DNA of 58,910 nucleotides from Comamonadaceae bacterium (GTDB lineage: Bacteria > Pseudomonadota > Gammaproteobacteria > Burkholderiales > Burkholderiaceae_C), in NCBI GenBank assembly GCA_030528485.1, contig JAUMYU010000006.1:1-58910 (forward strand), read 5' to 3'. The translations under genes were made by a program, and so were the position numbers. Below, piece by piece: positions 1 through 58,910 of the stretch. The notes below the pieces were generated by a model. It did no database searches. It had not been told where the DNA came from and saw only the letters and a program-made list of their open reading frames with translations. How positions within the stretch are numbered: position 1 is the first letter of the stretch; every line of letters begins with the position of its first letter.

Positions 1-75
1 AAGCCAAGAACTATAACACAACTTCAGCAAACTGCAAACAAAATTCGGGGAAGTTTTAACAAGCCCTGCTTCCCT

Positions 76-1065
76 ATGATGATTAGCATGCAAGAGTCTT
101 GGATTGTTGTGGTGCTGGCATTGGTGCTGGATCGTTTCATGGGGGAGCCTGCGGTGCGTTGGCATCCCGTGGTTTGGATGGGGGCTTCGCTTGATGCCAT
201 GCAGCGTTGGGTTTTTAAAGCACATGCCGAAAGGGCCTTGTTTTGGCGAGGCGCTTCGGGGTGGCTTGTATTGACTGGGGCGTGGGTGGGCTGCGCCTGG
301 TTGGTGCAGTGGGGGCTTGCGCAGTTGCACTGGGGTGTGGCGTGTTTGCTCACGGCTGTTTTGCTCAAGCCCATGTTTGCTTGGCGCATGTTGCGTGGGG
401 AGGCTCTGGCGGTGGAGCACGCTTTGCGCCAATCGCTTGCGCAAGGGCAGCAGCAGTTGGCGCGCCTGGTCAGCCGCGATGTGCATCAGCTTCAGCCCGC
501 GCAGGTGCGTGAAAGCGCTATCGAGTCTTTGGCGGAAAACTTCAGCGACTCGGTTTTCGCGCCGCTGTTTTGGTTTGTATTGCTGGGTTTGCCTGGGGCG
601 GTTTTGTACCGTTTTGCCAACACGGCGGATGCGATGTGGGGCTATCCCGGTTGGCGCGCTGGCCGCGATTGGCAGTGGGCGGGCAAATGGGCCGCTCGCG
701 CGGACGATGTGCTGTCTTATCTGCCGGCCAGGCTCACGGCGCTGGCATTGCTGGTTGCCAATGGGCGTGTCATTCAAAAGAGCGGCGTCGGTTGGCGGCA
801 CGTACTGGAGCGCCTTATCCATAACGCGCGGCAAACGCCATCGCCCAATAGCGGCTGGCCGATGAGCGCCATGGCGTTGCTGCTGGATGTGCGCTTGAGC
901 AAGCCGGACGTGTACGTCCTCCACCCCGAAGGGGCCAGCCCCGGCCTCCACTCGCTTGAAGCGGCGGCGCGGATGGCGCGGCGCGCCTTGCATCTGGCGT
1001 GCTGGGGGCTGGGCTTGTTGGCGTGCCTTCCATTATTGACGTTTTGGTTAACCAATCCTCTTTAA
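76..1065 (+). CDS. cobD: Adenosylcobinamide-phosphate synthase (CbiB/CobD family)
   Basis: Inner-membrane enzyme of adenosylcobalamin synthesis. It attaches the aminopropanol (phosphate) arm to adenosylcobyric acid. The 329-residue product starts with the family hallmark LDRFMGEPAVRWHPVVWMG (about residues 15-33) and holds the conserved ESLAENFSDSVFAPLFW block near residue 150. Several hydrophobic segments, including one at the extreme C terminus, fit a polytopic membrane protein, and the length is normal for the family. ATGs at 76, 79 and 88 are all possible starts, and no strong ribosome-binding site separates them. The next gene, cobC, acts in the same arm-building step, but an inverted repeat lies between the two. 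No cobalamin riboswitch is visible in the 75 bases upstream. Confidence 0.9.
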   Translation: MMISMQESWIVVVLALVLDRFMGEPAVRWHPVVWMGASLDAMQRWVFKAHAERALFWRGASGWLVLTGAWVGCAWLVQWGLAQLHWGVACLLTAVLLKPMFAWRMLRGEALAVEHALRQSLAQGQQQLARLVSRDVHQLQPAQVRESAIESLAENFSDSVFAPLFWFVLLGLPGAVLYRFANTADAMWGYPGWRAGRDWQWAGKWAARADDVLSYLPARLTALALLVANGRVIQKSGVGWRHVLERLIHNARQTPSPNSGWPMSAMALLLDVRLSKPDVYVLHPEGASPGLHSLEAAARMARRALHLACWGLGLLACLPLLTFWLTNPL

Positions 1066-1066
1066 A

Positions 1067-1141
1067 TTATCGATCAATAGGAAATAAAATTGTCAAGTTT
1101 TGGCAATTCGGTAATTAAGTGACATTTACTTTGATCGATAA
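1067..1141. repeat. Dispersed ~75 bp palindromic element, copy 1
   Basis: It begins two bases after the cobD stop and fills most of the cobD-cobC gap. The ends are a perfect 11-bp inverted repeat, TTATCGATCAA and TTGATCGATAA. The interior is AT-rich and contains TTTTGGCA, a degenerate form of the family core. Confidence 0.7.
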
Positions 1142-1149
1142 AGCACCCC

Positions 1150-2340
1150 ATGTCCCTCTTGCCAGCTTTCTTTTCCCATCAGCATGGCGGCGCCGATGGC
1201 CTGGGCCTTGCGCCGTGGGATTTTTCCACCAACAGCAACGCCTATGGCCCTTGCCCAGCCGCGCTGGCGCGGGTGCGCCAAGCCGATGCCAGCCATTACC
1301 CCGATCCGCATTACCACGCGCTGCGCGAGGCGCTGGCCGATTGGCATGGCGTGGCGCGCGAGCGGGTGTTGCTGGGCGCCAGCAGCAGCGAATTGATCCA
1401 TCGCATCCACCTCTGGGCACGCTTGCAGGGCATCGCCACCGTGTGTATTCCCCAGCCGGCGTATGGCGACTATGCCCAGCAGGCACAGGCCCTGGGTTTG
1501 CAAGTGCGCTGGCGCTCTCTCCAAACCGGCGGCGCGCATGCCCCCACAATCGCCGACGATGTCACCGACAATGGCGGGCTGCATTGGGCTTGCTCGCCCT
1601 CTAGCCCGCTGGGCTGGCCTGACCCCATCTTGCCGCACTGGCAACAGGCGGGCGCTGCGGCCCAAGCGAGTGCACTGCGGCGGTTTCTCGATGCGGCCTA
1701 TGCCCCGCTGGACTTGACGCAGCCGGGCGAGCCGCCTACAGATTGGCTGGCCGCAGCGCGCCAACGCCCTTATTGGCAACTGTTTTCACCCAATAAATCC
1801 TTGGGGCTCACCGGCGTGCGCGCCGCCTACGCCATCGCACCGCCGCTCACAGCGGCCAACGCCCCAGCGTGGAAAGCCATGCAACAAGCCTTGCCCGCCC
1901 TGGCCCCCTCCTGGCCTATCGGCGCGCATGGCGTGGCGCTGCTGCATGCCTGGACGGATCGCCGCGTGCATGCCTGGCTGGCCCAAACGCGCCTGCAATT
2001 GGCCCAGCTCAAGCAGCGCCAAATCGCCCTTTGCACATCGCTGGGCTGGCAGGTATTGCCAGGCAGCCAAACGCCGTACTTCGCCGCCCGGCCCTTGCCC
2101 CATGTGTGGCAAGCCTGTGTGCAAGGCCAGATCCGCCCGGAGCAGGCGCACGCGCTGTTTTCGCAAGTGCTGGCGCACCTGCGCCAGGCAGGCGTCAAGC
2201 TGCGTGATACCGCATCCATGGGCCTGCCGCTGCACGTGCGCGTCAGCGCCCAATTGCCAGCGGCGCAAGACGCGCTCGCACACGCCTGGCACAGCCTGCC
2301 CGCACGGCTGAAAGATGGAGTGGAGGGGTTTACAGGCTGA
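1150..2340 (+). CDS. cobC: Threonine-phosphate decarboxylase-like PLP aminotransferase (CobC/CobD family)
   Basis: Fold-type I PLP enzyme that probably makes (R)-1-amino-2-propanol phosphate from L-threonine phosphate for the cobalamin lower-arm linker. The 396-residue protein has the N-terminal DFSTNSNAYGP segment typical of the family, HYPDPHYHALREALA near residue 50, and SPNKSLGLTG with K216 as the likely Schiff-base lysine. ATG 1150 is the first ATG of a frame open from the repeat. It lies 84 bases after cobD, which supports the pathway assignment. The C terminus overlaps the end of convergent pdxY by 11 bp. A histidinol-phosphate aminotransferase is the main alternative from fold alone, but the neighbour argues for cobalamin. 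Confidence 0.82.
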   Translation: MSLLPAFFSHQHGGADGLGLAPWDFSTNSNAYGPCPAALARVRQADASHYPDPHYHALREALADWHGVARERVLLGASSSELIHRIHLWARLQGIATVCIPQPAYGDYAQQAQALGLQVRWRSLQTGGAHAPTIADDVTDNGGLHWACSPSSPLGWPDPILPHWQQAGAAAQASALRRFLDAAYAPLDLTQPGEPPTDWLAAARQRPYWQLFSPNKSLGLTGVRAAYAIAPPLTAANAPAWKAMQQALPALAPSWPIGAHGVALLHAWTDRRVHAWLAQTRLQLAQLKQRQIALCTSLGWQVLPGSQTPYFAARPLPHVWQACVQGQIRPEQAHALFSQVLAHLRQAGVKLRDTASMGLPLHVRVSAQLPAAQDALAHAWHSLPARLKDGVEGFTG

Positions 2341-3190
2341 CCGCCTCAAAGCGCGCTTGCGGCGCCACGATCTGCGCCTGCTGCGCGATCAGCGGCAAAT
2401 CGCGCCGCCCCGGCGTTGTGTGGCGCACCAGCTCGTACAGGCTGGCAGTGGCCAGCGCCAGCGCATCCGGCCAGGTTTTTTGTTGCAGCAAATGGGCCAG
2501 CAAGATGGCCGCAAATGCATCGCCCATGCCGTTGGGCAGCGGCGTGAGGTCGATCACGGGCGTATGCACCGCCCAGGCCGTGCGGGCGGTAATGGCCACC
2601 GTCGCCAACTGGCCGGTGGGGATATCGGGCGTCATCAAGCTGGTGATGACCACCGTTTTGCCGCTGTCACCGATATGGCGGCGCGCCACTTCCAGTGCGT
2701 GGGCGGTGGAAGTCAGGCTCACCCCGCCCATCAACTGCTCAAACTCGAACTGGTTGGGCGTGATGATGTCGGCGGCGGGCAAGGTGTGGTCGCGGTGGTA
2801 CTCCGGGATACCCGGGCGCACAAACACCCCGCGCCCCACGTCGCCAAACACCGGATCGCACAGGTACAACGCCTGCGGGTTGTGCTGCTTGACGCGGCCC
2901 ACCACGTCCAGAATCGCATCGCCAATGCTGCTGTCGCCCATGTAGCCCGAGAGCACGGCCGCCACCTCGGGCAGCACCCCCCGCTCCTCCAGCCCCAGAA
3001 ACACGTCGCGCAAATGCGCCACGTCGAACACCTGCCCGCGAAACGCGCCATAACCCGTGTGGTTGGAGAACTGGACGGTGTGCACGGGCAGCACCTCCAT
3101 GCCCAGCCGCTGCATGGGAAACACCGCAGACGAGTTGCCAGCGTGCCCATACGCCACGTGGGATTGAACGGAAAGAATCAAAGCAGTCAT
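2330..3190 (-). CDS. pdxY: Pyridoxal kinase PdxY
   Basis: ATP-dependent kinase of the ribokinase-like PdxK/PdxY family that salvages pyridoxal to pyridoxal 5'-phosphate. The 286-residue protein begins MTALILSVQSHVAYGHAGNSS. It has QFSNHTGYG (substrate side), a YLCDPVFGD block, TPNQFEFEQL, and the C-terminal anion-hole/catalytic motif LPNGMGDAFAA, with G-x-GD conserved. The open frame runs much further upstream through the antisense of gspF. I chose the ATG at 3190 because homology begins exactly there. It is convergent with cobC (11-bp overlap) and diverges from gspF, 150 bases away. Confidence 0.93.
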   Translation of the reverse strand: MTALILSVQSHVAYGHAGNSSAVFPMQRLGMEVLPVHTVQFSNHTGYGAFRGQVFDVAHLRDVFLGLEERGVLPEVAAVLSGYMGDSSIGDAILDVVGRVKQHNPQALYLCDPVFGDVGRGVFVRPGIPEYHRDHTLPAADIITPNQFEFEQLMGGVSLTSTAHALEVARRHIGDSGKTVVITSLMTPDIPTGQLATVAITARTAWAVHTPVIDLTPLPNGMGDAFAAILLAHLLQQKTWPDALALATASLYELVRHTTPGRRDLPLIAQQAQIVAPQARFEAVSL

Positions 3191-3340
3191 GAGATCAGAG
3201 GGATGAAACAAGGGGGAAAAACGGGCGCGAAGTATGCACGCAAACCCGCGCCCACCCCGCGGCGGCCATGCACAATGCGCCCCGGCCATGCCGCGCCATC
3301 GACGCCCATCGCCACCCATCCCATTCACCCGCCAGTCCCC

Positions 3341-4558
3341 ATGCCCGCCTACTCCTTCGACGCCATCGACGCCCAGGGCCAATCGCGCAAAGGCACGATT
3401 GAAGCCGATTCCGCCCGCGCCGCCCGCTCGCACCTGCGCGCGCAAGCACTGGTGCCGCTGGCCGTTGAACCGCTGGCCGCCAGCGCCGCGGCCGGCCAGG
3501 CGCAACCGCGCTGGGCGCGCCGCACCTTCAACGCCACCACCCTGGCGATCTGGACGCGCCAGCTCGCCGGCCTGGTCGGCTCCGGCCTGCCGCTCGAGCG
3601 CGCCCTGGCCATGCTGGCCGAAGAAGCGCCCGACGAACGCCAGCAACACCTCATCGCCAGCCTGCGCGCCGAAATCAACGGCGGCGCCAGCTTCGCCCAG
3701 GCCCTCTCGGCCTGGCCGCACACCTTCTCCGACGTCTATATCGCCACCATCGGCGCGGGCGAGCACAGCGGCGAGCTGGCCCTGGTGCTGGAGCGCCTGG
3801 CCGACGAGCTGGAAAGCCGCCAGGCCCTGCAAGCGCAAATCACCGGCGCGGCGCTCTATCCCGCCATCGTCACCCTCACCGGCATCCTCATCGTCACCTT
3901 TTTGCTCAGCTACGTCGTGCCCCAGGTCGCCAGCGTCTTTGCCGGCAACGGCCGCAGCCTGCCGTGGCTGACCGACATCCTGCTGCGCATCAGCGGCCTC
4001 ATCCGCGCCGGGGGCCTGTGGTTTGCCATCGCCCTGGTGCTGCTCGGCCTGCTCTGGCGCGCCCTGCTGCGCATCCCCGCCCAGCGCGAAAAAATCGATG
4101 CCGCCTGGCTGCGCCTGCCCCTGCTGGGGCGGCTGGCCGCGCAATACAACGCCGCGCGCTTTGCCTCCACCCTCGCCATGCTCAGCGGCGCGGGCGTGCC
4201 CATCCTCAAAGCCCTGCAAGCCGCCGCCGAAACCGTGGGCAACCGCAGCATGCGCCGCGATGCGCTCGACGCCCTGGCCCTCGTGCGCGAAGGCGCGCCG
4301 CTGGGCGCAGCACTGGCGCAGAAAAAACGCTACCCCACCCTGCTGGCCATGTTTGCGCGCCTGGGCGAACAAACCGGCGAGCTGCCCCTGATGCTGGAGC
4401 GCGCCGCTCGCCAGTTGCAAAGCGAAGTCCAGCGCCGCGCCGTGCGGCTGGCCACCTTGCTCGAACCCCTGCTCATCGTCGCCATGGGCGTGGCCGTCAT
4501 GGTCATCGTGCTGGCCGTGCTGCTGCCCATCATCCAGATGAACACCCTGGTCAAGTAA
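3341..4558 (+). CDS. gspF: Type II secretion system inner-membrane protein F (GspF/PilC family)
   Basis: Polytopic platform protein of type II secretion or type IV pilus assembly. The 405-residue product has the GspF N terminus (MPAYSFDAIDAQGQSRKGTIE), two T2SSF domains (about 70-190 and 270-395), and hydrophobic segments near 170-195, 225-245 and 380-400. The C-terminal end LLPIIQMNTLVK is typical of GspF rather than PilC. The ATG at 3341 was chosen because similarity begins there; the longer open frame upstream is antisense of pdxY. No gspE, gspG or other gsp gene is nearby, so it is an orphan member of its complex in this window. Confidence 0.88.
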   Translation: MPAYSFDAIDAQGQSRKGTIEADSARAARSHLRAQALVPLAVEPLAASAAAGQAQPRWARRTFNATTLAIWTRQLAGLVGSGLPLERALAMLAEEAPDERQQHLIASLRAEINGGASFAQALSAWPHTFSDVYIATIGAGEHSGELALVLERLADELESRQALQAQITGAALYPAIVTLTGILIVTFLLSYVVPQVASVFAGNGRSLPWLTDILLRISGLIRAGGLWFAIALVLLGLLWRALLRIPAQREKIDAAWLRLPLLGRLAAQYNAARFASTLAMLSGAGVPILKALQAAAETVGNRSMRRDALDALALVREGAPLGAALAQKKRYPTLLAMFARLGEQTGELPLMLERAARQLQSEVQRRAVRLATLLEPLLIVAMGVAVMVIVLAVLLPIIQMNTLVK

Positions 4559-4597
4559 CCCGGCCAACCCGCCCGCCCTTTGTCAAAGCCATTTTTC

Positions 4598-4673
4598 TAA
4601 ATCAATAGGAAAATAAATAAAGTATATATTGCTTGATATGCATCAATTGATTTTTACTTTGGTGTGTAATTTG
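4598..4673. repeat. Dispersed palindromic element, copy 2 (degenerate)
   Basis: AAATCAATAGGAAAATAAA on the left faces TTTTTACTTTGGTGTGTAATTT on the right. The left arm fits the family, the right is degenerate, and the GGCATGATGG core is only partly kept (TTGATATGCATC). It lies in the gspF-prfB gap. Confidence 0.5.
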
Positions 4674-4800
4674 CACGGCCTGCGCCGCTCGCCGCCCTGA
4701 CCGCCGTGCAGATCCCGGCCCAGGCCGCTATGCGAAAATCGCCCGTTTGTTCCGTTTTATCCGGCCCAGCCCGGCCCACACACACCGCAAGGAATTCATC

Positions 4801-5905
4801 ATGGAAGCAGAACGCATCAACCAAATCGCCGCGCAACTGGAAGACCTGAGCGCCCGCACCCAGGACTTACGGAGGTATCTTTGACTTCGATGCCAAATTC
4901 GAACGTCTGAGAACCGTCAACGCCGCGCTGGAAGACCCCGCCGTCTGGAACGACCCGAAAAAAGCCCAGGAGCTGGGCAAAGAGAAAAAACTGCTCGACG
5001 GCGTCGTGCTCACGCTCGAGCGCCTCACGCAAGAGCTGGCTGACAACGGCGAACTCTTTGAAATGGCCCGCGAAGAAGGCGACGACGCCAGCCTGGAAAC
5101 CATCGAAAGCCTGATCGACAGCCTCAAGCCCGATGTGGAGGAGCTGGAATTTCGCCGCATGTTCAGCCAGGAGGCCGACCCGCTCAACTGCTTCATCGAC
5201 ATCCAGGCCGGCGCTGGCGGCACCGAAGCCAACGACTGGGCCAGCATGCTGCTGCGCCAATACCTCAAATACGCCGAGCGCAAAGGCTTTGCCACCACCA
5301 TCGAGGACGAAACCCCCGGCGACGTCGCCGGCATCAAAAGCGCCACCATCAAAGTCGAAGGCGAATACGCCTACGGCCTGCTGCGCACCGAAAGCGGCGT
5401 GCACCGGCTGGTGCGCAAATCGCCCTTTGACTCCTCGGGCGGGCGCCACACCAGCTTTGCCTCGCTGTTCGTCTATCCGGAAATCGACGACTCCATCGAC
5501 ATCCAGATCAACCCCGCCGACGTGCGCGTGGACACCTACCGCGCCAGCGGCGCGGGCGGGCAGCACATCAACAAAACCGACTCGGCCGTGCGCCTGACGC
5601 ACATCCCCACCGGCATCGTCGTGCAATGCCAGGACGGGCGCAGCCAGCACAGCAACCGCGACGTGGCCTGGCAACGCCTGCGCTCGCGCCTGTACGACCT
5701 GGAGATGCGCAAACGCCTGGAAGCGCAGCAAAAACTCGAAGACACCAAAACCGACGTGGGCTGGGGCCACCAAATCCGCAGCTATGTGCTGGACAACAGC
5801 CGCATCAAGGATTTGCGCACCAACGTGGAAATCTCCAACACGCAAAAAGTGCTCGACGGCGATCTGGACGCCTTTATCGAAGCCTCGCTAAAACAAGGCG
5901 TCTGA
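4801..5905 (+). CDS. prfB: Peptide chain release factor 2, with programmed +1 frameshift
   Basis: Terminates translation at UGA and UAA. Two frames make one protein. Codons 1-27 run from ATG 4801 to an in-frame TGA at 4882-4884, and translation continues +1 at 4883 for 340 more residues, giving 367 in total, normal for RF2. The slip site is CTT TGA C, preceded by a Shine-Dalgarno-like GGAGG three bases upstream, the classic autoregulatory arrangement. The SPF anticodon tripeptide ([10 protein letters not shown]) and the peptidyl-hydrolysis motif GGQ ([14 protein letters not shown]) are both present. The start has a good ribosome-binding site (AAGGAATTC). The usual partner lysS does not follow. 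A convergent terminator lies downstream. Confidence 0.96.
4871..4885 (+). promoter_or_regulatory. RF2 programmed frameshift site
   Basis: GGAGGTATCTTTGAC: an internal Shine-Dalgarno-like GGAGG, the slippery CTT codon (4879-4881), a TGA stop (4882-4884) and a following C. This matches the known prfB autoregulation signal, in which scarce RF2 leads to +1 slippage and more RF2. Confidence 0.93.
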
Positions 5906-5924
5906 TCGCAAACCCGATCGCAAA

Positions 5925-6003
5925 AATTACAATTCAAAGTAAATTCAATTTGAATAGGAACATGCCAAAAAAAGGGTGTTTATTTGCTTTTTGAATTGTA
6001 ATT
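5925..6003 (-). repeat. Dispersed palindromic element, copy 3
   Basis: It has perfect 14-bp terminal inverted repeats, AATTACAATTCAAA and TTTGAATTGTAATT. The core reads CATGCC on the plus strand (GGCATG on minus). It follows prfB and sits just before the rho-independent hairpin. Confidence 0.72.
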
Positions 6004-6009
6004 TGTAAC

Positions 6010-6037
6010 AAAAAAGGCAGCTTTCGCTGCCTTTTTT
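6010..6037. terminator. Bidirectional rho-independent terminator
   Basis: AAAAAAGGCAGC, a TTTC loop, then GCTGCCTTTTTT. A-tract and T-tract flanks let it serve both prfB (plus) and the convergent GlsB-type gene (minus). Confidence 0.88.
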
Positions 6038-6065
6038 CATGGCCTTGTCAAAAGCCGCTCAAAGC

Positions 6066-6314
6066 TTACTTGTTCTTGCTCAACGCCCCCCAGAGGATGA
6101 GCAGCACGATGGCGCCCAGCACCGAAGCGACAAAGCCAGCCGGCTCGCCCGGCGCGTAAAAGTTGAGCTGCTGGCCCACAAAGCTGGCAAAAAACGAACC
6201 TGCAATGCCCAGCACCGCCGTCATGACCCAACCCAGGGCATCGCGGCCGGGCTTGAGCGCCCTTGCAATCAGGCCCACGACCAAGCCAATCAGAATCGTC
6301 CAAATAATGCTCAT
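6066..6314 (-). CDS. GlsB/YeaQ/YmgE-family small membrane protein
   Basis: An 82-residue, three-segment hydrophobic protein of the transglycosylase-associated (GlsB/YeaQ/YmgE) family, often linked to stress responses; its molecular function is unknown. Visible hallmarks are the N-terminal hydrophobic run ending in GLIARALKPGRD, a glycine-rich central TAVLGIAGSFFASFVGQQL, and the C-terminal helix GFVASVLGAIVLLILWG. The ATG at 6314 has an AAGGAAAAG ribosome-binding site just upstream on the minus strand. It lies 38 bases downstream of rnr on the same strand, so it may be cotranscribed with it. Confidence 0.85.
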   Translation of the reverse strand: MSIIWTILIGLVVGLIARALKPGRDALGWVMTAVLGIAGSFFASFVGQQLNFYAPGEPAGFVASVLGAIVLLILWGALSKNK

Positions 6315-6352
6315 CGCTTTTCCTTGTTAGGGTTGCCAAAAAAGGGGCGCGA

Positions 6353-8620
6353 TTATGCAGCTCCCTTTTTGCGCTTACCGACTTTGGCGCGAGAAACCTT
6401 ACTCCCTGCCTTGGAACCTTTCCCGGCATGTGCATCCTTGGCGCGGGCCGCTTTGCCGTTGGCCGCCTGCGATACGGCCCCGCCCGATTGACGGCCAGTT
6501 GAACGGCTGGCGCGCGCGCCTTCCCAAGGGCGCTCGTCATCCACGGGCGTGAAGTCAATCTTGCGCGCATCCAGATCCACGCGGCTGACCTGTACCTGCA
6601 AGCGCGTGCCCACGGCATAGCGCACGCCCGTGCGCTCGCCGCGCAGCTCCTGGCGAGCCTCGTCCCAGCGGAAATATTCGCTGCCCAGCTCGGTGACATG
6701 CACCAGGCCTTCCACAAACATCGCGTCCAGCGTCACGAAGATGCCAAAGTTGGTAGCCGCCGTCACCGTGCCGGCAAACACCTGGCCCAGGTGCTCGCGC
6801 ATGTATTGGCACTTCAGCCAGGCCTGCACATCGCGGCTGGCCTCATCGGCGCGGCGCTCATTGGCGCTGCAATGCAGGCCCGCCGCTTCCCAGGATTGGA
6901 GTTCGCGCTGATCGCGCTGCGCGCTTTTGCTTTTGCGCCCCCGCTTGCCCGCGCCCGCCTCTGACAGCTCCAGCTCCGGTGGCGGGGCCACTTTGGCGGC
7001 CAGCTTTTTGCGAAACGCCTCGGTCGCCGCGCCAGCCTCCGGAATGGCGGGCAGATGGTATTGGCCACCTTCAAGCATGGCTTTGAGCACGCGGTGCACC
7101 AGCAAGTCGGGGTAGCGGCGAATGGGGCTGGTGAAATGCGTGTACGCCCCATATGCCAGACCAAAATGGCCGCTGTTGTGCGGCGTGTAAATGGCCTGCT
7201 GCATGGAGCGCAGCAGCATGGCGTGGATTTGCTGGGCATCGGGCCGGTCTTTCGTGGCCTCGGCAATGCGCTGGAAATCGGCAGGCTGCGGATCGTCGCC
7301 AATGCTCAAGCCCAATCCCAACGCCTGCAGGTACGCGCGCAACACGTTTTGCCGCTCGGGCGTTGGCCCTTCATGCACGCGGTACAGCGCCTGATGGCTC
7401 TGGCTTTGCAGAAAATCCGCCGTACACACATTGGCAGCCAGCATGGCCTCTTCAATCAAGCGGTGCGCCTGGGTGCGCTCGCGCGGCACGATTTGCGTGA
7501 TGCGGCCGCTTTCTTCATCGCTGATGATTTGCGTCTCCACCGTCTCGAAATCCACCGCCCCGCGCGCCTGACGGCCCGCCAGCAACGCCTGGTACACGCC
7601 CTGCAAATGCGCGAACTCCGGCGCCAGCGCCTGGTACTGCCGCGCCAGCGGCGCATGCGGATGTTCCAGAATTTCAGCCACTTGCTCATACGTCATGCGC
7701 GCATGGCTGTGCATCACGGCGGGGTAGAACTGATAGGCATGCACCTCGCCCTTGGCCGTCACCAGCATGTCGCACACCATGCACAGGCGATCCACGCCCG
7801 GATTGAGCGAGCACAGCCCGTTGGAGAGCTTCTCCGGCAGCATCGGGATGACGCGGCGCGGAAAGTAAATACTGGTGGCGCGCTCAAACGCATCGGCATC
7901 GATTGCGCCGCCCGAGGGCACGTAATGGCTGACATCGGCAATGGCCACCAACAAGCGCCAACCCTTGCCGCGCCCGACTTTGGCTGGCTCGCAATACACG
8001 GCATCGTCGAAATCGCGCGCATCTTCGCCATCAATCGTCACCAGCGGCACATCGCGCAAATCGATGCGGCCGCGCCTGTCGGCCGCGCGCACCGTGGCGG
8101 GCAGCTTGGCGGCGGCCTTCTGGCACGCCTCGGAAAAGACATGCGGCACTTCGTATTTGCGCACCGCGATCTCGATCTCCATGCCCGCATCGTCCGCATC
8201 GCCCAGCACCTCCGCAATGCGGCCCACGGGCTGTACGTGCAGCGAAGGCGGCTGCGTCAATTCCGCCACCACCACTTGCCCCTCCTGCGCCTGGGCCAGC
8301 GCCGCATCGGGGACGAGAACATCCTGGCCATAGCGCCGATCCTCCGGCGCCACCAGCCACACGCCATGCTCCCTTAGCAGCCGCCCAACAATGGTGCGGG
8401 TTGGCCGCTCCAGAATATCCAGCACCCGGCCTTCGGGCCGCCCTTTGCGATCCAGCCGCACAATGCGCGCCTGCACCCTGTCGCGGTGCACCAACTGGCG
8501 CATTTCTTCCGGGGGGAGATACACATCGTCGGAGCCATCATCGGGCGTGATGAAACCGTGTCCTTCGCGTCGGCCCTGGACGGTGCCGACAATTTCTTGC
8601 GTCAAATAGCTTTTTTTCAA
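6353..8620 (-). CDS. rnr: Ribonuclease R
   Basis: 3'-5' exoribonuclease that degrades structured RNA and takes part in RNA quality control. From the TTG at 8620 the product is about 755 residues. It has a cold-shock-like N-terminal region (GRREGHGFITPDDG), an RNB catalytic domain with IDGEDARDFDDAVY (metal-binding aspartates), a C-terminal S1 domain (FAGTVTAATNFGIFVTLDAMFVEG is cut here to its ends FAGTV and MFVEG) and a Lys/Ala-rich basic tail. The open frame extends 24 codons further to 8692, but that start lies inside tRNA-Leu. The first plausible start clear of the tRNA is the TTG at 8620. The exact start is uncertain; the identity is not. Confidence 0.9.
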   Translation of the reverse strand: MKKSYLTQEIVGTVQGRREGHGFITPDDGSDDVYLPPEEMRQLVHRDRVQARIVRLDRKGRPEGRVLDILERPTRTIVGRLLREHGVWLVAPEDRRYGQDVLVPDAALAQAQEGQVVVAELTQPPSLHVQPVGRIAEVLGDADDAGMEIEIAVRKYEVPHVFSEACQKAAAKLPATVRAADRRGRIDLRDVPLVTIDGEDARDFDDAVYCEPAKVGRGKGWRLLVAIADVSHYVPSGGAIDADAFERATSIYFPRRVIPMLPEKLSNGLCSLNPGVDRLCMVCDMLVTAKGEVHAYQFYPAVMHSHARMTYEQVAEILEHPHAPLARQYQALAPEFAHLQGVYQALLAGRQARGAVDFETVETQIISDEESGRITQIVPRERTQAHRLIEEAMLAANVCTADFLQSQSHQALYRVHEGPTPERQNVLRAYLQALGLGLSIGDDPQPADFQRIAEATKDRPDAQQIHAMLLRSMQQAIYTPHNSGHFGLAYGAYTHFTSPIRRYPDLLVHRVLKAMLEGGQYHLPAIPEAGAATEAFRKKLAAKVAPPPELELSEAGAGKRGRKSKSAQRDQRELQSWEAAGLHCSANERRADEASRDVQAWLKCQYMREHLGQVFAGTVTAATNFGIFVTLDAMFVEGLVHVTELGSEYFRWDEARQELRGERTGVRYAVGTRLQVQVSRVDLDARKIDFTPVDDERPWEGARASRSTGRQSGGAVSQAANGKAARAKDAHAGKGSKAGSKVSRAKVGKRKKGAA

Positions 8621-8664
8621 TTCAGATCCATTTTTTGGTATTACAATGCCGTCTTTCCTGAAGT

Positions 8665-8751
8665 GCCCAGGTGGCGGAATTGGTAGACGCACTAGCTTCA
8701 GGTGCTAGCGGGGGCAACTCCGTGGAGGTTCGAGTCCTCTCCTGGGCACCA
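8665..8751 (+). tRNA. tRNA-Leu (anticodon CAG)
   Basis: An 87-nt class II tRNA with an encoded CCA end. The acceptor stem is GCCCAGG with CCTGGGC. The D-arm contains TGGTAGACGC. The anticodon stem CTAGC/GCTAG encloses the loop TTCAGGT, giving CAG. There is a long variable arm and the T-loop GTTCGAGTC. It lies between divergent rnr and pilR. Confidence 0.97.
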
Positions 8752-8760
8752 AGTTTAACG

Positions 8761-8790
8761 AAGAAAGCCACTCATCCGAGTGGCTTTCTT
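8761..8790 (+). terminator. Rho-independent terminator after tRNA-Leu
   Basis: A perfect 13-bp stem, AAGAAAGCCACTC and GAGTGGCTTTCTT, with an ATCC loop, ten bases after the tRNA. Confidence 0.88.
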
Positions 8791-8840
8791 GCTTTCCGGG
8801 CAGGCCAGAACAATGTCGGCAGCGCGCAGATAATCGCGCC

Positions 8841-10628
8841 ATGTCAGAAAAAAAAGCCTCCATCCTGGTCGTGGACGACGAGCCCGATCTGCGCCTGCTC
8901 TACGAACTCACCCTCATGCGCGAGGGCTATCAGGTCGAATCGGCCGAAACCGTCGCCCAGGCGCGCGCCAAACTTGAGCGATCCTTCGACGTCGTTTTGA
9001 CCGACATGCGCCTGCCCGACGGCCAGGGCATGGAGCTGCTGCTGGAGCTGCAAGCGGCCTCGCGCCCCGAGCGTTGCATCGTCGTCACCGCCTACGGCTC
9101 GGCGGAAAACGCCATCGAAGCCCTGCGCGCTGGTGCGTTCGACTACCTCAGCAAACCCGTTGAACTCAAGCAACTGCGCAGCGTGGTCGCCTCCGCCATT
9201 CAAGGGCTGCCAGGCAAAACGCCGCCCGCTGCGCCAGCAGCCCCAACCGCCGCACAAGCCACCGTGCAGGCCGCAACGCCCGCGCCCGGCCAGCGCAAAA
9301 CCGCCCAGCCATCCGGCCGCGCCGATAGCGCACTTGCCGCCGACAAAGCAACCGACAAAGGCGCTGCCGCGCTGGCCGATCTGGTCGGCCAGTCGCCCCT
9401 GATGCAAGCCGTCAAAGAGCGCATCGGCAAAGTCGCGCGCAGCATGGCGCCCGTGCACATCCACGGCGAATCGGGCACGGGCAAGGAGCTGGTCGCGCGC
9501 GCCCTGCACGCCAACAGCCAGCGCGCCGACGGGCCGCTGGTGGCCGTCAACTGCGGCGCCATCCCCGAAAACCTGCTGGAAGCCGAATTCTTCGGTGCCA
9601 AAAAAGGCTCCTACACCGGCGCCACGCACGACCGGGGCGGCTTTTTCCAGGCCGCCAAAGGCGGCACGCTGTTTCTTGATGAAATCGGCGATTTGCCCCT
9701 GGCCATGCAAACCAAGCTGCTGCGCGCCATTCAGGAGCGCAGCGTGCGCCCGCTGGGCGCCACGCAAGAAGAAGTGGTGGATGTGCGCTTGGTCAGCGCC
9801 ACCCACCGCGATCTGGCCACGGAAGTGGCCGAAGGGCGCTTCCGCCAGGATTTGTATTACCGCCTCAACGTCATCGAGCTGCGCATCCCGCCCCTGCGCG
9901 AGCGGCGCGAAGACCTGCCTGCCCTGATCGCCGCCTTGCTCCAGCGCCTCACGCGCGACAGCCCCTTCGACACCCTCCAAACCGACCCCGCCTTCATGGA
10001 CGCCGTGCTGCGCCGCCCCTTCCCCGGCAATGTGCGCGAGCTGGAAAACCTGCTGCACCGTGCCGTCGCCTTGAGCGAAGACGGCGTGTTGCGCGCCGAA
10101 TACATCAAGGATACGGGCGAAGCCTTCGCCCCGCCCCCCCCAACCTCCCCCGCTGCGGCAATAGCGACAGCGGCGGCGCCAACGCCAGCCCCGACCTTCA
10201 GCATGCCCACGCCCGTGTCCTACACCGGCTTTGCCATGCCTGCATTCCAAAGCAGCGCGCTGCCTGCGCCAACACCGCCGCCGCCAGCGACACCACCGGC
10301 AACCGCGCCCGTCGTGGCCGCCCCTCCCGCAATTGACACCGTCGCACCCGCCCAGCATGTGCATGCTGCGGCGGAAACACCAGCAATTGAGCCCGCATCC
10401 ACCGCCAGCATTGCCGTCAGCGCCCGCCGCTACGACGACCTGGCCGATTTGCCCAAAGACCTGCAAGCCTGGCTGGACGAGCAAGAGCGCGCCGTGCTCA
10501 TCCGCGCCCTCAAAGCCGTCAACTACAACCGCACCGCCGCCGCCAGCCTGCTGGGCCTGAACCTGCGCCAGATGCGCTACCGCATCGAGCGGCTGAACAT
10601 CCCCACCGAACCCGATACCCGGGAATGA
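8841..10628 (+). CDS. pilR: Sigma-54-dependent response regulator, PilR type
   Basis: NtrC-class activator that, when phosphorylated, drives sigma-54 promoters, typically that of pilA. The 595 residues comprise: a receiver domain (about 6-120; acidic D12/D13, phospho-acceptor D55 in LTDMRLPDG, lysine in YLSKPVE); an Ala/Pro/Gln linker; an AAA+ domain (Walker [15 protein letters not shown] variant GSYTGA, Walker [23 protein letters not shown]); a long Ala/Pro-rich linker of roughly 100 residues; and a Fis-type helix-turn-helix ([21 protein letters not shown]). Usual PilR is about 450-500 residues; the linkers explain the excess. A perfect sigma-54 promoter precedes pilA 3 kb away. The cognate kinase gene pilS is not adjacent. 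Confidence 0.88.
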
Positions 10629-10655
10629 CCCAAGCGCCACAAGCCACCCACCACA

Positions 10656-10685
10656 ACCCCCGCCCGGCGCCAAGCCAGCGGGGGT
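10656..10685 (+). terminator. Probable terminator after pilR
   Basis: ACCCCCGC and GCGGGGGT arms around a 14-nt loop, followed by CTTGCATTTT. Confidence 0.65.
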
Positions 10686-10690
10686 CTTGC

Positions 10691-10771
10691 ATTTTATCGA
10701 TCAAAGTAAAAATAAAACCAATGCCATCATGCCAGAAAAGCGTCATTTCATTTCCTATTGATAGATAAAAT
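10691..10771 (-). repeat. Dispersed palindromic element, copy 4
   Basis: ATTTTATCGATCAAAG on the left faces CTATTGATAGATAAAAT on the right. The core GCCATCATGCC is the reverse complement of GGCATGATGGC. It lies between pilR and ampD. Confidence 0.72.
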
Positions 10772-10791
10772 TACCACCTCGACACCTATCC

Positions 10792-11394
10792 ATGCCCCCG
10801 GATCACCCCACCCCCCTGCTGCACGACGGCCGCTACCGCCCCGCGCGCTGGCTCGCCTCACCCAACTGCAACGACCGGCCGGCAGGCGCCGTCGTGGACC
10901 TCATCGTCATCCACTCCATCAGCCTGCCGCCCGGTGTTTTCGAGGGCGACGCCGTCGAGCGCCTGTTCACCAACACCCTCGATTGGGACGCCCACCCCTA
11001 CTACCAAGGCATACGCGGCCTGCAAGTCTCCGCCCACTTCCTGATCCGGCGCGATGGCCGCGTCGTGCAATTCGTCCACACCGACAGGCGCGCCTGGCAC
11101 GCCGGGGCCTCGTTCTACGCGGGCCGCAGCGCGCGCAACGACGACTCCATCGGCATCGAGCTGGAAGGGCTGGAAGGCGGCCAGTTCTGCGACGCCCAAT
11201 ACACCGCGCTGGCCCAGTTGTGCCAGGCCCTGGCCGCCCACTACCCGATTCAGGACATCGCCGGCCACGAAGACATCGCCCCCGGCCGCAAACACGACCC
11301 CGGCGCAGGCTTCGACTGGCCCCGCCTGCAACGCCTGCTGGCCTGGCCGCACCGCATGTTTCCGCCACGGGTGTTCCCGGCCCCATCAAGCTGA
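10792..11394 (+). CDS. ampD: 1,6-anhydro-N-acetylmuramyl-L-alanine amidase AmpD
   Basis: Cytoplasmic zinc amidase that removes the peptide from anhydro-muropeptides in cell-wall recycling; in many bacteria its loss induces AmpC. The 200-residue product has the amidase_2 fold signatures: LIVIHSISLPPGVF (H41, zinc ligand), HAGASFYAGRSARNDDSIGIELEG is seen as HAGAS and NDDSIGIELEG, and a C-terminal GHEDIAPGRKHDPG holding the second histidine and the aspartate ligand. Length is close to E. coli AmpD. It follows pilR with a terminator and a palindromic element between them, so independent expression is likely. Confidence 0.93.
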   Translation: MPPDHPTPLLHDGRYRPARWLASPNCNDRPAGAVVDLIVIHSISLPPGVFEGDAVERLFTNTLDWDAHPYYQGIRGLQVSAHFLIRRDGRVVQFVHTDRRAWHAGASFYAGRSARNDDSIGIELEGLEGGQFCDAQYTALAQLCQALAAHYPIQDIAGHEDIAPGRKHDPGAGFDWPRLQRLLAWPHRMFPPRVFPAPSS

Positions 11395-11424
11395 GAATAG
11401 CGCCGAGAAGCTGCGCAACCCTGA

Positions 11425-11501
11425 TTTATCCATCAAAGGAAAATGCAACCATTACCCATCATGCCAAAACAAGGCAATTATTTTTCCTATTGATCGATAA
11501 A
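11425..11501 (-). repeat. Dispersed palindromic element, copy 5
   Basis: TTTATCCATCAAAGGAAAA on the left and TTTTTCCTATTGATCGATAAA on the right. The core reads CCATCATGCC on plus (GGCATGATGG on minus). It lies in the convergent ampD/ETF-QO gap. Confidence 0.75.
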
Positions 11502-11632
11502 AATTCACCAAATCCAGGCGCTTCAGCCCCCAGATGCGCAAAAAGGCGGCCCAAGCCGCCCTTTTGCAACACCAGCGCGCGCCCCCCACAGCCACCGGGA
11601 GCAACCCGGCGGCCTGGGCAGCCGCCAAGCCA

Positions 11633-13330
11633 TCACATCTCCATGTAGTTCGGCCCGCCGCCGCCCTCGGGCGCGACCCAGACGATGTTTTGCGTCGGAT
11701 CCTTGATGTCGCAGGTCTTGCAATGCACGCAGTTCTGCGCATTGATTTGCAGGCGCTGCTTGCCGCCTTCGCTCTCGTCCTCAACGAACTCGTACACACC
11801 GGCCGGGCAGTAACGCGCCTCCGGCCCGCCGAACTTGGCCAAATTCACCTGCACCGGCACGCTGGCATCCTTGAGCGTCAAGTGCGCAGGCTGATCCTCG
11901 CCGTGGTTGGTGTTGCTCATGAACACGCTGGAGAGGCGGTCGAAGCTGATCTTCCCATCCGGCTTGGGATAGTCGATCTTGGCGCACTCGGCCGCCGGCT
12001 TGAGGAAAGTGTGATCCGGCGCGGGGTTCTTCAGCGTCCAGGGCGGCACCTTCACCCCCAACTTGGGCAGCAGCCAGTGTTCGATGCCCGTCATCAGCAT
12101 GCCAATCGTGCGCCCCTTCTTGAACCAGGGCTTGAAATTGCTCGCCGCCTTCAACTCCTCATACAGCCAGCTCTTCTCGAACGCCTCCGGGTAAGCCGTC
12201 AACTCATCTTGCGCGCGGCCTGCCGCCAGCGCATCGAACAAGGCTTCGGCCACCAGCATGCCGCTCTTGATCGCCGCATGGCTGCCCTTGATGCGGCTGG
12301 CATTCAGATAACCCGCATTGCAGCCCACCAGCGCGCCACCGGGGAACACCGTCTTGGGCAGGCTGGGAATGCCGCCGTTGTTGATCGCGCGCGCGCCATA
12401 ACCCAGGCGCTTGCCGCCCTCCAGATGCTGGCGGATGGCCGGGTGCGTCTTCCAACGCTGCATCTCCTCGAACGGGCTAAGCCAGGGGTTTTTGTAATCC
12501 AGCCCCACCACAAAGCCCAGCGTGACCTTGTTGTCCTCCATGTGGTAGAGAAAGCCGCCGCCAAACGTCTCCTTGTCCATCGGCCAGCCCGCCGTGTGCA
12601 CCACCAGGCCCGGCTTGGCTTTTTCCGGCGGAATTTCCCACAACTCCTTGATGCCAATGCCAAAGCTCTGCGGCGCCTTGCCCTCTTGCAAATTGAACTT
12701 CGCCAGCAACTGGCGGCCCAACTGGCCGCGCGCGCCCTCGGCAAAAATCGTGTACTTGGCGTGCAGCTCCATGCCCAACTGAAACTCGCCCGTCGGCTCG
12801 CCATCCTTGCCCACGCCCATATTGCCCGTGGCCACGCCCTTGACGGCACCGCCCTCGTCGTACAGCACCTCGGTCGCGGCAAAGCCGGGGAAGATCTCCA
12901 CCCCCAGCTCCTCGGCCTGCGCCGCCAGCCAGCGCACCACGCTGCCCAGGCTGATGACATAGCAGCCCTCGTTGTGGAAATTGTTGGGGATCAGCGCCGC
13001 AGGCGTCTTTTTCGCGCCCGTCTCGCTCAACATCAAAATCTCGTCGGCGCTGACCGGCTGGTTCAGCGGCGCGCCCTTTTCCTTCCAGTCGGGAATCAGC
13101 TCCGTTATCGCGCGCGGATCCATCACCGCACCCGAGAGAATGTGCGCGCCCGGCTCCGAGCCCTTCTCCAGCACCATCACGCTGATGTCTTGTTCTTTCT
13201 CGGCCGCCAACTGCTTGAGGCGAATCGCCGTCGCCAACCCCGCCGGCCCCGCGCCGACGATCACCACGTCGTACTCCATCGACTCGCGAGGGCCGTACTG
13301 GGCAAGAATTTCTTCGTTTGTCATATGCAT
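11633..13330 (-). CDS. Electron transfer flavoprotein-ubiquinone oxidoreductase
   Basis: Membrane-associated FAD and [4Fe-4S] enzyme that passes electrons from ETF (fatty-acid and amino-acid dehydrogenases) to ubiquinone. The 565-residue protein has an N-terminal dinucleotide-binding motif VVIVGAGPAGLATAIRLKQ (residues about 25-43) and central flavoprotein blocks. The C-terminal ferredoxin-like cluster contains CPAGVYEFV and CVHCKTCDIKDPTQNI, supplying the four cysteine ligands. ATG 13330 starts exactly where homologues start. etfA/etfB are not in the window. It is transcribed away from the pilin locus. Confidence 0.95.
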   Translation of the reverse strand: MHMTNEEILAQYGPRESMEYDVVIVGAGPAGLATAIRLKQLAAEKEQDISVMVLEKGSEPGAHILSGAVMDPRAITELIPDWKEKGAPLNQPVSADEILMLSETGAKKTPAALIPNNFHNEGCYVISLGSVVRWLAAQAEELGVEIFPGFAATEVLYDEGGAVKGVATGNMGVGKDGEPTGEFQLGMELHAKYTIFAEGARGQLGRQLLAKFNLQEGKAPQSFGIGIKELWEIPPEKAKPGLVVHTAGWPMDKETFGGGFLYHMEDNKVTLGFVVGLDYKNPWLSPFEEMQRWKTHPAIRQHLEGGKRLGYGARAINNGGIPSLPKTVFPGGALVGCNAGYLNASRIKGSHAAIKSGMLVAEALFDALAAGRAQDELTAYPEAFEKSWLYEELKAASNFKPWFKKGRTIGMLMTGIEHWLLPKLGVKVPPWTLKNPAPDHTFLKPAAECAKIDYPKPDGKISFDRLSSVFMSNTNHGEDQPAHLTLKDASVPVQVNLAKFGGPEARYCPAGVYEFVEDESEGGKQRLQINAQNCVHCKTCDIKDPTQNIVWVAPEGGGGPNYMEM

Positions 13331-13889
13331 TTTTCCTGTGGGGAGAGAACAAGGAGCACTTGCAACCCATCCTTGGCCAAGCGCCCTCTATCCATATATA
13401 AGTACGAAACCGCTTTCCCGGCCAACACACGCAGCGCCCCGGGGATTGTGACGCTTTCTATCCGCCACAAAAAGGAGGAAAGCCCCCCACCCCGCGCAAG
13501 CGACCGAACTGGCACAGCCCGCAACGCCAAACGACCACAAGCGGCCAACGTAGAGGGGCCGATCCAGCAGCCGTAAAGCCGACAATCATACAAAGCGCAA
13601 ATACCCCCAGACCCAGCCCGCCACCCTTCACGCCTGTCTGCCGCGCCGAAACGTCCAATTTTTTGCATCCTGCCAAAAATTGGCACCCGGATTGGCCAAC
13701 TTCTGCGCCTCATCTGGCCAAAAATCGGCGCGCAATGTCACAAAACCTGCCCACCCGCTACTTTCATTGACATTTATGTACACATTGCGGCCTGGCACGC
13801 CCCTTGCATTCTTCATAGGCGTTGAACGAGGGGTTCAATAACTGAAGGTAAGTTTATTTTTCAACCATTCCCAACCAAGGAGTAAAGAC
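13331..13889. other. Intergenic regulatory region between ETF-QO and pilA
   Basis: About 560 bases without a convincing gene; the small open frames have no recognisable content. The right part carries the pilA sigma-54 promoter, and a palindrome TGCCAAAAATTGGCA at 13671-13685 lies about 110 bases upstream of it. Further GGCCA-type half sites occur at 13690-13730. These may be activator-binding sites for PilR or another regulator (inference). Confidence 0.5.
13793..13808 (+). promoter_or_regulatory. Sigma-54 (-24/-12) promoter of pilA
   Basis: TGGCACGCCCCTTGCA matches the consensus TGGCAC-N5-TTGCA exactly, with correct GG/GC spacing. It ends about 81 bases before the pilA ATG. It fits PilR-dependent control, since pilR is 3 kb upstream in the same orientation. 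Confidence 0.9.
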
Positions 13890-14372
13890 ATGAAAGCAAC
13901 TCTGCAAAAAGGTTTCACCCTGATCGAACTGATGATCGTGGTGGCAATTATCGGTATTCTGGCTGCTGTGGCTCTGCCTGCTTATCAAGACTACACGGGT
14001 CGCGCCCAATTCTCTGAATCGCTGACGGTCGCTGGCGGCTTGAAGACGGACGTGGCTGACTATGCTGGTCAAAAAGGCTCGTGCCCTGACAATAGCGCTG
14101 GGGCTGTCGGCACTATTAAGCAAGACACTGGCTATGCGACCAAGTACTTGACAAAAGTGACTACGGGTGCGGGTACGCAGGCTGACGACTGCGCAATCAC
14201 GGCCGAGTTCAAGAACACGGGTGTCAACAAGAAGCTTTTCAGCAAGAAAGTTAAGTTGACTGGTGTGGGTATGTTGGGTACAGCTGCAACCCAAGCTGGC
14301 ACCATTGACTGGATTTGCGCTACGGACGCCGCGAACGAGGTAACTCCCGTTGCATGCCAGAATGCTCTGTAA
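13890..14372 (+). CDS. pilA: Type IV major pilin (type IVa)
   Basis: Precursor of the main pilus subunit. A short leader ends in glycine 8, and prepilin peptidase would cut before F9 (MKATLQKG | [10 protein letters not shown]), leaving the conserved E5 of mature pilin and a long hydrophobic helix. The 160-residue protein has four cysteines after the helix (GSCPDN, DDCAIT, WICATD, VACQNAL), enough for two disulfides. ATG 13890 has an ideal AAGGAG ribosome-binding site and lies behind a sigma-54 promoter. A hairpin terminator follows, separating it from the second pilin. Base composition is less GC-rich than the flanking genes. Confidence 0.95.
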
Positions 14373-14403
14373 TGTGGATTTTGGTTGAATAAACCTTAAT
14401 CTG

Positions 14404-14428
14404 GGCCCGCGATGCGGGCCTTACTTTT
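14404..14428 (+). terminator. Terminator between the two pilin genes
   Basis: GGCCCGC, a GAT loop, GCGGGCC, then TTACTTTTAT. It should leave pilA mostly monocistronic. Confidence 0.75.
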
Positions 14429-14444
14429 ATGTTGGTTGGCCTCA

Positions 14445-14918
14445 ATGAAAAACCATGCATCAGCTGGATTCACCTTGATTGAGTTGTTGATGGTCGTTGC
14501 CATCATCGGCTTGTTGAGCAGTTTGGCTTTGCCTGCCTACCAGAATTACATAGGCCGCGCTCAGTTCGCAGATGCTTTAGGCAGTGCGGCAGGTTTGAAA
14601 ACCGATATGTTGAGTTATGTTGGCACGTATGGCGCCTGCCCGGTCAGCGCCCCCAGTGGTGCAGGCAGCATCAAGCCGCCTTCAGCATACACAACCAAGG
14701 TGCTGGAGAAGGTAGAAACGAAGGCGGGGGCAAATACAGATGATTGTGTCATTGAGGGCACCTTTAAAAACGAGGGTATTAATAAGCATTTACGTGGTCG
14801 ATTTGTGAGGCTAACGGCAAAAAAAATGCTGCAAGTTTCTTCCGGTCAATACACTATGGTTGATTTTCAATGCACCAGCAACGTAAACGCAAACATTAAA
14901 CCCAGCTCATGCCAATAA
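14445..14918 (+). CDS. Second type IV pilin-like protein
   Basis: A 157-residue pilin paralogue. The leader MKNHASAG would be cut before FTLIELLMVV, followed by the usual hydrophobic helix and the shared PAYQNYIGRAQFADAL segment. It also has four cysteines (GACPVS, DDCVIE, DFQCTS, SSCQ) at positions matching pilA, so it probably arose by tandem duplication. I chose ATG 14445 because the leader is normal from there; the frame extends to 14412, but that start lies in the terminator hairpin. No strong ribosome-binding site is visible, and the gene sits behind a terminator, so expression is likely lower than pilA or only by read-through. It could be an alternative or minor subunit. Confidence 0.88.
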   Translation: MKNHASAGFTLIELLMVVAIIGLLSSLALPAYQNYIGRAQFADALGSAAGLKTDMLSYVGTYGACPVSAPSGAGSIKPPSAYTTKVLEKVETKAGANTDDCVIEGTFKNEGINKHLRGRFVRLTAKKMLQVSSGQYTMVDFQCTSNVNANIKPSSCQ

Positions 14919-14940
14919 GCCGGAATAAATTTATCCAAAA

Positions 14941-15726
14941 ATGCCAAACGATACTCTTAACACCATTCATTATAGAAAAATATCTCCCCGAGTTAAGGCA
15001 GCTTTCATTCACCTGCTCATTAGCGCAGCTACGGCGCTGGTCGTTTTTGCGCTGGTTTTTTGGCTTTGGTATCCAGCGCCGCATCATCAACTTTCGGGCG
15101 GCATTACCCTTTTCCTGATGTTGCTGGGCATTGATCTGGTACTCGGGCCACTCCTAACACTAGTCATTTTCAATATTCGAAAGCCTCGGCGTGAGTTGGT
15201 GCGTGACTTGGCCATTATTGGCACCGTCCAGCTTGCGGCCCTTGCATATGGAATGACGGTTGCCTACCAGGCACGGCCTGTATATGTAGTTTTCGAGCAT
15301 CAGCGTTTCAGGGTTGTTTATGGGGCTGATCTTTTGCCAGAATTTTTGCAGCAATCACCTGAGCAATTTCGCAAGCTTCCGGTCGTAGGCCCCGAATATC
15401 TTTCCTTGCGTCCTATGCAGCCGGAGGAGCGATTGGATGTGCTTTTTCAGGAGCTGAGCGGTTTTCCACTCGCCTACCGCGCCGATATGTGGCGGCCTTA
15501 TGCAGATGCGAAAAACTCTGTGCTACTCATGGGAAAACCCATGGATGAAGTTGTTGCCAACTTGGCAAAAAAGGATTTAGAAAAATTGGATGCACTCATC
15601 CAAAAAAAAGGGCTGACAAGAAAGGATGTGCTGCACCTTCCGCTGTTGTCCCGCTCGCCAGATGTGGCTGCGGCCTTTGTGGATGGACGCACGGGTGAGG
15701 TTTTATACATCGCCATTCCGCAGTAA
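14941..15726 (+). CDS. TfpX/TfpZ-family type IV pilin accessory protein
   Basis: A 261-residue membrane protein resembling the accessory proteins encoded beside pilA in some Pseudomonas aeruginosa pilin groups, which modulate pilin assembly and surface piliation. It has three N-terminal hydrophobic segments (about 22-48, 53-78 and 88-108) and then a soluble domain of about 150 residues with YVVFEHQRFRVVYGADLLPE and a C-terminal TGEVLYIAIPQ. It starts 22 bases after the second pilin, on the same strand. Lower GC than the surrounding genes suggests the three-gene cassette can move as a unit (inference). Confidence 0.8.
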   Translation: MPNDTLNTIHYRKISPRVKAAFIHLLISAATALVVFALVFWLWYPAPHHQLSGGITLFLMLLGIDLVLGPLLTLVIFNIRKPRRELVRDLAIIGTVQLAALAYGMTVAYQARPVYVVFEHQRFRVVYGADLLPEFLQQSPEQFRKLPVVGPEYLSLRPMQPEERLDVLFQELSGFPLAYRADMWRPYADAKNSVLLMGKPMDEVVANLAKKDLEKLDALIQKKGLTRKDVLHLPLLSRSPDVAAAFVDGRTGEVLYIAIPQ

Positions 15727-15745
15727 TGCGATGCGGCTTAATTTT

Positions 15746-17953
15746 TCACGCCTTCAAAAACTCCCACCGCACCCCCAGCCAGCGCCGCATGTGTTCTTCG
15801 GCCTGCTGGGGGTATTCGCGCAGCATGATGGGGGCGGCGGTGCGGGCCCATTCGAGTAGGGGTTGATCGGCCTCTAGGTCGGCAAAGCGCAGCAGGGCGG
15901 CGCCGGATTGGCGAGCGCCGAGGAATTCGCCGGGGCCGCGGATTTCGAGGTCGCGGCGGGCGATTTCAAAGCCGTCGTTGGTTTGGGCCATGGCGCGCAG
16001 GCGTTCTTTGGCGATGTCGCCCAGACGGCCGGTTTCGCCGGGGGTGTAGAGCAGGATGCAGGCCGATTGCGCCGTGCCGCGGCCGACGCGGCCGCGCAGT
16101 TGGTGCAGTTGCGAGAGGCCAAATCGCTCGGCGTGTTCGACGACCATGAGGGAGGCGTTGGGCACGTCCACGCCGACTTCGATGACGGTGGTGGCGACAA
16201 GCAGGCCCATGTCCCCGGCGGCAAATTGCGCCATGACGCGGTGTTTTTCCGCCTGCGGCATACGCGAATGCAGCAGGCCGATGCGGGCCTGGGGCATGGC
16301 GGCGCATAGTTCTTCGTAGGTGGCGGTGGCGTTGGAGAGGTCCAGCGCCTCGCTTTCTTCGATGAGGGGGCAAACCCAATAGGCTTGCCGGCCCTGGGCG
16401 ATTTGATGGGCCAGGCGTGCGATGAGTTCGTCGCGCCGGGCGTCGGCGATGAGGCGGGTATCGACGGGTGTGCGGCCGGGGGGGAGTTCGTCGATGGTGG
16501 AGACGTCCAGATCGGCGTAGTAGCTCATGGCCAGGGTGCGCGGGATGGGGGTGGCGCTCATCATGAGCATGTGCGGCTCCGGCGCGGAGGCGGAGGCTGC
16601 CTCGCCCGGCTGGGCGGGCTGGGTGAGATGGGCTGGAGCGGCGGCGGCCCCGTCGCCCTGGCGGTTGCGCAAGCTCAGGCGTTGTTCGACGCCAAAGCGG
16701 TGTTGTTCATCGATGAGCGCCAGCCCCAGCCGGGCAAAGCGCACGTGTTCCTGGATGACGGCGTGGGTGCCGACAACGAGCGCGGCCTGGCCGGATGCGA
16801 TGGCGTCCAGCGTGGCCTGGCGCTCTTTTTTTTTCTGCGCGCCCGCCAGCCAGGCGACGTGCTGGCCGCGCGCTTGCAGCAGGGGATCGAGCCAGTCGGA
16901 GAGTTTGCGCAGGTGTTGCTCGGCCAGGATTTCGGTGGGGGCCATGAGGGCGCATTGCCAGCCCGCGTCGATGCAGGCGCAGGCGGCCAGGGCGGCGACG
17001 ATGGTTTTGCCCGAGCCGACGTCGCCTTGCAGCAGGCGGTGCATGGGGATAGGGCGGGCGATGTCGGCCAGGATTTCGCCCACCACGCGGCGCTGGGCGC
17101 GGGTGAGCGCAAAGGGGATGCGGGCCAGCAGTTGCTCGTGCAGGGGCAGGGCTGAACCGGCGTCATGGCCAGCAACCTGCCCGGCCCGCAGCACGGGCGC
17201 GCGCAGGCGCTGGCGCAGTTGGCGCACGCGGTATTGCGAGAGTTGCTGGGCCAGCAGTTCTTCCACCTTCAGGCGCTGCCAGGCGGGGTGGCTGTGGTCT
17301 TGCAGGGTGTGCAGGGGCACATCGGGCGCGGGGTGATGGAGAAAGCGCAGGGTTTGCGCCAGCGGCCACCAGGGGCTGGCCGCCCCACTCTGGGCTTCAG
17401 CCCTTGGCGCGCCTTTGGGCAGGGGCGGCGGGCCAATGCGCTCGAACAGGGCGGCGGGCAGGGTGTCGGGCAGGGCGATGCGTTGCAAGGCGGTGACGAT
17501 CATGCGCCGCAGATAGGCTTGGGGCAGGCCCTTGCTGACGGGATAGACGGGGGTGAGGGCGGCGGGCAGGGGCGCATCGGCCTTGCGCAGTTGGGGATGC
17601 ACCATTTCGCGGCCCCAGAAGCCGCCGCGCATTTCGCCATACAGCCGCAGGCGCTTGCCGGGCGCCAGGCTTTTTTGCTGCGAGGGGTAGAAGTGCAAAA
17701 AGCGCAGTTGGCAACTGCCGCTGGCATCTTCCACCACGGCCACGAGCTGGCGGCGCGGGTGCAATTGCACTTCGCAATGGGTGACGGTGGCCTCGATCAG
17801 CACGCTGCGCCCTTCGCGCGCCTGGGCAATGGGGACGACGCGGGTTTCGTCCTCATAGCGCAGGGGCAGGTGCAGCACCAGATCGATGTCGCGGTGCAGG
17901 CCGAGCTTGTCGAGGGCTTTGCGGATGGCGGGAGTCATGCGGCAGGGGGTCAT
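15746..17953 (-). CDS. recG: ATP-dependent DNA helicase RecG
   Basis: Superfamily 2 helicase that regresses stalled replication forks and branch-migrates recombination intermediates. The 735-residue protein has an N-terminal wedge/OB domain (LHLPLRYEDETRVVPI), Walker A GDVGSGKT, the DEQH box LIDEQHRFGVEQR, MSATPIPRTLAMSYY (motif III) and the C-terminal helicase motifs VEVGVDVPNASLMV and LHQLRGRVGRG. Length is normal. The first ATG (17953) is followed by another at 17938, and either could be used. It converges with the pilin cassette, and the downstream gap is only 19 bases. Confidence 0.96.
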   Translation of the reverse strand: MTPCRMTPAIRKALDKLGLHRDIDLVLHLPLRYEDETRVVPIAQAREGRSVLIEATVTHCEVQLHPRRQLVAVVEDASGSCQLRFLHFYPSQQKSLAPGKRLRLYGEMRGGFWGREMVHPQLRKADAPLPAALTPVYPVSKGLPQAYLRRMIVTALQRIALPDTLPAALFERIGPPPLPKGAPRAEAQSGAASPWWPLAQTLRFLHHPAPDVPLHTLQDHSHPAWQRLKVEELLAQQLSQYRVRQLRQRLRAPVLRAGQVAGHDAGSALPLHEQLLARIPFALTRAQRRVVGEILADIARPIPMHRLLQGDVGSGKTIVAALAACACIDAGWQCALMAPTEILAEQHLRKLSDWLDPLLQARGQHVAWLAGAQKKKERQATLDAIASGQAALVVGTHAVIQEHVRFARLGLALIDEQHRFGVEQRLSLRNRQGDGAAAAPAHLTQPAQPGEAASASAPEPHMLMMSATPIPRTLAMSYYADLDVSTIDELPPGRTPVDTRLIADARRDELIARLAHQIAQGRQAYWVCPLIEESEALDLSNATATYEELCAAMPQARIGLLHSRMPQAEKHRVMAQFAAGDMGLLVATTVIEVGVDVPNASLMVVEHAERFGLSQLHQLRGRVGRGTAQSACILLYTPGETGRLGDIAKERLRAMAQTNDGFEIARRDLEIRGPGEFLGARQSGAALLRFADLEADQPLLEWARTAAPIMLREYPQQAEEHMRRWLGVRWEFLKA

Positions 17954-18001
17954 GCGGCGGATGCCATGGGGCGGTCGGAGAACCTGGCGCCACGCTCAAA
18001 A

Positions 18002-18076
18002 TTACAAATCAAAGGAAACAAAATAACTATATTTAGGCATGATACATATCAAACTACTTTTCCTATCGATTTGTAA
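18002..18076 (+). repeat. Dispersed palindromic element, copy 6
   Basis: TTACAAATCAAAGGAAA on the left and TTTTCCTATCGATTTGTAA on the right. The core is TTTAGGCATGAT. It lies between divergent recG and the thiolase gene. Confidence 0.75.
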
Positions 18077-18234
18077 AATACAAAACAGCCCCGCATGCAG
18101 GGCCCGCCGCAACCGAGCGTAACACCCAATATCCGCGCCGCCTGTTTGCATGCACACTGGCGCGCTTTCCCGGTTGTGTTTTGCCCGCCGTGGCAAGGCG
18201 CGCCATTTTCACCACTGCAACAAGAGGAAATCAC

Positions 18235-19419
18235 ATGACAAGAGAAGTCGTCGTCGTCAGTGCCGTTCGCACCGCCATTGGCACGTATGGAGGCAGCCTC
18301 AAGGACACGCCGCCCACGGCGCTGGGGGCGCTGGTCGTCAAGGAATCGCTGGCGCGCGCTCAACTGGAGGGCAAGGATGTGGGCCATGTGGTCTTTGGCC
18401 ATGTGGTCAACACCGAGCCGCGCGACATGTACCTCTCGCGCGTGGCCGCCATCGACGGCGGCTGCCCGATCGAGACGCCCGCCTTCAACGTCAACCGCCT
18501 GTGCGGCTCGGGCCTGCAAGCCATCGTCTCGGCCAGCCAGAGCATTTTGCTCGGCGATGCGGACGTAGCCATTGGCGCGGGCGCCGAGGGCATGAGCCGC
18601 GCGCCCTACGCCAGCCTCAACACCCGCTGGGGCGCGCGCATGGGCGACACGCAAATGGTGGACATGATGGTGGGCGCGCTGCACGACCCCTTCCACAAGA
18701 TCCACATGGGCGTCACCGCCGAGAACGTCGCCAGGGAATTCGGCATCAGCCGCGAAGACCAGGACGCACTGGCGCTGGAGAGCCACCAGCGCGCCGAGCG
18801 CGCCTGGGCCGAAGGGCGCTTTGACAGCCAGATCGTGCCCGTCATGCTCAAGACGAAAAAAGGCGAAGTCGCCTTTGCCAAGGACGAGCACTTCCGCCCC
18901 GGCGCCAAGCTGGAGGACTTCCAGAAAATGAAGCCCGTCTTCATCAAGGAAAACGGCACCGTCACCGCCGCCAACGCCAGCGGCATCAACGACGCCGCCG
19001 CCGCCGTGGTGCTGATGGAAGCGGGCGCGGCCCAGGCGCGCGGCCTCAAGCCCCTGGCGCGCCTGGTGGGCTACGCCCATGCGGGCGTGGAGCCCAAAAT
19101 CATGGGCATCGGCCCCGTGCCCGCCACCCAGGCCGTGCTCAGGAAAACCGGCCTGACGCTGGAGCAGATCGACGTGATCGAGGCCAACGAAGCCTTTGCC
19201 GCACAAGCTTGCGCCGTCACCAAAGGGCTGGGCGCCGACCCGGCCAAGGTCAACCCCAACGGCAGCGGCATTTCGCTGGGCCACCCCATTGGCGCCACGG
19301 GCGCGCTCATCACCGTCAAGGCCCTGTACGAACTGCAACGCATCCAGGGCCGCTACGCGCTGGTGACCATGTGCATCGGCGGCGGCCAGGGCATTGCGGC
19401 GATTTTCGAGCGCATATAA
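18235..19419 (+). CDS. Acetyl-CoA acetyltransferase-type thiolase
   Basis: A 394-residue thiolase-family enzyme that condenses or cleaves acyl-CoA/acetyl-CoA (ketone-body, PHB or beta-oxidation metabolism). Active-site features are the nucleophilic cysteine in NRLCGSGLQAI (about residue 89), the histidine in GISLGHPIGATG, and the second cysteine in TMCIGGGQG. Start ATG 18235 has an AGAGGAAA ribosome-binding site and matches the family N terminus VVVSAVRTAIG; the longer frame from 18181 lacks similarity. No phaB/phaC neighbour reveals the pathway, so a more specific name is not justified. Confidence 0.9.
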   Translation: MTREVVVVSAVRTAIGTYGGSLKDTPPTALGALVVKESLARAQLEGKDVGHVVFGHVVNTEPRDMYLSRVAAIDGGCPIETPAFNVNRLCGSGLQAIVSASQSILLGDADVAIGAGAEGMSRAPYASLNTRWGARMGDTQMVDMMVGALHDPFHKIHMGVTAENVAREFGISREDQDALALESHQRAERAWAEGRFDSQIVPVMLKTKKGEVAFAKDEHFRPGAKLEDFQKMKPVFIKENGTVTAANASGINDAAAAVVLMEAGAAQARGLKPLARLVGYAHAGVEPKIMGIGPVPATQAVLRKTGLTLEQIDVIEANEAFAAQACAVTKGLGADPAKVNPNGSGISLGHPIGATGALITVKALYELQRIQGRYALVTMCIGGGQGIAAIFERI

Positions 19420-19539
19420 ACGGCGCTTTGACTGGCGCTTTATCCGGCAATTTGACCGGCGCGCACGCGCAGGGCTTGCCCAGGGGCGCTTGGCCACAAG
19501 CGCCAGGCCTTTCCCGATCACGCCCTTCGCTACCCCCTT

Positions 19540-19586
19540 GGCCCCCGCCGCCCTGCTGCCAGGCAGATGCGGCGGGGGCCTGTTTT
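19540..19586 (+). terminator. Terminator downstream of the thiolase gene
   Basis: GGCCCCCGCCG and (G)CGGCGGGGGCC arms around an 18-nt loop, followed by TGTTTTTG. Confidence 0.75.
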
Positions 19587-19699
19587 TGGGCCAGACTTTT
19601 GGCCCGGCTTGGCGGCCCATGCATGCCATGCCTTTCGGACAATCTCCGGCCAGCTCTGGCAACGGCATGGTTTGCATTTGGTCGAAAAAACACCTTCTA

Positions 19700-19776
19700 T
19701 TATATATCAATAGGCAACAAAATTGCCTTGTTTTGGCATGATGGTAAATGCATTCATTTTCCTTTGATTTAACATA
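19700..19776 (+). repeat. Dispersed palindromic element, copy 7
   Basis: TTATATATCAATAGG on the left faces TTTTCCTTTGATTTAACATAA. The core is TTTTGGCATGATGG, preceded by TTGCCTTG, which could form a small inner hairpin with TGGCA. Confidence 0.7.
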
Positions 19777-19937
19777 ACCGGATTGGCAAGCGACACCCCT
19801 GGCACAACACCCGTTACAGCGCCCACTACAACATCCATCACCGCGCCGCACGCCCTGGGCACGCAGGCATGGCGCGGCACACGCCAGGGCATTGCACAAT
19901 CGCCGCTCCTTTCGCATTCTTTTCTCTTGCATCCTTC

Positions 19938-20684
19938 ATGACCTCACCCCAACCGCCCCGCTCTGCTGTGCCCGACGATGCTGGCAAGCAAGCGCTGGCC
20001 TGGTGGCACACCGCGCGCTTTTTGACCACCGCCGCCCAGCTCGACCAATTGCCCGCGCTGGCGCTGCCGGAAATCGCCTTCGTTGGCCGCTCCAACGCGG
20101 GCAAATCCACCTGCATCAACACCTTGGCGCAGCAGCGCCAACTGGCCTATGCCTCGCGCACGCCGGGGCGCACGCAGCACATCAATTTGTTTGCGCTCGG
20201 CCCCAAAGAGCAGCCGCAGGCTGTGCTGGCCGATTTACCCGGCTACGGCTACGCCGCCGTGCCGCAAAAAGACAAGCTGCGCTGGCAGCGCGTGATGGCC
20301 AATTACCTGCTCAGCCGCGCAAACCTGTGCGGCGTGGTGTTGCTGTGCGATGCGCGCCTGGGGCTGACGCCGCTGGATGAGGCGCTGCTGGAGATGATGC
20401 GCCCGCGCGTGGAGCAGGGGCTGCGCTTTCTGGTGCTGCTGACCAAGGCCGACAAGCTCAACCGCGCCGAGCAGAACAAGGCGCTGCAAATCATGCGGCT
20501 GAACGCAGGCGGGGGCCAGGTGCAATTGTTCTCCGCCCTGAAAAAGCAAGGCGTGGCCGCCGCCGCACAGTTGTTGCGCAGTTGGGTGCCCGAAGCCATG
20601 CACAATGCCCCCGATGGCGACGCGCCGCCGGTCACGCACCCCGATCAACCCGGGCAACCCGCACCCGCTGCGCCACGGGCATAA
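19938..20684 (+). CDS. engB: Ribosome biogenesis GTP-binding protein EngB/YihA/YsxC
   Basis: P-loop GTPase needed for 50S subunit assembly and cell division. The 248-residue product carries G1 GRSNAGKS, a G2 threonine after TPGRTQHIN, G3 DLPGYG and G4 TKADK. A 35-residue C-terminal Pro/Ala-rich extension goes beyond the core family length. I chose ATG 19938 because the upstream continuation of the frame has no family similarity. Confidence 0.93.
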   Translation: MTSPQPPRSAVPDDAGKQALAWWHTARFLTTAAQLDQLPALALPEIAFVGRSNAGKSTCINTLAQQRQLAYASRTPGRTQHINLFALGPKEQPQAVLADLPGYGYAAVPQKDKLRWQRVMANYLLSRANLCGVVLLCDARLGLTPLDEALLEMMRPRVEQGLRFLVLLTKADKLNRAEQNKALQIMRLNAGGGQVQLFSALKKQGVAAAAQLLRSWVPEAMHNAPDGDAPPVTHPDQPGQPAPAAPRA

Positions 20685-20794
20685 CACGCGGCGCACCCGC
20701 CCTACACTGCCGCGCGCCGCCCCAATAGCTGCACGGCCTGACGGCCCAGGCGGGCCTGCTGCGGCTGGTTTTCACTTCTTTTTGGATTCACCCC

Positions 20795-21814
20795 ATGGCT
20801 TTGCATCCTCTCGCCCCCTTCGCTTTGCGCCTGCCCGCCCGCGCATGGGCGCTGGCGCTGCCCGCGTGCCTGGCCACCGCACTCGCCGCCGGCGCGGCGC
20901 AGGCGCAAACATCGGCCCCCGCACACACCACGCCAGCGGCGCCAGCCGCACAGGGCAGTGACGACATCGCCTGGCTGGAAAAAACGCGCCATTACACCTA
21001 CGGCGCCTCGCACTGGCTGGCCAGCTCCGTTGATGGCTGGTTTGGCAACAAGCCTTTTGATGCACACGGCAAAGTCTCCGGCTTTGTGCGTGTGAACACC
21101 CTGTGGGAGCAGCACGACGGCTTCAAGGCCAACGTCAAATTCCGCCTGCACGCCGATTTGCCCAACCTGCAAAACAGGGCCTACGCTTTCGTGGGGCAAG
21201 ACAACAAGCGCGAAGTGGTGACCGACCAGCCCGAGCATTTTTCGCGTGAACAGTTGCTGTTGCGCGAAGACCGCAAGGAGGATCAATCCTTCTTCGCCGG
21301 CTTGGGCTACGCCTTCATGGACGATGTGGACTTCCGCCTGGGCTTTCGCGGCGGCCTCAAGCCCTACGCCCAGGTGCGCTACAAGGCGCAATGGGCGCTG
21401 TCGCCGCGCGATACGATCTTCCTGCGCGAAAGCCTGTTTTGGTCCTCGCGCGACAGCCTGGGCTCCACCACGGTAGTCGATTACGAGCACACCCTCTCGC
21501 CCACGCTGCTGGCGCGCTGGAGCACGGTGGGCACCATCACGCGCCGCAGCGACGGGCTGGAGTGGCAAAGCTCGGTGGGCCTGATCAAGGCGCTTCCGCG
21601 CCTGCGCACTGCCAGCATAGAAGCCTTGGTGCAAGGGCGCACCGGCTCGGTGGATATTTCCAATTACGGCGCCCGGGCCTCGTGGCGACAGCCTATCTAC
21701 AAGGACTGGCTGTTTGGCAAGGTCAGCCTGGGGCACTTCTGGCCCAAGGACAAGACCCATCTGGAGCGCGATCGCTCCTGGGCCGTGGGCGCCAGCGTGG
21801 AGATGCATTTCTGA
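20795..21814 (+). CDS. Predicted outer-membrane beta-barrel protein, unknown function
   Basis: I do not recognise a family. The 339-residue protein has a clear signal peptide (hydrophobic run 19-33, cleavage probably after AAQAQ) and an Ala/Pro/Thr-rich stretch. The body alternates aromatic and polar residues in strand-like segments (GFVRVNTLWEQHDGFKANV, SFFAGLGYAFMDDVDFRLGF, PYAQVRYKAQWALSPRDTIF) and ends with a terminal aromatic (VEMHF), the usual signature of a porin-like beta barrel. It lies 110 bases after engB on the same strand and is closed by a strong terminator, so it is probably expressed as its own unit or with engB. Confidence 0.7.
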   Translation: MALHPLAPFALRLPARAWALALPACLATALAAGAAQAQTSAPAHTTPAAPAAQGSDDIAWLEKTRHYTYGASHWLASSVDGWFGNKPFDAHGKVSGFVRVNTLWEQHDGFKANVKFRLHADLPNLQNRAYAFVGQDNKREVVTDQPEHFSREQLLLREDRKEDQSFFAGLGYAFMDDVDFRLGFRGGLKPYAQVRYKAQWALSPRDTIFLRESLFWSSRDSLGSTTVVDYEHTLSPTLLARWSTVGTITRRSDGLEWQSSVGLIKALPRLRTASIEALVQGRTGSVDISNYGARASWRQPIYKDWLFGKVSLGHFWPKDKTHLERDRSWAVGASVEMHF

Positions 21815-21848
21815 TTTGCACGCCCAGCAGCGCAAAACAAAAAGCCAA

Positions 21849-21884
21849 AAAACGGCGCATCAGGCATGTCTGGTGCGCCGTTTT
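21849..21884 (+). terminator. Strong terminator after the outer-membrane protein gene
   Basis: A stem of about 15 bp, AAAACGGCGCATCAG with CTGGTGCGCCGTTTT, and a short loop. The A/T flanks permit use in both directions. Confidence 0.85.
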
Positions 21885-21912
21885 GCATGCTCCCTCGAAC
21901 GCAGGGGAGCAA

Positions 21913-21987
21913 TTTCAATCAAAGGAAAAACAAAGTATTATCCATCAAGCCTAAAATAGGATATTTTATTTCCTTTTGATTGATAAT
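21913..21987. repeat. Dispersed palindromic element, copy 8
   Basis: TTTCAATCAAAGGAAA on the left and ATTTCCTTTTGATTGATAA on the right. The core is degenerate (CCATCAAGCCT). It lies between two convergent genes. Confidence 0.65.
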
Positions 21988-21998
21988 AATAACATCTG

Positions 21999-22898
21999 TC
22001 AAGCCAGCATTTTGCCCGGCTGCGCCACCAACTGCTCCAGATATGCGCCATAGCCGCTTTTGCGCAAAGGGGCGGCCAGTTGCAGGAGCTGCGCATCGTC
22101 AATCCAGCCCGCGCGCCAGGCGATTTCTTCCGGGCAGGCGATCTTCAGGCCCTGGCGCTGCTCCAGGGTGGCGATGAATTGCGAGGCTTGCAGCAGGCTC
22201 TCATGCGTGCCCGTATCCAGCCAGGCAAAGCCGCGCCCCATCAGCTCCACGTGCAAGCTGGCTTGCTCCAGGTACAGGCGGTTGAGATCGGTGATTTCCA
22301 GCTCGCCGCGCGGCGAAGGTTTGAGCGTGCGCGCCAGATCCACCACTTGCGCGTCGTAGAAATACAGCCCGGTGACGGCGTAGCTGGATTTGGGCTGGGC
22401 GGGCTTTTCCTCCAGCGAGAGCACCTTGCCCTGCGCATCGAACTCGGCCACGCCGTAGCGCTGCGGATCGTGCACGTGGTAGGCAAACACCGTGGCGCCT
22501 TGCGTGCGCGCATCGGCGGCGCGCAATTGCTGGGGCAGGTCATGGCCATAAAAAATGTTGTCGCCCAGCACCAGCGCGCTGGCGCCACCGGCCAAAAAGC
22601 GTTCGCCAATAAGGAAAGCCTGCGCCAGCCCATCGGGCGAGGGCTGCTGGGCGTAATGCAGGCTCAGGCCCCACTGGCTTCCATCGCCCAGCAGACTCTG
22701 AAAGCGCGGCAAATCCAGCGGCGTGCTGATGATGAGGATTTCACGCATGCCCGCCAGCATCAGGGTCGTGAGCGGGTAGTAAATCATGGGCTTGTCGTAC
22801 ACCGGCAAAAGCTGCTTGCTCAAGGCCAGCGTGGCCGGGTGCAGCCGCGTGCCGGAGCCGCCTGCGAGGATGATGCCTTTGCGGGAAGTGGTTGCCAT
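21999..22898 (-). CDS. rfbA: Glucose-1-phosphate thymidylyltransferase
   Basis: Makes dTDP-glucose from dTTP and glucose-1-phosphate, the first step to dTDP-L-rhamnose. The 299-residue protein has the nucleotidyltransferase signature [17 protein letters not shown] at its N terminus, [16 protein letters not shown], the metal-binding region [31 protein letters not shown] and the C-terminal [12 protein letters not shown] chose ATG 22898; a TTG four codons upstream also opens the frame. rfbB, rfbC and rfbD are absent from the window, so the rest of the pathway must be elsewhere. Confidence 0.94.
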
Positions 22899-23102
22899 AC
22901 GAAACTTCAATCGTCAGTGGGGATGGATTCAAGAGCGCCCTGCGCCTGAGCCTGAGCAGCCACTGCAAGTGCAGCCGGACAGGGGCGGGCGCGACAGGGG
23001 ATGCGTGGATGGTGGTATGTTAGGGCGCTTCCGGGGTGGCGCAGCGCAGATCGGGCTGAGGCTGGTTGCAACCGCTCCCTCTTTTTTTCGCGACTTTCGA
23101 GA

Positions 23103-23777
23103 ATGGCTATGCACACTTTTTCCCGCAACACGATTGGCACGCTTTGTCTGGCGCTGGCGGCGAGCCTGGGCTTGAGCGCCTGCGCCCCTTTGGTCATTGG
23201 CGGCGCGGTGGTGGCGGCCTCGGTCGCGGCGGATCGCCGCACGGCTGGCACGCAGCTTGAAGATGAGGCCATTGCGCTGAAAACGCTCTCGGCCCTCAAC
23301 GGCCAGCTTGGCCCCGAAGCCCATGTCAACGCCGATAGCTACAACCGCCAGGTGCTGTTGACTGGCGAGGTTGCCAGCGAGGCCGCGCGCCAGCACGCCA
23401 CGCAATTGGCGCAGGGGGTGGAGAACGTGCGGGCGGTCTTCAACGAGTTGCAGGTGATGCCGCCTTCCAGCCTTTCCGAGCGATCCAACGATACGTGGAT
23501 CACCAGCAAAGTGCGCAGCCAAATCCTGGCCGATGGCCGCCTGCCCGCCAAATCCATCAAGGTCACGACCGAGCGCAGCGTGGTTTATCTGCAAGGCTTG
23601 GTCACACCGCCCGAGGCCCAGGCCAGCGTGGAGATCGCCCGCAACGTCAGCGGCGTGGTCAAGGTGGTCAGCATGTTCGAGTTCATCTCGGAAGCCGAAC
23701 TGCAAAAATCACAGGCCGAAAACGCCGCGCACCATGCCACGCCTGGCAACAATCCCTGGACCGGCCCCAACCATTGA
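23103..23777 (+). CDS. BON-domain lipoprotein (DolP/YraP-like)
   Basis: Predicted outer-membrane-anchored periplasmic lipoprotein of 224 residues. The signal peptide ends in the lipobox LSAC (mature Cys at about residue 27), followed by LVIGGAVVAASVAADRR, as in YraP/DolP. Two BON domains follow (about 60-115 and 130-195; NDTWITSKVRSQILADG). The family binds phospholipid and maintains outer-membrane integrity. ATG 23103 or 23109 is the start, just ahead of the signal peptide. The usual diaA/yraN neighbours are absent. Confidence 0.85.
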   Translation: MAMHTFSRNTIGTLCLALAASLGLSACAPLVIGGAVVAASVAADRRTAGTQLEDEAIALKTLSALNGQLGPEAHVNADSYNRQVLLTGEVASEAARQHATQLAQGVENVRAVFNELQVMPPSSLSERSNDTWITSKVRSQILADGRLPAKSIKVTTERSVVYLQGLVTPPEAQASVEIARNVSGVVKVVSMFEFISEAELQKSQAENAAHHATPGNNPWTGPNH

Positions 23778-23781
23778 ATTC

Positions 23782-23860
23782 CAATTCAAACAAATCAATC
23801 AAAAACGCCTATGGCAATCTGATATTGCCATAGGCGTTTTTACACATTTCTTTTGAATTG
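23782..23860. repeat. Composite palindromic element, copy 9, enclosing a terminator
   Basis: The outer inverted repeat CAATTCAAA/TTTGAATTG resembles that of copy 3. The usual interior is replaced by a perfect terminator hairpin. Confidence 0.6.
23801..23841. terminator. Bidirectional terminator between the BON lipoprotein gene and sua5
   Basis: AAAAACGCCTATGGCAAT, then CTGAT, then ATTGCCATAGGCGTTTTT: an 18-bp perfect stem with A and T flanks. Confidence 0.92.
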
Positions 23861-23867
23861 TAAATTT

Positions 23868-24869
23868 TTAAGCCGATGCCGCTGCGCGCGCCAGACGGTC
23901 GCGCACGCCATCCCACTCGGCCGTTGGCGGGGGTGTTTCCACCCAAATCAGCTTGACCCCTTGCGCATCGAAATCCCGCAGGACGCGAAACAGCTCTTGC
24001 GCCGTGGCCTGTGCCGTGGCGGGCATGCGCTGCACGGTGACTTGCGGCGACGCGCTGCGCACGGGCGTGCGGGCATACACGGCCAAATCTCGCCCCTGCG
24101 CGCCCAGCACATGCAAGGCGGTCTGGATGGCCTCTGCATCCATGAGGCGTACTTTGGCCTGGGGCGCGTAATGCGCCGTCAGCGTGCCTGGCGCTTGCGG
24201 CACATCGGCGGCTTGCCCCTCATCCTCCAGCCCGGCAACGGGCAAGCCCGTGGCCTGGGCAATTTGCTCGGCCGTGATATGGCCCGGCCTTAACACCACC
24301 GGCCGTCCGCGGCTGCAATCGACGATGGTGGACTCGATCCCCACATCGCAATCGCCGCCATCCAGCACGGGGAGATCGGCGCCCAATTCCTCCTGCACAT
24401 GGCTGGCGCGGGTGGGGCTGACGCGGCCAAAGCGGTTGGCGCTAGGCGCAGCAATGCCGCGCACGGGCGGCTCGGCGGTCAAACCAAGCTGCAAAACGCG
24501 CCGGGCCACGGGATGGGACGGGCTGCGCAGCCCCACCGTGGCATGGCCGGCCGCCGCAGCTTCGGCCACCCCGGCGCGGCGCGGCACGATGAGGGTGAGC
24601 GGGCCGGGCCAGAAGGCCTGCATCAAGGCGCGGGCGAAATCGGGCAGTTCTGCGGCGAAATGCTGCGCCACCTGCGCATCGTGAACATGCACGATCAAGG
24701 GGTGGCTGCGCGGGCGGCCCTTGCGGGCGTAAATCCGCGCCACGGCCGCATCTTGCTCTGCATCGGCCGCCAGACCGTACACCGTCTCGGTCGGCAAACC
24801 AATCACCTGCCCTTGCTGCAACACATGCAACGCTTGGGCCAGGCCTGCTTCGTTGGGCTGAACAATCAT
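23868..24869 (-). CDS. sua5: Threonylcarbamoyl-AMP synthase (Sua5/YwlC type)
   Basis: Makes threonylcarbamoyl-AMP from threonine, bicarbonate and ATP for the t6A37 modification of ANN-decoding tRNAs. At 333 residues it is the long Sua5 form: a YrdC domain (LPTETVYGLAADA, KGRPRSHPLIVHV, PSANRFGRVSPT) followed by a linker and a C-terminal Sua5 domain (from about residue 215, LTAHYAPQAKVRLM). It is the last gene of purE-purK-sua5 on the minus strand, a common betaproteobacterial order, but a fold-back element now separates it from purK. Confidence 0.93.
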   Translation of the reverse strand: MIVQPNEAGLAQALHVLQQGQVIGLPTETVYGLAADAEQDAAVARIYARKGRPRSHPLIVHVHDAQVAQHFAAELPDFARALMQAFWPGPLTLIVPRRAGVAEAAAAGHATVGLRSPSHPVARRVLQLGLTAEPPVRGIAAPSANRFGRVSPTRASHVQEELGADLPVLDGGDCDVGIESTIVDCSRGRPVVLRPGHITAEQIAQATGLPVAGLEDEGQAADVPQAPGTLTAHYAPQAKVRLMDAEAIQTALHVLGAQGRDLAVYARTPVRSASPQVTVQRMPATAQATAQELFRVLRDFDAQGVKLIWVETPPPTAEWDGVRDRLARAAASA

Positions 24870-24928
24870 GGCGACGACGCTTGAAAACGCTTGGTTGAGA
24901 TGGGATGGGGCTAATCAACACCCCCTAA

Positions 24929-25047
24929 GAGTCTGTTCAAAATCTCGGTGCGAGTGGGCAAGAAGCGGTTTGGGATAGGCTTTGCGGGCGCAGCAGAGCG
25001 CCCAAATCCGCTCTCTTGACCGCCGTGCAAAGATTTTGAACGGACTC
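24929..25047. mobile_element. ~119 bp MITE-like fold-back element between purK and sua5
   Basis: Terminal inverted repeats GAGTCTGTTCAAAATCT (left) and AGATTTTGAACGGACTC (right) match at 16 of 17 positions and are flanked on both sides by TAA. The interior is also self-complementary (GCGGTTTGGG facing CCCAAATCCGC), so the whole element folds into one long hairpin. No open frame lies inside. A 3-bp TNA duplication with GAG-starting ends resembles IS5/IS1031-type elements (family knowledge); the assignment is inference. The right end is placed within one base. Confidence 0.75.
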
Positions 25048-26264
25048 TAAGGCAATGCCACATCGGACGGCAGCCCCAGATGCGCGGCCACACGGTTGGC
25101 GGTTTTCAGCGCAGCCTCGGCCGTGCGCGCCGTGATGGTGACGTGCCCCATCTTGCGCCCGCGCCGCGCGCTGCGCTTGCCATACAAATGCAGGTGCACG
25201 CCGGGCTGAGCCAGAATGCCTGCCCAATCAGGCTCCACCGCCTCGTCCCCGCCAGCGCGGAACCACAGGTCGCCCAGCAAATTCAGCATGACCGCTGGAC
25301 TGTGCTGGCACGGCTCGACCAACGGCAAACCCGCCAGCGTGCGCACTTGCAGCTCGAATTGGGACACATCACAGGCATCAATGCTGTAGTGCCCGCTGTT
25401 ATGCGGGCGCGGCGCCATTTCGTTGGCGACGATGCGGCCATCTTCCAGCACGAAAAATTCCACGCAGAGCACGCCCACGTATTCGGTCGCCACCGCAATG
25501 CGCTCGGCAGCGAGAATGGCTTGCTCCTGCACGGCCGCATGGACGCTGCCCGGCAGCACCAGCGTCGTCGCCAACACACCGCCGCGATGCACATTGCGCT
25601 GCACGGGCAGATGCACCATCGCGCCATCGCGACCACGCGCCAGAATGACGGAAATTTCATAGTCCAAAGCCAGGCGCTTTTCCAGCACACACGGCACGCC
25701 ACCCAGCTCTTGCCACGCCTGCGCCAATTGCGCCGGGCTTTCGACCGTCACCTGCCCTTTGCCGTCGTAGCCCAGCCGCGCGGTTTTCAGAATACCGGGG
25801 AACAAGCCGGCGGTTGCCGCCGCGCTCAGGCTTTGTGCTGAATCAATCACCGCAAACGGCGCCACGGGTACGCCGTGATGCTGGAAATGCACTTTTTCCG
25901 CCGCCCGGTCTTGTGCAATGGCCACCGCCACAGCGGGCGGCGCCACGCGGCTGATTTGGCTCAGTGCAGTCAGGGCTTGTGCGGGAACGTTTTCAAACTC
26001 CGTCGTCACCGCCTGCGCCGCACGCGCCATTTCGGCCAAGCCTTGCGCATCGCTGTAGCTGCATACCAATTGGCGATCACTGGCCTGAGCGGCTGGGCCA
26101 TCTGGTTGAGGGTCGAGCACCACGGTGTGGTAGCCCAACGCCTGCGCCGCATGCACAAACATGCGCCCTAGTTGCCCCCCGCCCATCACGCCCAACGTGG
26201 CTCCCGGCAGAATAAGTGCGCCAGGCATCACCGCCTGCGACTGGGTGGAGAACAGCTCACTCAT
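25047..26264 (-). CDS. purK: 5-(carboxyamino)imidazole ribonucleotide synthase
   Basis: ATP-grasp enzyme that carboxylates AIR to N5-CAIR in purine synthesis, paired with PurE. The 405-residue protein has the N-terminal LGVMGGGQLGRMFVHAAQALG motif region (given here as GGGQLGRMFVHAA), the ATP-grasp core GYDGKGQV, CVEFFVLEDGRIVANEMAPRPHNSGHY in part (EFFVLEDG, NEMAPRPHNSGH), and C-terminal KMGHVTI. Its last codons and TAG stop coincide with the right end of the fold-back element, so the original C terminus may have been altered by the insertion. It lies 148 bases downstream of purE, with a hairpin in the gap. Confidence 0.94.
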   Translation of the reverse strand: MSELFSTQSQAVMPGALILPGATLGVMGGGQLGRMFVHAAQALGYHTVVLDPQPDGPAAQASDRQLVCSYSDAQGLAEMARAAQAVTTEFENVPAQALTALSQISRVAPPAVAVAIAQDRAAEKVHFQHHGVPVAPFAVIDSAQSLSAAATAGLFPGILKTARLGYDGKGQVTVESPAQLAQAWQELGGVPCVLEKRLALDYEISVILARGRDGAMVHLPVQRNVHRGGVLATTLVLPGSVHAAVQEQAILAAERIAVATEYVGVLCVEFFVLEDGRIVANEMAPRPHNSGHYSIDACDVSQFELQVRTLAGLPLVEPCQHSPAVMLNLLGDLWFRAGGDEAVEPDWAGILAQPGVHLHLYGKRSARRGRKMGHVTITARTAEAALKTANRVAAHLGLPSDVALP

Positions 26265-26381
26265 ACGGATACACAGAAAATCTCAATGGATAAAAAGCCA
26301 TGCCAGGGGAGCCTGGTTCACAGTCTCGGCACAGCGGGCAATGCAGCGGATTGGGATGGCTTGCCGCATTGCAAAACATCA

Positions 26382-26413
26382 ATGGGCCTTTAAAAACCTG
26401 TTCAAAGGCCCAT
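26382..26413 (-). other. Hairpin in the purE-purK gap
   Basis: A perfect 10-bp stem, ATGGGCCTTT/AAAGGCCCAT, with a 12-nt loop directly after the purE stop. There is no T-tract on the minus-strand side, so it is more likely an mRNA-stabilising or processing structure than a terminator (inference). Confidence 0.55.
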
Positions 26414-26904
26414 CAAGCCGGGGGCAGCTGCATTTCCCGCGCAGCCTGTGTTTGCTTGACACGCCAGGTTTGCAGCGCCTGGGTCAGTTGCGCATCGCCA
26501 CGCGCCAACATGGCCACGGCAAACAGCGCAGCGTTGGCAGCCCCCGCTGCACCAATAGCAAATGTCGCCACAGGCACACCCTTGGGCATTTGCACAATGC
26601 TGTGCAAAGAATCCACCCCCTGCAAATGGCGGCTTGCCACTGGCACCCCCAGGACGGGCACAACGGTCTTGGCTGCCAACATCCCGGGCAAATGCGCCGC
26701 GCCGCCAGCGCCCGCAATAATGGCTTGCAACCCGCGTTGTGCAGCACTTTCCGCATAAGCAAACATGTCGTCGGGCATGCGATGGGCCGACACCACGCGC
26801 GCCTCATGCGCAATGGAAAACTCCTGAAGAATCGAAACCGCGTGCTGCATGGTGTCCCAATCGCTGCTGGAACCCATCACCACGCCAACCTGAATATGCG
26901 ACAT
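26413..26904 (-). CDS. purE: N5-carboxyaminoimidazole ribonucleotide mutase
   Basis: Converts N5-CAIR to CAIR in de novo purine synthesis, downstream of PurK. The 163-residue class I PurE carries [14 protein letters not shown] (phosphate loop), [13 protein letters not shown] (catalytic His), [13 protein letters not shown] and [19 protein letters not shown] chose ATG 26904; an in-frame TTG two codons earlier is less likely. It is first in the purE-purK-sua5 run on the minus strand, divergent from rplU. Confidence 0.96.
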
Positions 26905-27132
26905 AGCCAATCAAGCGGGTAAACGGACGATTCTAAGCGGGCCTGTCCGAGCACGATACAAACGCTTCAACAAGTAGTCTGCGGGGCCTTCCCATCCAGG
27001 CAGTATTTCACTAGAATGCGCGGTTCGCTTTTGCTGGTACTCTCTGAATCGGCAACGGGCGTGTCTCGTTAGCCCACTGCAACAGGTCTGCACACAGGGA
27101 CTTGGGGCTTTTCTCAACAATAGGTGAATTTC

Positions 27133-27444
27133 ATGTACGCAGTCATAAAAACCGGTGGCAAGCAATATCGCGTGGCCGCTGGCGACAAAATCAAGGTAGA
27201 ACAGATTGCTGCGGACGTGGGCCAGGAAATCGTGCTCGATCAGGTGCTCGCTATTGGTAGCGGCGCAGATCTGAAAATCGGCGCGCCTTTGGTTTCCGGT
27301 GCCAGCGTCAAGGCAACAGTCGTTTCGCAAGGCAAGCACGACAAAGTGCGCATCTTCAAGCTGCGCCGTCGCAAGCACTATCAGAAACATCAAGGTCATC
27401 GCCAGCGCTACACCGAGCTGCAAATTGGCGATATCGCTGCCTGA
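27133..27444 (+). CDS. rplU: 50S ribosomal protein L21
   Basis: Binds 23S rRNA in the large subunit. The 103-residue protein has the complete L21 pattern: [20 protein letters not shown], then [20 protein letters not shown] (the basic C-terminal signature) and [14 protein letters not shown] 27133 is the conventional start; an in-frame GTG three codons earlier is not needed. It leads rplU-rpmA-obgE. Confidence 0.97.
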
Positions 27445-27476
27445 AGTAGCACAAAAGCAGCACGAAAGGATTTCAA

Positions 27477-27737
27477 ATGGCACAGAAAAAAGGCGGCGGC
27501 TCTACGCGCAACGGGCGTGATTCCAAGCCCAAAATGCTGGGCGTGAAAGCCTACGGCGGTGAATTGGTCAGCGCTGGCTCCATCATCGTGCGCCAACGCG
27601 GCACGCGCGTGCACGCTGGCACCAATGTCGGCGTGGGTAAAGACCACACCCTGTTTGCACTGGTGGACGGCCACGTGGTGTTTCGCCACAAGGGCGCTTT
27701 GAACAAACACACGGTGGAAATCTCCCCCGTGGCCTGA
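27477..27737 (+). CDS. rpmA: 50S ribosomal protein L27
   Basis: An 86-residue large-subunit protein whose N terminus reaches the peptidyl-transferase centre. It begins [16 protein letters not shown], with no N-terminal extension, so no maturation cleavage is needed. It continues [19 protein letters not shown]. It follows rplU by 32 bases with a good AAAGGA ribosome-binding site and is followed by a hairpin terminator. Confidence 0.97.
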
Positions 27738-28901
<1,164 letters not shown>

Positions 28902-28930
28902 GACAAATCTGCTCCATTTTAAATCATTAA

Positions 28931-28966
28931 AAAACCCCTATCCTTGCAAGCAGGGATAGGGGTTTT
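28931..28966. terminator. Bidirectional terminator between obgE and clpP
   Basis: AAAACCCCTATCC, a loop TTGCAAGCA, then GGGATAGGGGTTTT. Confidence 0.92.
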
Positions 28967-28976
28967 CAATTGAAAA

Positions 28977-29582
28977 TTAACTGCGCTTTTCCACTACCTC
29001 ATCCACTAAACCGTAGTCTTTCGCTTCTTGTGCCGTCATAAAGTAATCACGCTCTGTATCATGGACAATCTTTTCATAAGGCTGTCCTGTTCGTTCGGCC
29101 AAAATACGATTCATCTGCTCCTTAGTTCGCAGAATGTCTCGTGCGTGAATTTCAATATCCGTTGCCTGACCCCTAGCTCCACCTAAAACCTGGTGGATCA
29201 TGATTTTGGAATTAGGTAAAGAATAGCGTTTGCCTTTAGCGCCTGCTGCCAAAAGGAAAGCTCCCATGCTGGCTGCAAAACCCAAGCACATTGTCGACAC
29301 ATCGGGCTTAATAAATTGCATCGTATCGAAAATCGACATCCCTGCAGTCACACTGCCACCAGGTGAATTGATATAAAGCGAAATATCTTTATCAGGGTTT
29401 TCGCTTTCAAGAAATAAAAGCTGCGCCACAACAATATTTGCCGTGTGATCGTTCACTTCACCAACGAGGAAAACAACACGCTCTTTCAACAAACGGGAAT
29501 AAATATCGAAAGCCCGCTCGCCACGGCCCGATTGCTCAATCACCGTAGGGATCAACCCCAAGTTTTGGTTTGGCACGTACAT
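28977..29582 (-). CDS. clpP: ATP-dependent Clp protease proteolytic subunit
   Basis: Serine peptidase that assembles into the 14-subunit Clp chamber. The 201-residue sequence has the catalytic serine in [11 protein letters not shown], histidine in MIHQVLGG, and aspartate in the [23 protein letters not shown] region, plus the oligomer-handle pattern EIHARDIL. It is shorter at the N terminus than many ClpP precursors, starting [24 protein letters not shown], and has no long propeptide. clpX and tig are absent. It stands alone between obgE and the atp operon, so it may be a second or relocated copy. Confidence 0.92.
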
Positions 29583-29748
29583 CTGTTCTCTCCAATCAAT
29601 ACGTATAAATCCGATTCACCCCGAGGCATTTGACTTGTTAGCAATAGCCTCCTCGAGCCTGCTCAAAGGCCCATCTGCATACATCCCGAAAGATAAGGGC
29701 GCGCAAGCTTAAAACAAGCTACCCACCCTTCGCCACACCCATCCTTTC

Positions 29749-29820
29749 CAGATCAAAAGAAAAACAACTTCTTTTGCAACATGCCGAAAAAGGCGATTTA
29801 TATTTCCTTATGAATTAGAA
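29749..29820 (-). repeat. Dispersed palindromic element, copy 10
   Basis: AGATCAAAAGAAAAAC on the left and ATTTCCTTATGAATTAG on the right. The core reads CATGCCGAAAAAGGCG on plus, that is CGCC-TTTTT-CGGCATG on minus. It lies between atpC and clpP. Confidence 0.65.
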
Positions 29821-29835
29821 AATATGCAGAACAGA

Positions 29836-29869
29836 AAGCTCCCCTTTCCTTTCCAGGAGAGGGGAGCTT
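29836..29869 (-). terminator. Terminator of the atp operon
   Basis: A stem of about 15 bp, AAGCTCCCCTTTCCT with AGGAGAGGGGAGCTT and loop TTCC, 20 bases past the atpC stop. Confidence 0.88.
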
Positions 29870-29889
29870 CGAACACGTGGCACCTAAAA

Positions 29890-30309
29890 TCAACGCTTCT
29901 GACGGTACTTTCTCAACGCTGCCAACTGAGCAGCCAAAATAGCCAGCTCCGACTGCGCCGTCGCCAAATCAAGATCGCTCTTGGCATTACGCACAGCATC
30001 TTCCGCAGCTTGTTTGGCCCGGTTGGCTTTTTCCTCGTCCAAATCCGCACCACGAACCGCCGTATCCGACAAGACAGTCACTCGATCAGGCTGTACTTCC
30101 AAAATTCCACCAGCGACGAACACAAACTCTTCTTTGCCGTCAGGCAGTTCAATGCGAACGGATCCAGGCTTAATACGGGTAATCAGCGGCACATGGCGGG
30201 GCAAAATCCCCAATTCGCCAGACTCACCTGGCAACGCAACAAATTTGGCTTCACCCGAGAAGATGGACTCCTCAGCACTCACCACATCGACATGAATGGT
30301 ATGGGCCAT
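29890..30309 (-). CDS. atpC: ATP synthase F1 subunit epsilon
   Basis: Rotor-stalk subunit that couples gamma rotation and inhibits hydrolysis. The 139-residue protein has the N-terminal beta-sandwich signature ([21 protein letters not shown] in part: [25 protein letters not shown]) and a C-terminal two-helix region rich in Ala/Lys. It is last in atpIBEFHAGDC, 73 bases after atpD. Confidence 0.96.
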
Positions 30310-30382
30310 GCTTTTTGTTCCTCAATATGCCTCACACATCAGGCGCAAATCATTTGCGCCTGATGCTCAGTGCGGCGAAGCC

Positions 30383-32673
<2,291 letters not shown>

Positions 32674-32703
32674 AGCTTTTCTCCTTTGAGATCAGCGGGC
32701 TGA

Positions 32704-34257
32704 TCAGGCAAACGATTTCTTAAAAGACTCGATTGCGGAGGTCAAGGCAGCTTCGGCATCCTTATCCATCGCCTTGCTGGTCAAAAGCTTGTCCAACAAA
32801 GCGGCGTGAGAAGTTTGCAAATACTGATGGAGACCTTTCTCAAAATCCAGCACGCGCTTGACTTCAATGTCATCCAAAAAGCCTTTGTTCACGGCAAACA
32901 AGGATGCCCCCATCAAAGCAATATTCAGTGGCGAATACTGCGGCTGCTTAAGCAACTCTGTAACACGTGCACCACGATCAAGCTGCTTGCGCGTAGCCTC
33001 ATCCAAATCAGAAGCAAACTGCGCAAAAGCCGCCAGTTCACGATACTGCGCCAAATCCGTACGAATACCGCCTGACAAGCCTTTAATCAGTTTTGTTTGG
33101 GCAGCGCCACCCACACGGGAAACCGAAATACCTGCATTAATAGCTGGACGAATACCTGCGTTGAACAGGTTGGTTTCCAAGAAAATCTGACCGTCCGTAA
33201 TGGAAATGACGTTTGTCGGCACGAAAGCAGAAACGTCCCCTGCTTGCGTTTCGATGATAGGCAAGGCCGTCAACGAACCAGTTTTTCCTTTAACTTCACC
33301 TTTGGTGAACTCTTCCACATAATCAGCGTTCACACGAGCAGCTCGCTCAAGCAGACGACTATGCAGATAGAACACATCGCCCGGATAGGCCTCACGCCCC
33401 GGTGGGCGGCGCAGCAACAGCGAAACTTGACGGTACGCCACAGCTTGCTTGGACAAGTCGTCGTACACGATCAACGCATCCTGACCACGATCACGGAAAT
33501 ACTCACCCATAGTGCAGCCAGAATAGGCTGAAACATACTGCATGGCAGCAGATTCAGAAGCCGTTGCAGCCACAACAATGGTGTATTCCATTGCGCCAGA
33601 TTGCTCCAGTGCACGCACCACGTTTTTCACGGAAGAGGCTTTTTGACCAATCGCCACATAAATACATGTAACACCTTGGCCTTTTTGGTTGATGATGGCG
33701 TCAATCGCCACTGCCGTCTTACCTGTCTGACGGTCACCAATAATCAGTTCACGCTGACCACGACCAATAGGCACCATCGAATCAATCGACTTCAAGCCTG
33801 TTTGCAAAGGCTGATCCACCGATTGACGTGCAATCACACCAGGAGCGACTTTTTCAATCACATCCGTCAGCTTGGCATTGATCGGCCCCTTGCCGTCAAT
33901 AGGCTGGCCCAACGCGTTCACCACGCGACCAACCAGCTCAGGACCTACGGGGACTTCCAAAATACGACCAGTAGTCTTTACCACATCGCCTTCGGAAATG
34001 TGCTCGTATTCACCCAGAATCACCGCACCAACCGAGTCACGCTCCAAGTTCAAGGCAAGGCCATATGTCGGCTGGCCGCTCTTATCTGCCGGAAACTCCA
34101 GCATTTCACCTTGCATCACCTCAGACAAACCGTGCACGCGCACGATGCCATCCGTCACAGAAACCACAGTCCCTTGGTTTCTCACGTCAGCACTAGATTC
34201 AAGACCCTCAATGCGGCTCTTGATCAGCTCGGAAATTTCTGCTGGATTGAGTTGCAT
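32704..34257 (-). CDS. atpA: ATP synthase F1 subunit alpha
   Basis: Non-catalytic nucleotide-binding subunit alternating with beta. The 517-residue protein has Walker [16 protein letters not shown], the [12 protein letters not shown] Walker B region and the family signature [18 protein letters not shown]. Length and start ([19 protein letters not shown]) are standard. Confidence 0.97.
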
Positions 34258-34299
34258 GACTCGTTCCTCGTTGCTCTTTATACAAACACTAACAGCCTA

Positions 34300-34830
34300 T
34301 CAGGCTGTCAGCGCAGTTTTCATTTGTTCCAAACGGGCTTTCACGGAAGTGTCGAACTCTTCGTCGCCCACCACTACCCGAATGCCCCCAATTAAAGTCT
34401 CATCAATCTGCGAAGACAAATTCAGCTTGCGGGCAAAACGCTTTTCCAATGCCGGGCGCAAATCCTGCATTTGCGCATCAGATAGCGCAAACGCGCTGTA
34501 AACCACAGCATCAGCCGTACCAATCTTGTCGTTAACCAATTCACGAAATTGGGCAGCAACTTGAGGCAAAGCCGCCAAACGACCATTATCAATCAGCACG
34601 TTCAGGAAGTTCTTAGCCAACTCAGGCAATTGCATCTGAGCCACACTCTCGAACATTTCCAACAATTGAGCCTGCGTAACCTTCGGACTTTGGGAAACAC
34701 GCAACACATCTGCATTCGACGCAATATGCGCAAACACATCCAACCATTGCTGCGTGCTTTGCTCAGCACCGGCTGTTGCTTTAAAAAGCGCTTCCGCATA
34801 AGGACGGGCAATAGTGGCCAGTTCTGCCAT
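34300..34830 (-). CDS. atpH: ATP synthase F1 subunit delta
   Basis: Peripheral-stalk subunit joining F1 to the b dimer. The 176-residue protein starts [18 protein letters not shown] and ends with the family signature region [25 protein letters not shown] 34830 is preferred to the in-frame TTG two codons upstream. It lies 12 bases after atpF. Confidence 0.95.
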
Positions 34831-34842
34831 GCTCAACCCTCC

Positions 34843-35313
34843 TTAAAGCTCTGTCTTCAGGCGGTTCAGCAAATCCGCATGCACAGCGGGATTGACTTCC
34901 TTACGAAGGATTTGCTCAGCGCCTTTAACAGCCAATACAGCGACCTGATCCCGCAAAGCCTCACGAGCCTGAACGACTTGTTGATCGGCATCCGCTTTTG
35001 CCTGGGACAAAATCTTCTCGGCCTCGATATTGGCCCGAGATTTAGCCTCGTCCACAATGGCCTGTGCGCGACGTTCTGCATCCGCAAGCAAAGACGCCGT
35101 TTCGCTACGCGAAGCAGCCAATTGCTGCTCTACGCGCTGATTCGCATTTGCAAGCTCGCTTTTCGCCAAATCAGCCGCAGCCAATCCATCGGCAATTTTC
35201 TGCGCTCTTTCATCCAAAGCCTTGACGATGGGCGGCCATACGAACTTCATCGTAAACCACACCAAAATCAAAAAGACGACAGCCTGAAAGAACAGTGTTG
35301 AGTTGATATTCAT
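34843..35313 (-). CDS. atpF: ATP synthase Fo subunit b
   Basis: Membrane-anchored stator. The 156-residue protein has one N-terminal transmembrane helix ([20 protein letters not shown]), the VWPPI hinge and a long charged coiled coil rich in Ala, Glu and Arg. [10 protein letters not shown] at 35313 is the usual start, although the frame runs on upstream. Confidence 0.96.
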
Positions 35314-35347
35314 TGCAACACCTTTCTTACGTGGGCGTTGAGCGATA

Positions 35348-35608
<261 letters not shown>

Positions 35609-35712
35609 TTATCCTTCGTAAATGGAGGGAGGGTTGAAAAAGAGGAGAACAAAACTCACAAAAATGGCGCACCAATCACAGATTGACAGATGCACCAATA
35701 TTGCCCTGATTT

Positions 35713-36579
35713 TCAATGATGGCTATGCGCTTGACCAAGATAAATGAGCGCCAACATCATAAAAATAAATGCCTGAAGCGTGATAACCAAAATGTGAAAA
35801 ATCGCCCAAATGGTACCGGCAATGACATGCCCCAGCCCCAACAAGGCACCACCAAAAGACATGGCAGCATAACCACCCATCAAGGCAATCAGCATAAAGA
35901 CCAGCTCACCCGCATACATATTGCCAAACAGCCGCATGCCGTGCGAAACGGTTTTTGCCAGATATTCAATGATTTGCATCACAAAGTTGATTACACCCAA
36001 AATCACAGCAAACACTGGATTTTTGGAAGTACCAAAAGGAGCCGTCACAAGCTCATGCGCCCAGCCACCCCAGCCTTTGATCTTGACAGAGTAATACAGA
36101 CACAAAGCCAAAACAGCCAAGGAGAGACCAAATGTCGTGGACAAATCAGCCGTAGGCACGACACGCAAATAGGCGTGATGCGGATCTTCATGCGCCATAC
36201 CCCACAGATGAGGCAGCAAATCCACTGGCAACAAGTCCATGGCGTTCATCAGGAAAATCCAGACAAATACCGTTAGCGCCAACGGAGCAACGAATTTGCG
36301 GCTCTCCGCGTTATGGATATTGGCCTTGGCCTGGCCATCCACCATTTCAACCAGCAGCTCGACAGCCGCCTGGAAGCGACCTGGAACACCAGATGTTGCA
36401 TTCTTGGCCGCACGATGCAAGATCCAGACTCCCAACAAGCCAAGCACCAACGCAATAAAAATGGAGTCGTAATTGATGACAGAAAAGTCAACAATGAAGC
36501 CCTGCTTGACGTTGGTCAAATGCTCCAGATGGTGGGTAATGTATTCGCCTGCCGTAGGGCCTTGTGCTCCTGCCGCCAT
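35713..36579 (-). CDS. atpB: ATP synthase Fo subunit a
   Basis: Polytopic membrane subunit forming the proton half-channels. The 288-residue protein includes the essential arginine region SHGMRLFGNMYAGELVFMLI and the C-terminal helix IFMMLALIYLGQAH. Five to six hydrophobic segments are visible. It sits between atpI and atpE as usual. Confidence 0.97.
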   Translation of the reverse strand: MAAGAQGPTAGEYITHHLEHLTNVKQGFIVDFSVINYDSIFIALVLGLLGVWILHRAAKNATSGVPGRFQAAVELLVEMVDGQAKANIHNAESRKFVAPLALTVFVWIFLMNAMDLLPVDLLPHLWGMAHEDPHHAYLRVVPTADLSTTFGLSLAVLALCLYYSVKIKGWGGWAHELVTAPFGTSKNPVFAVILGVINFVMQIIEYLAKTVSHGMRLFGNMYAGELVFMLIALMGGYAAMSFGGALLGLGHVIAGTIWAIFHILVITLQAFIFMMLALIYLGQAHSHH

Positions 36580-36591
36580 AAATCCACTCTT

Positions 36592-37083
36592 TCACTTATT
36601 CGACACACCCAGAGCGCCTAGCCACAGAGGCGCGATCCAGTACATATTCACGGTTAACACGATGGCAAGCAGCAGCGGCCACCAAGCGACCCTGTCCAGA
36701 ACCCACGGCGAAATGGCAATGAGCACAACGCTCAGCAACAACTTGGCCATTTCACTCAGAACCAGCACACCCAGTGAGGCGCGCTTGACTACGACCCTGG
36801 CAAAGAAAGCAGCAGGCAAAACAATCGCGACTGCTCCGTAAAGCCAGGAGATTATAGCCACACTTTCTTGCAAAATGATCCAAATCAACAACGCACCCAC
36901 CAGGGCCGCAACGGCTTGGCATGCCAGTATCCGCCAAGGCGAGAGCGCCTTGTGGCGCAACCGCCATTGGGCAGCTTCCTGGGCTGTCAGAGGGGCAACA
37001 TCACTCCCGCCTTGATCGCTTTCATCGTCCTCCCATGGCACGGCGCGCCATGCGTTCGGATGCGTTTTCTTGTCTTGGGTCAT
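36592..37083 (-). CDS. atpI: ATP synthase assembly protein I
   Basis: A small membrane protein (163 residues) thought to aid c-ring assembly. The N terminus is acidic and soluble (about 55 residues), followed by four hydrophobic segments (RILACQAVAALVGALLIWII and later). ATG 37083 (MTQDKKTHPN) is preferred to the frame's upstream start. It opens the operon; the divergent 130-base gap to tesB probably contains both promoters, but I cannot place them confidently. Confidence 0.88.
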   Translation of the reverse strand: MTQDKKTHPNAWRAVPWEDDESDQGGSDVAPLTAQEAAQWRLRHKALSPWRILACQAVAALVGALLIWIILQESVAIISWLYGAVAIVLPAAFFARVVVKRASLGVLVLSEMAKLLLSVVLIAISPWVLDRVAWWPLLLAIVLTVNMYWIAPLWLGALGVSNK

Positions 37084-37213
37084 GGCTTTTGCGGTGGTGC
37101 TGTGATAGGGCAAGCAAGCGGGCCATTATAGGAATGCCATTGGGCAGCCCATGCGGCATCGTTGGGTGACGGCTTCATAATTGCCCACTTGATTATTTGC
37201 ACCGCACAGCACC

Positions 37214-38095
37214 ATGTCCAACGCCGTGGCACCTGCCAGCCTAATTCCCCAGGTCGAGCCTGCCCGCTTGCAAGCCTTGAACCATTTGATTGCGCAATTG
37301 CAGCTTGAGCAGCTGGAGATGAATTTATTTCGCGGCATCAGCACGGACATCGGTTCGCCATCGGTTTTTGGCGGGCAAGTGCTGGGCCAGGCCTTGATGG
37401 CTGCTGCCCGCACCGTGCGCAATGGCCACCGTCCGCATTCGCTGCATGGTTATTTTCTGCTCGCGGGCGATAAAGCCGCGCCCATCGTCTATGAAGTGGA
37501 TGCGGTTCGCGATGGTCATGCTTTCACGTCGCGGCGCGTGACGGCCATTCAGCATGGGCAAGCGATTTTTCACATGTCGGCCTCTTTCCATCAGGAAGAG
37601 CCAGGGCACGACCATCAAAGCCCTATGCCACAAGTGCCTGAACCCGATCACGCCACCCCGCACCCGCTGCGCTCTCTGGCGCTGGCCAAGCCTTTCGAGT
37701 TGGGCTTTATCGATGTGCGTGAAACCCGCACGCACGGGCGGCTGCCGCCCTTTAACCGCGTCTGGGTGCGCACCTGCGCGCCTGTGATTCCAGACGATCC
37801 CATCGTGCACCAGGCACTGCTGGCCTACATCTCCGATTTCAGTTTGCTGGGTGTGGCGCTACGGCCGCACGGCTTGTACTTTGGCCAGCCAGGCCTGAAA
37901 ACCGTTAGCCTGGATCACGCCATGTGGTTTCATCGCCCTTTTCGTGCCGATGAATGGCTGCTCTACGATCTGGACTCCCCATCCGCCAGCGGTGCGCGCG
38001 GTTTTGCCCGGGGCGCTTTGTACAACCAGCGCGGCGAACTCATCGCCTCCGTCGCGCAAGAAGGTTTGATGCGCTACAAAGCCCCTGCGCCATAA
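37214..38095 (+). CDS. tesB: Acyl-CoA thioesterase II
   Basis: Double-hotdog thioesterase releasing free fatty acids and CoA from medium- to long-chain acyl-CoA. The 293-residue protein has the N-terminal FRGISTDIGSPSVFGGQVLGQALMAA region (given as FGGQVLGQALMAA), RPHSLHGYFLLAGD, GHAFTSRRVTAIQHGQ and C-terminal LDHAMWFHRPFRADEWLLYD, with the catalytic Asp in SLDHAMWFH. It is divergent from atpI. Confidence 0.94.
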   Translation: MSNAVAPASLIPQVEPARLQALNHLIAQLQLEQLEMNLFRGISTDIGSPSVFGGQVLGQALMAAARTVRNGHRPHSLHGYFLLAGDKAAPIVYEVDAVRDGHAFTSRRVTAIQHGQAIFHMSASFHQEEPGHDHQSPMPQVPEPDHATPHPLRSLALAKPFELGFIDVRETRTHGRLPPFNRVWVRTCAPVIPDDPIVHQALLAYISDFSLLGVALRPHGLYFGQPGLKTVSLDHAMWFHRPFRADEWLLYDLDSPSASGARGFARGALYNQRGELIASVAQEGLMRYKAPAP

Positions 38096-38149
38096 GCTGC
38101 ATACGCAAACCCCATCCCCCACATACCCCCATTCCCACAGGGAAATGCC

Positions 38150-39658
38150 ATGTCCTCCTCTCCTTTATTGATTGCGCGCAATCCCCATACCGAATGTCTG
38201 CTGCTGCCTGCGCTGGCCAACCGCCACGGCCTGATCACAGGTGCGACCGGCACGGGCAAAACCGTCACTTTGCAAGCGATGGCCGAGCAATTCTCCCAAG
38301 CGGGCGTACCCGTTTTCATGGCGGACGTCAAAGGCGATTTGGGTGGAATCAGCCAAACGGGCCAGGTGGGGGAGAAGATGGCCGCAATCCTGGCCCAACG
38401 CGGCATTGAGCCGCCGCAGCCCTACGCCGCCCCGACCCTGTTATGGGATGTTTTTGGCCAAAGCGGCCACCCCGTACGCGCCACCATCTCCGACATGGGG
38501 CCGTTGTTGTTGGCCCGCATGCTGGGGTTGAACGATACCCAAAGCGGCATTCTCAACATCGCCTTCCGGGTCGCCGATGACGACGGCCTGTTGCTGCTTG
38601 ACCTGAAAGACCTGCGCGCCATGCTGCAACACATCAGCGACCGCGCCAGCGAATACCGCAGCACCTACGGCAACATCAACGCCGCCAGCGTAGGCGCCAT
38701 CCAGCGCGCCCTGCTGCAAATCGAGGAACAAGGCGCCGACCAGTTTTTTGGCGAGCCGATGCTCGACATCGCCGACTTCATGCAAACCGATCACCACGGG
38801 CGCGGCTACGTCAACATCCTTGCGGCCGATCGGTTGATGAACGCGCCGCGCCTGTACGCCACCTTTTTGCTTTGGATGCTGTCGGAATTGTTTGAGCGCC
38901 TGCCCGAAGTGGGCGATCTGGAAAAGCCCAAACTCGTCTTCTTCTTCGACGAAGCGCACTTGCTCTTTACCGACGCGCCCAAAATCCTGCTGGAGCGCAT
39001 TGAACTGGTTGTGCGGCTGATTCGCTCCAAAGGCGTTGGCGTGTATTTCGTCACGCAAAACCCCATGGACATCCCCGACAGCGTGCTGGCCCAATTGGGC
39101 AACCGCGTGCAGCACGCCTTGCGCGCCTTTACGCCGCGCGACCAAAAAGCCGTTCGCGCCACCGCGCAAACCATGCGCGGCCAACCGGGCCTGGATATTG
39201 AAAAAGCCATCACCGAGCTGGCCGTGGGCGAGGCCCTCATCAGCCTGCTGGATGCCAAAGGCAGCCCGGGCGTGACCGAGCGCGCATTCGTGGTTCCCCC
39301 AGGCAGCCAAATTGGCCCCATTACCGAAACGCAACGCCAGCAACTGCTGCGCGATTCACTGGTGGCAGGCGTTTATGAAAGCGCCATCGACCGCGAATCG
39401 GCCTACGAAGTTTTGCAGCAACGCGCAGACGCCGCACAACGCGCTGCCGAAGAAGCCCTCAAAGAACAAAACAGCCTGGGCAACATGGTCAACGAATTCC
39501 TGTTCGGCAGCACCGGCCCGCGCGGGGGCAAAAAAGACGGCCTGGTGCAAAGCACGCTGAAATCGGCCGTGCGCAGCCAGGCCAACAGCCTGGGGCGGCA
39601 ATTGCTCAGAGGCGTGCTGGGCGGGCTGCTGGGTGGCGGCAAATCCCGCAAAAGATAG
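38150..39658 (+). CDS. HerA-like ATPase of the DUF853/YjgR family
   Basis: A FtsK/HerA-superfamily P-loop ATPase of 502 residues with unknown physiological role. Walker A is GATGTGKT (residues 31-38), [11 protein letters not shown] follows, and Walker B is [13 protein letters not shown]. An arginine-rich [17 protein letters not shown] block comes next. The C-terminal third is charged and ends in a glycine-rich [15 protein letters not shown]. It starts 54 bases after tesB on the same strand. Confidence 0.88.
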
Positions 39659-39680
39659 CGCCAGGCCAAGCAGACTCTTA

Positions 39681-39760
39681 ATTTTTACAAATCAAAGAGA
39701 AATAAAACACACCTTTTTCGGCATGATGGTATTGAAATCAATTTTCTTTTTGATTGAAAT
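39681..39760 (+). repeat. Dispersed palindromic element, copy 11
   Basis: ATTTTTACAAATCAAAGAG on the left and TTTTCTTTTTGATTGAAAT on the right. The core is TTTTTCGGCATGATGGTATT. It lies between convergent genes. Confidence 0.72.
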
Positions 39761-39823
39761 GAAAAAGAGTCTGCATGCAAACTCCTTTCAACAACGCGCA
39801 AAGCGGGCAGGGCAGGGCGCTTT

Positions 39824-40732
39824 TCAACTCAACACCACGCTCGACAGCCGCCTGCGGTAGCTGGCCACCACCGGGTCTTCCGGCGGGATTTGCCCTTCGG
39901 CCACTGGCGGCTTGGGCGGCTCGATGATCTCCAGAATCGCCACATAGGTTTTACGCGCGCGCTCCTCATTCCAATGGCGGTCGCGCATCAGGATTTCCAG
40001 CAGCTCATCCATCGCCTGCGTCCACTGGTTATGCGCCAGCAGCAACTGGGCGCGCTGGTAGCGGGCGCCGAAATCGCGCTTATCAGCGGCAATGGCCGCA
40101 TCCAGCTCTTGCAAGCGGGCATTGGCATCGCCCGCTTGGCGCGTTACCTCCAGCGCCTCCAGCCAAGTCCGGATGGCGCCATACCGCAAAGATCCATCGG
40201 CCAGCGTCGCCACCGTTGCAAATTCAGCCCGGGCTTCGTCTTCCAGCCCCATTTCCAGCAGCAGGCGCAGGTAGGCAAAACGGGCTTTTTCATCGTCCGG
40301 CTGCTCGCGCACGGCTTTTTCCAGCCGCTCCAGTTTGGACTGCAAATCATCGTCCTCGCCTGCGCCGTCTTCTGTGGGCAAAGCATCGTCCACAGGCAAC
40401 ACCGGCCCTTCTGGCAAATGCTTATCCAAAAACGCCCGCAATTGGCTCTCAGGCAAAGCGCCCGTGAAACCATCAACGGGCTGCCCCTGCGACATCAACA
40501 CGCACGTGGGAATGCTGCGCACGCCAAACATGATGGCAAGCTGCTGCTCCTGGTCCGAATCGATTTTGACCAATTTGAAGCGCCCGCCATAAGCCAATTC
40601 CAGCTTTTCCAAAATCGGCCCCAATGTTTGGCAAGGGCCGCACCACGGCGCCCAGAAATCCACCAGCACTGGCGTTTGCATGGAAGCCTGGATGACTTCC
40701 GTTTCAAAATTTCCCAGATTAACGTCGATCAT
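39824..40732 (-). CDS. cnoX: Thioredoxin/TPR chaperedoxin (CnoX/YbbN family)
   Basis: A protein-folding helper with an N-terminal thioredoxin domain and a C-terminal TPR-like domain, 302 residues. The active site WCGPC is intact, unlike E. coli YbbN, so it may be redox active. The Trx cis-proline motif SIPTCVLM follows, then an acidic linker (about 118-135) and helical repeats (about 135-260; AEFATVATLADGS, LQELDAAIAADKRDFGARYQ). ATG 40732 has an AAGGGG ribosome-binding site. It lies 87 bases downstream of ispB on the same strand but reads the other way relative to herA. Confidence 0.9.
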   Translation of the reverse strand: MIDVNLGNFETEVIQASMQTPVLVDFWAPWCGPCQTLGPILEKLELAYGGRFKLVKIDSDQEQQLAIMFGVRSIPTCVLMSQGQPVDGFTGALPESQLRAFLDKHLPEGPVLPVDDALPTEDGAGEDDDLQSKLERLEKAVREQPDDEKARFAYLRLLLEMGLEDEARAEFATVATLADGSLRYGAIRTWLEALEVTRQAGDANARLQELDAAIAADKRDFGARYQRAQLLLAHNQWTQAMDELLEILMRDRHWNEERARKTYVAILEIIEPPKPPVAEGQIPPEDPVVASYRRRLSSVVLS

Positions 40733-40819
40733 GGGCAGCCCCTTTTCCTGAATCACTTGAATATAAAAATATTATTTTTGATGCAATGAAAACACTGAAA
40801 GCATGCCATCAGCACAGCA

Positions 40820-41791
40820 TCAGCTTCTGCGCACCAGCAATTGCTGCGGCAACGCGCGCAAAGCCTCACTGAAAGGGTTGGACGGGAAATGGGCCAACGC
40901 CTCCAGCGCACGCACAGCCTCGTTATGCGCCGCCTCGCGCGCCACCTCCATCGCGCCGCTGGCGCGCACGATTTCAATCACTTGCGCCAATTGCTCCGTG
41001 CTGCCTTGCTCGATGGCATCGCGCACCACCCTAGCTTGCTGCGCATCAGCACGCTGCATGGCAGCAATCAGGGGCAAAGTCGCCTTGCCTTCGCGCAAAT
41101 CATCGCCCACGTTTTTGCCCATTTCCTCGGCGCTGCCATCGTAATCGAGCACATCGTCAATAATCTGAAATGCCGTGCCCAGCGCCTGGCCATAAATGGC
41201 CGCAGCATTTTCCAATTCAGGCGCGGCCTGGGCCAAGACTGCGCCCACCTGGGTGCTGGCTTCAAAAAGTTTGGCAGTTTTGGATCGAATAACGCGCAAA
41301 TACCCTTCTTCATCCAAAGAAGCATCGTGCATGTTAATCAATTGCTGCACTTCTCCTTCGGCAATGATATTGGTAGCGGCTGAAACAATTTCCATGACCC
41401 GGATATTGCCGGTGGCCACCATCATTTCAAAAGCCCTGGAATGCAGAAAATCACCAACCAATACGCTGGCAGGGTTGCCAAAGCTCTCATTGGCCGTGGG
41501 CTGGCCGCGGCGCATGGTGGATTCGTCCACCACATCGTCATGCAGCAGCGTTGCGGTGTGGATGAACTCCATCACGGCGGCCATTTCATGGTGCTGCACG
41601 CCCTGATAACCCAAGGCATTGGCAACCAGCAAAAGCATGGCGGGGCGCAAACGCTTGCCTCCAGCGGCAATGATGTGATGGGCCACCTGGCCAATCAGCG
41701 GCACGTTGGTTGTCAGACGCGATGCAATAACCGCATCAACGGCCTCCATGTCCTTGACGATGGGAGCCAAAACGTGATCATTGCGGGTCAT
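40820..41791 (-). CDS. ispB: Polyprenyl (octaprenyl) diphosphate synthase
   Basis: Trans-prenyltransferase making the ubiquinone side chain. The 323-residue protein has both aspartate-rich motifs, first LLHDDVVDESTMRRG and second FQIIDDVLDYDG, and the KTAKLFEAS block. Chain length cannot be set exactly from sequence by eye; octaprenyl is the usual product in this group. Genomic rplU is often divergent from ispB, but here the two are 13 kb apart. Confidence 0.92.
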   Translation of the reverse strand: MTRNDHVLAPIVKDMEAVDAVIASRLTTNVPLIGQVAHHIIAAGGKRLRPAMLLLVANALGYQGVQHHEMAAVMEFIHTATLLHDDVVDESTMRRGQPTANESFGNPASVLVGDFLHSRAFEMMVATGNIRVMEIVSAATNIIAEGEVQQLINMHDASLDEEGYLRVIRSKTAKLFEASTQVGAVLAQAAPELENAAAIYGQALGTAFQIIDDVLDYDGSAEEMGKNVGDDLREGKATLPLIAAMQRADAQQARVVRDAIEQGSTEQLAQVIEIVRASGAMEVAREAAHNEAVRALEALAHFPSNPFSEALRALPQQLLVRRS

Positions 41792-41962
41792 TGTCGAAAT
41801 TCACAAGAGTCAAAAATAACCGGCGATTATAGGGAGCGCAGTTGTGCAAAAGGCCAAGCTCCAGCGCGTTTGGACAACAGGCCAAAACGCTGCAATGCAT
41901 TGCAATAGGCCATCGCTGATAATGGCGCGCTTTGTTTTTTTGAGCCTTGAAAGGTGCATGCA

Positions 41963-43171
41963 ATGACGCAAAAAAGGCGCATCGTCGTCGGCCTCTCCGG
42001 CGGCGTGGATTCGGCCGTAAGCGCCTGGCTGCTCAAGCGCGCGGGGCATGAAGTGGTCGGCATCTTCATGAAAAATTGGGAAGATGACGATAGCGACGGC
42101 GATGGCGCTTACTGCTCCAGCCGCCAGGATTTTCTCGATGCCGCCGCGGTGGCTGATGTCATCGGCATCGACATAGAGCACGTCAATTTCGCCGCCGAAT
42201 ACAAAGACCGCGTGTTCGCCGAATTTCTGCGCGAATACCAGGCCGGGCGCACACCCAATCCGGACGTGCTGTGCAACGCCGAAATCAAATTCAAAGCCTT
42301 CCTCGATCACGCCATGCGCCTGGGCGCCGAGCGCATCGCCACAGGGCATTACGCGCGCGTTCGTTATGACGCCGCCAGCGGTTTGCATCAACTGCTCAAA
42401 GGCGTCGATCCCGGCAAAGACCAAAGCTATTTCCTGCACCGGCTCACCCAGGCGCAACTGGCATGCGCCATGTTCCCGGTGGGGGAAATCCACAAAACAG
42501 AGGTACGCCGCCTGGCGCAGGAAATCGGCCTGCCCAATGCCAGCAAAAAAGATTCAACAGGCATTTGTTTTATTGGCGAGCGCCCGTTTCGGGAGTTTCT
42601 CTCACGCTACATCGCCCACAAAAGCGGCGCCATCGTCAACACGCAAGGCAGGCGCATCGGCGAGCACCTTGGCCTGTCTTTTTACACATTAGGCCAACGC
42701 CAGGGCCTGGGCATCGGCGGCATCAAAGACCAAGGCGCGGCACGTGGCGGCAGCCAACACCAGCCCTGGTTCGTGGCCGCAAAAGACGTGCCTGGCAACC
42801 GGCTGATCGCCGTGCAGGGGCACGACCATCCCGCTTTGCTTTATCCCAAACTGCATGCCGGCCAAGCCAGTTGGATTGCGGGCCATCCCCCCGCGCCAGG
42901 CCGCTATGGCGCCAAAACCCGTTACCGCCAAAGCGATGCAAGCTGCCTGTTTGCCCCTGCCAGCGAAGGCCCGTTGGACTTCGACCTGGATTTTGAAGCC
43001 CCCCAATGGGCCGTTACGCCAGGCCAATCGGCCGTGCTCTACGATGGCGAGGTTTGCCTGGGCGGCGGCATCATTGAACACGCCCAACCCTTGCAAACCC
43101 TGGATGTTCCCCACGAACTTCCCAGCCCTTCCAAACGCCAGCGCAAAAACACGCGAAAGCCCCAGTCATGA
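41963..43171 (+). CDS. mnmA: tRNA-specific 2-thiouridylase MnmA
   Basis: Installs the 2-thio group of mnm5s2U34 in tRNA-Lys, -Glu and -Gln. The 402-residue protein has the PP-loop [16 protein letters not shown], the catalytic cysteine in [22 protein letters not shown], and the second cysteine in [15 protein letters not shown] 41963 follows AAGG at good spacing; an in-frame GTG at 41954 is an alternative. It overlaps the next gene by 4 bp (ATGA), so the two are translationally coupled. Confidence 0.96.
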
Positions 43172-43752
43172 CCCCCATCCGCCTTTTGATGATCGACAAC
43201 TACGACAGCTTCACCTACAACATCGTGCAGTATTTCGGCGAGCTGGGGGCGGACGTTACCGTATGGCGCAACGACGAAATCGGCCTTGACGACATTGCCG
43301 CCTTCGCGCCCGACCGGCTGGTGATCTCGCCCGGCCCCTCTTCGCCCGCGCAGGCCGGTATTTCCGTTGCCGCCATCCGGCACTTTGCAGGCAAAGTACC
43401 CATTTTGGGCGTCTGCCTCGGCCACCAAAGCATTGGCGCCGCTTTTGGCGGGCGCATCGTGCGGGCCAAAGAGCTGATGCACGGTAAAACCAGCACCATC
43501 ACCACCAACGGTGAAGGCGTTTTTGCTGGCTTGCCAAAGCAATTCACGGTGAACCGTTACCACTCGCTGGCCATCGAGCGTGAGAGCTTGCCCGAGGCGC
43601 TGCAAATCACGGCCTGGACCGACGATGGCGAAATCATGGGCATCCGCCACCAAAGCCTGCCTATTGAAGGCGTGCAATTCCACCCCGAATCCATCTTGAC
43701 CGAACATGGTCACGCCATGCTGCGCAACTTTCTGGAGCCTGTTCACGGCTAA
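43168..43752 (+). CDS. Anthranilate/aminodeoxychorismate synthase glutamine amidotransferase subunit
   Basis: Class I glutamine amidotransferase supplying ammonia to TrpE and/or PabB. The 194-residue protein has [20 protein letters not shown] at the N terminus, [13 protein letters not shown], the catalytic cysteine in [15 protein letters not shown], and the His/Glu pair in [13 protein letters not shown]. No trpE, trpD or pabB is nearby, so it may serve both folate and tryptophan; TrpG versus PabA cannot be decided from sequence alone. Confidence 0.9.
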
Positions 43753-43761
43753 ACCGCATCC

Positions 43762-44199
43762 ATGCATTCCATTCTCGTTCTCAATGGCCCCAACCTCAAT
43801 TTGCTGGGCACGCGCGAGCCGCACATTTACGGCGCCACCACACTTGCCGAAGTGGAGCAAGGGCTGATTGCCCAAGGCCGGGCGCTGGGCCTGCACGTGC
43901 ACTGTTTTCAGAGCAACCATGAAGGCGCCATCGTCGATCGCATCCACCAAACACGCGAAGACGGCTGCTGCTACGCCCTGATCAACCCCGGCGCTTACAC
44001 CCACACCAGTGTGGCCATTCGCGATGCCTTGGTCGGTGTCGCCTTGCCGTTTGTTGAAGTGCATATCTCCAACATTCATAAGCGGGAGCCATTTCGCCAC
44101 CATTCTTATCTTTCCGATGTGGCCGAAGCGGTGATGGCTGGCTTTGGCACCACAGGCTATGGCCTTGCTTTGCAATTCATAGCGAGCAAGTTGAAATAG
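43762..44199 (+). CDS. aroQ: 3-dehydroquinate dehydratase, type II
   Basis: Dodecameric shikimate-pathway enzyme. The 145-residue protein has [17 protein letters not shown] (catalytic Arg and Tyr), [30 protein letters not shown] (catalytic His) and [17 protein letters not shown]. It lies 9 bases after the amidotransferase gene and closes the mnmA-trpG-aroQ unit, which ends in a terminator. Confidence 0.96.
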
Positions 44200-44235
44200 C
44201 TCCATTGCATTTCAAAGAGCATTTTCAAGAAAGGG

Positions 44236-44260
44236 AACGGCGATCATTCGCCGTTTTTTT
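44236..44260 (+). terminator. Terminator after aroQ
   Basis: AACGGCGA, a TCAT loop, TCGCCGTT, then a T-run. Confidence 0.9.
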
Positions 44261-44445
44261 ACGTCTTTTGTATTCAAAATTTTTTAAAAATTAGGCAACT
44301 TCTCTTAATTTCATCTTTGCGAAAATTCCGAAAAATTCGGGGCTGTTGGGCCATTCCCCACGTTTTGGCGCGGAAAAACGCATTTGCAACAGCATTCCAG
44401 CTTCAAAAAAGGCCCCACCCAAAAAAATTTGCTTCAAATGTGGGC
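44261..44445. other. AT-rich flank of origin-like module A
   Basis: No gene. There are AT-rich runs (AAAATTTTTTAAAAATTAG at 44276-44294) and a short palindrome CCGAAAAATTCGG at 44328-44340. It could contribute to duplex unwinding. Confidence 0.45.
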
Positions 44446-44675
44446 CTACTACGACTGCTAAACAATTGAATAAAAAGAATAGAGTCGTAGTAGTAGAGCT
44501 GCCATCTTTTTGTGGATAACTTGATTTTTACTGAAATTTCAATCACTTAAGCCCAAAAAAAGTCTGTGCAAGAGTCGGCTTCAGCACTGGCGCGAAATGG
44601 GGATAAGTTTGACGAGGGGCTGAAACAGACGTTTTGACCCTGGGTTTTCCACAGAAAAAGCAGCGTTTATCCACA
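44446..44675. other. Putative replication-origin module A (oriC-like)
   Basis: Elements in order: inverted repeat CTACTACGACT/AGTCGTAGTAG (44446-44456 and 44483-44493) around an AT-rich loop with TTGAATAAAAAGAATA (44466-44481); DnaA-trio-like TAGTAGTAG (44488-44496); a 14-nt spacer; perfect DnaA box TGTGGATAA (44511-44519); one-mismatch boxes at 44598-44606 (TGGGGATAA) and 44645-44653 (TTTTCCACA); and perfect box TTATCCACA (44667-44675). Trio, spacer and box are ordered as in the known basal origin unwinding system. Module B repeats this layout. Confidence 0.75.
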
Positions 44676-44750
44676 ATTTGCCTTTTGTTTTGCAAACCTG
44701 TTGTTTTTTTGCGGCCCTGGTTGTGCGCAGAGACAAACAGGCACGCCCCA

Positions 44751-45233
44751 ATGCCATCGAACATGAACCAAGTCCAGTGCTACAGCTATTTCAGCATCGC
44801 CTCGCAAACCCAAACGATTCGCACTGGCGAGGGCCGGCTGTCTCACGTCGCTGTTGAAAACGGAAATTTCGATCCGGCGGTCATTACTGCTTTACTGGGC
44901 CTCCATCCTCACCGTGCGTGGCAGCAAGGGGATAGAAATGCGTTCAACAAGCCCTATGGCTTTTCCTGTTGGAGCGACTGCATGCAAAAAAAGCCTGTTT
45001 TTGATGCAGGTCGGCAATGCCAACGCATTGCCTTGCAACTGCACGACAAAATTCCTGTGCTGAATGCGTTGCGACAGCAATATGCCGTGCAGTTTTGGAT
45101 CAATGTCGTGCCTACCTTGCACCCTGAAGAAAGCACGCCAGCACTTTCTTTGGGCCATGAAGTCATTGCGTTCTGCTATCTGACGGGTACGCAAATCGAT
45201 GTTGATATGTACGTTTCTGAAGCAACGACCTAA
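44751..45233 (+). CDS. DUF4279-like protein of unknown function between the two origin-like modules
   Basis: The 160-residue product resembles the DUF4279 family, whose function is unknown. It has FDPAVITALLGLHPHRAWQQGD (the pattern of a first half with a G-D after the helix, shown by LGLHPHRAWQQGD), a central SCWSDCMQKK, QLHDKIPVLNALRQQYAVQFWI, and the C-terminal signature CYLTGTQIDVDMYVSE. ATG 44751 (or 44763) is preferred. The frame runs up to a TTG at 44634, but that stretch overlaps DnaA boxes and does not look protein-like. No strong ribosome-binding site is visible. It is sandwiched between two DnaA-box clusters. Confidence 0.65.
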   Translation: MPSNMNQVQCYSYFSIASQTQTIRTGEGRLSHVAVENGNFDPAVITALLGLHPHRAWQQGDRNAFNKPYGFSCWSDCMQKKPVFDAGRQCQRIALQLHDKIPVLNALRQQYAVQFWINVVPTLHPEESTPALSLGHEVIAFCYLTGTQIDVDMYVSEATT

Positions 45234-45297
45234 TTGGTCTTAGCGGGACAGCTTGTTTGTCAAAGCTGGCGAAATTTTTGTCCCCCTGTTGGGCTCA

Positions 45298-45523
45298 CTA
45301 TCACTACCAAACTTTTGAATAAAAAAATATTAGTGGTAGTAGTAAGTCGTCGCTTGCTCTGTGGATAACTTTTTTTCTTCAGTAATTTCAAGGTCTTGCA
45401 GCGAAAAAAGCCTGTGCGCTAAACGCCGTGAGCGATGGGGGCCAATGGGGACAAATGGCGCTGAACTGGCTTGCCGGGCGATTGGTCGGATTCCATCCAC
45501 GCCACACGCAAGGTTTATCCACA
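45298..45523. other. Putative replication-origin module B (oriC-like)
   Basis: It repeats module A 848-849 bp downstream: imperfect inverted repeat (CACTACCA with TGGTAGTAG), TTGAATAAAAAAATAT (45315-45330), trio run TAGTAGTAA (45337-45345), a 14-nt spacer, perfect DnaA box TGTGGATAA (45360-45368), weak boxes at 45446-45454 (7/9) and 45493-45501, and perfect box TTATCCACA (45515-45523). Spacings of 86/47/22 compare with 87/47/22 in module A. Outside these elements the two modules have diverged widely. Confidence 0.72.
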
Positions 45524-45600
45524 GCTTGCGGCGCTGGCAGTGGTTTGGTACGTGCGAAATGTTGCCGCTGGGGCTGCCAGCCAGCGGCGGCTGGTGGCAA

Positions 45601-46542
45601 TCAGTTGGCAGCGGGTGGGGCTTCCAGCACCAAGGTTGCGGCGGCCAGGTCTTCCAGGGCGGTGCCGACGGCTTTGAAGACGGTGATGGCGGCATCGTCC
45701 TGGCGGCCAGGGTGTTGTTGGCGGCACAGGGCGCTCAGGTCGGCCTGGATGTCCTGCGCGCTGAATTGGCCGGTGGCAAAGGCATCGAGCAGTTCGCCTG
45801 CTTTCATGGGGGCTTCTTCGGTATCGACAAAGACCTGGTTGCCGATGAGGCAGTCGGGGCTGGCTTCGCGCATCTGGGGGGTGAAGCTGCCGATGAGGTC
45901 GAGGTGCACGCCCGGTTGCAGCCAGTGGCCGTGGATCAGCGCCGTGGTGGCAAGGGTGGCGCAACTGATGATGTCGCTTTGGCGGGCGGCGCTTTCCAGG
46001 TCTTGCACGCGCTCGGCGGCAAAGCCTTGGGCGCGCAGGCGTTGCACGAGGGCATCGGCGCGTTCGGCGGTGGGGTTCCACACGCGCACGGTGTCGATGG
46101 GGCGCACGTGGCGCATGGCTTCGGGCACCAGGCTGCCTACGCGGCCGCAGCCCAGCAGCAGCAGGCGGCGGGCGTCAGGGCGGGCGAGGTATTGCGCGCC
46201 CAGCGCGGCGGCGGCGGCGGTGCGGCGGGCGGTGATGGCGTTGCCGTCCATCAAGGCCAGCGGGACGCCGGTGGTGGCGTCGTAGAGGATGTAGGTGGCA
46301 TGCAGGCCGGGCAGGCCGCGCTGGTTGTTGGCGGGGTAGATGTTGACGGTTTTGAGGCCGAAGTAGCCGCGCTCGCTCCAGGCGGGCATGAGCAGGCTGG
46401 TGCCTTGCACGCCTTGGCATTCGATGAGGTGGTTGTGGCGCAGCGGTACCTGAGCGCCTTGGGCAAAGGCGGTTTGCAGGGCGGGGATCAGCCGGCTGAA
46501 GGGCAGGCGGGCTTCGGTGGCTTGGGTGTCGAACAGTTGCAT
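45601..46542 (-). CDS. Ornithine cyclodeaminase/mu-crystallin family imine reductase
   Basis: A 313-residue NAD(P)-binding protein: GYFGLKTVNIYPANN (substrate Lys), ALMDGNAITARRTAAAAALGA (given as MDGNAITARRTAAA) and the Rossmann motif LLLLGCGRVGSLVPEAM. Family members include ornithine cyclodeaminase, alanine dehydrogenase and delta1-pyrroline/piperideine-2-carboxylate reductases. The neighbouring DadA-type oxidase and amino-acid ABC genes favour a cyclic-imine reductase that would turn the product of a D-amino acid such as D-proline into the L-form (inference). ATG 46542 is chosen, since upstream codons fall in the palindromic repeat. Confidence 0.82.
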   Translation of the reverse strand: MQLFDTQATEARLPFSRLIPALQTAFAQGAQVPLRHNHLIECQGVQGTSLLMPAWSERGYFGLKTVNIYPANNQRGLPGLHATYILYDATTGVPLALMDGNAITARRTAAAAALGAQYLARPDARRLLLLGCGRVGSLVPEAMRHVRPIDTVRVWNPTAERADALVQRLRAQGFAAERVQDLESAARQSDIISCATLATTALIHGHWLQPGVHLDLIGSFTPQMREASPDCLIGNQVFVDTEEAPMKAGELLDAFATGQFSAQDIQADLSALCRQQHPGRQDDAAITVFKAVGTALEDLAAATLVLEAPPAAN

Positions 46543-46570
46543 GGCGGGAATCGGGCTTGGGTGTTTATTT

Positions 46571-46645
46571 TTACAAATCAAAAAGAAAAATAAATATGCT
46601 ATTTAGGCATGATGGTATTGAAATGGTTTTTACTTTGATTTGTAA
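46571..46645 (+). repeat. Dispersed palindromic element, copy 12
   Basis: Perfect 12-bp ends, TTACAAATCAAA and TTTGATTTGTAA, 75 bp in all. The core is TTTAGGCATGATGGTATT. It is the best-preserved copy and lies between the ABC ATPase and imine-reductase genes. Confidence 0.8.
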
Positions 46646-46652
46646 TTTAATG

Positions 46653-47414
46653 TTACAGGATTTGTTGCAGGAAGTTGCGGGCGCGTTCGGTTCGGGGCTG
46701 GGTGAAGAAGGCTTCGGGGGTGGTGTCTTCGAGCACGACGCCGTGGTCGAGAAACAGCACGCGCTGGGCCATCTGGCGGGCAAAGCCCATTTCGTGGGTG
46801 ACGCAAAGCATGGTGATGCCGCTGCCGGCCAGTTGCACCATGACGTCCAGCACTTCCTTGACCATCTCCGGGTCGAGCGCAGCGGTGGGTTCGTCCAGCA
46901 GGATGACCAGCGGGTCCATGCACAGGGTGCGGGCGATGGCCACGCGCTGTTGCTGGCCGCCGGAGAGCTGGGTGGGGTATTTGCGTGCGTGGGCGGCCAT
47001 GCCGACGCGCTCGAGCAGAGCATGGGCCTTTTCTTCGGCCTGCTGGCGCGGCATGCCGCGCACGCTGATGGGGGCGAGGGTGCAGTTGTCCAGCACGGAC
47101 ATGTGCGGAAACAGGTTGAAGTGCTGGAACACCATGCCGACTTCGCGCAGGGCGTTGGTGGCGGTCTGGTCGCCGCGGGCGATGTCCACGCCGTGCACGC
47201 GAATCTGCCCCTGCTCGGCGATTTCCAGCCGGTTGATGCAGCGAATCAGCGTGGATTTGCCCGAGCCGGAAGGCCCGCACAGCACGATGCGCTCGCCCTG
47301 GCGCACACTCAAATCGATGTTTTTCAGGGCGTGGTAGGCCCCGTACCATTTGTTCAGGCCCTGGATTTCGACGACGGGGGCTTGTTCGGGCGAGGCGGGT
47401 AAGGCGTTGCTCAT
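46653..47414 (-). CDS. Polar amino-acid ABC transporter ATP-binding protein
   Basis: A 253-residue importer ATPase of the GlnQ/HisP class. Walker A is GPSGSGKSTLIRCINRL, with Q-loop VFQHFNLFPHM, signature LSGGQQQRVAIARTL, Walker B VILLDEPTAALDP and H-loop VTHEMGF. I chose ATG 47414 (MSNALPAS) over the longer frame. It lies downstream of the dadA-like gene and the two permease genes on the minus strand and energises them. No periplasmic binding-protein gene is in the operon. Confidence 0.92.
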   Translation of the reverse strand: MSNALPASPEQAPVVEIQGLNKWYGAYHALKNIDLSVRQGERIVLCGPSGSGKSTLIRCINRLEIAEQGQIRVHGVDIARGDQTATNALREVGMVFQHFNLFPHMSVLDNCTLAPISVRGMPRQQAEEKAHALLERVGMAAHARKYPTQLSGGQQQRVAIARTLCMDPLVILLDEPTAALDPEMVKEVLDVMVQLAGSGITMLCVTHEMGFARQMAQRVLFLDHGVVLEDTTPEAFFTQPRTERARNFLQQIL

Positions 47415-47469
47415 GGGCGGGTTGCTTTCTGGGGAATGGGAGAGGGGGGTGATGGGCCGTGAATGCGAT

Positions 47470-48765
47470 TCATCGCTGCTCGAAGCGGCTTGCGGCATAG
47501 GCGGCGGGGTTGGTGAAGGGGGTTTGCCCGGTCATCATTTCGGCCAGCAAGCGGCCGCTGACGGGGCCGAGGGTGAGGCCGTGGTGGGCATGGCCGAAGT
47601 TGAGCCACAGGCCCCGGTGGCGTGGCGCTGGGCCGATGATGGGGCGCATGTCTGGCGTGCAGGGGCGGCGGCCCATCCAGGGTTCGGCCTCCACGGCCTG
47701 GCCCAGCGGCCAGTATTGGCGGGCGATGCGCTCGGCCATCTGGAGCTGGGCGCGGTTGGGCGGGGCATCGGGCAAGGCCAGCTCCACGCCGGTGGTCAGG
47801 CGCACGCCTTGGGTCATGCCCGCCAGCACGAAACCGGCCTGGGCGTCGCACAGGGGATGCTCGGGTGGCGGCGTGTGGGGTGAGGCGCGAAAGTGCAGGT
47901 GGTAGCCGCGCTTGTGCACCACGGGCAGGCGGTAGCCCAGCGGGGCGAGCAGGGCGTTGGCATCGGGCCCCAGGGCGATGATGAGATGGCGGGCCAGCAG
48001 GGTGTCGCGCTCGGTGTGCACTTGCCACGGGGCGTCGCCGCCTGCGTTGCCATCGGCCGGGCGGATGGCCCGCACATCGGCTTGCAGCACGCGCCCGCCG
48101 CGGCTGGCAAACAGGGCGGCATAGCCGCGCACCAGCTCGCCGGGGGAGGTGACGGTCCACGGGTCAAGCCAGTGGATGCCGCCTGCCATGCGGGCCTGGG
48201 GCAGCAGGCTTTTCTCGCGTGCATGCAGGGCCGGGCCGGGGAGGATGTCCGCTTGCAGGCGGTGCGCCGTTTGCAGGGTGCGCGCTTGCTGTGCGGCAGC
48301 CTGGAAGGCGGCGGGGCTGCGGTAGGCATCGATCCAGCCTTTTTGGCGGATCAGGCGGGACAGGCCAGCGGCCTCGATGAGCGGGGCATGTTCGCTGATG
48401 CAACGCTCGATCAGCGGCAGCATGTCGGCTGCGGCGCTTTGCAAGGCTTGTGGGCCAGAGGCGCGCCAGTAGCGCCACAACCAGGGGGCCAGGCCGGGCA
48501 GGGCGCGCCATTGGAAGCGCACGGCGCAGGATCGGTTGCTGGCAAAGCGCAACAATTCGCCCCAGGCATGGGTGAAGGCGTAGGGCACGACGCTGGCGCG
48601 CTCGATCAGCCCGGCATTGCCGAAACTGGTGCCCTGGCCCGGCTCGGCGCGGTCGATCAGGCCCACGCGCCAGCCGCGCGCCTGCAAGTGCAATGCGGTG
48701 CTCACGCCCACGATGCCCGCGCCCAGCACCAGGGCATCGAAGGGCGGGTGGGTTGGCGGCGTCAT
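47470..48765 (-). CDS. FAD-dependent D-amino-acid dehydrogenase (DadA-like)
   Basis: A DAO-family flavoprotein, 431 residues. It opens with the FAD-binding motif DALVLGAGIVGVSTALHLQ, then TSFGNAGLIERASVVPYAF, the typical DadA segment. It ends with GPAPRHRGLWLNFGHAHHGLTLGP in part (NFGHAHHGLTLGP), the C-terminal FAD contact. It likely oxidises a D-amino acid to the imino or keto acid and passes electrons to the respiratory chain. ATG 48765 overlaps the permease stop by 4 bp (ATGA). The substrate is unknown; the neighbours point to D-proline, hydroxyproline or lysine-type compounds. Confidence 0.86.
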   Translation of the reverse strand: MTPPTHPPFDALVLGAGIVGVSTALHLQARGWRVGLIDRAEPGQGTSFGNAGLIERASVVPYAFTHAWGELLRFASNRSCAVRFQWRALPGLAPWLWRYWRASGPQALQSAAADMLPLIERCISEHAPLIEAAGLSRLIRQKGWIDAYRSPAAFQAAAQQARTLQTAHRLQADILPGPALHAREKSLLPQARMAGGIHWLDPWTVTSPGELVRGYAALFASRGGRVLQADVRAIRPADGNAGGDAPWQVHTERDTLLARHLIIALGPDANALLAPLGYRLPVVHKRGYHLHFRASPHTPPPEHPLCDAQAGFVLAGMTQGVRLTTGVELALPDAPPNRAQLQMAERIARQYWPLGQAVEAEPWMGRRPCTPDMRPIIGPAPRHRGLWLNFGHAHHGLTLGPVSGRLLAEMMTGQTPFTNPAAYAASRFEQR

Positions 48766-49481
48766 GGGCGGATATGGCGTGACAGCCGCGCTTCGATGGC
48801 CAACAGGCTGCGGCGGATGATTTCCACCATCAGCAGGTACAGCACGGCGGCCCACAGGTAGATCTCAAAGTCGAAGGTACGCGAGTAGGCCAGCCGCGCC
48901 ACGCCCATGACGTCGTACACCGTGACCAGCGAGGCAATGGCGCTGGCTTTGATCATCAGGATCAGCTCATTGCCCAGCGGGCCCAGCGCCACCAGCATGG
49001 ACTGTGGCAGCACCACTTTGCGCAGCGTAGTGAAGCGGCTCAAGCCCAGTGCCTGGGCCGCTTCAAACTGGCCTTTGGGAATGGCCAGCAGGCTGCCGCG
49101 GAAAATTTCCGCCTGGTAAGCGGCGGTGTTGAGCGTAAAGGCGAGCACGGAGCAATACCAGGCATCGCGGAAGAACCACCACAGGCCGACTTCCTGCCAG
49201 AACTCGCGCAGCGAACCCAGGCCGTAATACAGCAAAAACAATTGGCCCAACAAGGGCGAGCCGCGAAAGAAGTAGATGTAGCCACGGCAAAACATTTGCA
49301 CGGGCTTGATGCGGCTCAAACGGCCCAGCGCCAGCAATTGCGCCAGTGCCATGCCAAAAAAGTAGGACAGCGCCACCAGCTTGATGGTGACCACCAGCCC
49401 CGTGGCCATGCGCGCGCCATAGCGTGCCAGCAGCTCTTGATCGAGCACCAGGCTTAGCGCCTGGTAAATCCATTCGCTCAT
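48762..49481 (-). CDS. Polar amino-acid ABC transporter permease (HisM/GlnP-like) 1
   Basis: A 239-residue inner-membrane protein with about five hydrophobic segments and the importer EAA-type loop QFEAAQALGLSRFTTLRKVVLPQSM, seen here as EAAQALGLSR and VVLPQSM, which contacts the ATPase. It overlaps the second permease by 4 bp at its start, so the two are coupled and likely form the heterodimeric channel. Confidence 0.9.
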   Translation of the reverse strand: MSEWIYQALSLVLDQELLARYGARMATGLVVTIKLVALSYFFGMALAQLLALGRLSRIKPVQMFCRGYIYFFRGSPLLGQLFLLYYGLGSLREFWQEVGLWWFFRDAWYCSVLAFTLNTAAYQAEIFRGSLLAIPKGQFEAAQALGLSRFTTLRKVVLPQSMLVALGPLGNELILMIKASAIASLVTVYDVMGVARLAYSRTFDFEIYLWAAVLYLLMVEIIRRSLLAIEARLSRHIRP

Positions 49482-50197
49482 GCGCGGGCCTCCTGATGGT
49501 GGCGGCTGTAATGGTTTTCCGCCTTGGTAAACACCAGGCCAGAGAGTGCCGAGAGCAACAAATACAGCAGGCAGGCGGCCAGGTAGAACAGCACGGGCTC
49601 TTTGGTGGCGGCCACGGCCAGATTGGTCTGGCGCATCAAATCGACCAGCGAGATGGTAGAGACCAGCGACGAATCCTTGAGCAGCGTCAGCCAGTTGTTG
49701 GACAGGCCCGGCAGCGCCACGCGCATGAGCTGGGGAAATACCACACGCCGAAATGTGGCGCCGCGTGAAAGGCCCAATGCCTGCGCGGCTTCGCGCTGGC
49801 CCTTGGGAATGGTTTTAAGCGCAGCCAGCCAGACTTCGCTGGAAAATGCCGCCAGCACCAGGCTGAACGCAACAACCGCTGCCACAAAAGCGTTGATGCC
49901 GAATTCGCCCTCATAGCCGAGGGAACTCAACAACCGTTGCGCGGCGATTTGCACACCGTAATACACCAGTAAAAGCGTTAACAGTTCGGGCAGGCCACGA
50001 AATACGGTGGAAAACGCCGTGGACAGCATGCGCGGCAAACGCCTTGGCGAGCGGGCGGCCAAGGCTAGCAGCAGCCCCAGCGGCATGCCAATGGGCACGC
50101 AGGCTACAGCCAGGGCAATGGTGACCAGCGCGCCTGAGAGCAGGGCTCCGCCCCAGCCGCCAGTGCCAAAACCCAAAAGAGCTAAAGATTCCAGCAT
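49478..50197 (-). CDS. Polar amino-acid ABC transporter permease (HisQ/GlnP-like) 2
   Basis: A 239-residue paralogue of the downstream permease, with EAAQALGLSRGATFRRVVFP (EAA loop) and several hydrophobic spans. It is first in the operon permease-permease-dadA-ATPase-imine reductase on the minus strand. A normal importer of this class also has a soluble binding protein, which I do not find within the window. Confidence 0.9.
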   Translation of the reverse strand: MLESLALLGFGTGGWGGALLSGALVTIALAVACVPIGMPLGLLLALAARSPRRLPRMLSTAFSTVFRGLPELLTLLLVYYGVQIAAQRLLSSLGYEGEFGINAFVAAVVAFSLVLAAFSSEVWLAALKTIPKGQREAAQALGLSRGATFRRVVFPQLMRVALPGLSNNWLTLLKDSSLVSTISLVDLMRQTNLAVAATKEPVLFYLAACLLYLLLSALSGLVFTKAENHYSRHHQEARA

Positions 50198-50358
50198 CCG
50201 TAGAAATCCAAATCAAAGTGGTGTGGGGAAGATTCCTGGCTTGCCCGAAAGGGGGGAAGGCCAGGGCGATTCAGCCGATGTGGCAAATGTGTAAACAAAG
50301 GTATAAATTGCCGCGATCGCGCCGATGATAAGTGGATTTGGCGCAATCAAAAGCAGCC

Positions 50359-50374
50359 TGTTTCACGTGAAACA
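50359..50374. promoter_or_regulatory. parS centromere site (perfect)
   Basis: TGTTTCACGTGAAACA, the full 16-bp palindromic ParB-binding consensus, in the gap between the ABC operon and mnmG and 4.2 kb from parB. Confidence 0.95.
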
Positions 50375-50477
50375 GGGTTGGGAGGAAATGCGTAACACGC
50401 TCTAAAATCACGCCCTTCTTCTTGTACAGCCGTAGATTTCTGAAAAACTCTGCGGCTTTCTTTTTTGCTTGTGCGCC

Positions 50478-52436
50478 ATGTCATCGCCTTACACCTACCC
50501 GCAAACGTTTGACGTCATCGTCGTCGGTGGCGGTCATGCCGGGACTGAAGCAGCACTGGCGGCGGCCCGCATGGGTTGTGCCACCTTGCTGCTGACCCAC
50601 AACATCGAAACCCTGGGGCAGATGAGCTGCAACCCCTCCATTGGGGGGATTGGCAAGGGGCATTTGGTGAAAGAGGTCGATGCCCTGGGCGGCGCCATGG
50701 CGCTGGCGGCGGATGAGGCGGGTATCCAGTTTCGCACGCTCAACGGCAGCAAAGGGCCTGCGGTGCGGGCCACGCGGGCACAGGCCGATCGCGTGCTGTA
50801 CAAGGCGGCCATTCGCCGCATGCTGGAGAACCAGGCCAATCTCTGGCTGTTCCAGCAAGCGGTGGAGGACTTGCTGCTGGAAGGCGACAAGGTGGCTGGC
50901 GTCATGACGCAGGTGGGCATTGTTTTTCGCGCGCACGCGGTGGTGTTGACGGCGGGCACCTTTCTGGATGGCCGTATCCATGTGGGCTTGAACAATTACC
51001 AGGGCGGGCGCGCGGGCGATCCGCCAGCGGTATCGCTGTCGGCGCGGCTGAAAGAGCTGCAACTGCCGCAAGGGCGTCTGAAAACCGGCACGCCGCCGCG
51101 CCTGGATGGGCGCAGCATCGACTTTTCCCGCTGTACCGAGCAGCCCGGCGATGGCGTGCCGGGCGGTGAGCGGCCTGACGACATGCCCGTGTTCAGCTTC
51201 ATGGGGCATCGCAGCATGCACCCAAGGCAGATCTCCTGCTGGATCACCCACACCAACGCACGCACGCATGAAATCATCCGCAGCGGGTTCGACCGCAGCC
51301 CCATGTTCACCGGCAGGATCGAAGGCGTTGGCCCGCGTTACTGCCCCAGTGTGGAAGACAAGATCAACCGCTTTGCAGACAAGGAAAGCCACCAGATTTT
51401 TCTGGAGCCGGAAGGGCTGACCACCCATGAGGTGTACCCCAATGGCATTTCCACCAGCCTGCCGTTCGATGTGCAATACGCCCTGGTGCGCTCCATGCCG
51501 GGGCTGGAAAACGCCCACATTCTGCGGCCCGGCTATGCCATCGAATACGACTACTTCGACCCGCGTGCGCTCAAAAGCCATTTCGAGACGCGGCAGATCG
51601 AGGGCCTGTTTTTCGCCGGACAAATCAACGGCACGACGGGCTATGAGGAGGCTGCTGCGCAAGGCTTGTTTGCGGGTTTGAATGCGGCTTTGAAAGTCAA
51701 AGGCGAGCAGCCTTGGCTGCCTCGTCGTGACGAGGCGTATCTGGGCGTGCTGGTGGACGACCTCATCACCAAAGGCGTCACCGAGCCTTACCGCATGTTC
51801 ACCAGCCGCGCCGAATACCGCCTGCAATTGCGCGAAGACAATGCCGATTTGCGCCTGACCGAGGCCGGGCGGCGTCTGGGCTTGGTGGACGATGCCCGCT
51901 GGGATGCGTTTTGCCGCAAACGCGATGCCATTGAGGCCGAAACGGCCCGCCTCAAAGCCACCTGGCTGACGCCGCAGCGTTTGCCCAAAGCCGAAGCCGA
52001 GCGCGTGCTGGGCAAGGCGCTGGAGCATGAGTACAGCCTGTTCGATTTGCTGCGCCGCCCGGGCGTGGATTACGAATCTCTGGTTGGCATGCAGGCCAGC
52101 ATTCCCTTGGCTGGCGAGCTTGTTTCACGTGAAACTTTGGGTGATGCCTATGCCCCTGTTGTGGAGCAGGTAGAGATCGCCGCCAAATACAGCGGTTATA
52201 TCGACCGCCAGCGCGATGAAGTGCAACGCGCCGCGCATTTCGAGAATCTGCGCTTGCCAGAAGATCTGGATTACCAGGCTGTGACGGCCTTGTCGTTTGA
52301 AGTGCGTCAAAAGCTGGCGCAGCATCGGCCGCAAACTTTGGGACAGGCATCGCGCATCTCTGGCGTCACGCCAGCAGCCATTTCCTTGCTGTTGATCCAT
52401 TTGAAAAAAATGGGCAAACGCTGGGCGGAGGATTGA
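50478..52436 (+). CDS. mnmG: tRNA uridine-5-carboxymethylaminomethyl modification enzyme MnmG (GidA)
   Basis: FAD-dependent partner of MnmE that modifies wobble U34. The 652-residue protein has [23 protein letters not shown] (given in part as [15 protein letters not shown]), [23 protein letters not shown] region pieces ([12 protein letters not shown]), the [20 protein letters not shown] segment ends, and the ATGxxxGR-type [22 protein letters not shown] block. ATG 50478 is preferred to the in-frame TTG nine bases upstream. A near-perfect parS lies within the gene. It is joined directly to rsmG. Confidence 0.96.
52121..52136. promoter_or_regulatory. parS-like site inside mnmG
   Basis: TGTTTCACGTGAAACT, 15 of 16 match to the ParB palindrome, in frame with the mnmG codons. 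Confidence 0.85.
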
Positions 52437-53120
52437 ATGCCGCAACAAGAGCAAACCGAGCGCCTTCTGCAAGAGGGGGCTGCTCAATTGGGCTTGGCCT
52501 TGACGGTGCAGCAGCAACGCCAACTGCTTGATTATGTGGCGCTGTTGCACAAGTGGAACCGGGTTTACAACCTGACTTCGGTGCGCGATCCGCTGGAAAT
52601 GCTGCGCCTGCATGTGCTCGATTGTTTGGCCGTGGTGCAGCCGTTTCGGCAAGCGATGGAAGGTTTTACGCGGCAAGGCTTGCCAGCCCGGGCGCTGGAT
52701 GTGGGTGCGGGCGGCGGCCTGCCCAGCGTGGTGCTGGCCATTGGCTGCCCGGATGTCACCATCCACTGTGTGGATGCGGTGGCGAAAAAAATGGCCTTTG
52801 TGCGGCAGGCGGCTGGCGCTTTGTCATTGGGCAATTTGCAAGCCATCCATGCCCGGGTCGAAAACCTGGAGCATCGCTACACCATCATCACCTCGCGGGC
52901 TTTTGCCAGTTTGGCGGATTTCACCGGCTTGACACGCTCGCTGCTCATGCCGCAAGGCGTGTGGATGGCGATGAAGGGCAAATACCCTGCGGAAGAAGTC
53001 GTGGAACTGCCAGGAGATGTGGAGGTGTTTCACGTGGAACCATTGCAGGTGCCGGGGCTGGATGCCCAGCGTTGCATCGTCTGGATGCGCAGCGGCACTG
53101 CGCTCCAATCAGAAAAGTGA
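52437..53120 (+). CDS. rsmG: 16S rRNA (guanine527-N7)-methyltransferase RsmG (GidB)
   Basis: Methylates G527 of 16S rRNA using S-adenosylmethionine. The 227-residue protein has HKWNRVYNLTSVRDPLEM, the SAM-binding ALDVGAGGGLPSVVLA, and TSRAFASLADFTGLTR, with K-rich catalytic region nearby. Its ATG directly follows the mnmG TGA, giving tight coupling. A weaker parS-like sequence lies near its 3' end. Confidence 0.95.
   Translation: MPQQEQTERLLQEGAAQLGLALTVQQQRQLLDYVALLHKWNRVYNLTSVRDPLEMLRLHVLDCLAVVQPFRQAMEGFTRQGLPARALDVGAGGGLPSVVLAIGCPDVTIHCVDAVAKKMAFVRQAAGALSLGNLQAIHARVENLEHRYTIITSRAFASLADFTGLTRSLLMPQGVWMAMKGKYPAEEVVELPGDVEVFHVEPLQVPGLDAQRCIVWMRSGTALQSEK
53026..53041. promoter_or_regulatory. 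Weak parS-like site in rsmG
   Basis: TGTTTCACGTGGAACC, 14 of 16 match to consensus. Binding is uncertain. Confidence 0.5.
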
Positions 53121-53128
53121 GGAAAGCT

Positions 53129-53959
53129 ATGGCGCATATGGCGCGAATTTACTGTGTTGCCAACCAGAAGGGCGGCGTAGGCAAAACCACCACTGCCGTC
53201 AATCTTGCAGCAGCCCTGGCCAGCATCGGGCAGCGGGTGCTGCTGATCGATCTGGACCCCCAGGGTAATGCCACCATGGGGTGCGGGGTGGATAAGCGCA
53301 CTTTGCAAACCACGGTGTACGACGTATTGCTGGGCGGCGGCACGCTGGAACAGGCCATGCAGACCTCGCCTGCGGCAGCGTTTCAGGTGGTGGGAGCCAA
53401 CCGCGATTTGGCTGGCGCGGAAGTGGAGCTGGTGGCTTTGGAGCGGCGCGAAAAACGCTTGAGCGATGCCATTGAAAGCGTGCGCGATCGTTTCGATTTC
53501 ATCCTCATCGATTGCCCGCCGTCATTGGGCCTGCTCACCCTCAACGGTTTGTGCATCGCCAATGGCGTGATCGTCCCCATGCTGTGCGAGTACTACGCGC
53601 TGGAAGGCTTGACCGACCTGGTCAACAGCATCAAGCAAGTGCATGCCAACTTCAACCGCGAGCTGAAAATCATCGGCATCTTGCGCGTCATGTTCGATGC
53701 CCGCGTGACCTTGCAGCAGCAGGTCAGCGAAGAACTCAAGCAGCACTTTGGCGACAAGGTTTTCAACACCATCATCCCGCGCAATGTGCGCCTGGCCGAG
53801 GCGCCCAGCCACGGCATGCCTGGCGTGGTGTACGACCCCAGCGCCAAGGGCAGCAAGGCTTTTGTGGACTTCGCCTACGAACTCTCGGGCGTGCCGCGCA
53901 AAGCCAAGTCATCGCCTGGCGTTCCGCTGGGTTTGCGCAAGCCTTCCAGCGCCGCTTAG
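53129..53959 (+). CDS. parA: Chromosome-partitioning ATPase ParA
   Basis: Walker-type ATPase that moves ParB-parS complexes (Soj family). The 276-residue protein starts ARIYCVANQKGGVGKTTTAVNLA in part (NQKGGVGKTTTAVNLA, deviant Walker A), then LLIDLDPQGNAT (Walker A' aspartate) and FDFILIDCPPSLGLLTLNGL (Walker B region). It has no long N-terminal helix-turn-helix, as is typical for chromosomal ParA. ATG 53129 has a GAGGAAAG ribosome-binding site. Confidence 0.96.
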   Translation: MAHMARIYCVANQKGGVGKTTTAVNLAAALASIGQRVLLIDLDPQGNATMGCGVDKRTLQTTVYDVLLGGGTLEQAMQTSPAAAFQVVGANRDLAGAEVELVALERREKRLSDAIESVRDRFDFILIDCPPSLGLLTLNGLCIANGVIVPMLCEYYALEGLTDLVNSIKQVHANFNRELKIIGILRVMFDARVTLQQQVSEELKQHFGDKVFNTIIPRNVRLAEAPSHGMPGVVYDPSAKGSKAFVDFAYELSGVPRKAKSSPGVPLGLRKPSSAA

Positions 53960-53982
53960 GCGCCCGAAAACGAGAGCAGCAT

Positions 53983-54546
53983 ATGGGCGCGCTCACTTTG
54001 TTCATCCTGCCGGGCTGGCAAAACTCAGGCCCTGGGCACTGGCAAAGCCGTTGGGAAGCCTTGCATGGCGCAGTGCGCGTGCAGCAACACGATTGGCAGC
54101 GCCCGAAAAGCGGAGATTGGCAAATCCAGTTGGAAGAAGCTGTGCTGGCGGCCGATCCGGCGCGTCCCATTGGCCTGCTGGCACACAGCCTGGGCTGCCA
54201 GTTGGTGGCGCGCTGGGCCAGTCACAGCCGCCACGCCGCGCGCGTGCAGGCCGTCTTGCTCGTGGCGCCGCCAGATACCGAAACGCCTGCCAACCGCCAC
54301 ATCCTGCCCGGCTGGGCGCCCATACCGCAGCAGCGGCTGCCATTTGCCAGCCTGGTTATCGCCAGCCACGATGACCCGTTTTGCAGCTTCGCCCGCGCCC
54401 AGTGGATGAGCCAATGCTGGGGCAGCGGTTTGCACGATGCAGGCAACCGGGGTCATCTCAATGCCGACAGCGGCCTGGGCGATTGGCCCGAAGGCTGGCG
54501 GCTGTGGAACGCATTGCTGGGGCGCAGCAGCCCATCCTGTTTCTGA
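53983..54546 (+). CDS. RBBP9/YdeN-family alpha/beta hydrolase
   Basis: A 187-residue serine hydrolase of unknown substrate. It has the catalytic serine in LLAHSLGCQLV, the likely acid in VIASHDDPFC, and the histidine in GNRGHLNADSGL. It lies between parA and parB (23 and 25 bases away), so it is part of the same transcript. The chosen ATG 53983 is where family similarity begins; the frame extends 157 codons upstream through parA. Confidence 0.85.
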   Translation: MGALTLFILPGWQNSGPGHWQSRWEALHGAVRVQQHDWQRPKSGDWQIQLEEAVLAADPARPIGLLAHSLGCQLVARWASHSRHAARVQAVLLVAPPDTETPANRHILPGWAPIPQQRLPFASLVIASHDDPFCSFARAQWMSQCWGSGLHDAGNRGHLNADSGLGDWPEGWRLWNALLGRSSPSCF

Positions 54547-54571
54547 TATCAACCTGACAAGGAGAGCCGAT

Positions 54572-55507
54572 ATGGCTACAAAGAAAAACGCCAAGGGCCT
54601 GGGCATGGGATTGGGGGCTTTGCTAGGCCCCAGCGTGCAAGAGCCTGCGCCCACCGATGCCGCCTTTGCCCAGGCGCACGGCGCGCCGCGCGAGCTGCCT
54701 GTGGCCGATTTGGTGCCCGGCCGCTACCAGCCGCGCACGTACATGGATGAAGGCGCACTGCACGAGCTGGCCGACAGCATCAAGGAACAAGGCGTCATGC
54801 AGCCGCTGCTGGTGCGCCGCCTGGAGGATGGCCAGGACGCCGGGCGCTATGAAATCATTGCGGGCGAGCGGCGTTTCCGCGCCAGCGTGCTGGCCGGGCT
54901 GGACACCGTGCCCGTGCTGGTGCGCCAGGTGGACGATCACGCCGCAGCGGCCATGGCGCTGATTGAAAACATGCAGCGCGAAGACCTCAACCCGCTGGAG
55001 GAAGCGCGCGGCCTGCAACGCCTGGTGCAGGAGTTTGGTCTTACCCACGAACAAGCCGCCCAGGCCGTCGGGCGCTCGCGCAGCGCCGCCAGCAATTTGC
55101 TGCGCTTGCTCAATCTGGCCGATCCCGTGCAAACCCTGCTGATGGCTGGCGACATCGAAATGGGCCACGCCCGCGCCTTGCTGACGTTGGGCAAGGCCGA
55201 GCAAATCACCACCGGGCATGAGATTGCCGCCAAAAAACTCTCCGTGCGCGAGGCCGAAAGCCTGGTCAAACGCATTGCCCAGGGCAAAGGCCGCGCTGAA
55301 GTGCAAAAAGCGCCGCGCAAAAGCGGCGATGTACGCCGCGTGGAAGAAGAACTCTCCGACTTGCTGCTGGCGCAGGTGGACATCCAGGTGAAAAAGCGCG
55401 TGAAGAAAAACGGTCAGGTGCTGCAAACGGGAGAAATCCGCATCCCCTTCGACTCCATGGACGCGCTCAATGGGGTGATTGAGCGTATTCGCGGGCAGAG
55501 ATCATGA
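54572..55507 (+). CDS. parB: Chromosome-partitioning protein ParB
   Basis: CTP-dependent DNA clamp that loads at parS. The 311-residue protein has the ParA-interacting N terminus (KKNAKGLGMGLGALLG), the Arg-rich CTP-binding motif GERRFRA, ENMQREDLNPLEEARGLQ, and the helix-turn-helix LTHEQAAQAVGRSRSAASNLLR. The C-terminal dimerisation region ends GVIERIRGQ. ATG 54572 follows AAGGAGA. Sites recognised by it (parS) flank and lie inside mnmG. Confidence 0.96.
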   Translation: MATKKNAKGLGMGLGALLGPSVQEPAPTDAAFAQAHGAPRELPVADLVPGRYQPRTYMDEGALHELADSIKEQGVMQPLLVRRLEDGQDAGRYEIIAGERRFRASVLAGLDTVPVLVRQVDDHAAAAMALIENMQREDLNPLEEARGLQRLVQEFGLTHEQAAQAVGRSRSAASNLLRLLNLADPVQTLLMAGDIEMGHARALLTLGKAEQITTGHEIAAKKLSVREAESLVKRIAQGKGRAEVQKAPRKSGDVRRVEEELSDLLLAQVDIQVKKRVKKNGQVLQTGEIRIPFDSMDALNGVIERIRGQRS

Positions 55508-55541
55508 GCGGGCTCTGATTTCCAGTTCATCGAATATTGTC

Positions 55542-55582
55542 AAATGGGCTTTAGGCAAACCAGTCTTGCCTAAAGCCCATTT
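55542..55582. terminator. Bidirectional terminator between parB and livM
   Basis: AAATGGGCTTTAGGCAA and TTGCCTAAAGCCCATTT arms with a 7-nt loop, then TTTTTATTTTT. The minus-strand copy overlaps the end of livM. Confidence 0.9.
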
Positions 55583-56880
55583 TTATTTTTCGTTTGATTG
55601 GTGATGTGGTAACGCTTGCGACGGTGGATCGCTCCCGCCAAACCCGCCCAGCCAGCCAGCCACAGCGCGGCCAGCAGCCAGTGCCTGGGGTGGTGCACAT
55701 CCAGCGTCAAACCCATGAACAACAGCGGCTCGCCCAGCACGGCGTTGAGCTGGCGGTGGTAGAGCATCTCCACCAGCACGGCCAGCCCCGCCAGGGCGCA
55801 GGCCAGCGCGCCCCATAGCGCCAGCGGGGGCAGGGCGCGGGCCCATGCCTGGCGCCAGCTTGGCCAACGCTGCTGGCGGGCGTTGTGCCAAGCGTGGCCG
55901 CTGCGTTGCCAGCCGCGCGCAAGCAGCCCGGCCACACCGCCGGGGGCAAACATCACCATCAGCAAAAACAGCAGGCCCAGATACAGCATCCAGGCTTGCG
56001 TCAGCTCGGAGAGCCAGATGGTGCTCAGCACCATCAGCACGGCGCCGATGATGGGGCCGAAGAAAAATCCCGCGCCGCCCAGGAAGGTGAACAGCAAATA
56101 CGCACCCGAGCGCGTGGTGCTCAGGCTGTCCATGGCGGTGATGATTTCCAGGTGCAACACCATCAGGGCGCCGCCGATGCCTGCAAAAAAACCCGATGCG
56201 ATAAAGGCCAGATAGCGCACGCGGCGAGGGTCGTAACCGACAAAGGCGGCGCGCTCGGGGTTGTCGCGCACGGCGTTGAGCATGCGCCCCAGGGGTGTGC
56301 GGGTGAAGGCGTACATCAGCACGGTGCAGACCAGGGCATAGGCCGCCACCAGGTAATAGACCTCGATGGCCGGGCCAAAGCTAATGCCCGCCACAGGCTG
56401 GCCGATGACGCGATCGGTGCTGATGCCGCCTTCGCCGCCAAACCAGTCTGGCAGCATCAAGGCCAGGGCTGAAACCAGTTCGCCCACGCCCAGCGTAATC
56501 ATGGCAAAAGGCGTGCCCGCGCGGCGGGTGTTGAGGTAGCCCAGCAGCGCCGCCAGCCACGCGCCGGCCAGGCCGCCCACCAGCGGGATCAGCGCCACCG
56601 GCACAAACGGCGCGCCCGCGCCGGCTTGTGCGCCGCTCCAGTTCAATACGTGGATGGCGGCAAAGCCTGCCAGGCCCACGTACACCGCGTGGCCGAAGCT
56701 GAGCATGCCTCCCTGGCCCAGCAGCAAGTTGTAGCTCAGGCAGATGATGCTGAGGTAGCCTATTTGCGTGAGCATGCCCAGCGCCAGGCCGCTGCGCCAC
56801 AGCAGCGGGGCCAGCAGCAAGATCAGGGCATAGGCGGCAAAGGCCAGCAGCGTTGTGTGGCGGGCAGGGGTGGCAGGCAT
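55570..56880 (-). CDS. livM: Branched-chain amino-acid ABC transporter permease LivM-like
   Basis: Inner-membrane channel subunit, 436 residues from ATG 56880. It has many hydrophobic helices and the conserved LivM pieces GYLSIICLSYNLLLGQGGMLSFGH, YLNTRRAGTPFAMITLGVGEL and NPERAAFVGYDPRRVRYLAF, seen here as shorter blocks. A roughly 100-residue C-terminal extension has extra hydrophobic spans, longer than typical LivM (about 300-350 residues), and ends in a charged ITNQTKNKNGL tail encoded by repeat-like DNA. livH precedes it by 4 bases. No livF, livG or livK lies in the window. Confidence 0.88.
   Translation of the reverse strand: MPATPARHTTLLAFAAYALILLLAPLLWRSGLALGMLTQIGYLSIICLSYNLLLGQGGMLSFGHAVYVGLAGFAAIHVLNWSGAQAGAGAPFVPVALIPLVGGLAGAWLAALLGYLNTRRAGTPFAMITLGVGELVSALALMLPDWFGGEGGISTDRVIGQPVAGISFGPAIEVYYLVAAYALVCTVLMYAFTRTPLGRMLNAVRDNPERAAFVGYDPRRVRYLAFIASGFFAGIGGALMVLHLEIITAMDSLSTTRSGAYLLFTFLGGAGFFFGPIIGAVLMVLSTIWLSELTQAWMLYLGLLFLLMVMFAPGGVAGLLARGWQRSGHAWHNARQQRWPSWRQAWARALPPLALWGALACALAGLAVLVEMLYHRQLNAVLGEPLLFMGLTLDVHHPRHWLLAALWLAGWAGLAGAIHRRKRYHITNQTKNKNGL
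55585..55605 (-). repeat. Half-site of the palindromic family at the livM 3' end (copy 14)
   Basis: TTTTCGTTTGATTGGTGATG fits the family right arm. The left arm (near 55524-55545) is degenerate, and the parB/livM terminator occupies the middle, as in copy 9. Confidence 0.4.
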
Positions 56881-56884
56881 GGCA

Positions 56885-57841
56885 TCAATCCTCACGCTGG
56901 CCCATCAGCCCGCGCGGGCGCAGCGCCAGCACCAGCACCAGCAGTGCGTAGGGCAGCACGGGGGCGATTTGGGCGGGCGTCACGCGCAGCAGGGGGTGGG
57001 CGGTGTGTGCGGGGGTGTCGGCCATCAGGCCCAGGGCGTGCAGGCCGTCGAGCGCGGAAACATCCAGCGCCACGGCCAGGGTTTGCATGCAGCCGATGAG
57101 CAGCGAGGCCACGAATGCCCCGCCCAGCGATCCCATGCCGCCCACGACGACGACGACGAAGATGATCGGCCCCAGCGCATGGGCCATGGCGGGCTCGGTG
57201 ATGTAGGTGTTGCCGCCCATCACGCCCGCCAGCGCGGCCAGCGCCGCGCCGCCGCCAAAGACGAGCATGAACACGCGCGGCACGTTATGCCCCAGCGCCT
57301 GCGCCATTTCCGGGTGGGTGAGCGCGGCCTGGATCACCAGCCCCCAGCGCGTGCGCGTCAGCAGCGCCCACAGCGCCAGCAGCATCAGCACGGCCACCAG
57401 CATGATGAAGGCGCGCGAGCGCGGAAATTGCACGCCAAAGAGCGTGAACAGCGGCCCTTGCAGCAGGCTGGGCAGGCCGTAGGGCACGGCCTGGCGGCCC
57501 CAGATGAGCTGCACACACTCCAGCAGGAGGTAGGACAGGCCAAAGGTGGCCAGCAGTTCCGACACCTGGCCATAGCGGTGCACGCGCCGCAGGCAATAGC
57601 GTTCGAACGCCGCGCCCAGCGCCCCGGTCAGCAGCGGGGCCAGCAGCAGCGCAGGCCAAAAGCCCAGCGGGCCGGAGAGCGCGTAGGCCAGATACGCCCC
57701 CAGCATGTAAAAGCTGGCGTGGGCGAAGTTGAGCACGCCCATCATGCTGAAGATCAGCGTCAGCCCGGCGCTGAGCATGAACAGCAGCAGCCCGTAGCTC
57801 AGGCCGTTGAGCAGGGAGATGAGAAAGGCGGCAAGGCTCAT
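56885..57841 (-). CDS. livH: Branched-chain amino-acid ABC transporter permease LivH-like
   Basis: A 318-residue polytopic permease. It carries the LivH signatures SLLNGLSYGLLLFMLSAGLTL, FSMMGVLNFAHASFYMLGAY and GGMGSLGGAFVASLLIGCMQ. Separated from livM by 4 bases, it forms the channel pair with it. It could import branched-chain or other small amino acids, or amides such as urea; the binding protein needed to tell is missing. Confidence 0.9.
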   Translation of the reverse strand: MSLAAFLISLLNGLSYGLLLFMLSAGLTLIFSMMGVLNFAHASFYMLGAYLAYALSGPLGFWPALLLAPLLTGALGAAFERYCLRRVHRYGQVSELLATFGLSYLLLECVQLIWGRQAVPYGLPSLLQGPLFTLFGVQFPRSRAFIMLVAVLMLLALWALLTRTRWGLVIQAALTHPEMAQALGHNVPRVFMLVFGGGAALAALAGVMGGNTYITEPAMAHALGPIIFVVVVVGGMGSLGGAFVASLLIGCMQTLAVALDVSALDGLHALGLMADTPAHTAHPLLRVTPAQIAPVLPYALLVLVLALRPRGLMGQRED

Positions 57842-57888
57842 GGCAGCGTTTGGGCATGCCGTGCGGGCATGAAATGCGGCTTTTTCAT

Positions 57889-57967
57889 AAATTCCATTTC
57901 AAAGGAAATTGATATCATTGCATATCATGCCGAAACAAGGTTATTTCATTGCCTTTGATTGGTAATT
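57889..57967 (-). repeat. Dispersed palindromic element, copy 13
   Basis: AAATTCCATTTCAAAGG on the left faces CCTTTGATTGGTAATTT on the right. The core reads CATATCATGCCGAAAC on plus. It overlaps the last 22 bases of the U32 peptidase gene. Confidence 0.72.
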
Positions 57968-58910
57968 TGAGGGTTTCGGTAGAACCGCATGGGCACGCCT
58001 TCGGCCAGCGCCTGCTGCTGGGCCTGGCGTTGCTGGGCCAGCACGCCGGGCTTGATCTTGCCCACCACATGCATTTCGCAGGGCTTGCAGTCAAAGCGCA
58101 GGGTGAGCTTTTCCTTGCCGTTGATCAGGTGCAGCGGCTCGGCCCTGATGGTGCCCTTGACGCCGATCACCCCCTTGGCCTGCTTGGGGCACAGGCTCAT
58201 CGAATAGCGCACGCAGTGCTTGGTGATCATCAGGCTGACTTCGCCCAGCTCCTCATCGGCCTCGTAGGCCGCATCAATCACTTTGACGCCGTGCTTGAGG
58301 TAGAAGGCGTGCGCCTGGTGGTTGAGCACGTTGGCCAGATACGTCAGCGTGTCCTCGGGGAAGGGCGCGGGCGGCTGCACGGGCTGGGCGCGCGGCGGGC
58401 GCTCGTAGCCGCTGGCGCGCGCCGCCTCCAGCGCGGCTAGGGCGTCGCGGCGCAGCTTGTTGAGCAGCGAGGCGGGCAAAAACCAGCCCTGTTGCAGCCG
58501 CGCCTGCACGGCCAGCGGCTCGAAAATCGTGTTGCCAAAGCGTTGCAACTGGCTGGCGGCGGCCTGCTCGCTCTCGGCCAGGGGTTGTGGCTGGCGCGGC
58601 ATTTGCTGCGGGTGCGCGGCCTGGGCGCTGGCGGCAAAGCCGTCCTCATCGCGCAATTGCAGCAGCAACTGGCCCGGCTGCGGTTCGCTCAGCGTGGCCC
58701 ACAGGCCGATGCGGCGCTGGCTGGAGGGGCGCTCGAGCATGCGCTGCCAGTGCATGTCGCGGTTGCGGTTGATCGTCAGGTCTTTGCGCAGGTCTTTCAG
58801 ACTGGCAATCGGGTCTTTGGGCCAGATGCGCCACTGCCCGGGGCGGCCGCCGGGGGGGCCGCCCGGGGCGGGCTCGGCGCGGTTGATTGCCAAGCCCACC
58901 CCCACCCCCC
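57946..58910 (-). CDS. U32-family peptidase, C-terminal part (partial)
   Basis: The frame runs to the window edge, so this is probably the C-terminal ~320 residues of a longer U32 (YdcP/collagenase-like, RlhA-type) protein. Family members act in 23S rRNA hydroxylation or as proteases. Recognised by LMITKHCVRYSMSLCPKQAKG, RAEPLHLINGKEKLTLRFDC and KPCEMHVVGK near the C terminus; the cysteines in CVRYSMSLC and FDCKPC are typical of this end. The catalytic U32 domain would lie beyond 58910. The tail ITNQRQ is encoded by a palindromic repeat. Confidence 0.8.
   Translation of the reverse strand, partial: GVGVGLAINRAEPAPGGPPGGRPGQWRIWPKDPIASLKDLRKDLTINRNRDMHWQRMLERPSSQRRIGLWATLSEPQPGQLLLQLRDEDGFAASAQAAHPQQMPRQPQPLAESEQAAASQLQRFGNTIFEPLAVQARLQQGWFLPASLLNKLRRDALAALEAARASGYERPPRAQPVQPPAPFPEDTLTYLANVLNHQAHAFYLKHGVKVIDAAYEADEELGEVSLMITKHCVRYSMSLCPKQAKGVIGVKGTIRAEPLHLINGKEKLTLRFDCKPCEMHVVGKIKPGVLAQQRQAQQQALAEGVPMRFYRNPQITNQRQ

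Follow-up and report, generated by a model that had tools for sequence, protein, structure and literature searches.

A probable chromosomal origin composed of two complete tandem oriC-like units in a Comamonadaceae bacterium

Two modules that each resemble a replication origin lie near one another in a stretch of Comamonadaceae DNA, which raises the question of whether they represent one origin divided into two parts, two complete origins, or a working origin accompanied by a copy with some other role. The window (the whole stretch of DNA that was analysed, 58,910 nucleotides) is an entire contig of a 2.36-Mb, 132-contig assembly that is 80.5% complete. Direct reading reveals that the two modules are parallel, with R1-like DnaA boxes located 849 bp apart in the same orientation. 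The upstream neighbours are mnmA, a trpG-type gene, and aroQ, and a pyrroline-2-carboxylate reductase gene lies downstream on the opposite strand. A search of the window against Rfam at gathering scores yielded nothing beyond one tRNA; this tRNA-Leu (cag), at 8665-8751, is the sole RNA gene found there. We conclude that the locus is probably the chromosomal oriC of an Allofranklinella/Lampropedia-like Comamonadaceae bacterium, formed by two complete tandem units with the same orientation, and the best reading of the sequence comparisons is that both units are kept by selection.

Module A (44446..44675, plus strand) carries an AT-rich tract, TTGAATAAAAA (44466..44476, plus strand), as its putative unwinding element, and a run of DnaA-trios, TAGTAGTAG (44488..44496, plus strand), which was also recovered by a box/trio scan. 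After a spacer of exactly 14 nt comes the R1-like DnaA box, TGTGGATAA (44511..44519, minus strand). Beyond this box are an IHF-consensus-like site, TTTCAATCACTTA (44537..44549, plus strand), that agrees at eight of nine specified bases, and an R5M-like half box, TGTG (44565..44573, minus strand), placed by module alignment 54 nt past the start of the R1-like box. Two weaker DnaA boxes with one mismatch each, TGGGGATAA (44598..44606, minus strand) and TTTTCCACA (44645..44653, plus strand), precede the R4-like box, TTATCCACA (44667..44675, plus strand).

Module B (45295..45523, plus strand) repeats this layout with the same AT-rich tract (45315..45325, plus strand), the trio run TAGTAGTAA (45337..45345, plus strand; sequence and scan again), the same 14-nt spacer, and the same R1-like box (45360..45368, minus strand). 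An IHF-consensus-like site, TTTCAAGGTCTTG (45386..45398, plus strand), again matches at eight of nine specified bases, and an R5M-like TGTG half box (45413..45421, minus strand) is placed by the module alignment. These are followed by a weak box, TGGGGACAA (45446..45454, minus strand), a doubtful box, CCATCCACG (45493..45501, plus strand), and the R4-like box (45515..45523, plus strand). In both modules the IHF-like site lies at +26 from the start of the R1-like box and ahead of the half box, and the convergent R4-like box closes the far end at +156 in A and +155 in B.

The first-pass annotation had reported these elements in the same order in both modules, with box-to-box steps of 87/47/22 in A and 86/47/22 in B, and direct reading bears this out. 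Its description of the inner boxes as weaker DnaA boxes holds for A, with one mismatch in each; however, those of B carry two and three mismatches, and because the third box is so poor, its matching spacing alone deserves little weight. That annotation had also named equal box density in random intergenic DNA as an outcome that would speak against an origin. The richest 250 bp of the window contains four boxes with at most one mismatch, compared to one in each of 20 first-order Markov simulations. Likewise, a box with at most one mismatch preceded 8-21 nt upstream by at least eight of the nine letters of TAGTAGTAG occurs at two places in the window, which are the two modules, and in 0 of 20 mononucleotide shuffles. 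A model termed R1, built from 47 aligned modules that include both window modules, matches A at 44463-44613 (E 1.2e-21) and B at 45313-45461 (E 6.6e-22) when searched against the window's own genome, where no third module is found at E ≤ 0.01.

The trios of each module agree with the sequence definition of a basal unwinding system (BUS), which in the accessible text of PMC8287927 consists of at least three trios (3′-NAN-5′) within 16 bp of a DnaA box; three are present within this distance in both A and B. As in the Bacillus subtilis BUS, the trios adjoin a DnaA box and an AT-rich stretch. The window differs in holding two whole units and in its 14-nt spacer, compared to a peak of about 10-13 for B. 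subtilis-type BUS in that text. Separately, a perfect 11-bp inverted repeat (CTACTACGACT at 44446-44456 and AGTCGTAGTAG at 44483-44493) flanks the AT tract of module A and puts trio-like triplets on the opposite strand as well. By eye, less perfect copies of this repeat can be made out elsewhere among the modules of the window's genus, and none was seen in the other genera looked at.

Is each module a whole origin or half of one? Beyond the trios and box, the 47-module alignment retains a CA..TT core at +29 to +37 (the C is invariant and the other positions are conserved at 90% or more), TGTG at +54 (90% or more), and, near +88, a box resembling GGGGAYAA. The CA..TT core agrees with the IHF consensus WATCAANNNNTTR in the accessible part of PMC10380432. 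IHF-like sites that agree at eight or more of nine bases occur in 41 of 69 modules, whereas 200 rounds of shuffling gave 2.0 on average and 6 at most. In 58 of the 69, the offset that fits best is 26 or 27. This count and the module tree discussed below omit L085, L086, L089, L090, L093, and L094, which come from other taxa, and L017.

Model R1 also finds the Escherichia coli oriC (NC_000913.3:3925744-3925975) with 18.2 bits and an E value of 1.8e-6 in 1.8 kb, a match that spans only model positions 44-124 of 167. Within it, the R1 box, IHF site, and R5M of E. coli fall in register with the model without gaps, such that E. coli R1 shares a model position with the R1-like box of module A, and CTGTGAAT of E. 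coli matches the position of its half box. The E. coli origin has, like the modules, an unwinding element, R1, an R5M-like box, and an R4-like box. Its IHF site lies about 27 nt after R1, compared to 26 nt in the modules, whereas the distance from R1 to R4 is 180 bp, compared to 155-156 bp. Moreover, E. coli has one such unit and the window two, and the window has a regular TAG-trio run with its 14-nt spacer. The IHF-like, R5M-like, and R4-like sites, together with this match, make each module look like an entire E. coli-type oriC and not half of one. The first-pass annotation had proposed a duplicated or bipartite origin, a suggestion that gains support from the GC skew described below and from sister species that keep two modules; of its two terms, “duplicated” suits the locus better, as both copies have the look of a full oriC.

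The cumulative GC skew of the window drops until about 44-45 kb, apart from an interruption at 14-18 kb, and climbs thereafter, and its minimum at 45,000 (500-bp steps) is between the modules. Among ten wide skew profiles, the minimum falls at or between the modules (within 3 kb) in five, namely the window, G004, G013, G019, and G027. For example, the minimum of the 880-1,040 kb profile of G004 is at 972,000, beside a module at 971,560. In G012, G016, G024, G029, and G042, the minimum is elsewhere or unclear and not at the modules, as in G012, where it is at 3,308,000 compared to modules at 3,267-3,272 kb and dnaA at 3,325 kb. Local skew was computed for 19 loci of 10-19.9 kb, 15 of which have a module away from the edge. 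Skew to the right of the modules exceeds that to the left in all 15 (trivially in G025, and with a right part of only 1.3 kb in G027). The local minimum is within 1.5 kb of the modules or between them in 7 of the 15, within 3 kb in 10, and farther away in five (G004, G025, G042, G064, and G083). Four loci with a module near the edge were set aside; G002, G071, and G072 also rise, and G001 shows the opposite.

The minima that fall away from modules in relatives would be expected if the locus were not an origin at all, but a DnaA-regulated intergenic region. Given the full oriC anatomy and the E. coli match, the skew switch in the window, G004, G013, G019, and G027, and the presence of a module in 288 of 300 family genomes, we find this reading scarcely credible. 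If the locus is an origin with two units, the DNA between them might also be informative. Skew between the units is intermediate between that of the arms in three wide-spaced pairs (arm/inter-unit/arm values of -0.029/0.000/+0.035 in G013, -0.064/-0.020/+0.047 in G019, and -0.049/-0.034/+0.028 in G027), and this pattern is absent in G012 and G029, two of the five such pairs. Among closer pairs, it is seen over short spans in G006, G009, G016, G031, and G069, and not in G002. Intermediate skew fits forks entering from either side, but windows of such size vary as widely, and therefore it is no more than a hint that both units fire.

The statement of the first-pass annotation that the origin is not adjacent to dnaA agrees with the assembly, in which dnaA lies on another contig (C67, 11 kb) that has one DnaA box with at most one mismatch and no module. 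A profile search with the 47-module alignment covered 20 genomes, and in 19 of them it revealed no module closer than 1.5 kb to dnaA; the exception, G026, has a weak match (35.9 bits) within this distance. In G004, which belongs to the window's genus, dnaA is at 340 kb of its contig and the module is at the distant position given above. In G137, G093, G102, and G109, matches that lie 1.3-1.7 kb into contig 1 could be dnaA-adjacent origins. The module profile may help to locate oriC in this family, where those 19 of 20 genomes have none beside dnaA.

At E ≤ 0.01, model R1 matches 111 of 149 relatives. At E ≤ 1e-6, the 288 matching family genomes comprise 102 with two or more copies, some of them far apart or on separate contigs, and 186 with one, leaving 12 of the 300 with none; these genome searches use stricter filters, and weak copies may be missed. 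The 300 genomes were drawn at 95% completeness or more, with the window's own genome included though less complete, and the set may draw the family wider than the closely matching named records, which are Comamonadaceae. An exact-pattern census (24 of 120 and 40 of 399 genomes) was discarded in favour of the model as too strict, given variants such as TGTGGACAA. Because 186 of 300 family genomes show one module and 12 none, the module pair is not required in the family. Two modules 427-440 bp apart are present in Simplicispira metamorpha, Acidovorax sp. CCYZU-2555, an Acidovorax MAG (L098), C. kerstersii, C. avium, Comamonas sp. NoAH, and a Comamonas MAG (L099), and Diaphorobacter caeni has one full module within its 8 kb. 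Within the window's genus, G003, G005, and G007 have a single module at the threshold used.

Where the modules of a pair could be compared, they nearly always face the same way. The pair census covers 58 family genomes with both positions listed, without G085 (99 kb apart on one contig, both plus strand) and the non-family pairs G042, G457, G098, G455, and G459. Neighbouring modules are parallel in 26 of 26 genomes within 1.3 kb and 53 of 56 within 15 kb; the exceptions within that distance are G077, G004, and G298, and another is G365, whose modules are 20.5 kb apart. A binomial p of 4e-13 for this parallelism is too strong because the genomes are related. One possibility is that the kept orientation reflects a single obligate bipartite origin, wherein both modules are needed and are joined by DnaA looping across the gene between them. 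Precedent exists in B. subtilis and Helicobacter pylori, whose bipartite oriC has two DnaA-box clusters around one gene, as described in the accessible text of PMC8235120. In those precedents, as far as that text describes them, the unwinding element is in one cluster only and the intervening gene is dnaA, whereas the window has an AT tract and trios in both modules, a DUF4279 gene between them, and dnaA elsewhere. Moreover, module spacing in pairs varies from 274 bp to more than 10 kb, and a strict partnership leaves the many one-module relatives unexplained. Thus, we consider obligate bipartite function quite unlikely, and continue to favour two complete units.

The gene between the modules is probably incidental and not part of the origin device, because the units of several genera are about 430 bp apart and L. 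aestuarii has a different-looking ORF between its modules. The DUF4279 gene (44763..45233, plus strand) encodes 156 amino acids from an in-frame ATG chosen by eye, and PF14106 matches a longer ORF, 44634-45233, with an E value of 1.3e-14. In A. schreckenbergeri (G009, NZ_RDQM01000012.1), the same 1.1-kb region is found with 94% identity over 1,089 bp, and a DUF4279 gene likewise lies between the modules. In G005, a stretch 79% identical to this gene is on a different contig from the module, and L. aestuarii (G006) has in that place an ORF of 249 amino acids, which by eye looks like a flavin reductase. The idea of an origin tied to the DUF4279 gene was rejected on the basis of these two genomes.

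In a tree of 69 modules, window A groups with A. schreckenbergeri A (support 100/100) and window B with its B (98/80). Comamonas first copies form one group (100/99) and second copies another, apart from it (100/93), with the second copy of G274 adjoining the latter (100/97). Resolution is poor at the deep forks, and second copies of G012, G176, and G398 share one supported group (96/87) with a first copy, that of G281. By this tree, first and second copies are separate lineages in several genera. The two copies of G042 group together (100/100), which suggests a separate duplication or conversion there.

The first-pass annotation had further proposed that the functional elements are conserved while the rest drifts, and sister species agree, in that module elements hardly change and flanks drift. 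Across seven species pairs, the IHF core, R5M, and R4 together show a change at 1 of 119 sites for first copies and at 3 of 119 for second copies, compared to 317 of 959 and 297 of 959 (about 32%) at other sites past the box in the same units. These three elements were not used to select modules, and their positions come from the best match in one species of each pair. Trio-plus-box substitutions (4 of 180 and 3 of 180) were left out of account, since the modules had been picked by means of those elements. The second, weaker box was counted apart, with changes at 10 of 63 positions in first copies and 4 of 63 in second copies. In 9 of 10 pairs, conservation is lower in the space between modules than within them (gaps counted as differences; three pairs are within Comamonas), and the exception is the window versus A. 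schreckenbergeri, where this space is mostly the DUF4279 gene.

These data bear on two further explanations. The single-module relatives in the window's genus would be understandable if the pair were a duplication relic in which one copy has no present role, but this is made very improbable by the separation of first and second copies into supported lineages in several genera and by the few changes at IHF, R5M, and R4 in both. Alternatively, one module might be the working origin and the other a regulatory DnaA site of the datA or DARS type, derived from an origin copy and used for titration. datA likewise has an IHF site and DnaA boxes, according to the accessible part of PMC10380432, and boxes are altered in some modules: both perfect ones have changed in module A of A. 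schreckenbergeri (TTTGGATAA and TTATTCACA; L070 10963), whose B is intact, and variant boxes occur in some second copies (TGTTGATAA in L107 and L108, TGTTAATAA in L099). However, constraint at IHF, R5M, and R4 is equal in first and second copies, and second copies keep the trios, AT tract, and spacer that titration would not need, although the point about trios is partly circular because trios were used in module selection and in the model. We therefore regard a regulatory role for one module as somewhat unlikely. Module A may be weakening in A. schreckenbergeri, perhaps at the onset of losing one unit.

By analogy with E. coli, B. subtilis, and H. pylori, as described in the accessible parts of PMC8287927, PMC8235120, and PMC10380432, each of the two units might operate as follows. 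DnaA would bind the R1-like box, and a bend would be introduced by IHF at its own site at +26. An array of DnaA assembled across the R5M-like and weaker boxes could then reach the TAG trios and melt the AT tract, and the R4-like end would complete a loading platform for two helicases. Either unit would be able to start replication, and both presumably fire. With units less than 1 kb apart, the first to fire would copy the other within about a second. The pair would then act as one locus with two chances, perhaps giving a more reliable or better tuned single start.

The same arrangement might extend beyond this genome. We tentatively suggest, as a proposal that could well prove wrong, that many Comamonadaceae run their chromosome from two complete, independently competent tandem oriC units, both of which are used, that the copies are distinct lineages probably predating some genus splits, and that the family does not, as a rule, hold to a strict single origin. 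Pairs of apparently complete origins facing the same way, as many related bacteria carry, touch on the principle that a bacterial chromosome has a single origin. A few putative double origins are listed in PMC4403523, and these are far apart or have a duplicated dnaA. For example, Ralstonia pickettii 12D resembles the window in having two predicted oriC regions on one chromosome in DoriC, but these are 291 kb apart, at dnaA and hemE, and such cases are reported for very few genomes (PMC4403523), whereas the window has near-adjacent copies of one module that recur across the family. A literature search, with DoriC and most subscription journals outside its scope, found no description of tandem complete origins in Comamonadaceae. 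What looks new here is the likeness of each module to a whole E. coli-type oriC and the paired copies across the family. About a third of the sampled family genomes have two or more full units and offer natural tests of initiation timing, synchrony, and helicase loading.

Several related arrangements were also observed. Three modules in a row, all parallel, are present in G012, G013, G176, and G457, the last from another family. Parallel pairs or triples outside the family are found in G042, G457, and G098; in G042, from another family of the order, two similar parallel units lie 391 bp apart (C1:5138107-5138613). Modules were matched in a Thiotrichaceae MAG (L090 670-825, 88 bits) and a Cocleimonas MAG (L094 4396-4489, 51 bits), and given these matches in gammaproteobacteria-labelled sequences, the unit with its trios may predate the family. 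In L110 (G206), the trio run beside the origin box is expanded into a long TAG repeat.
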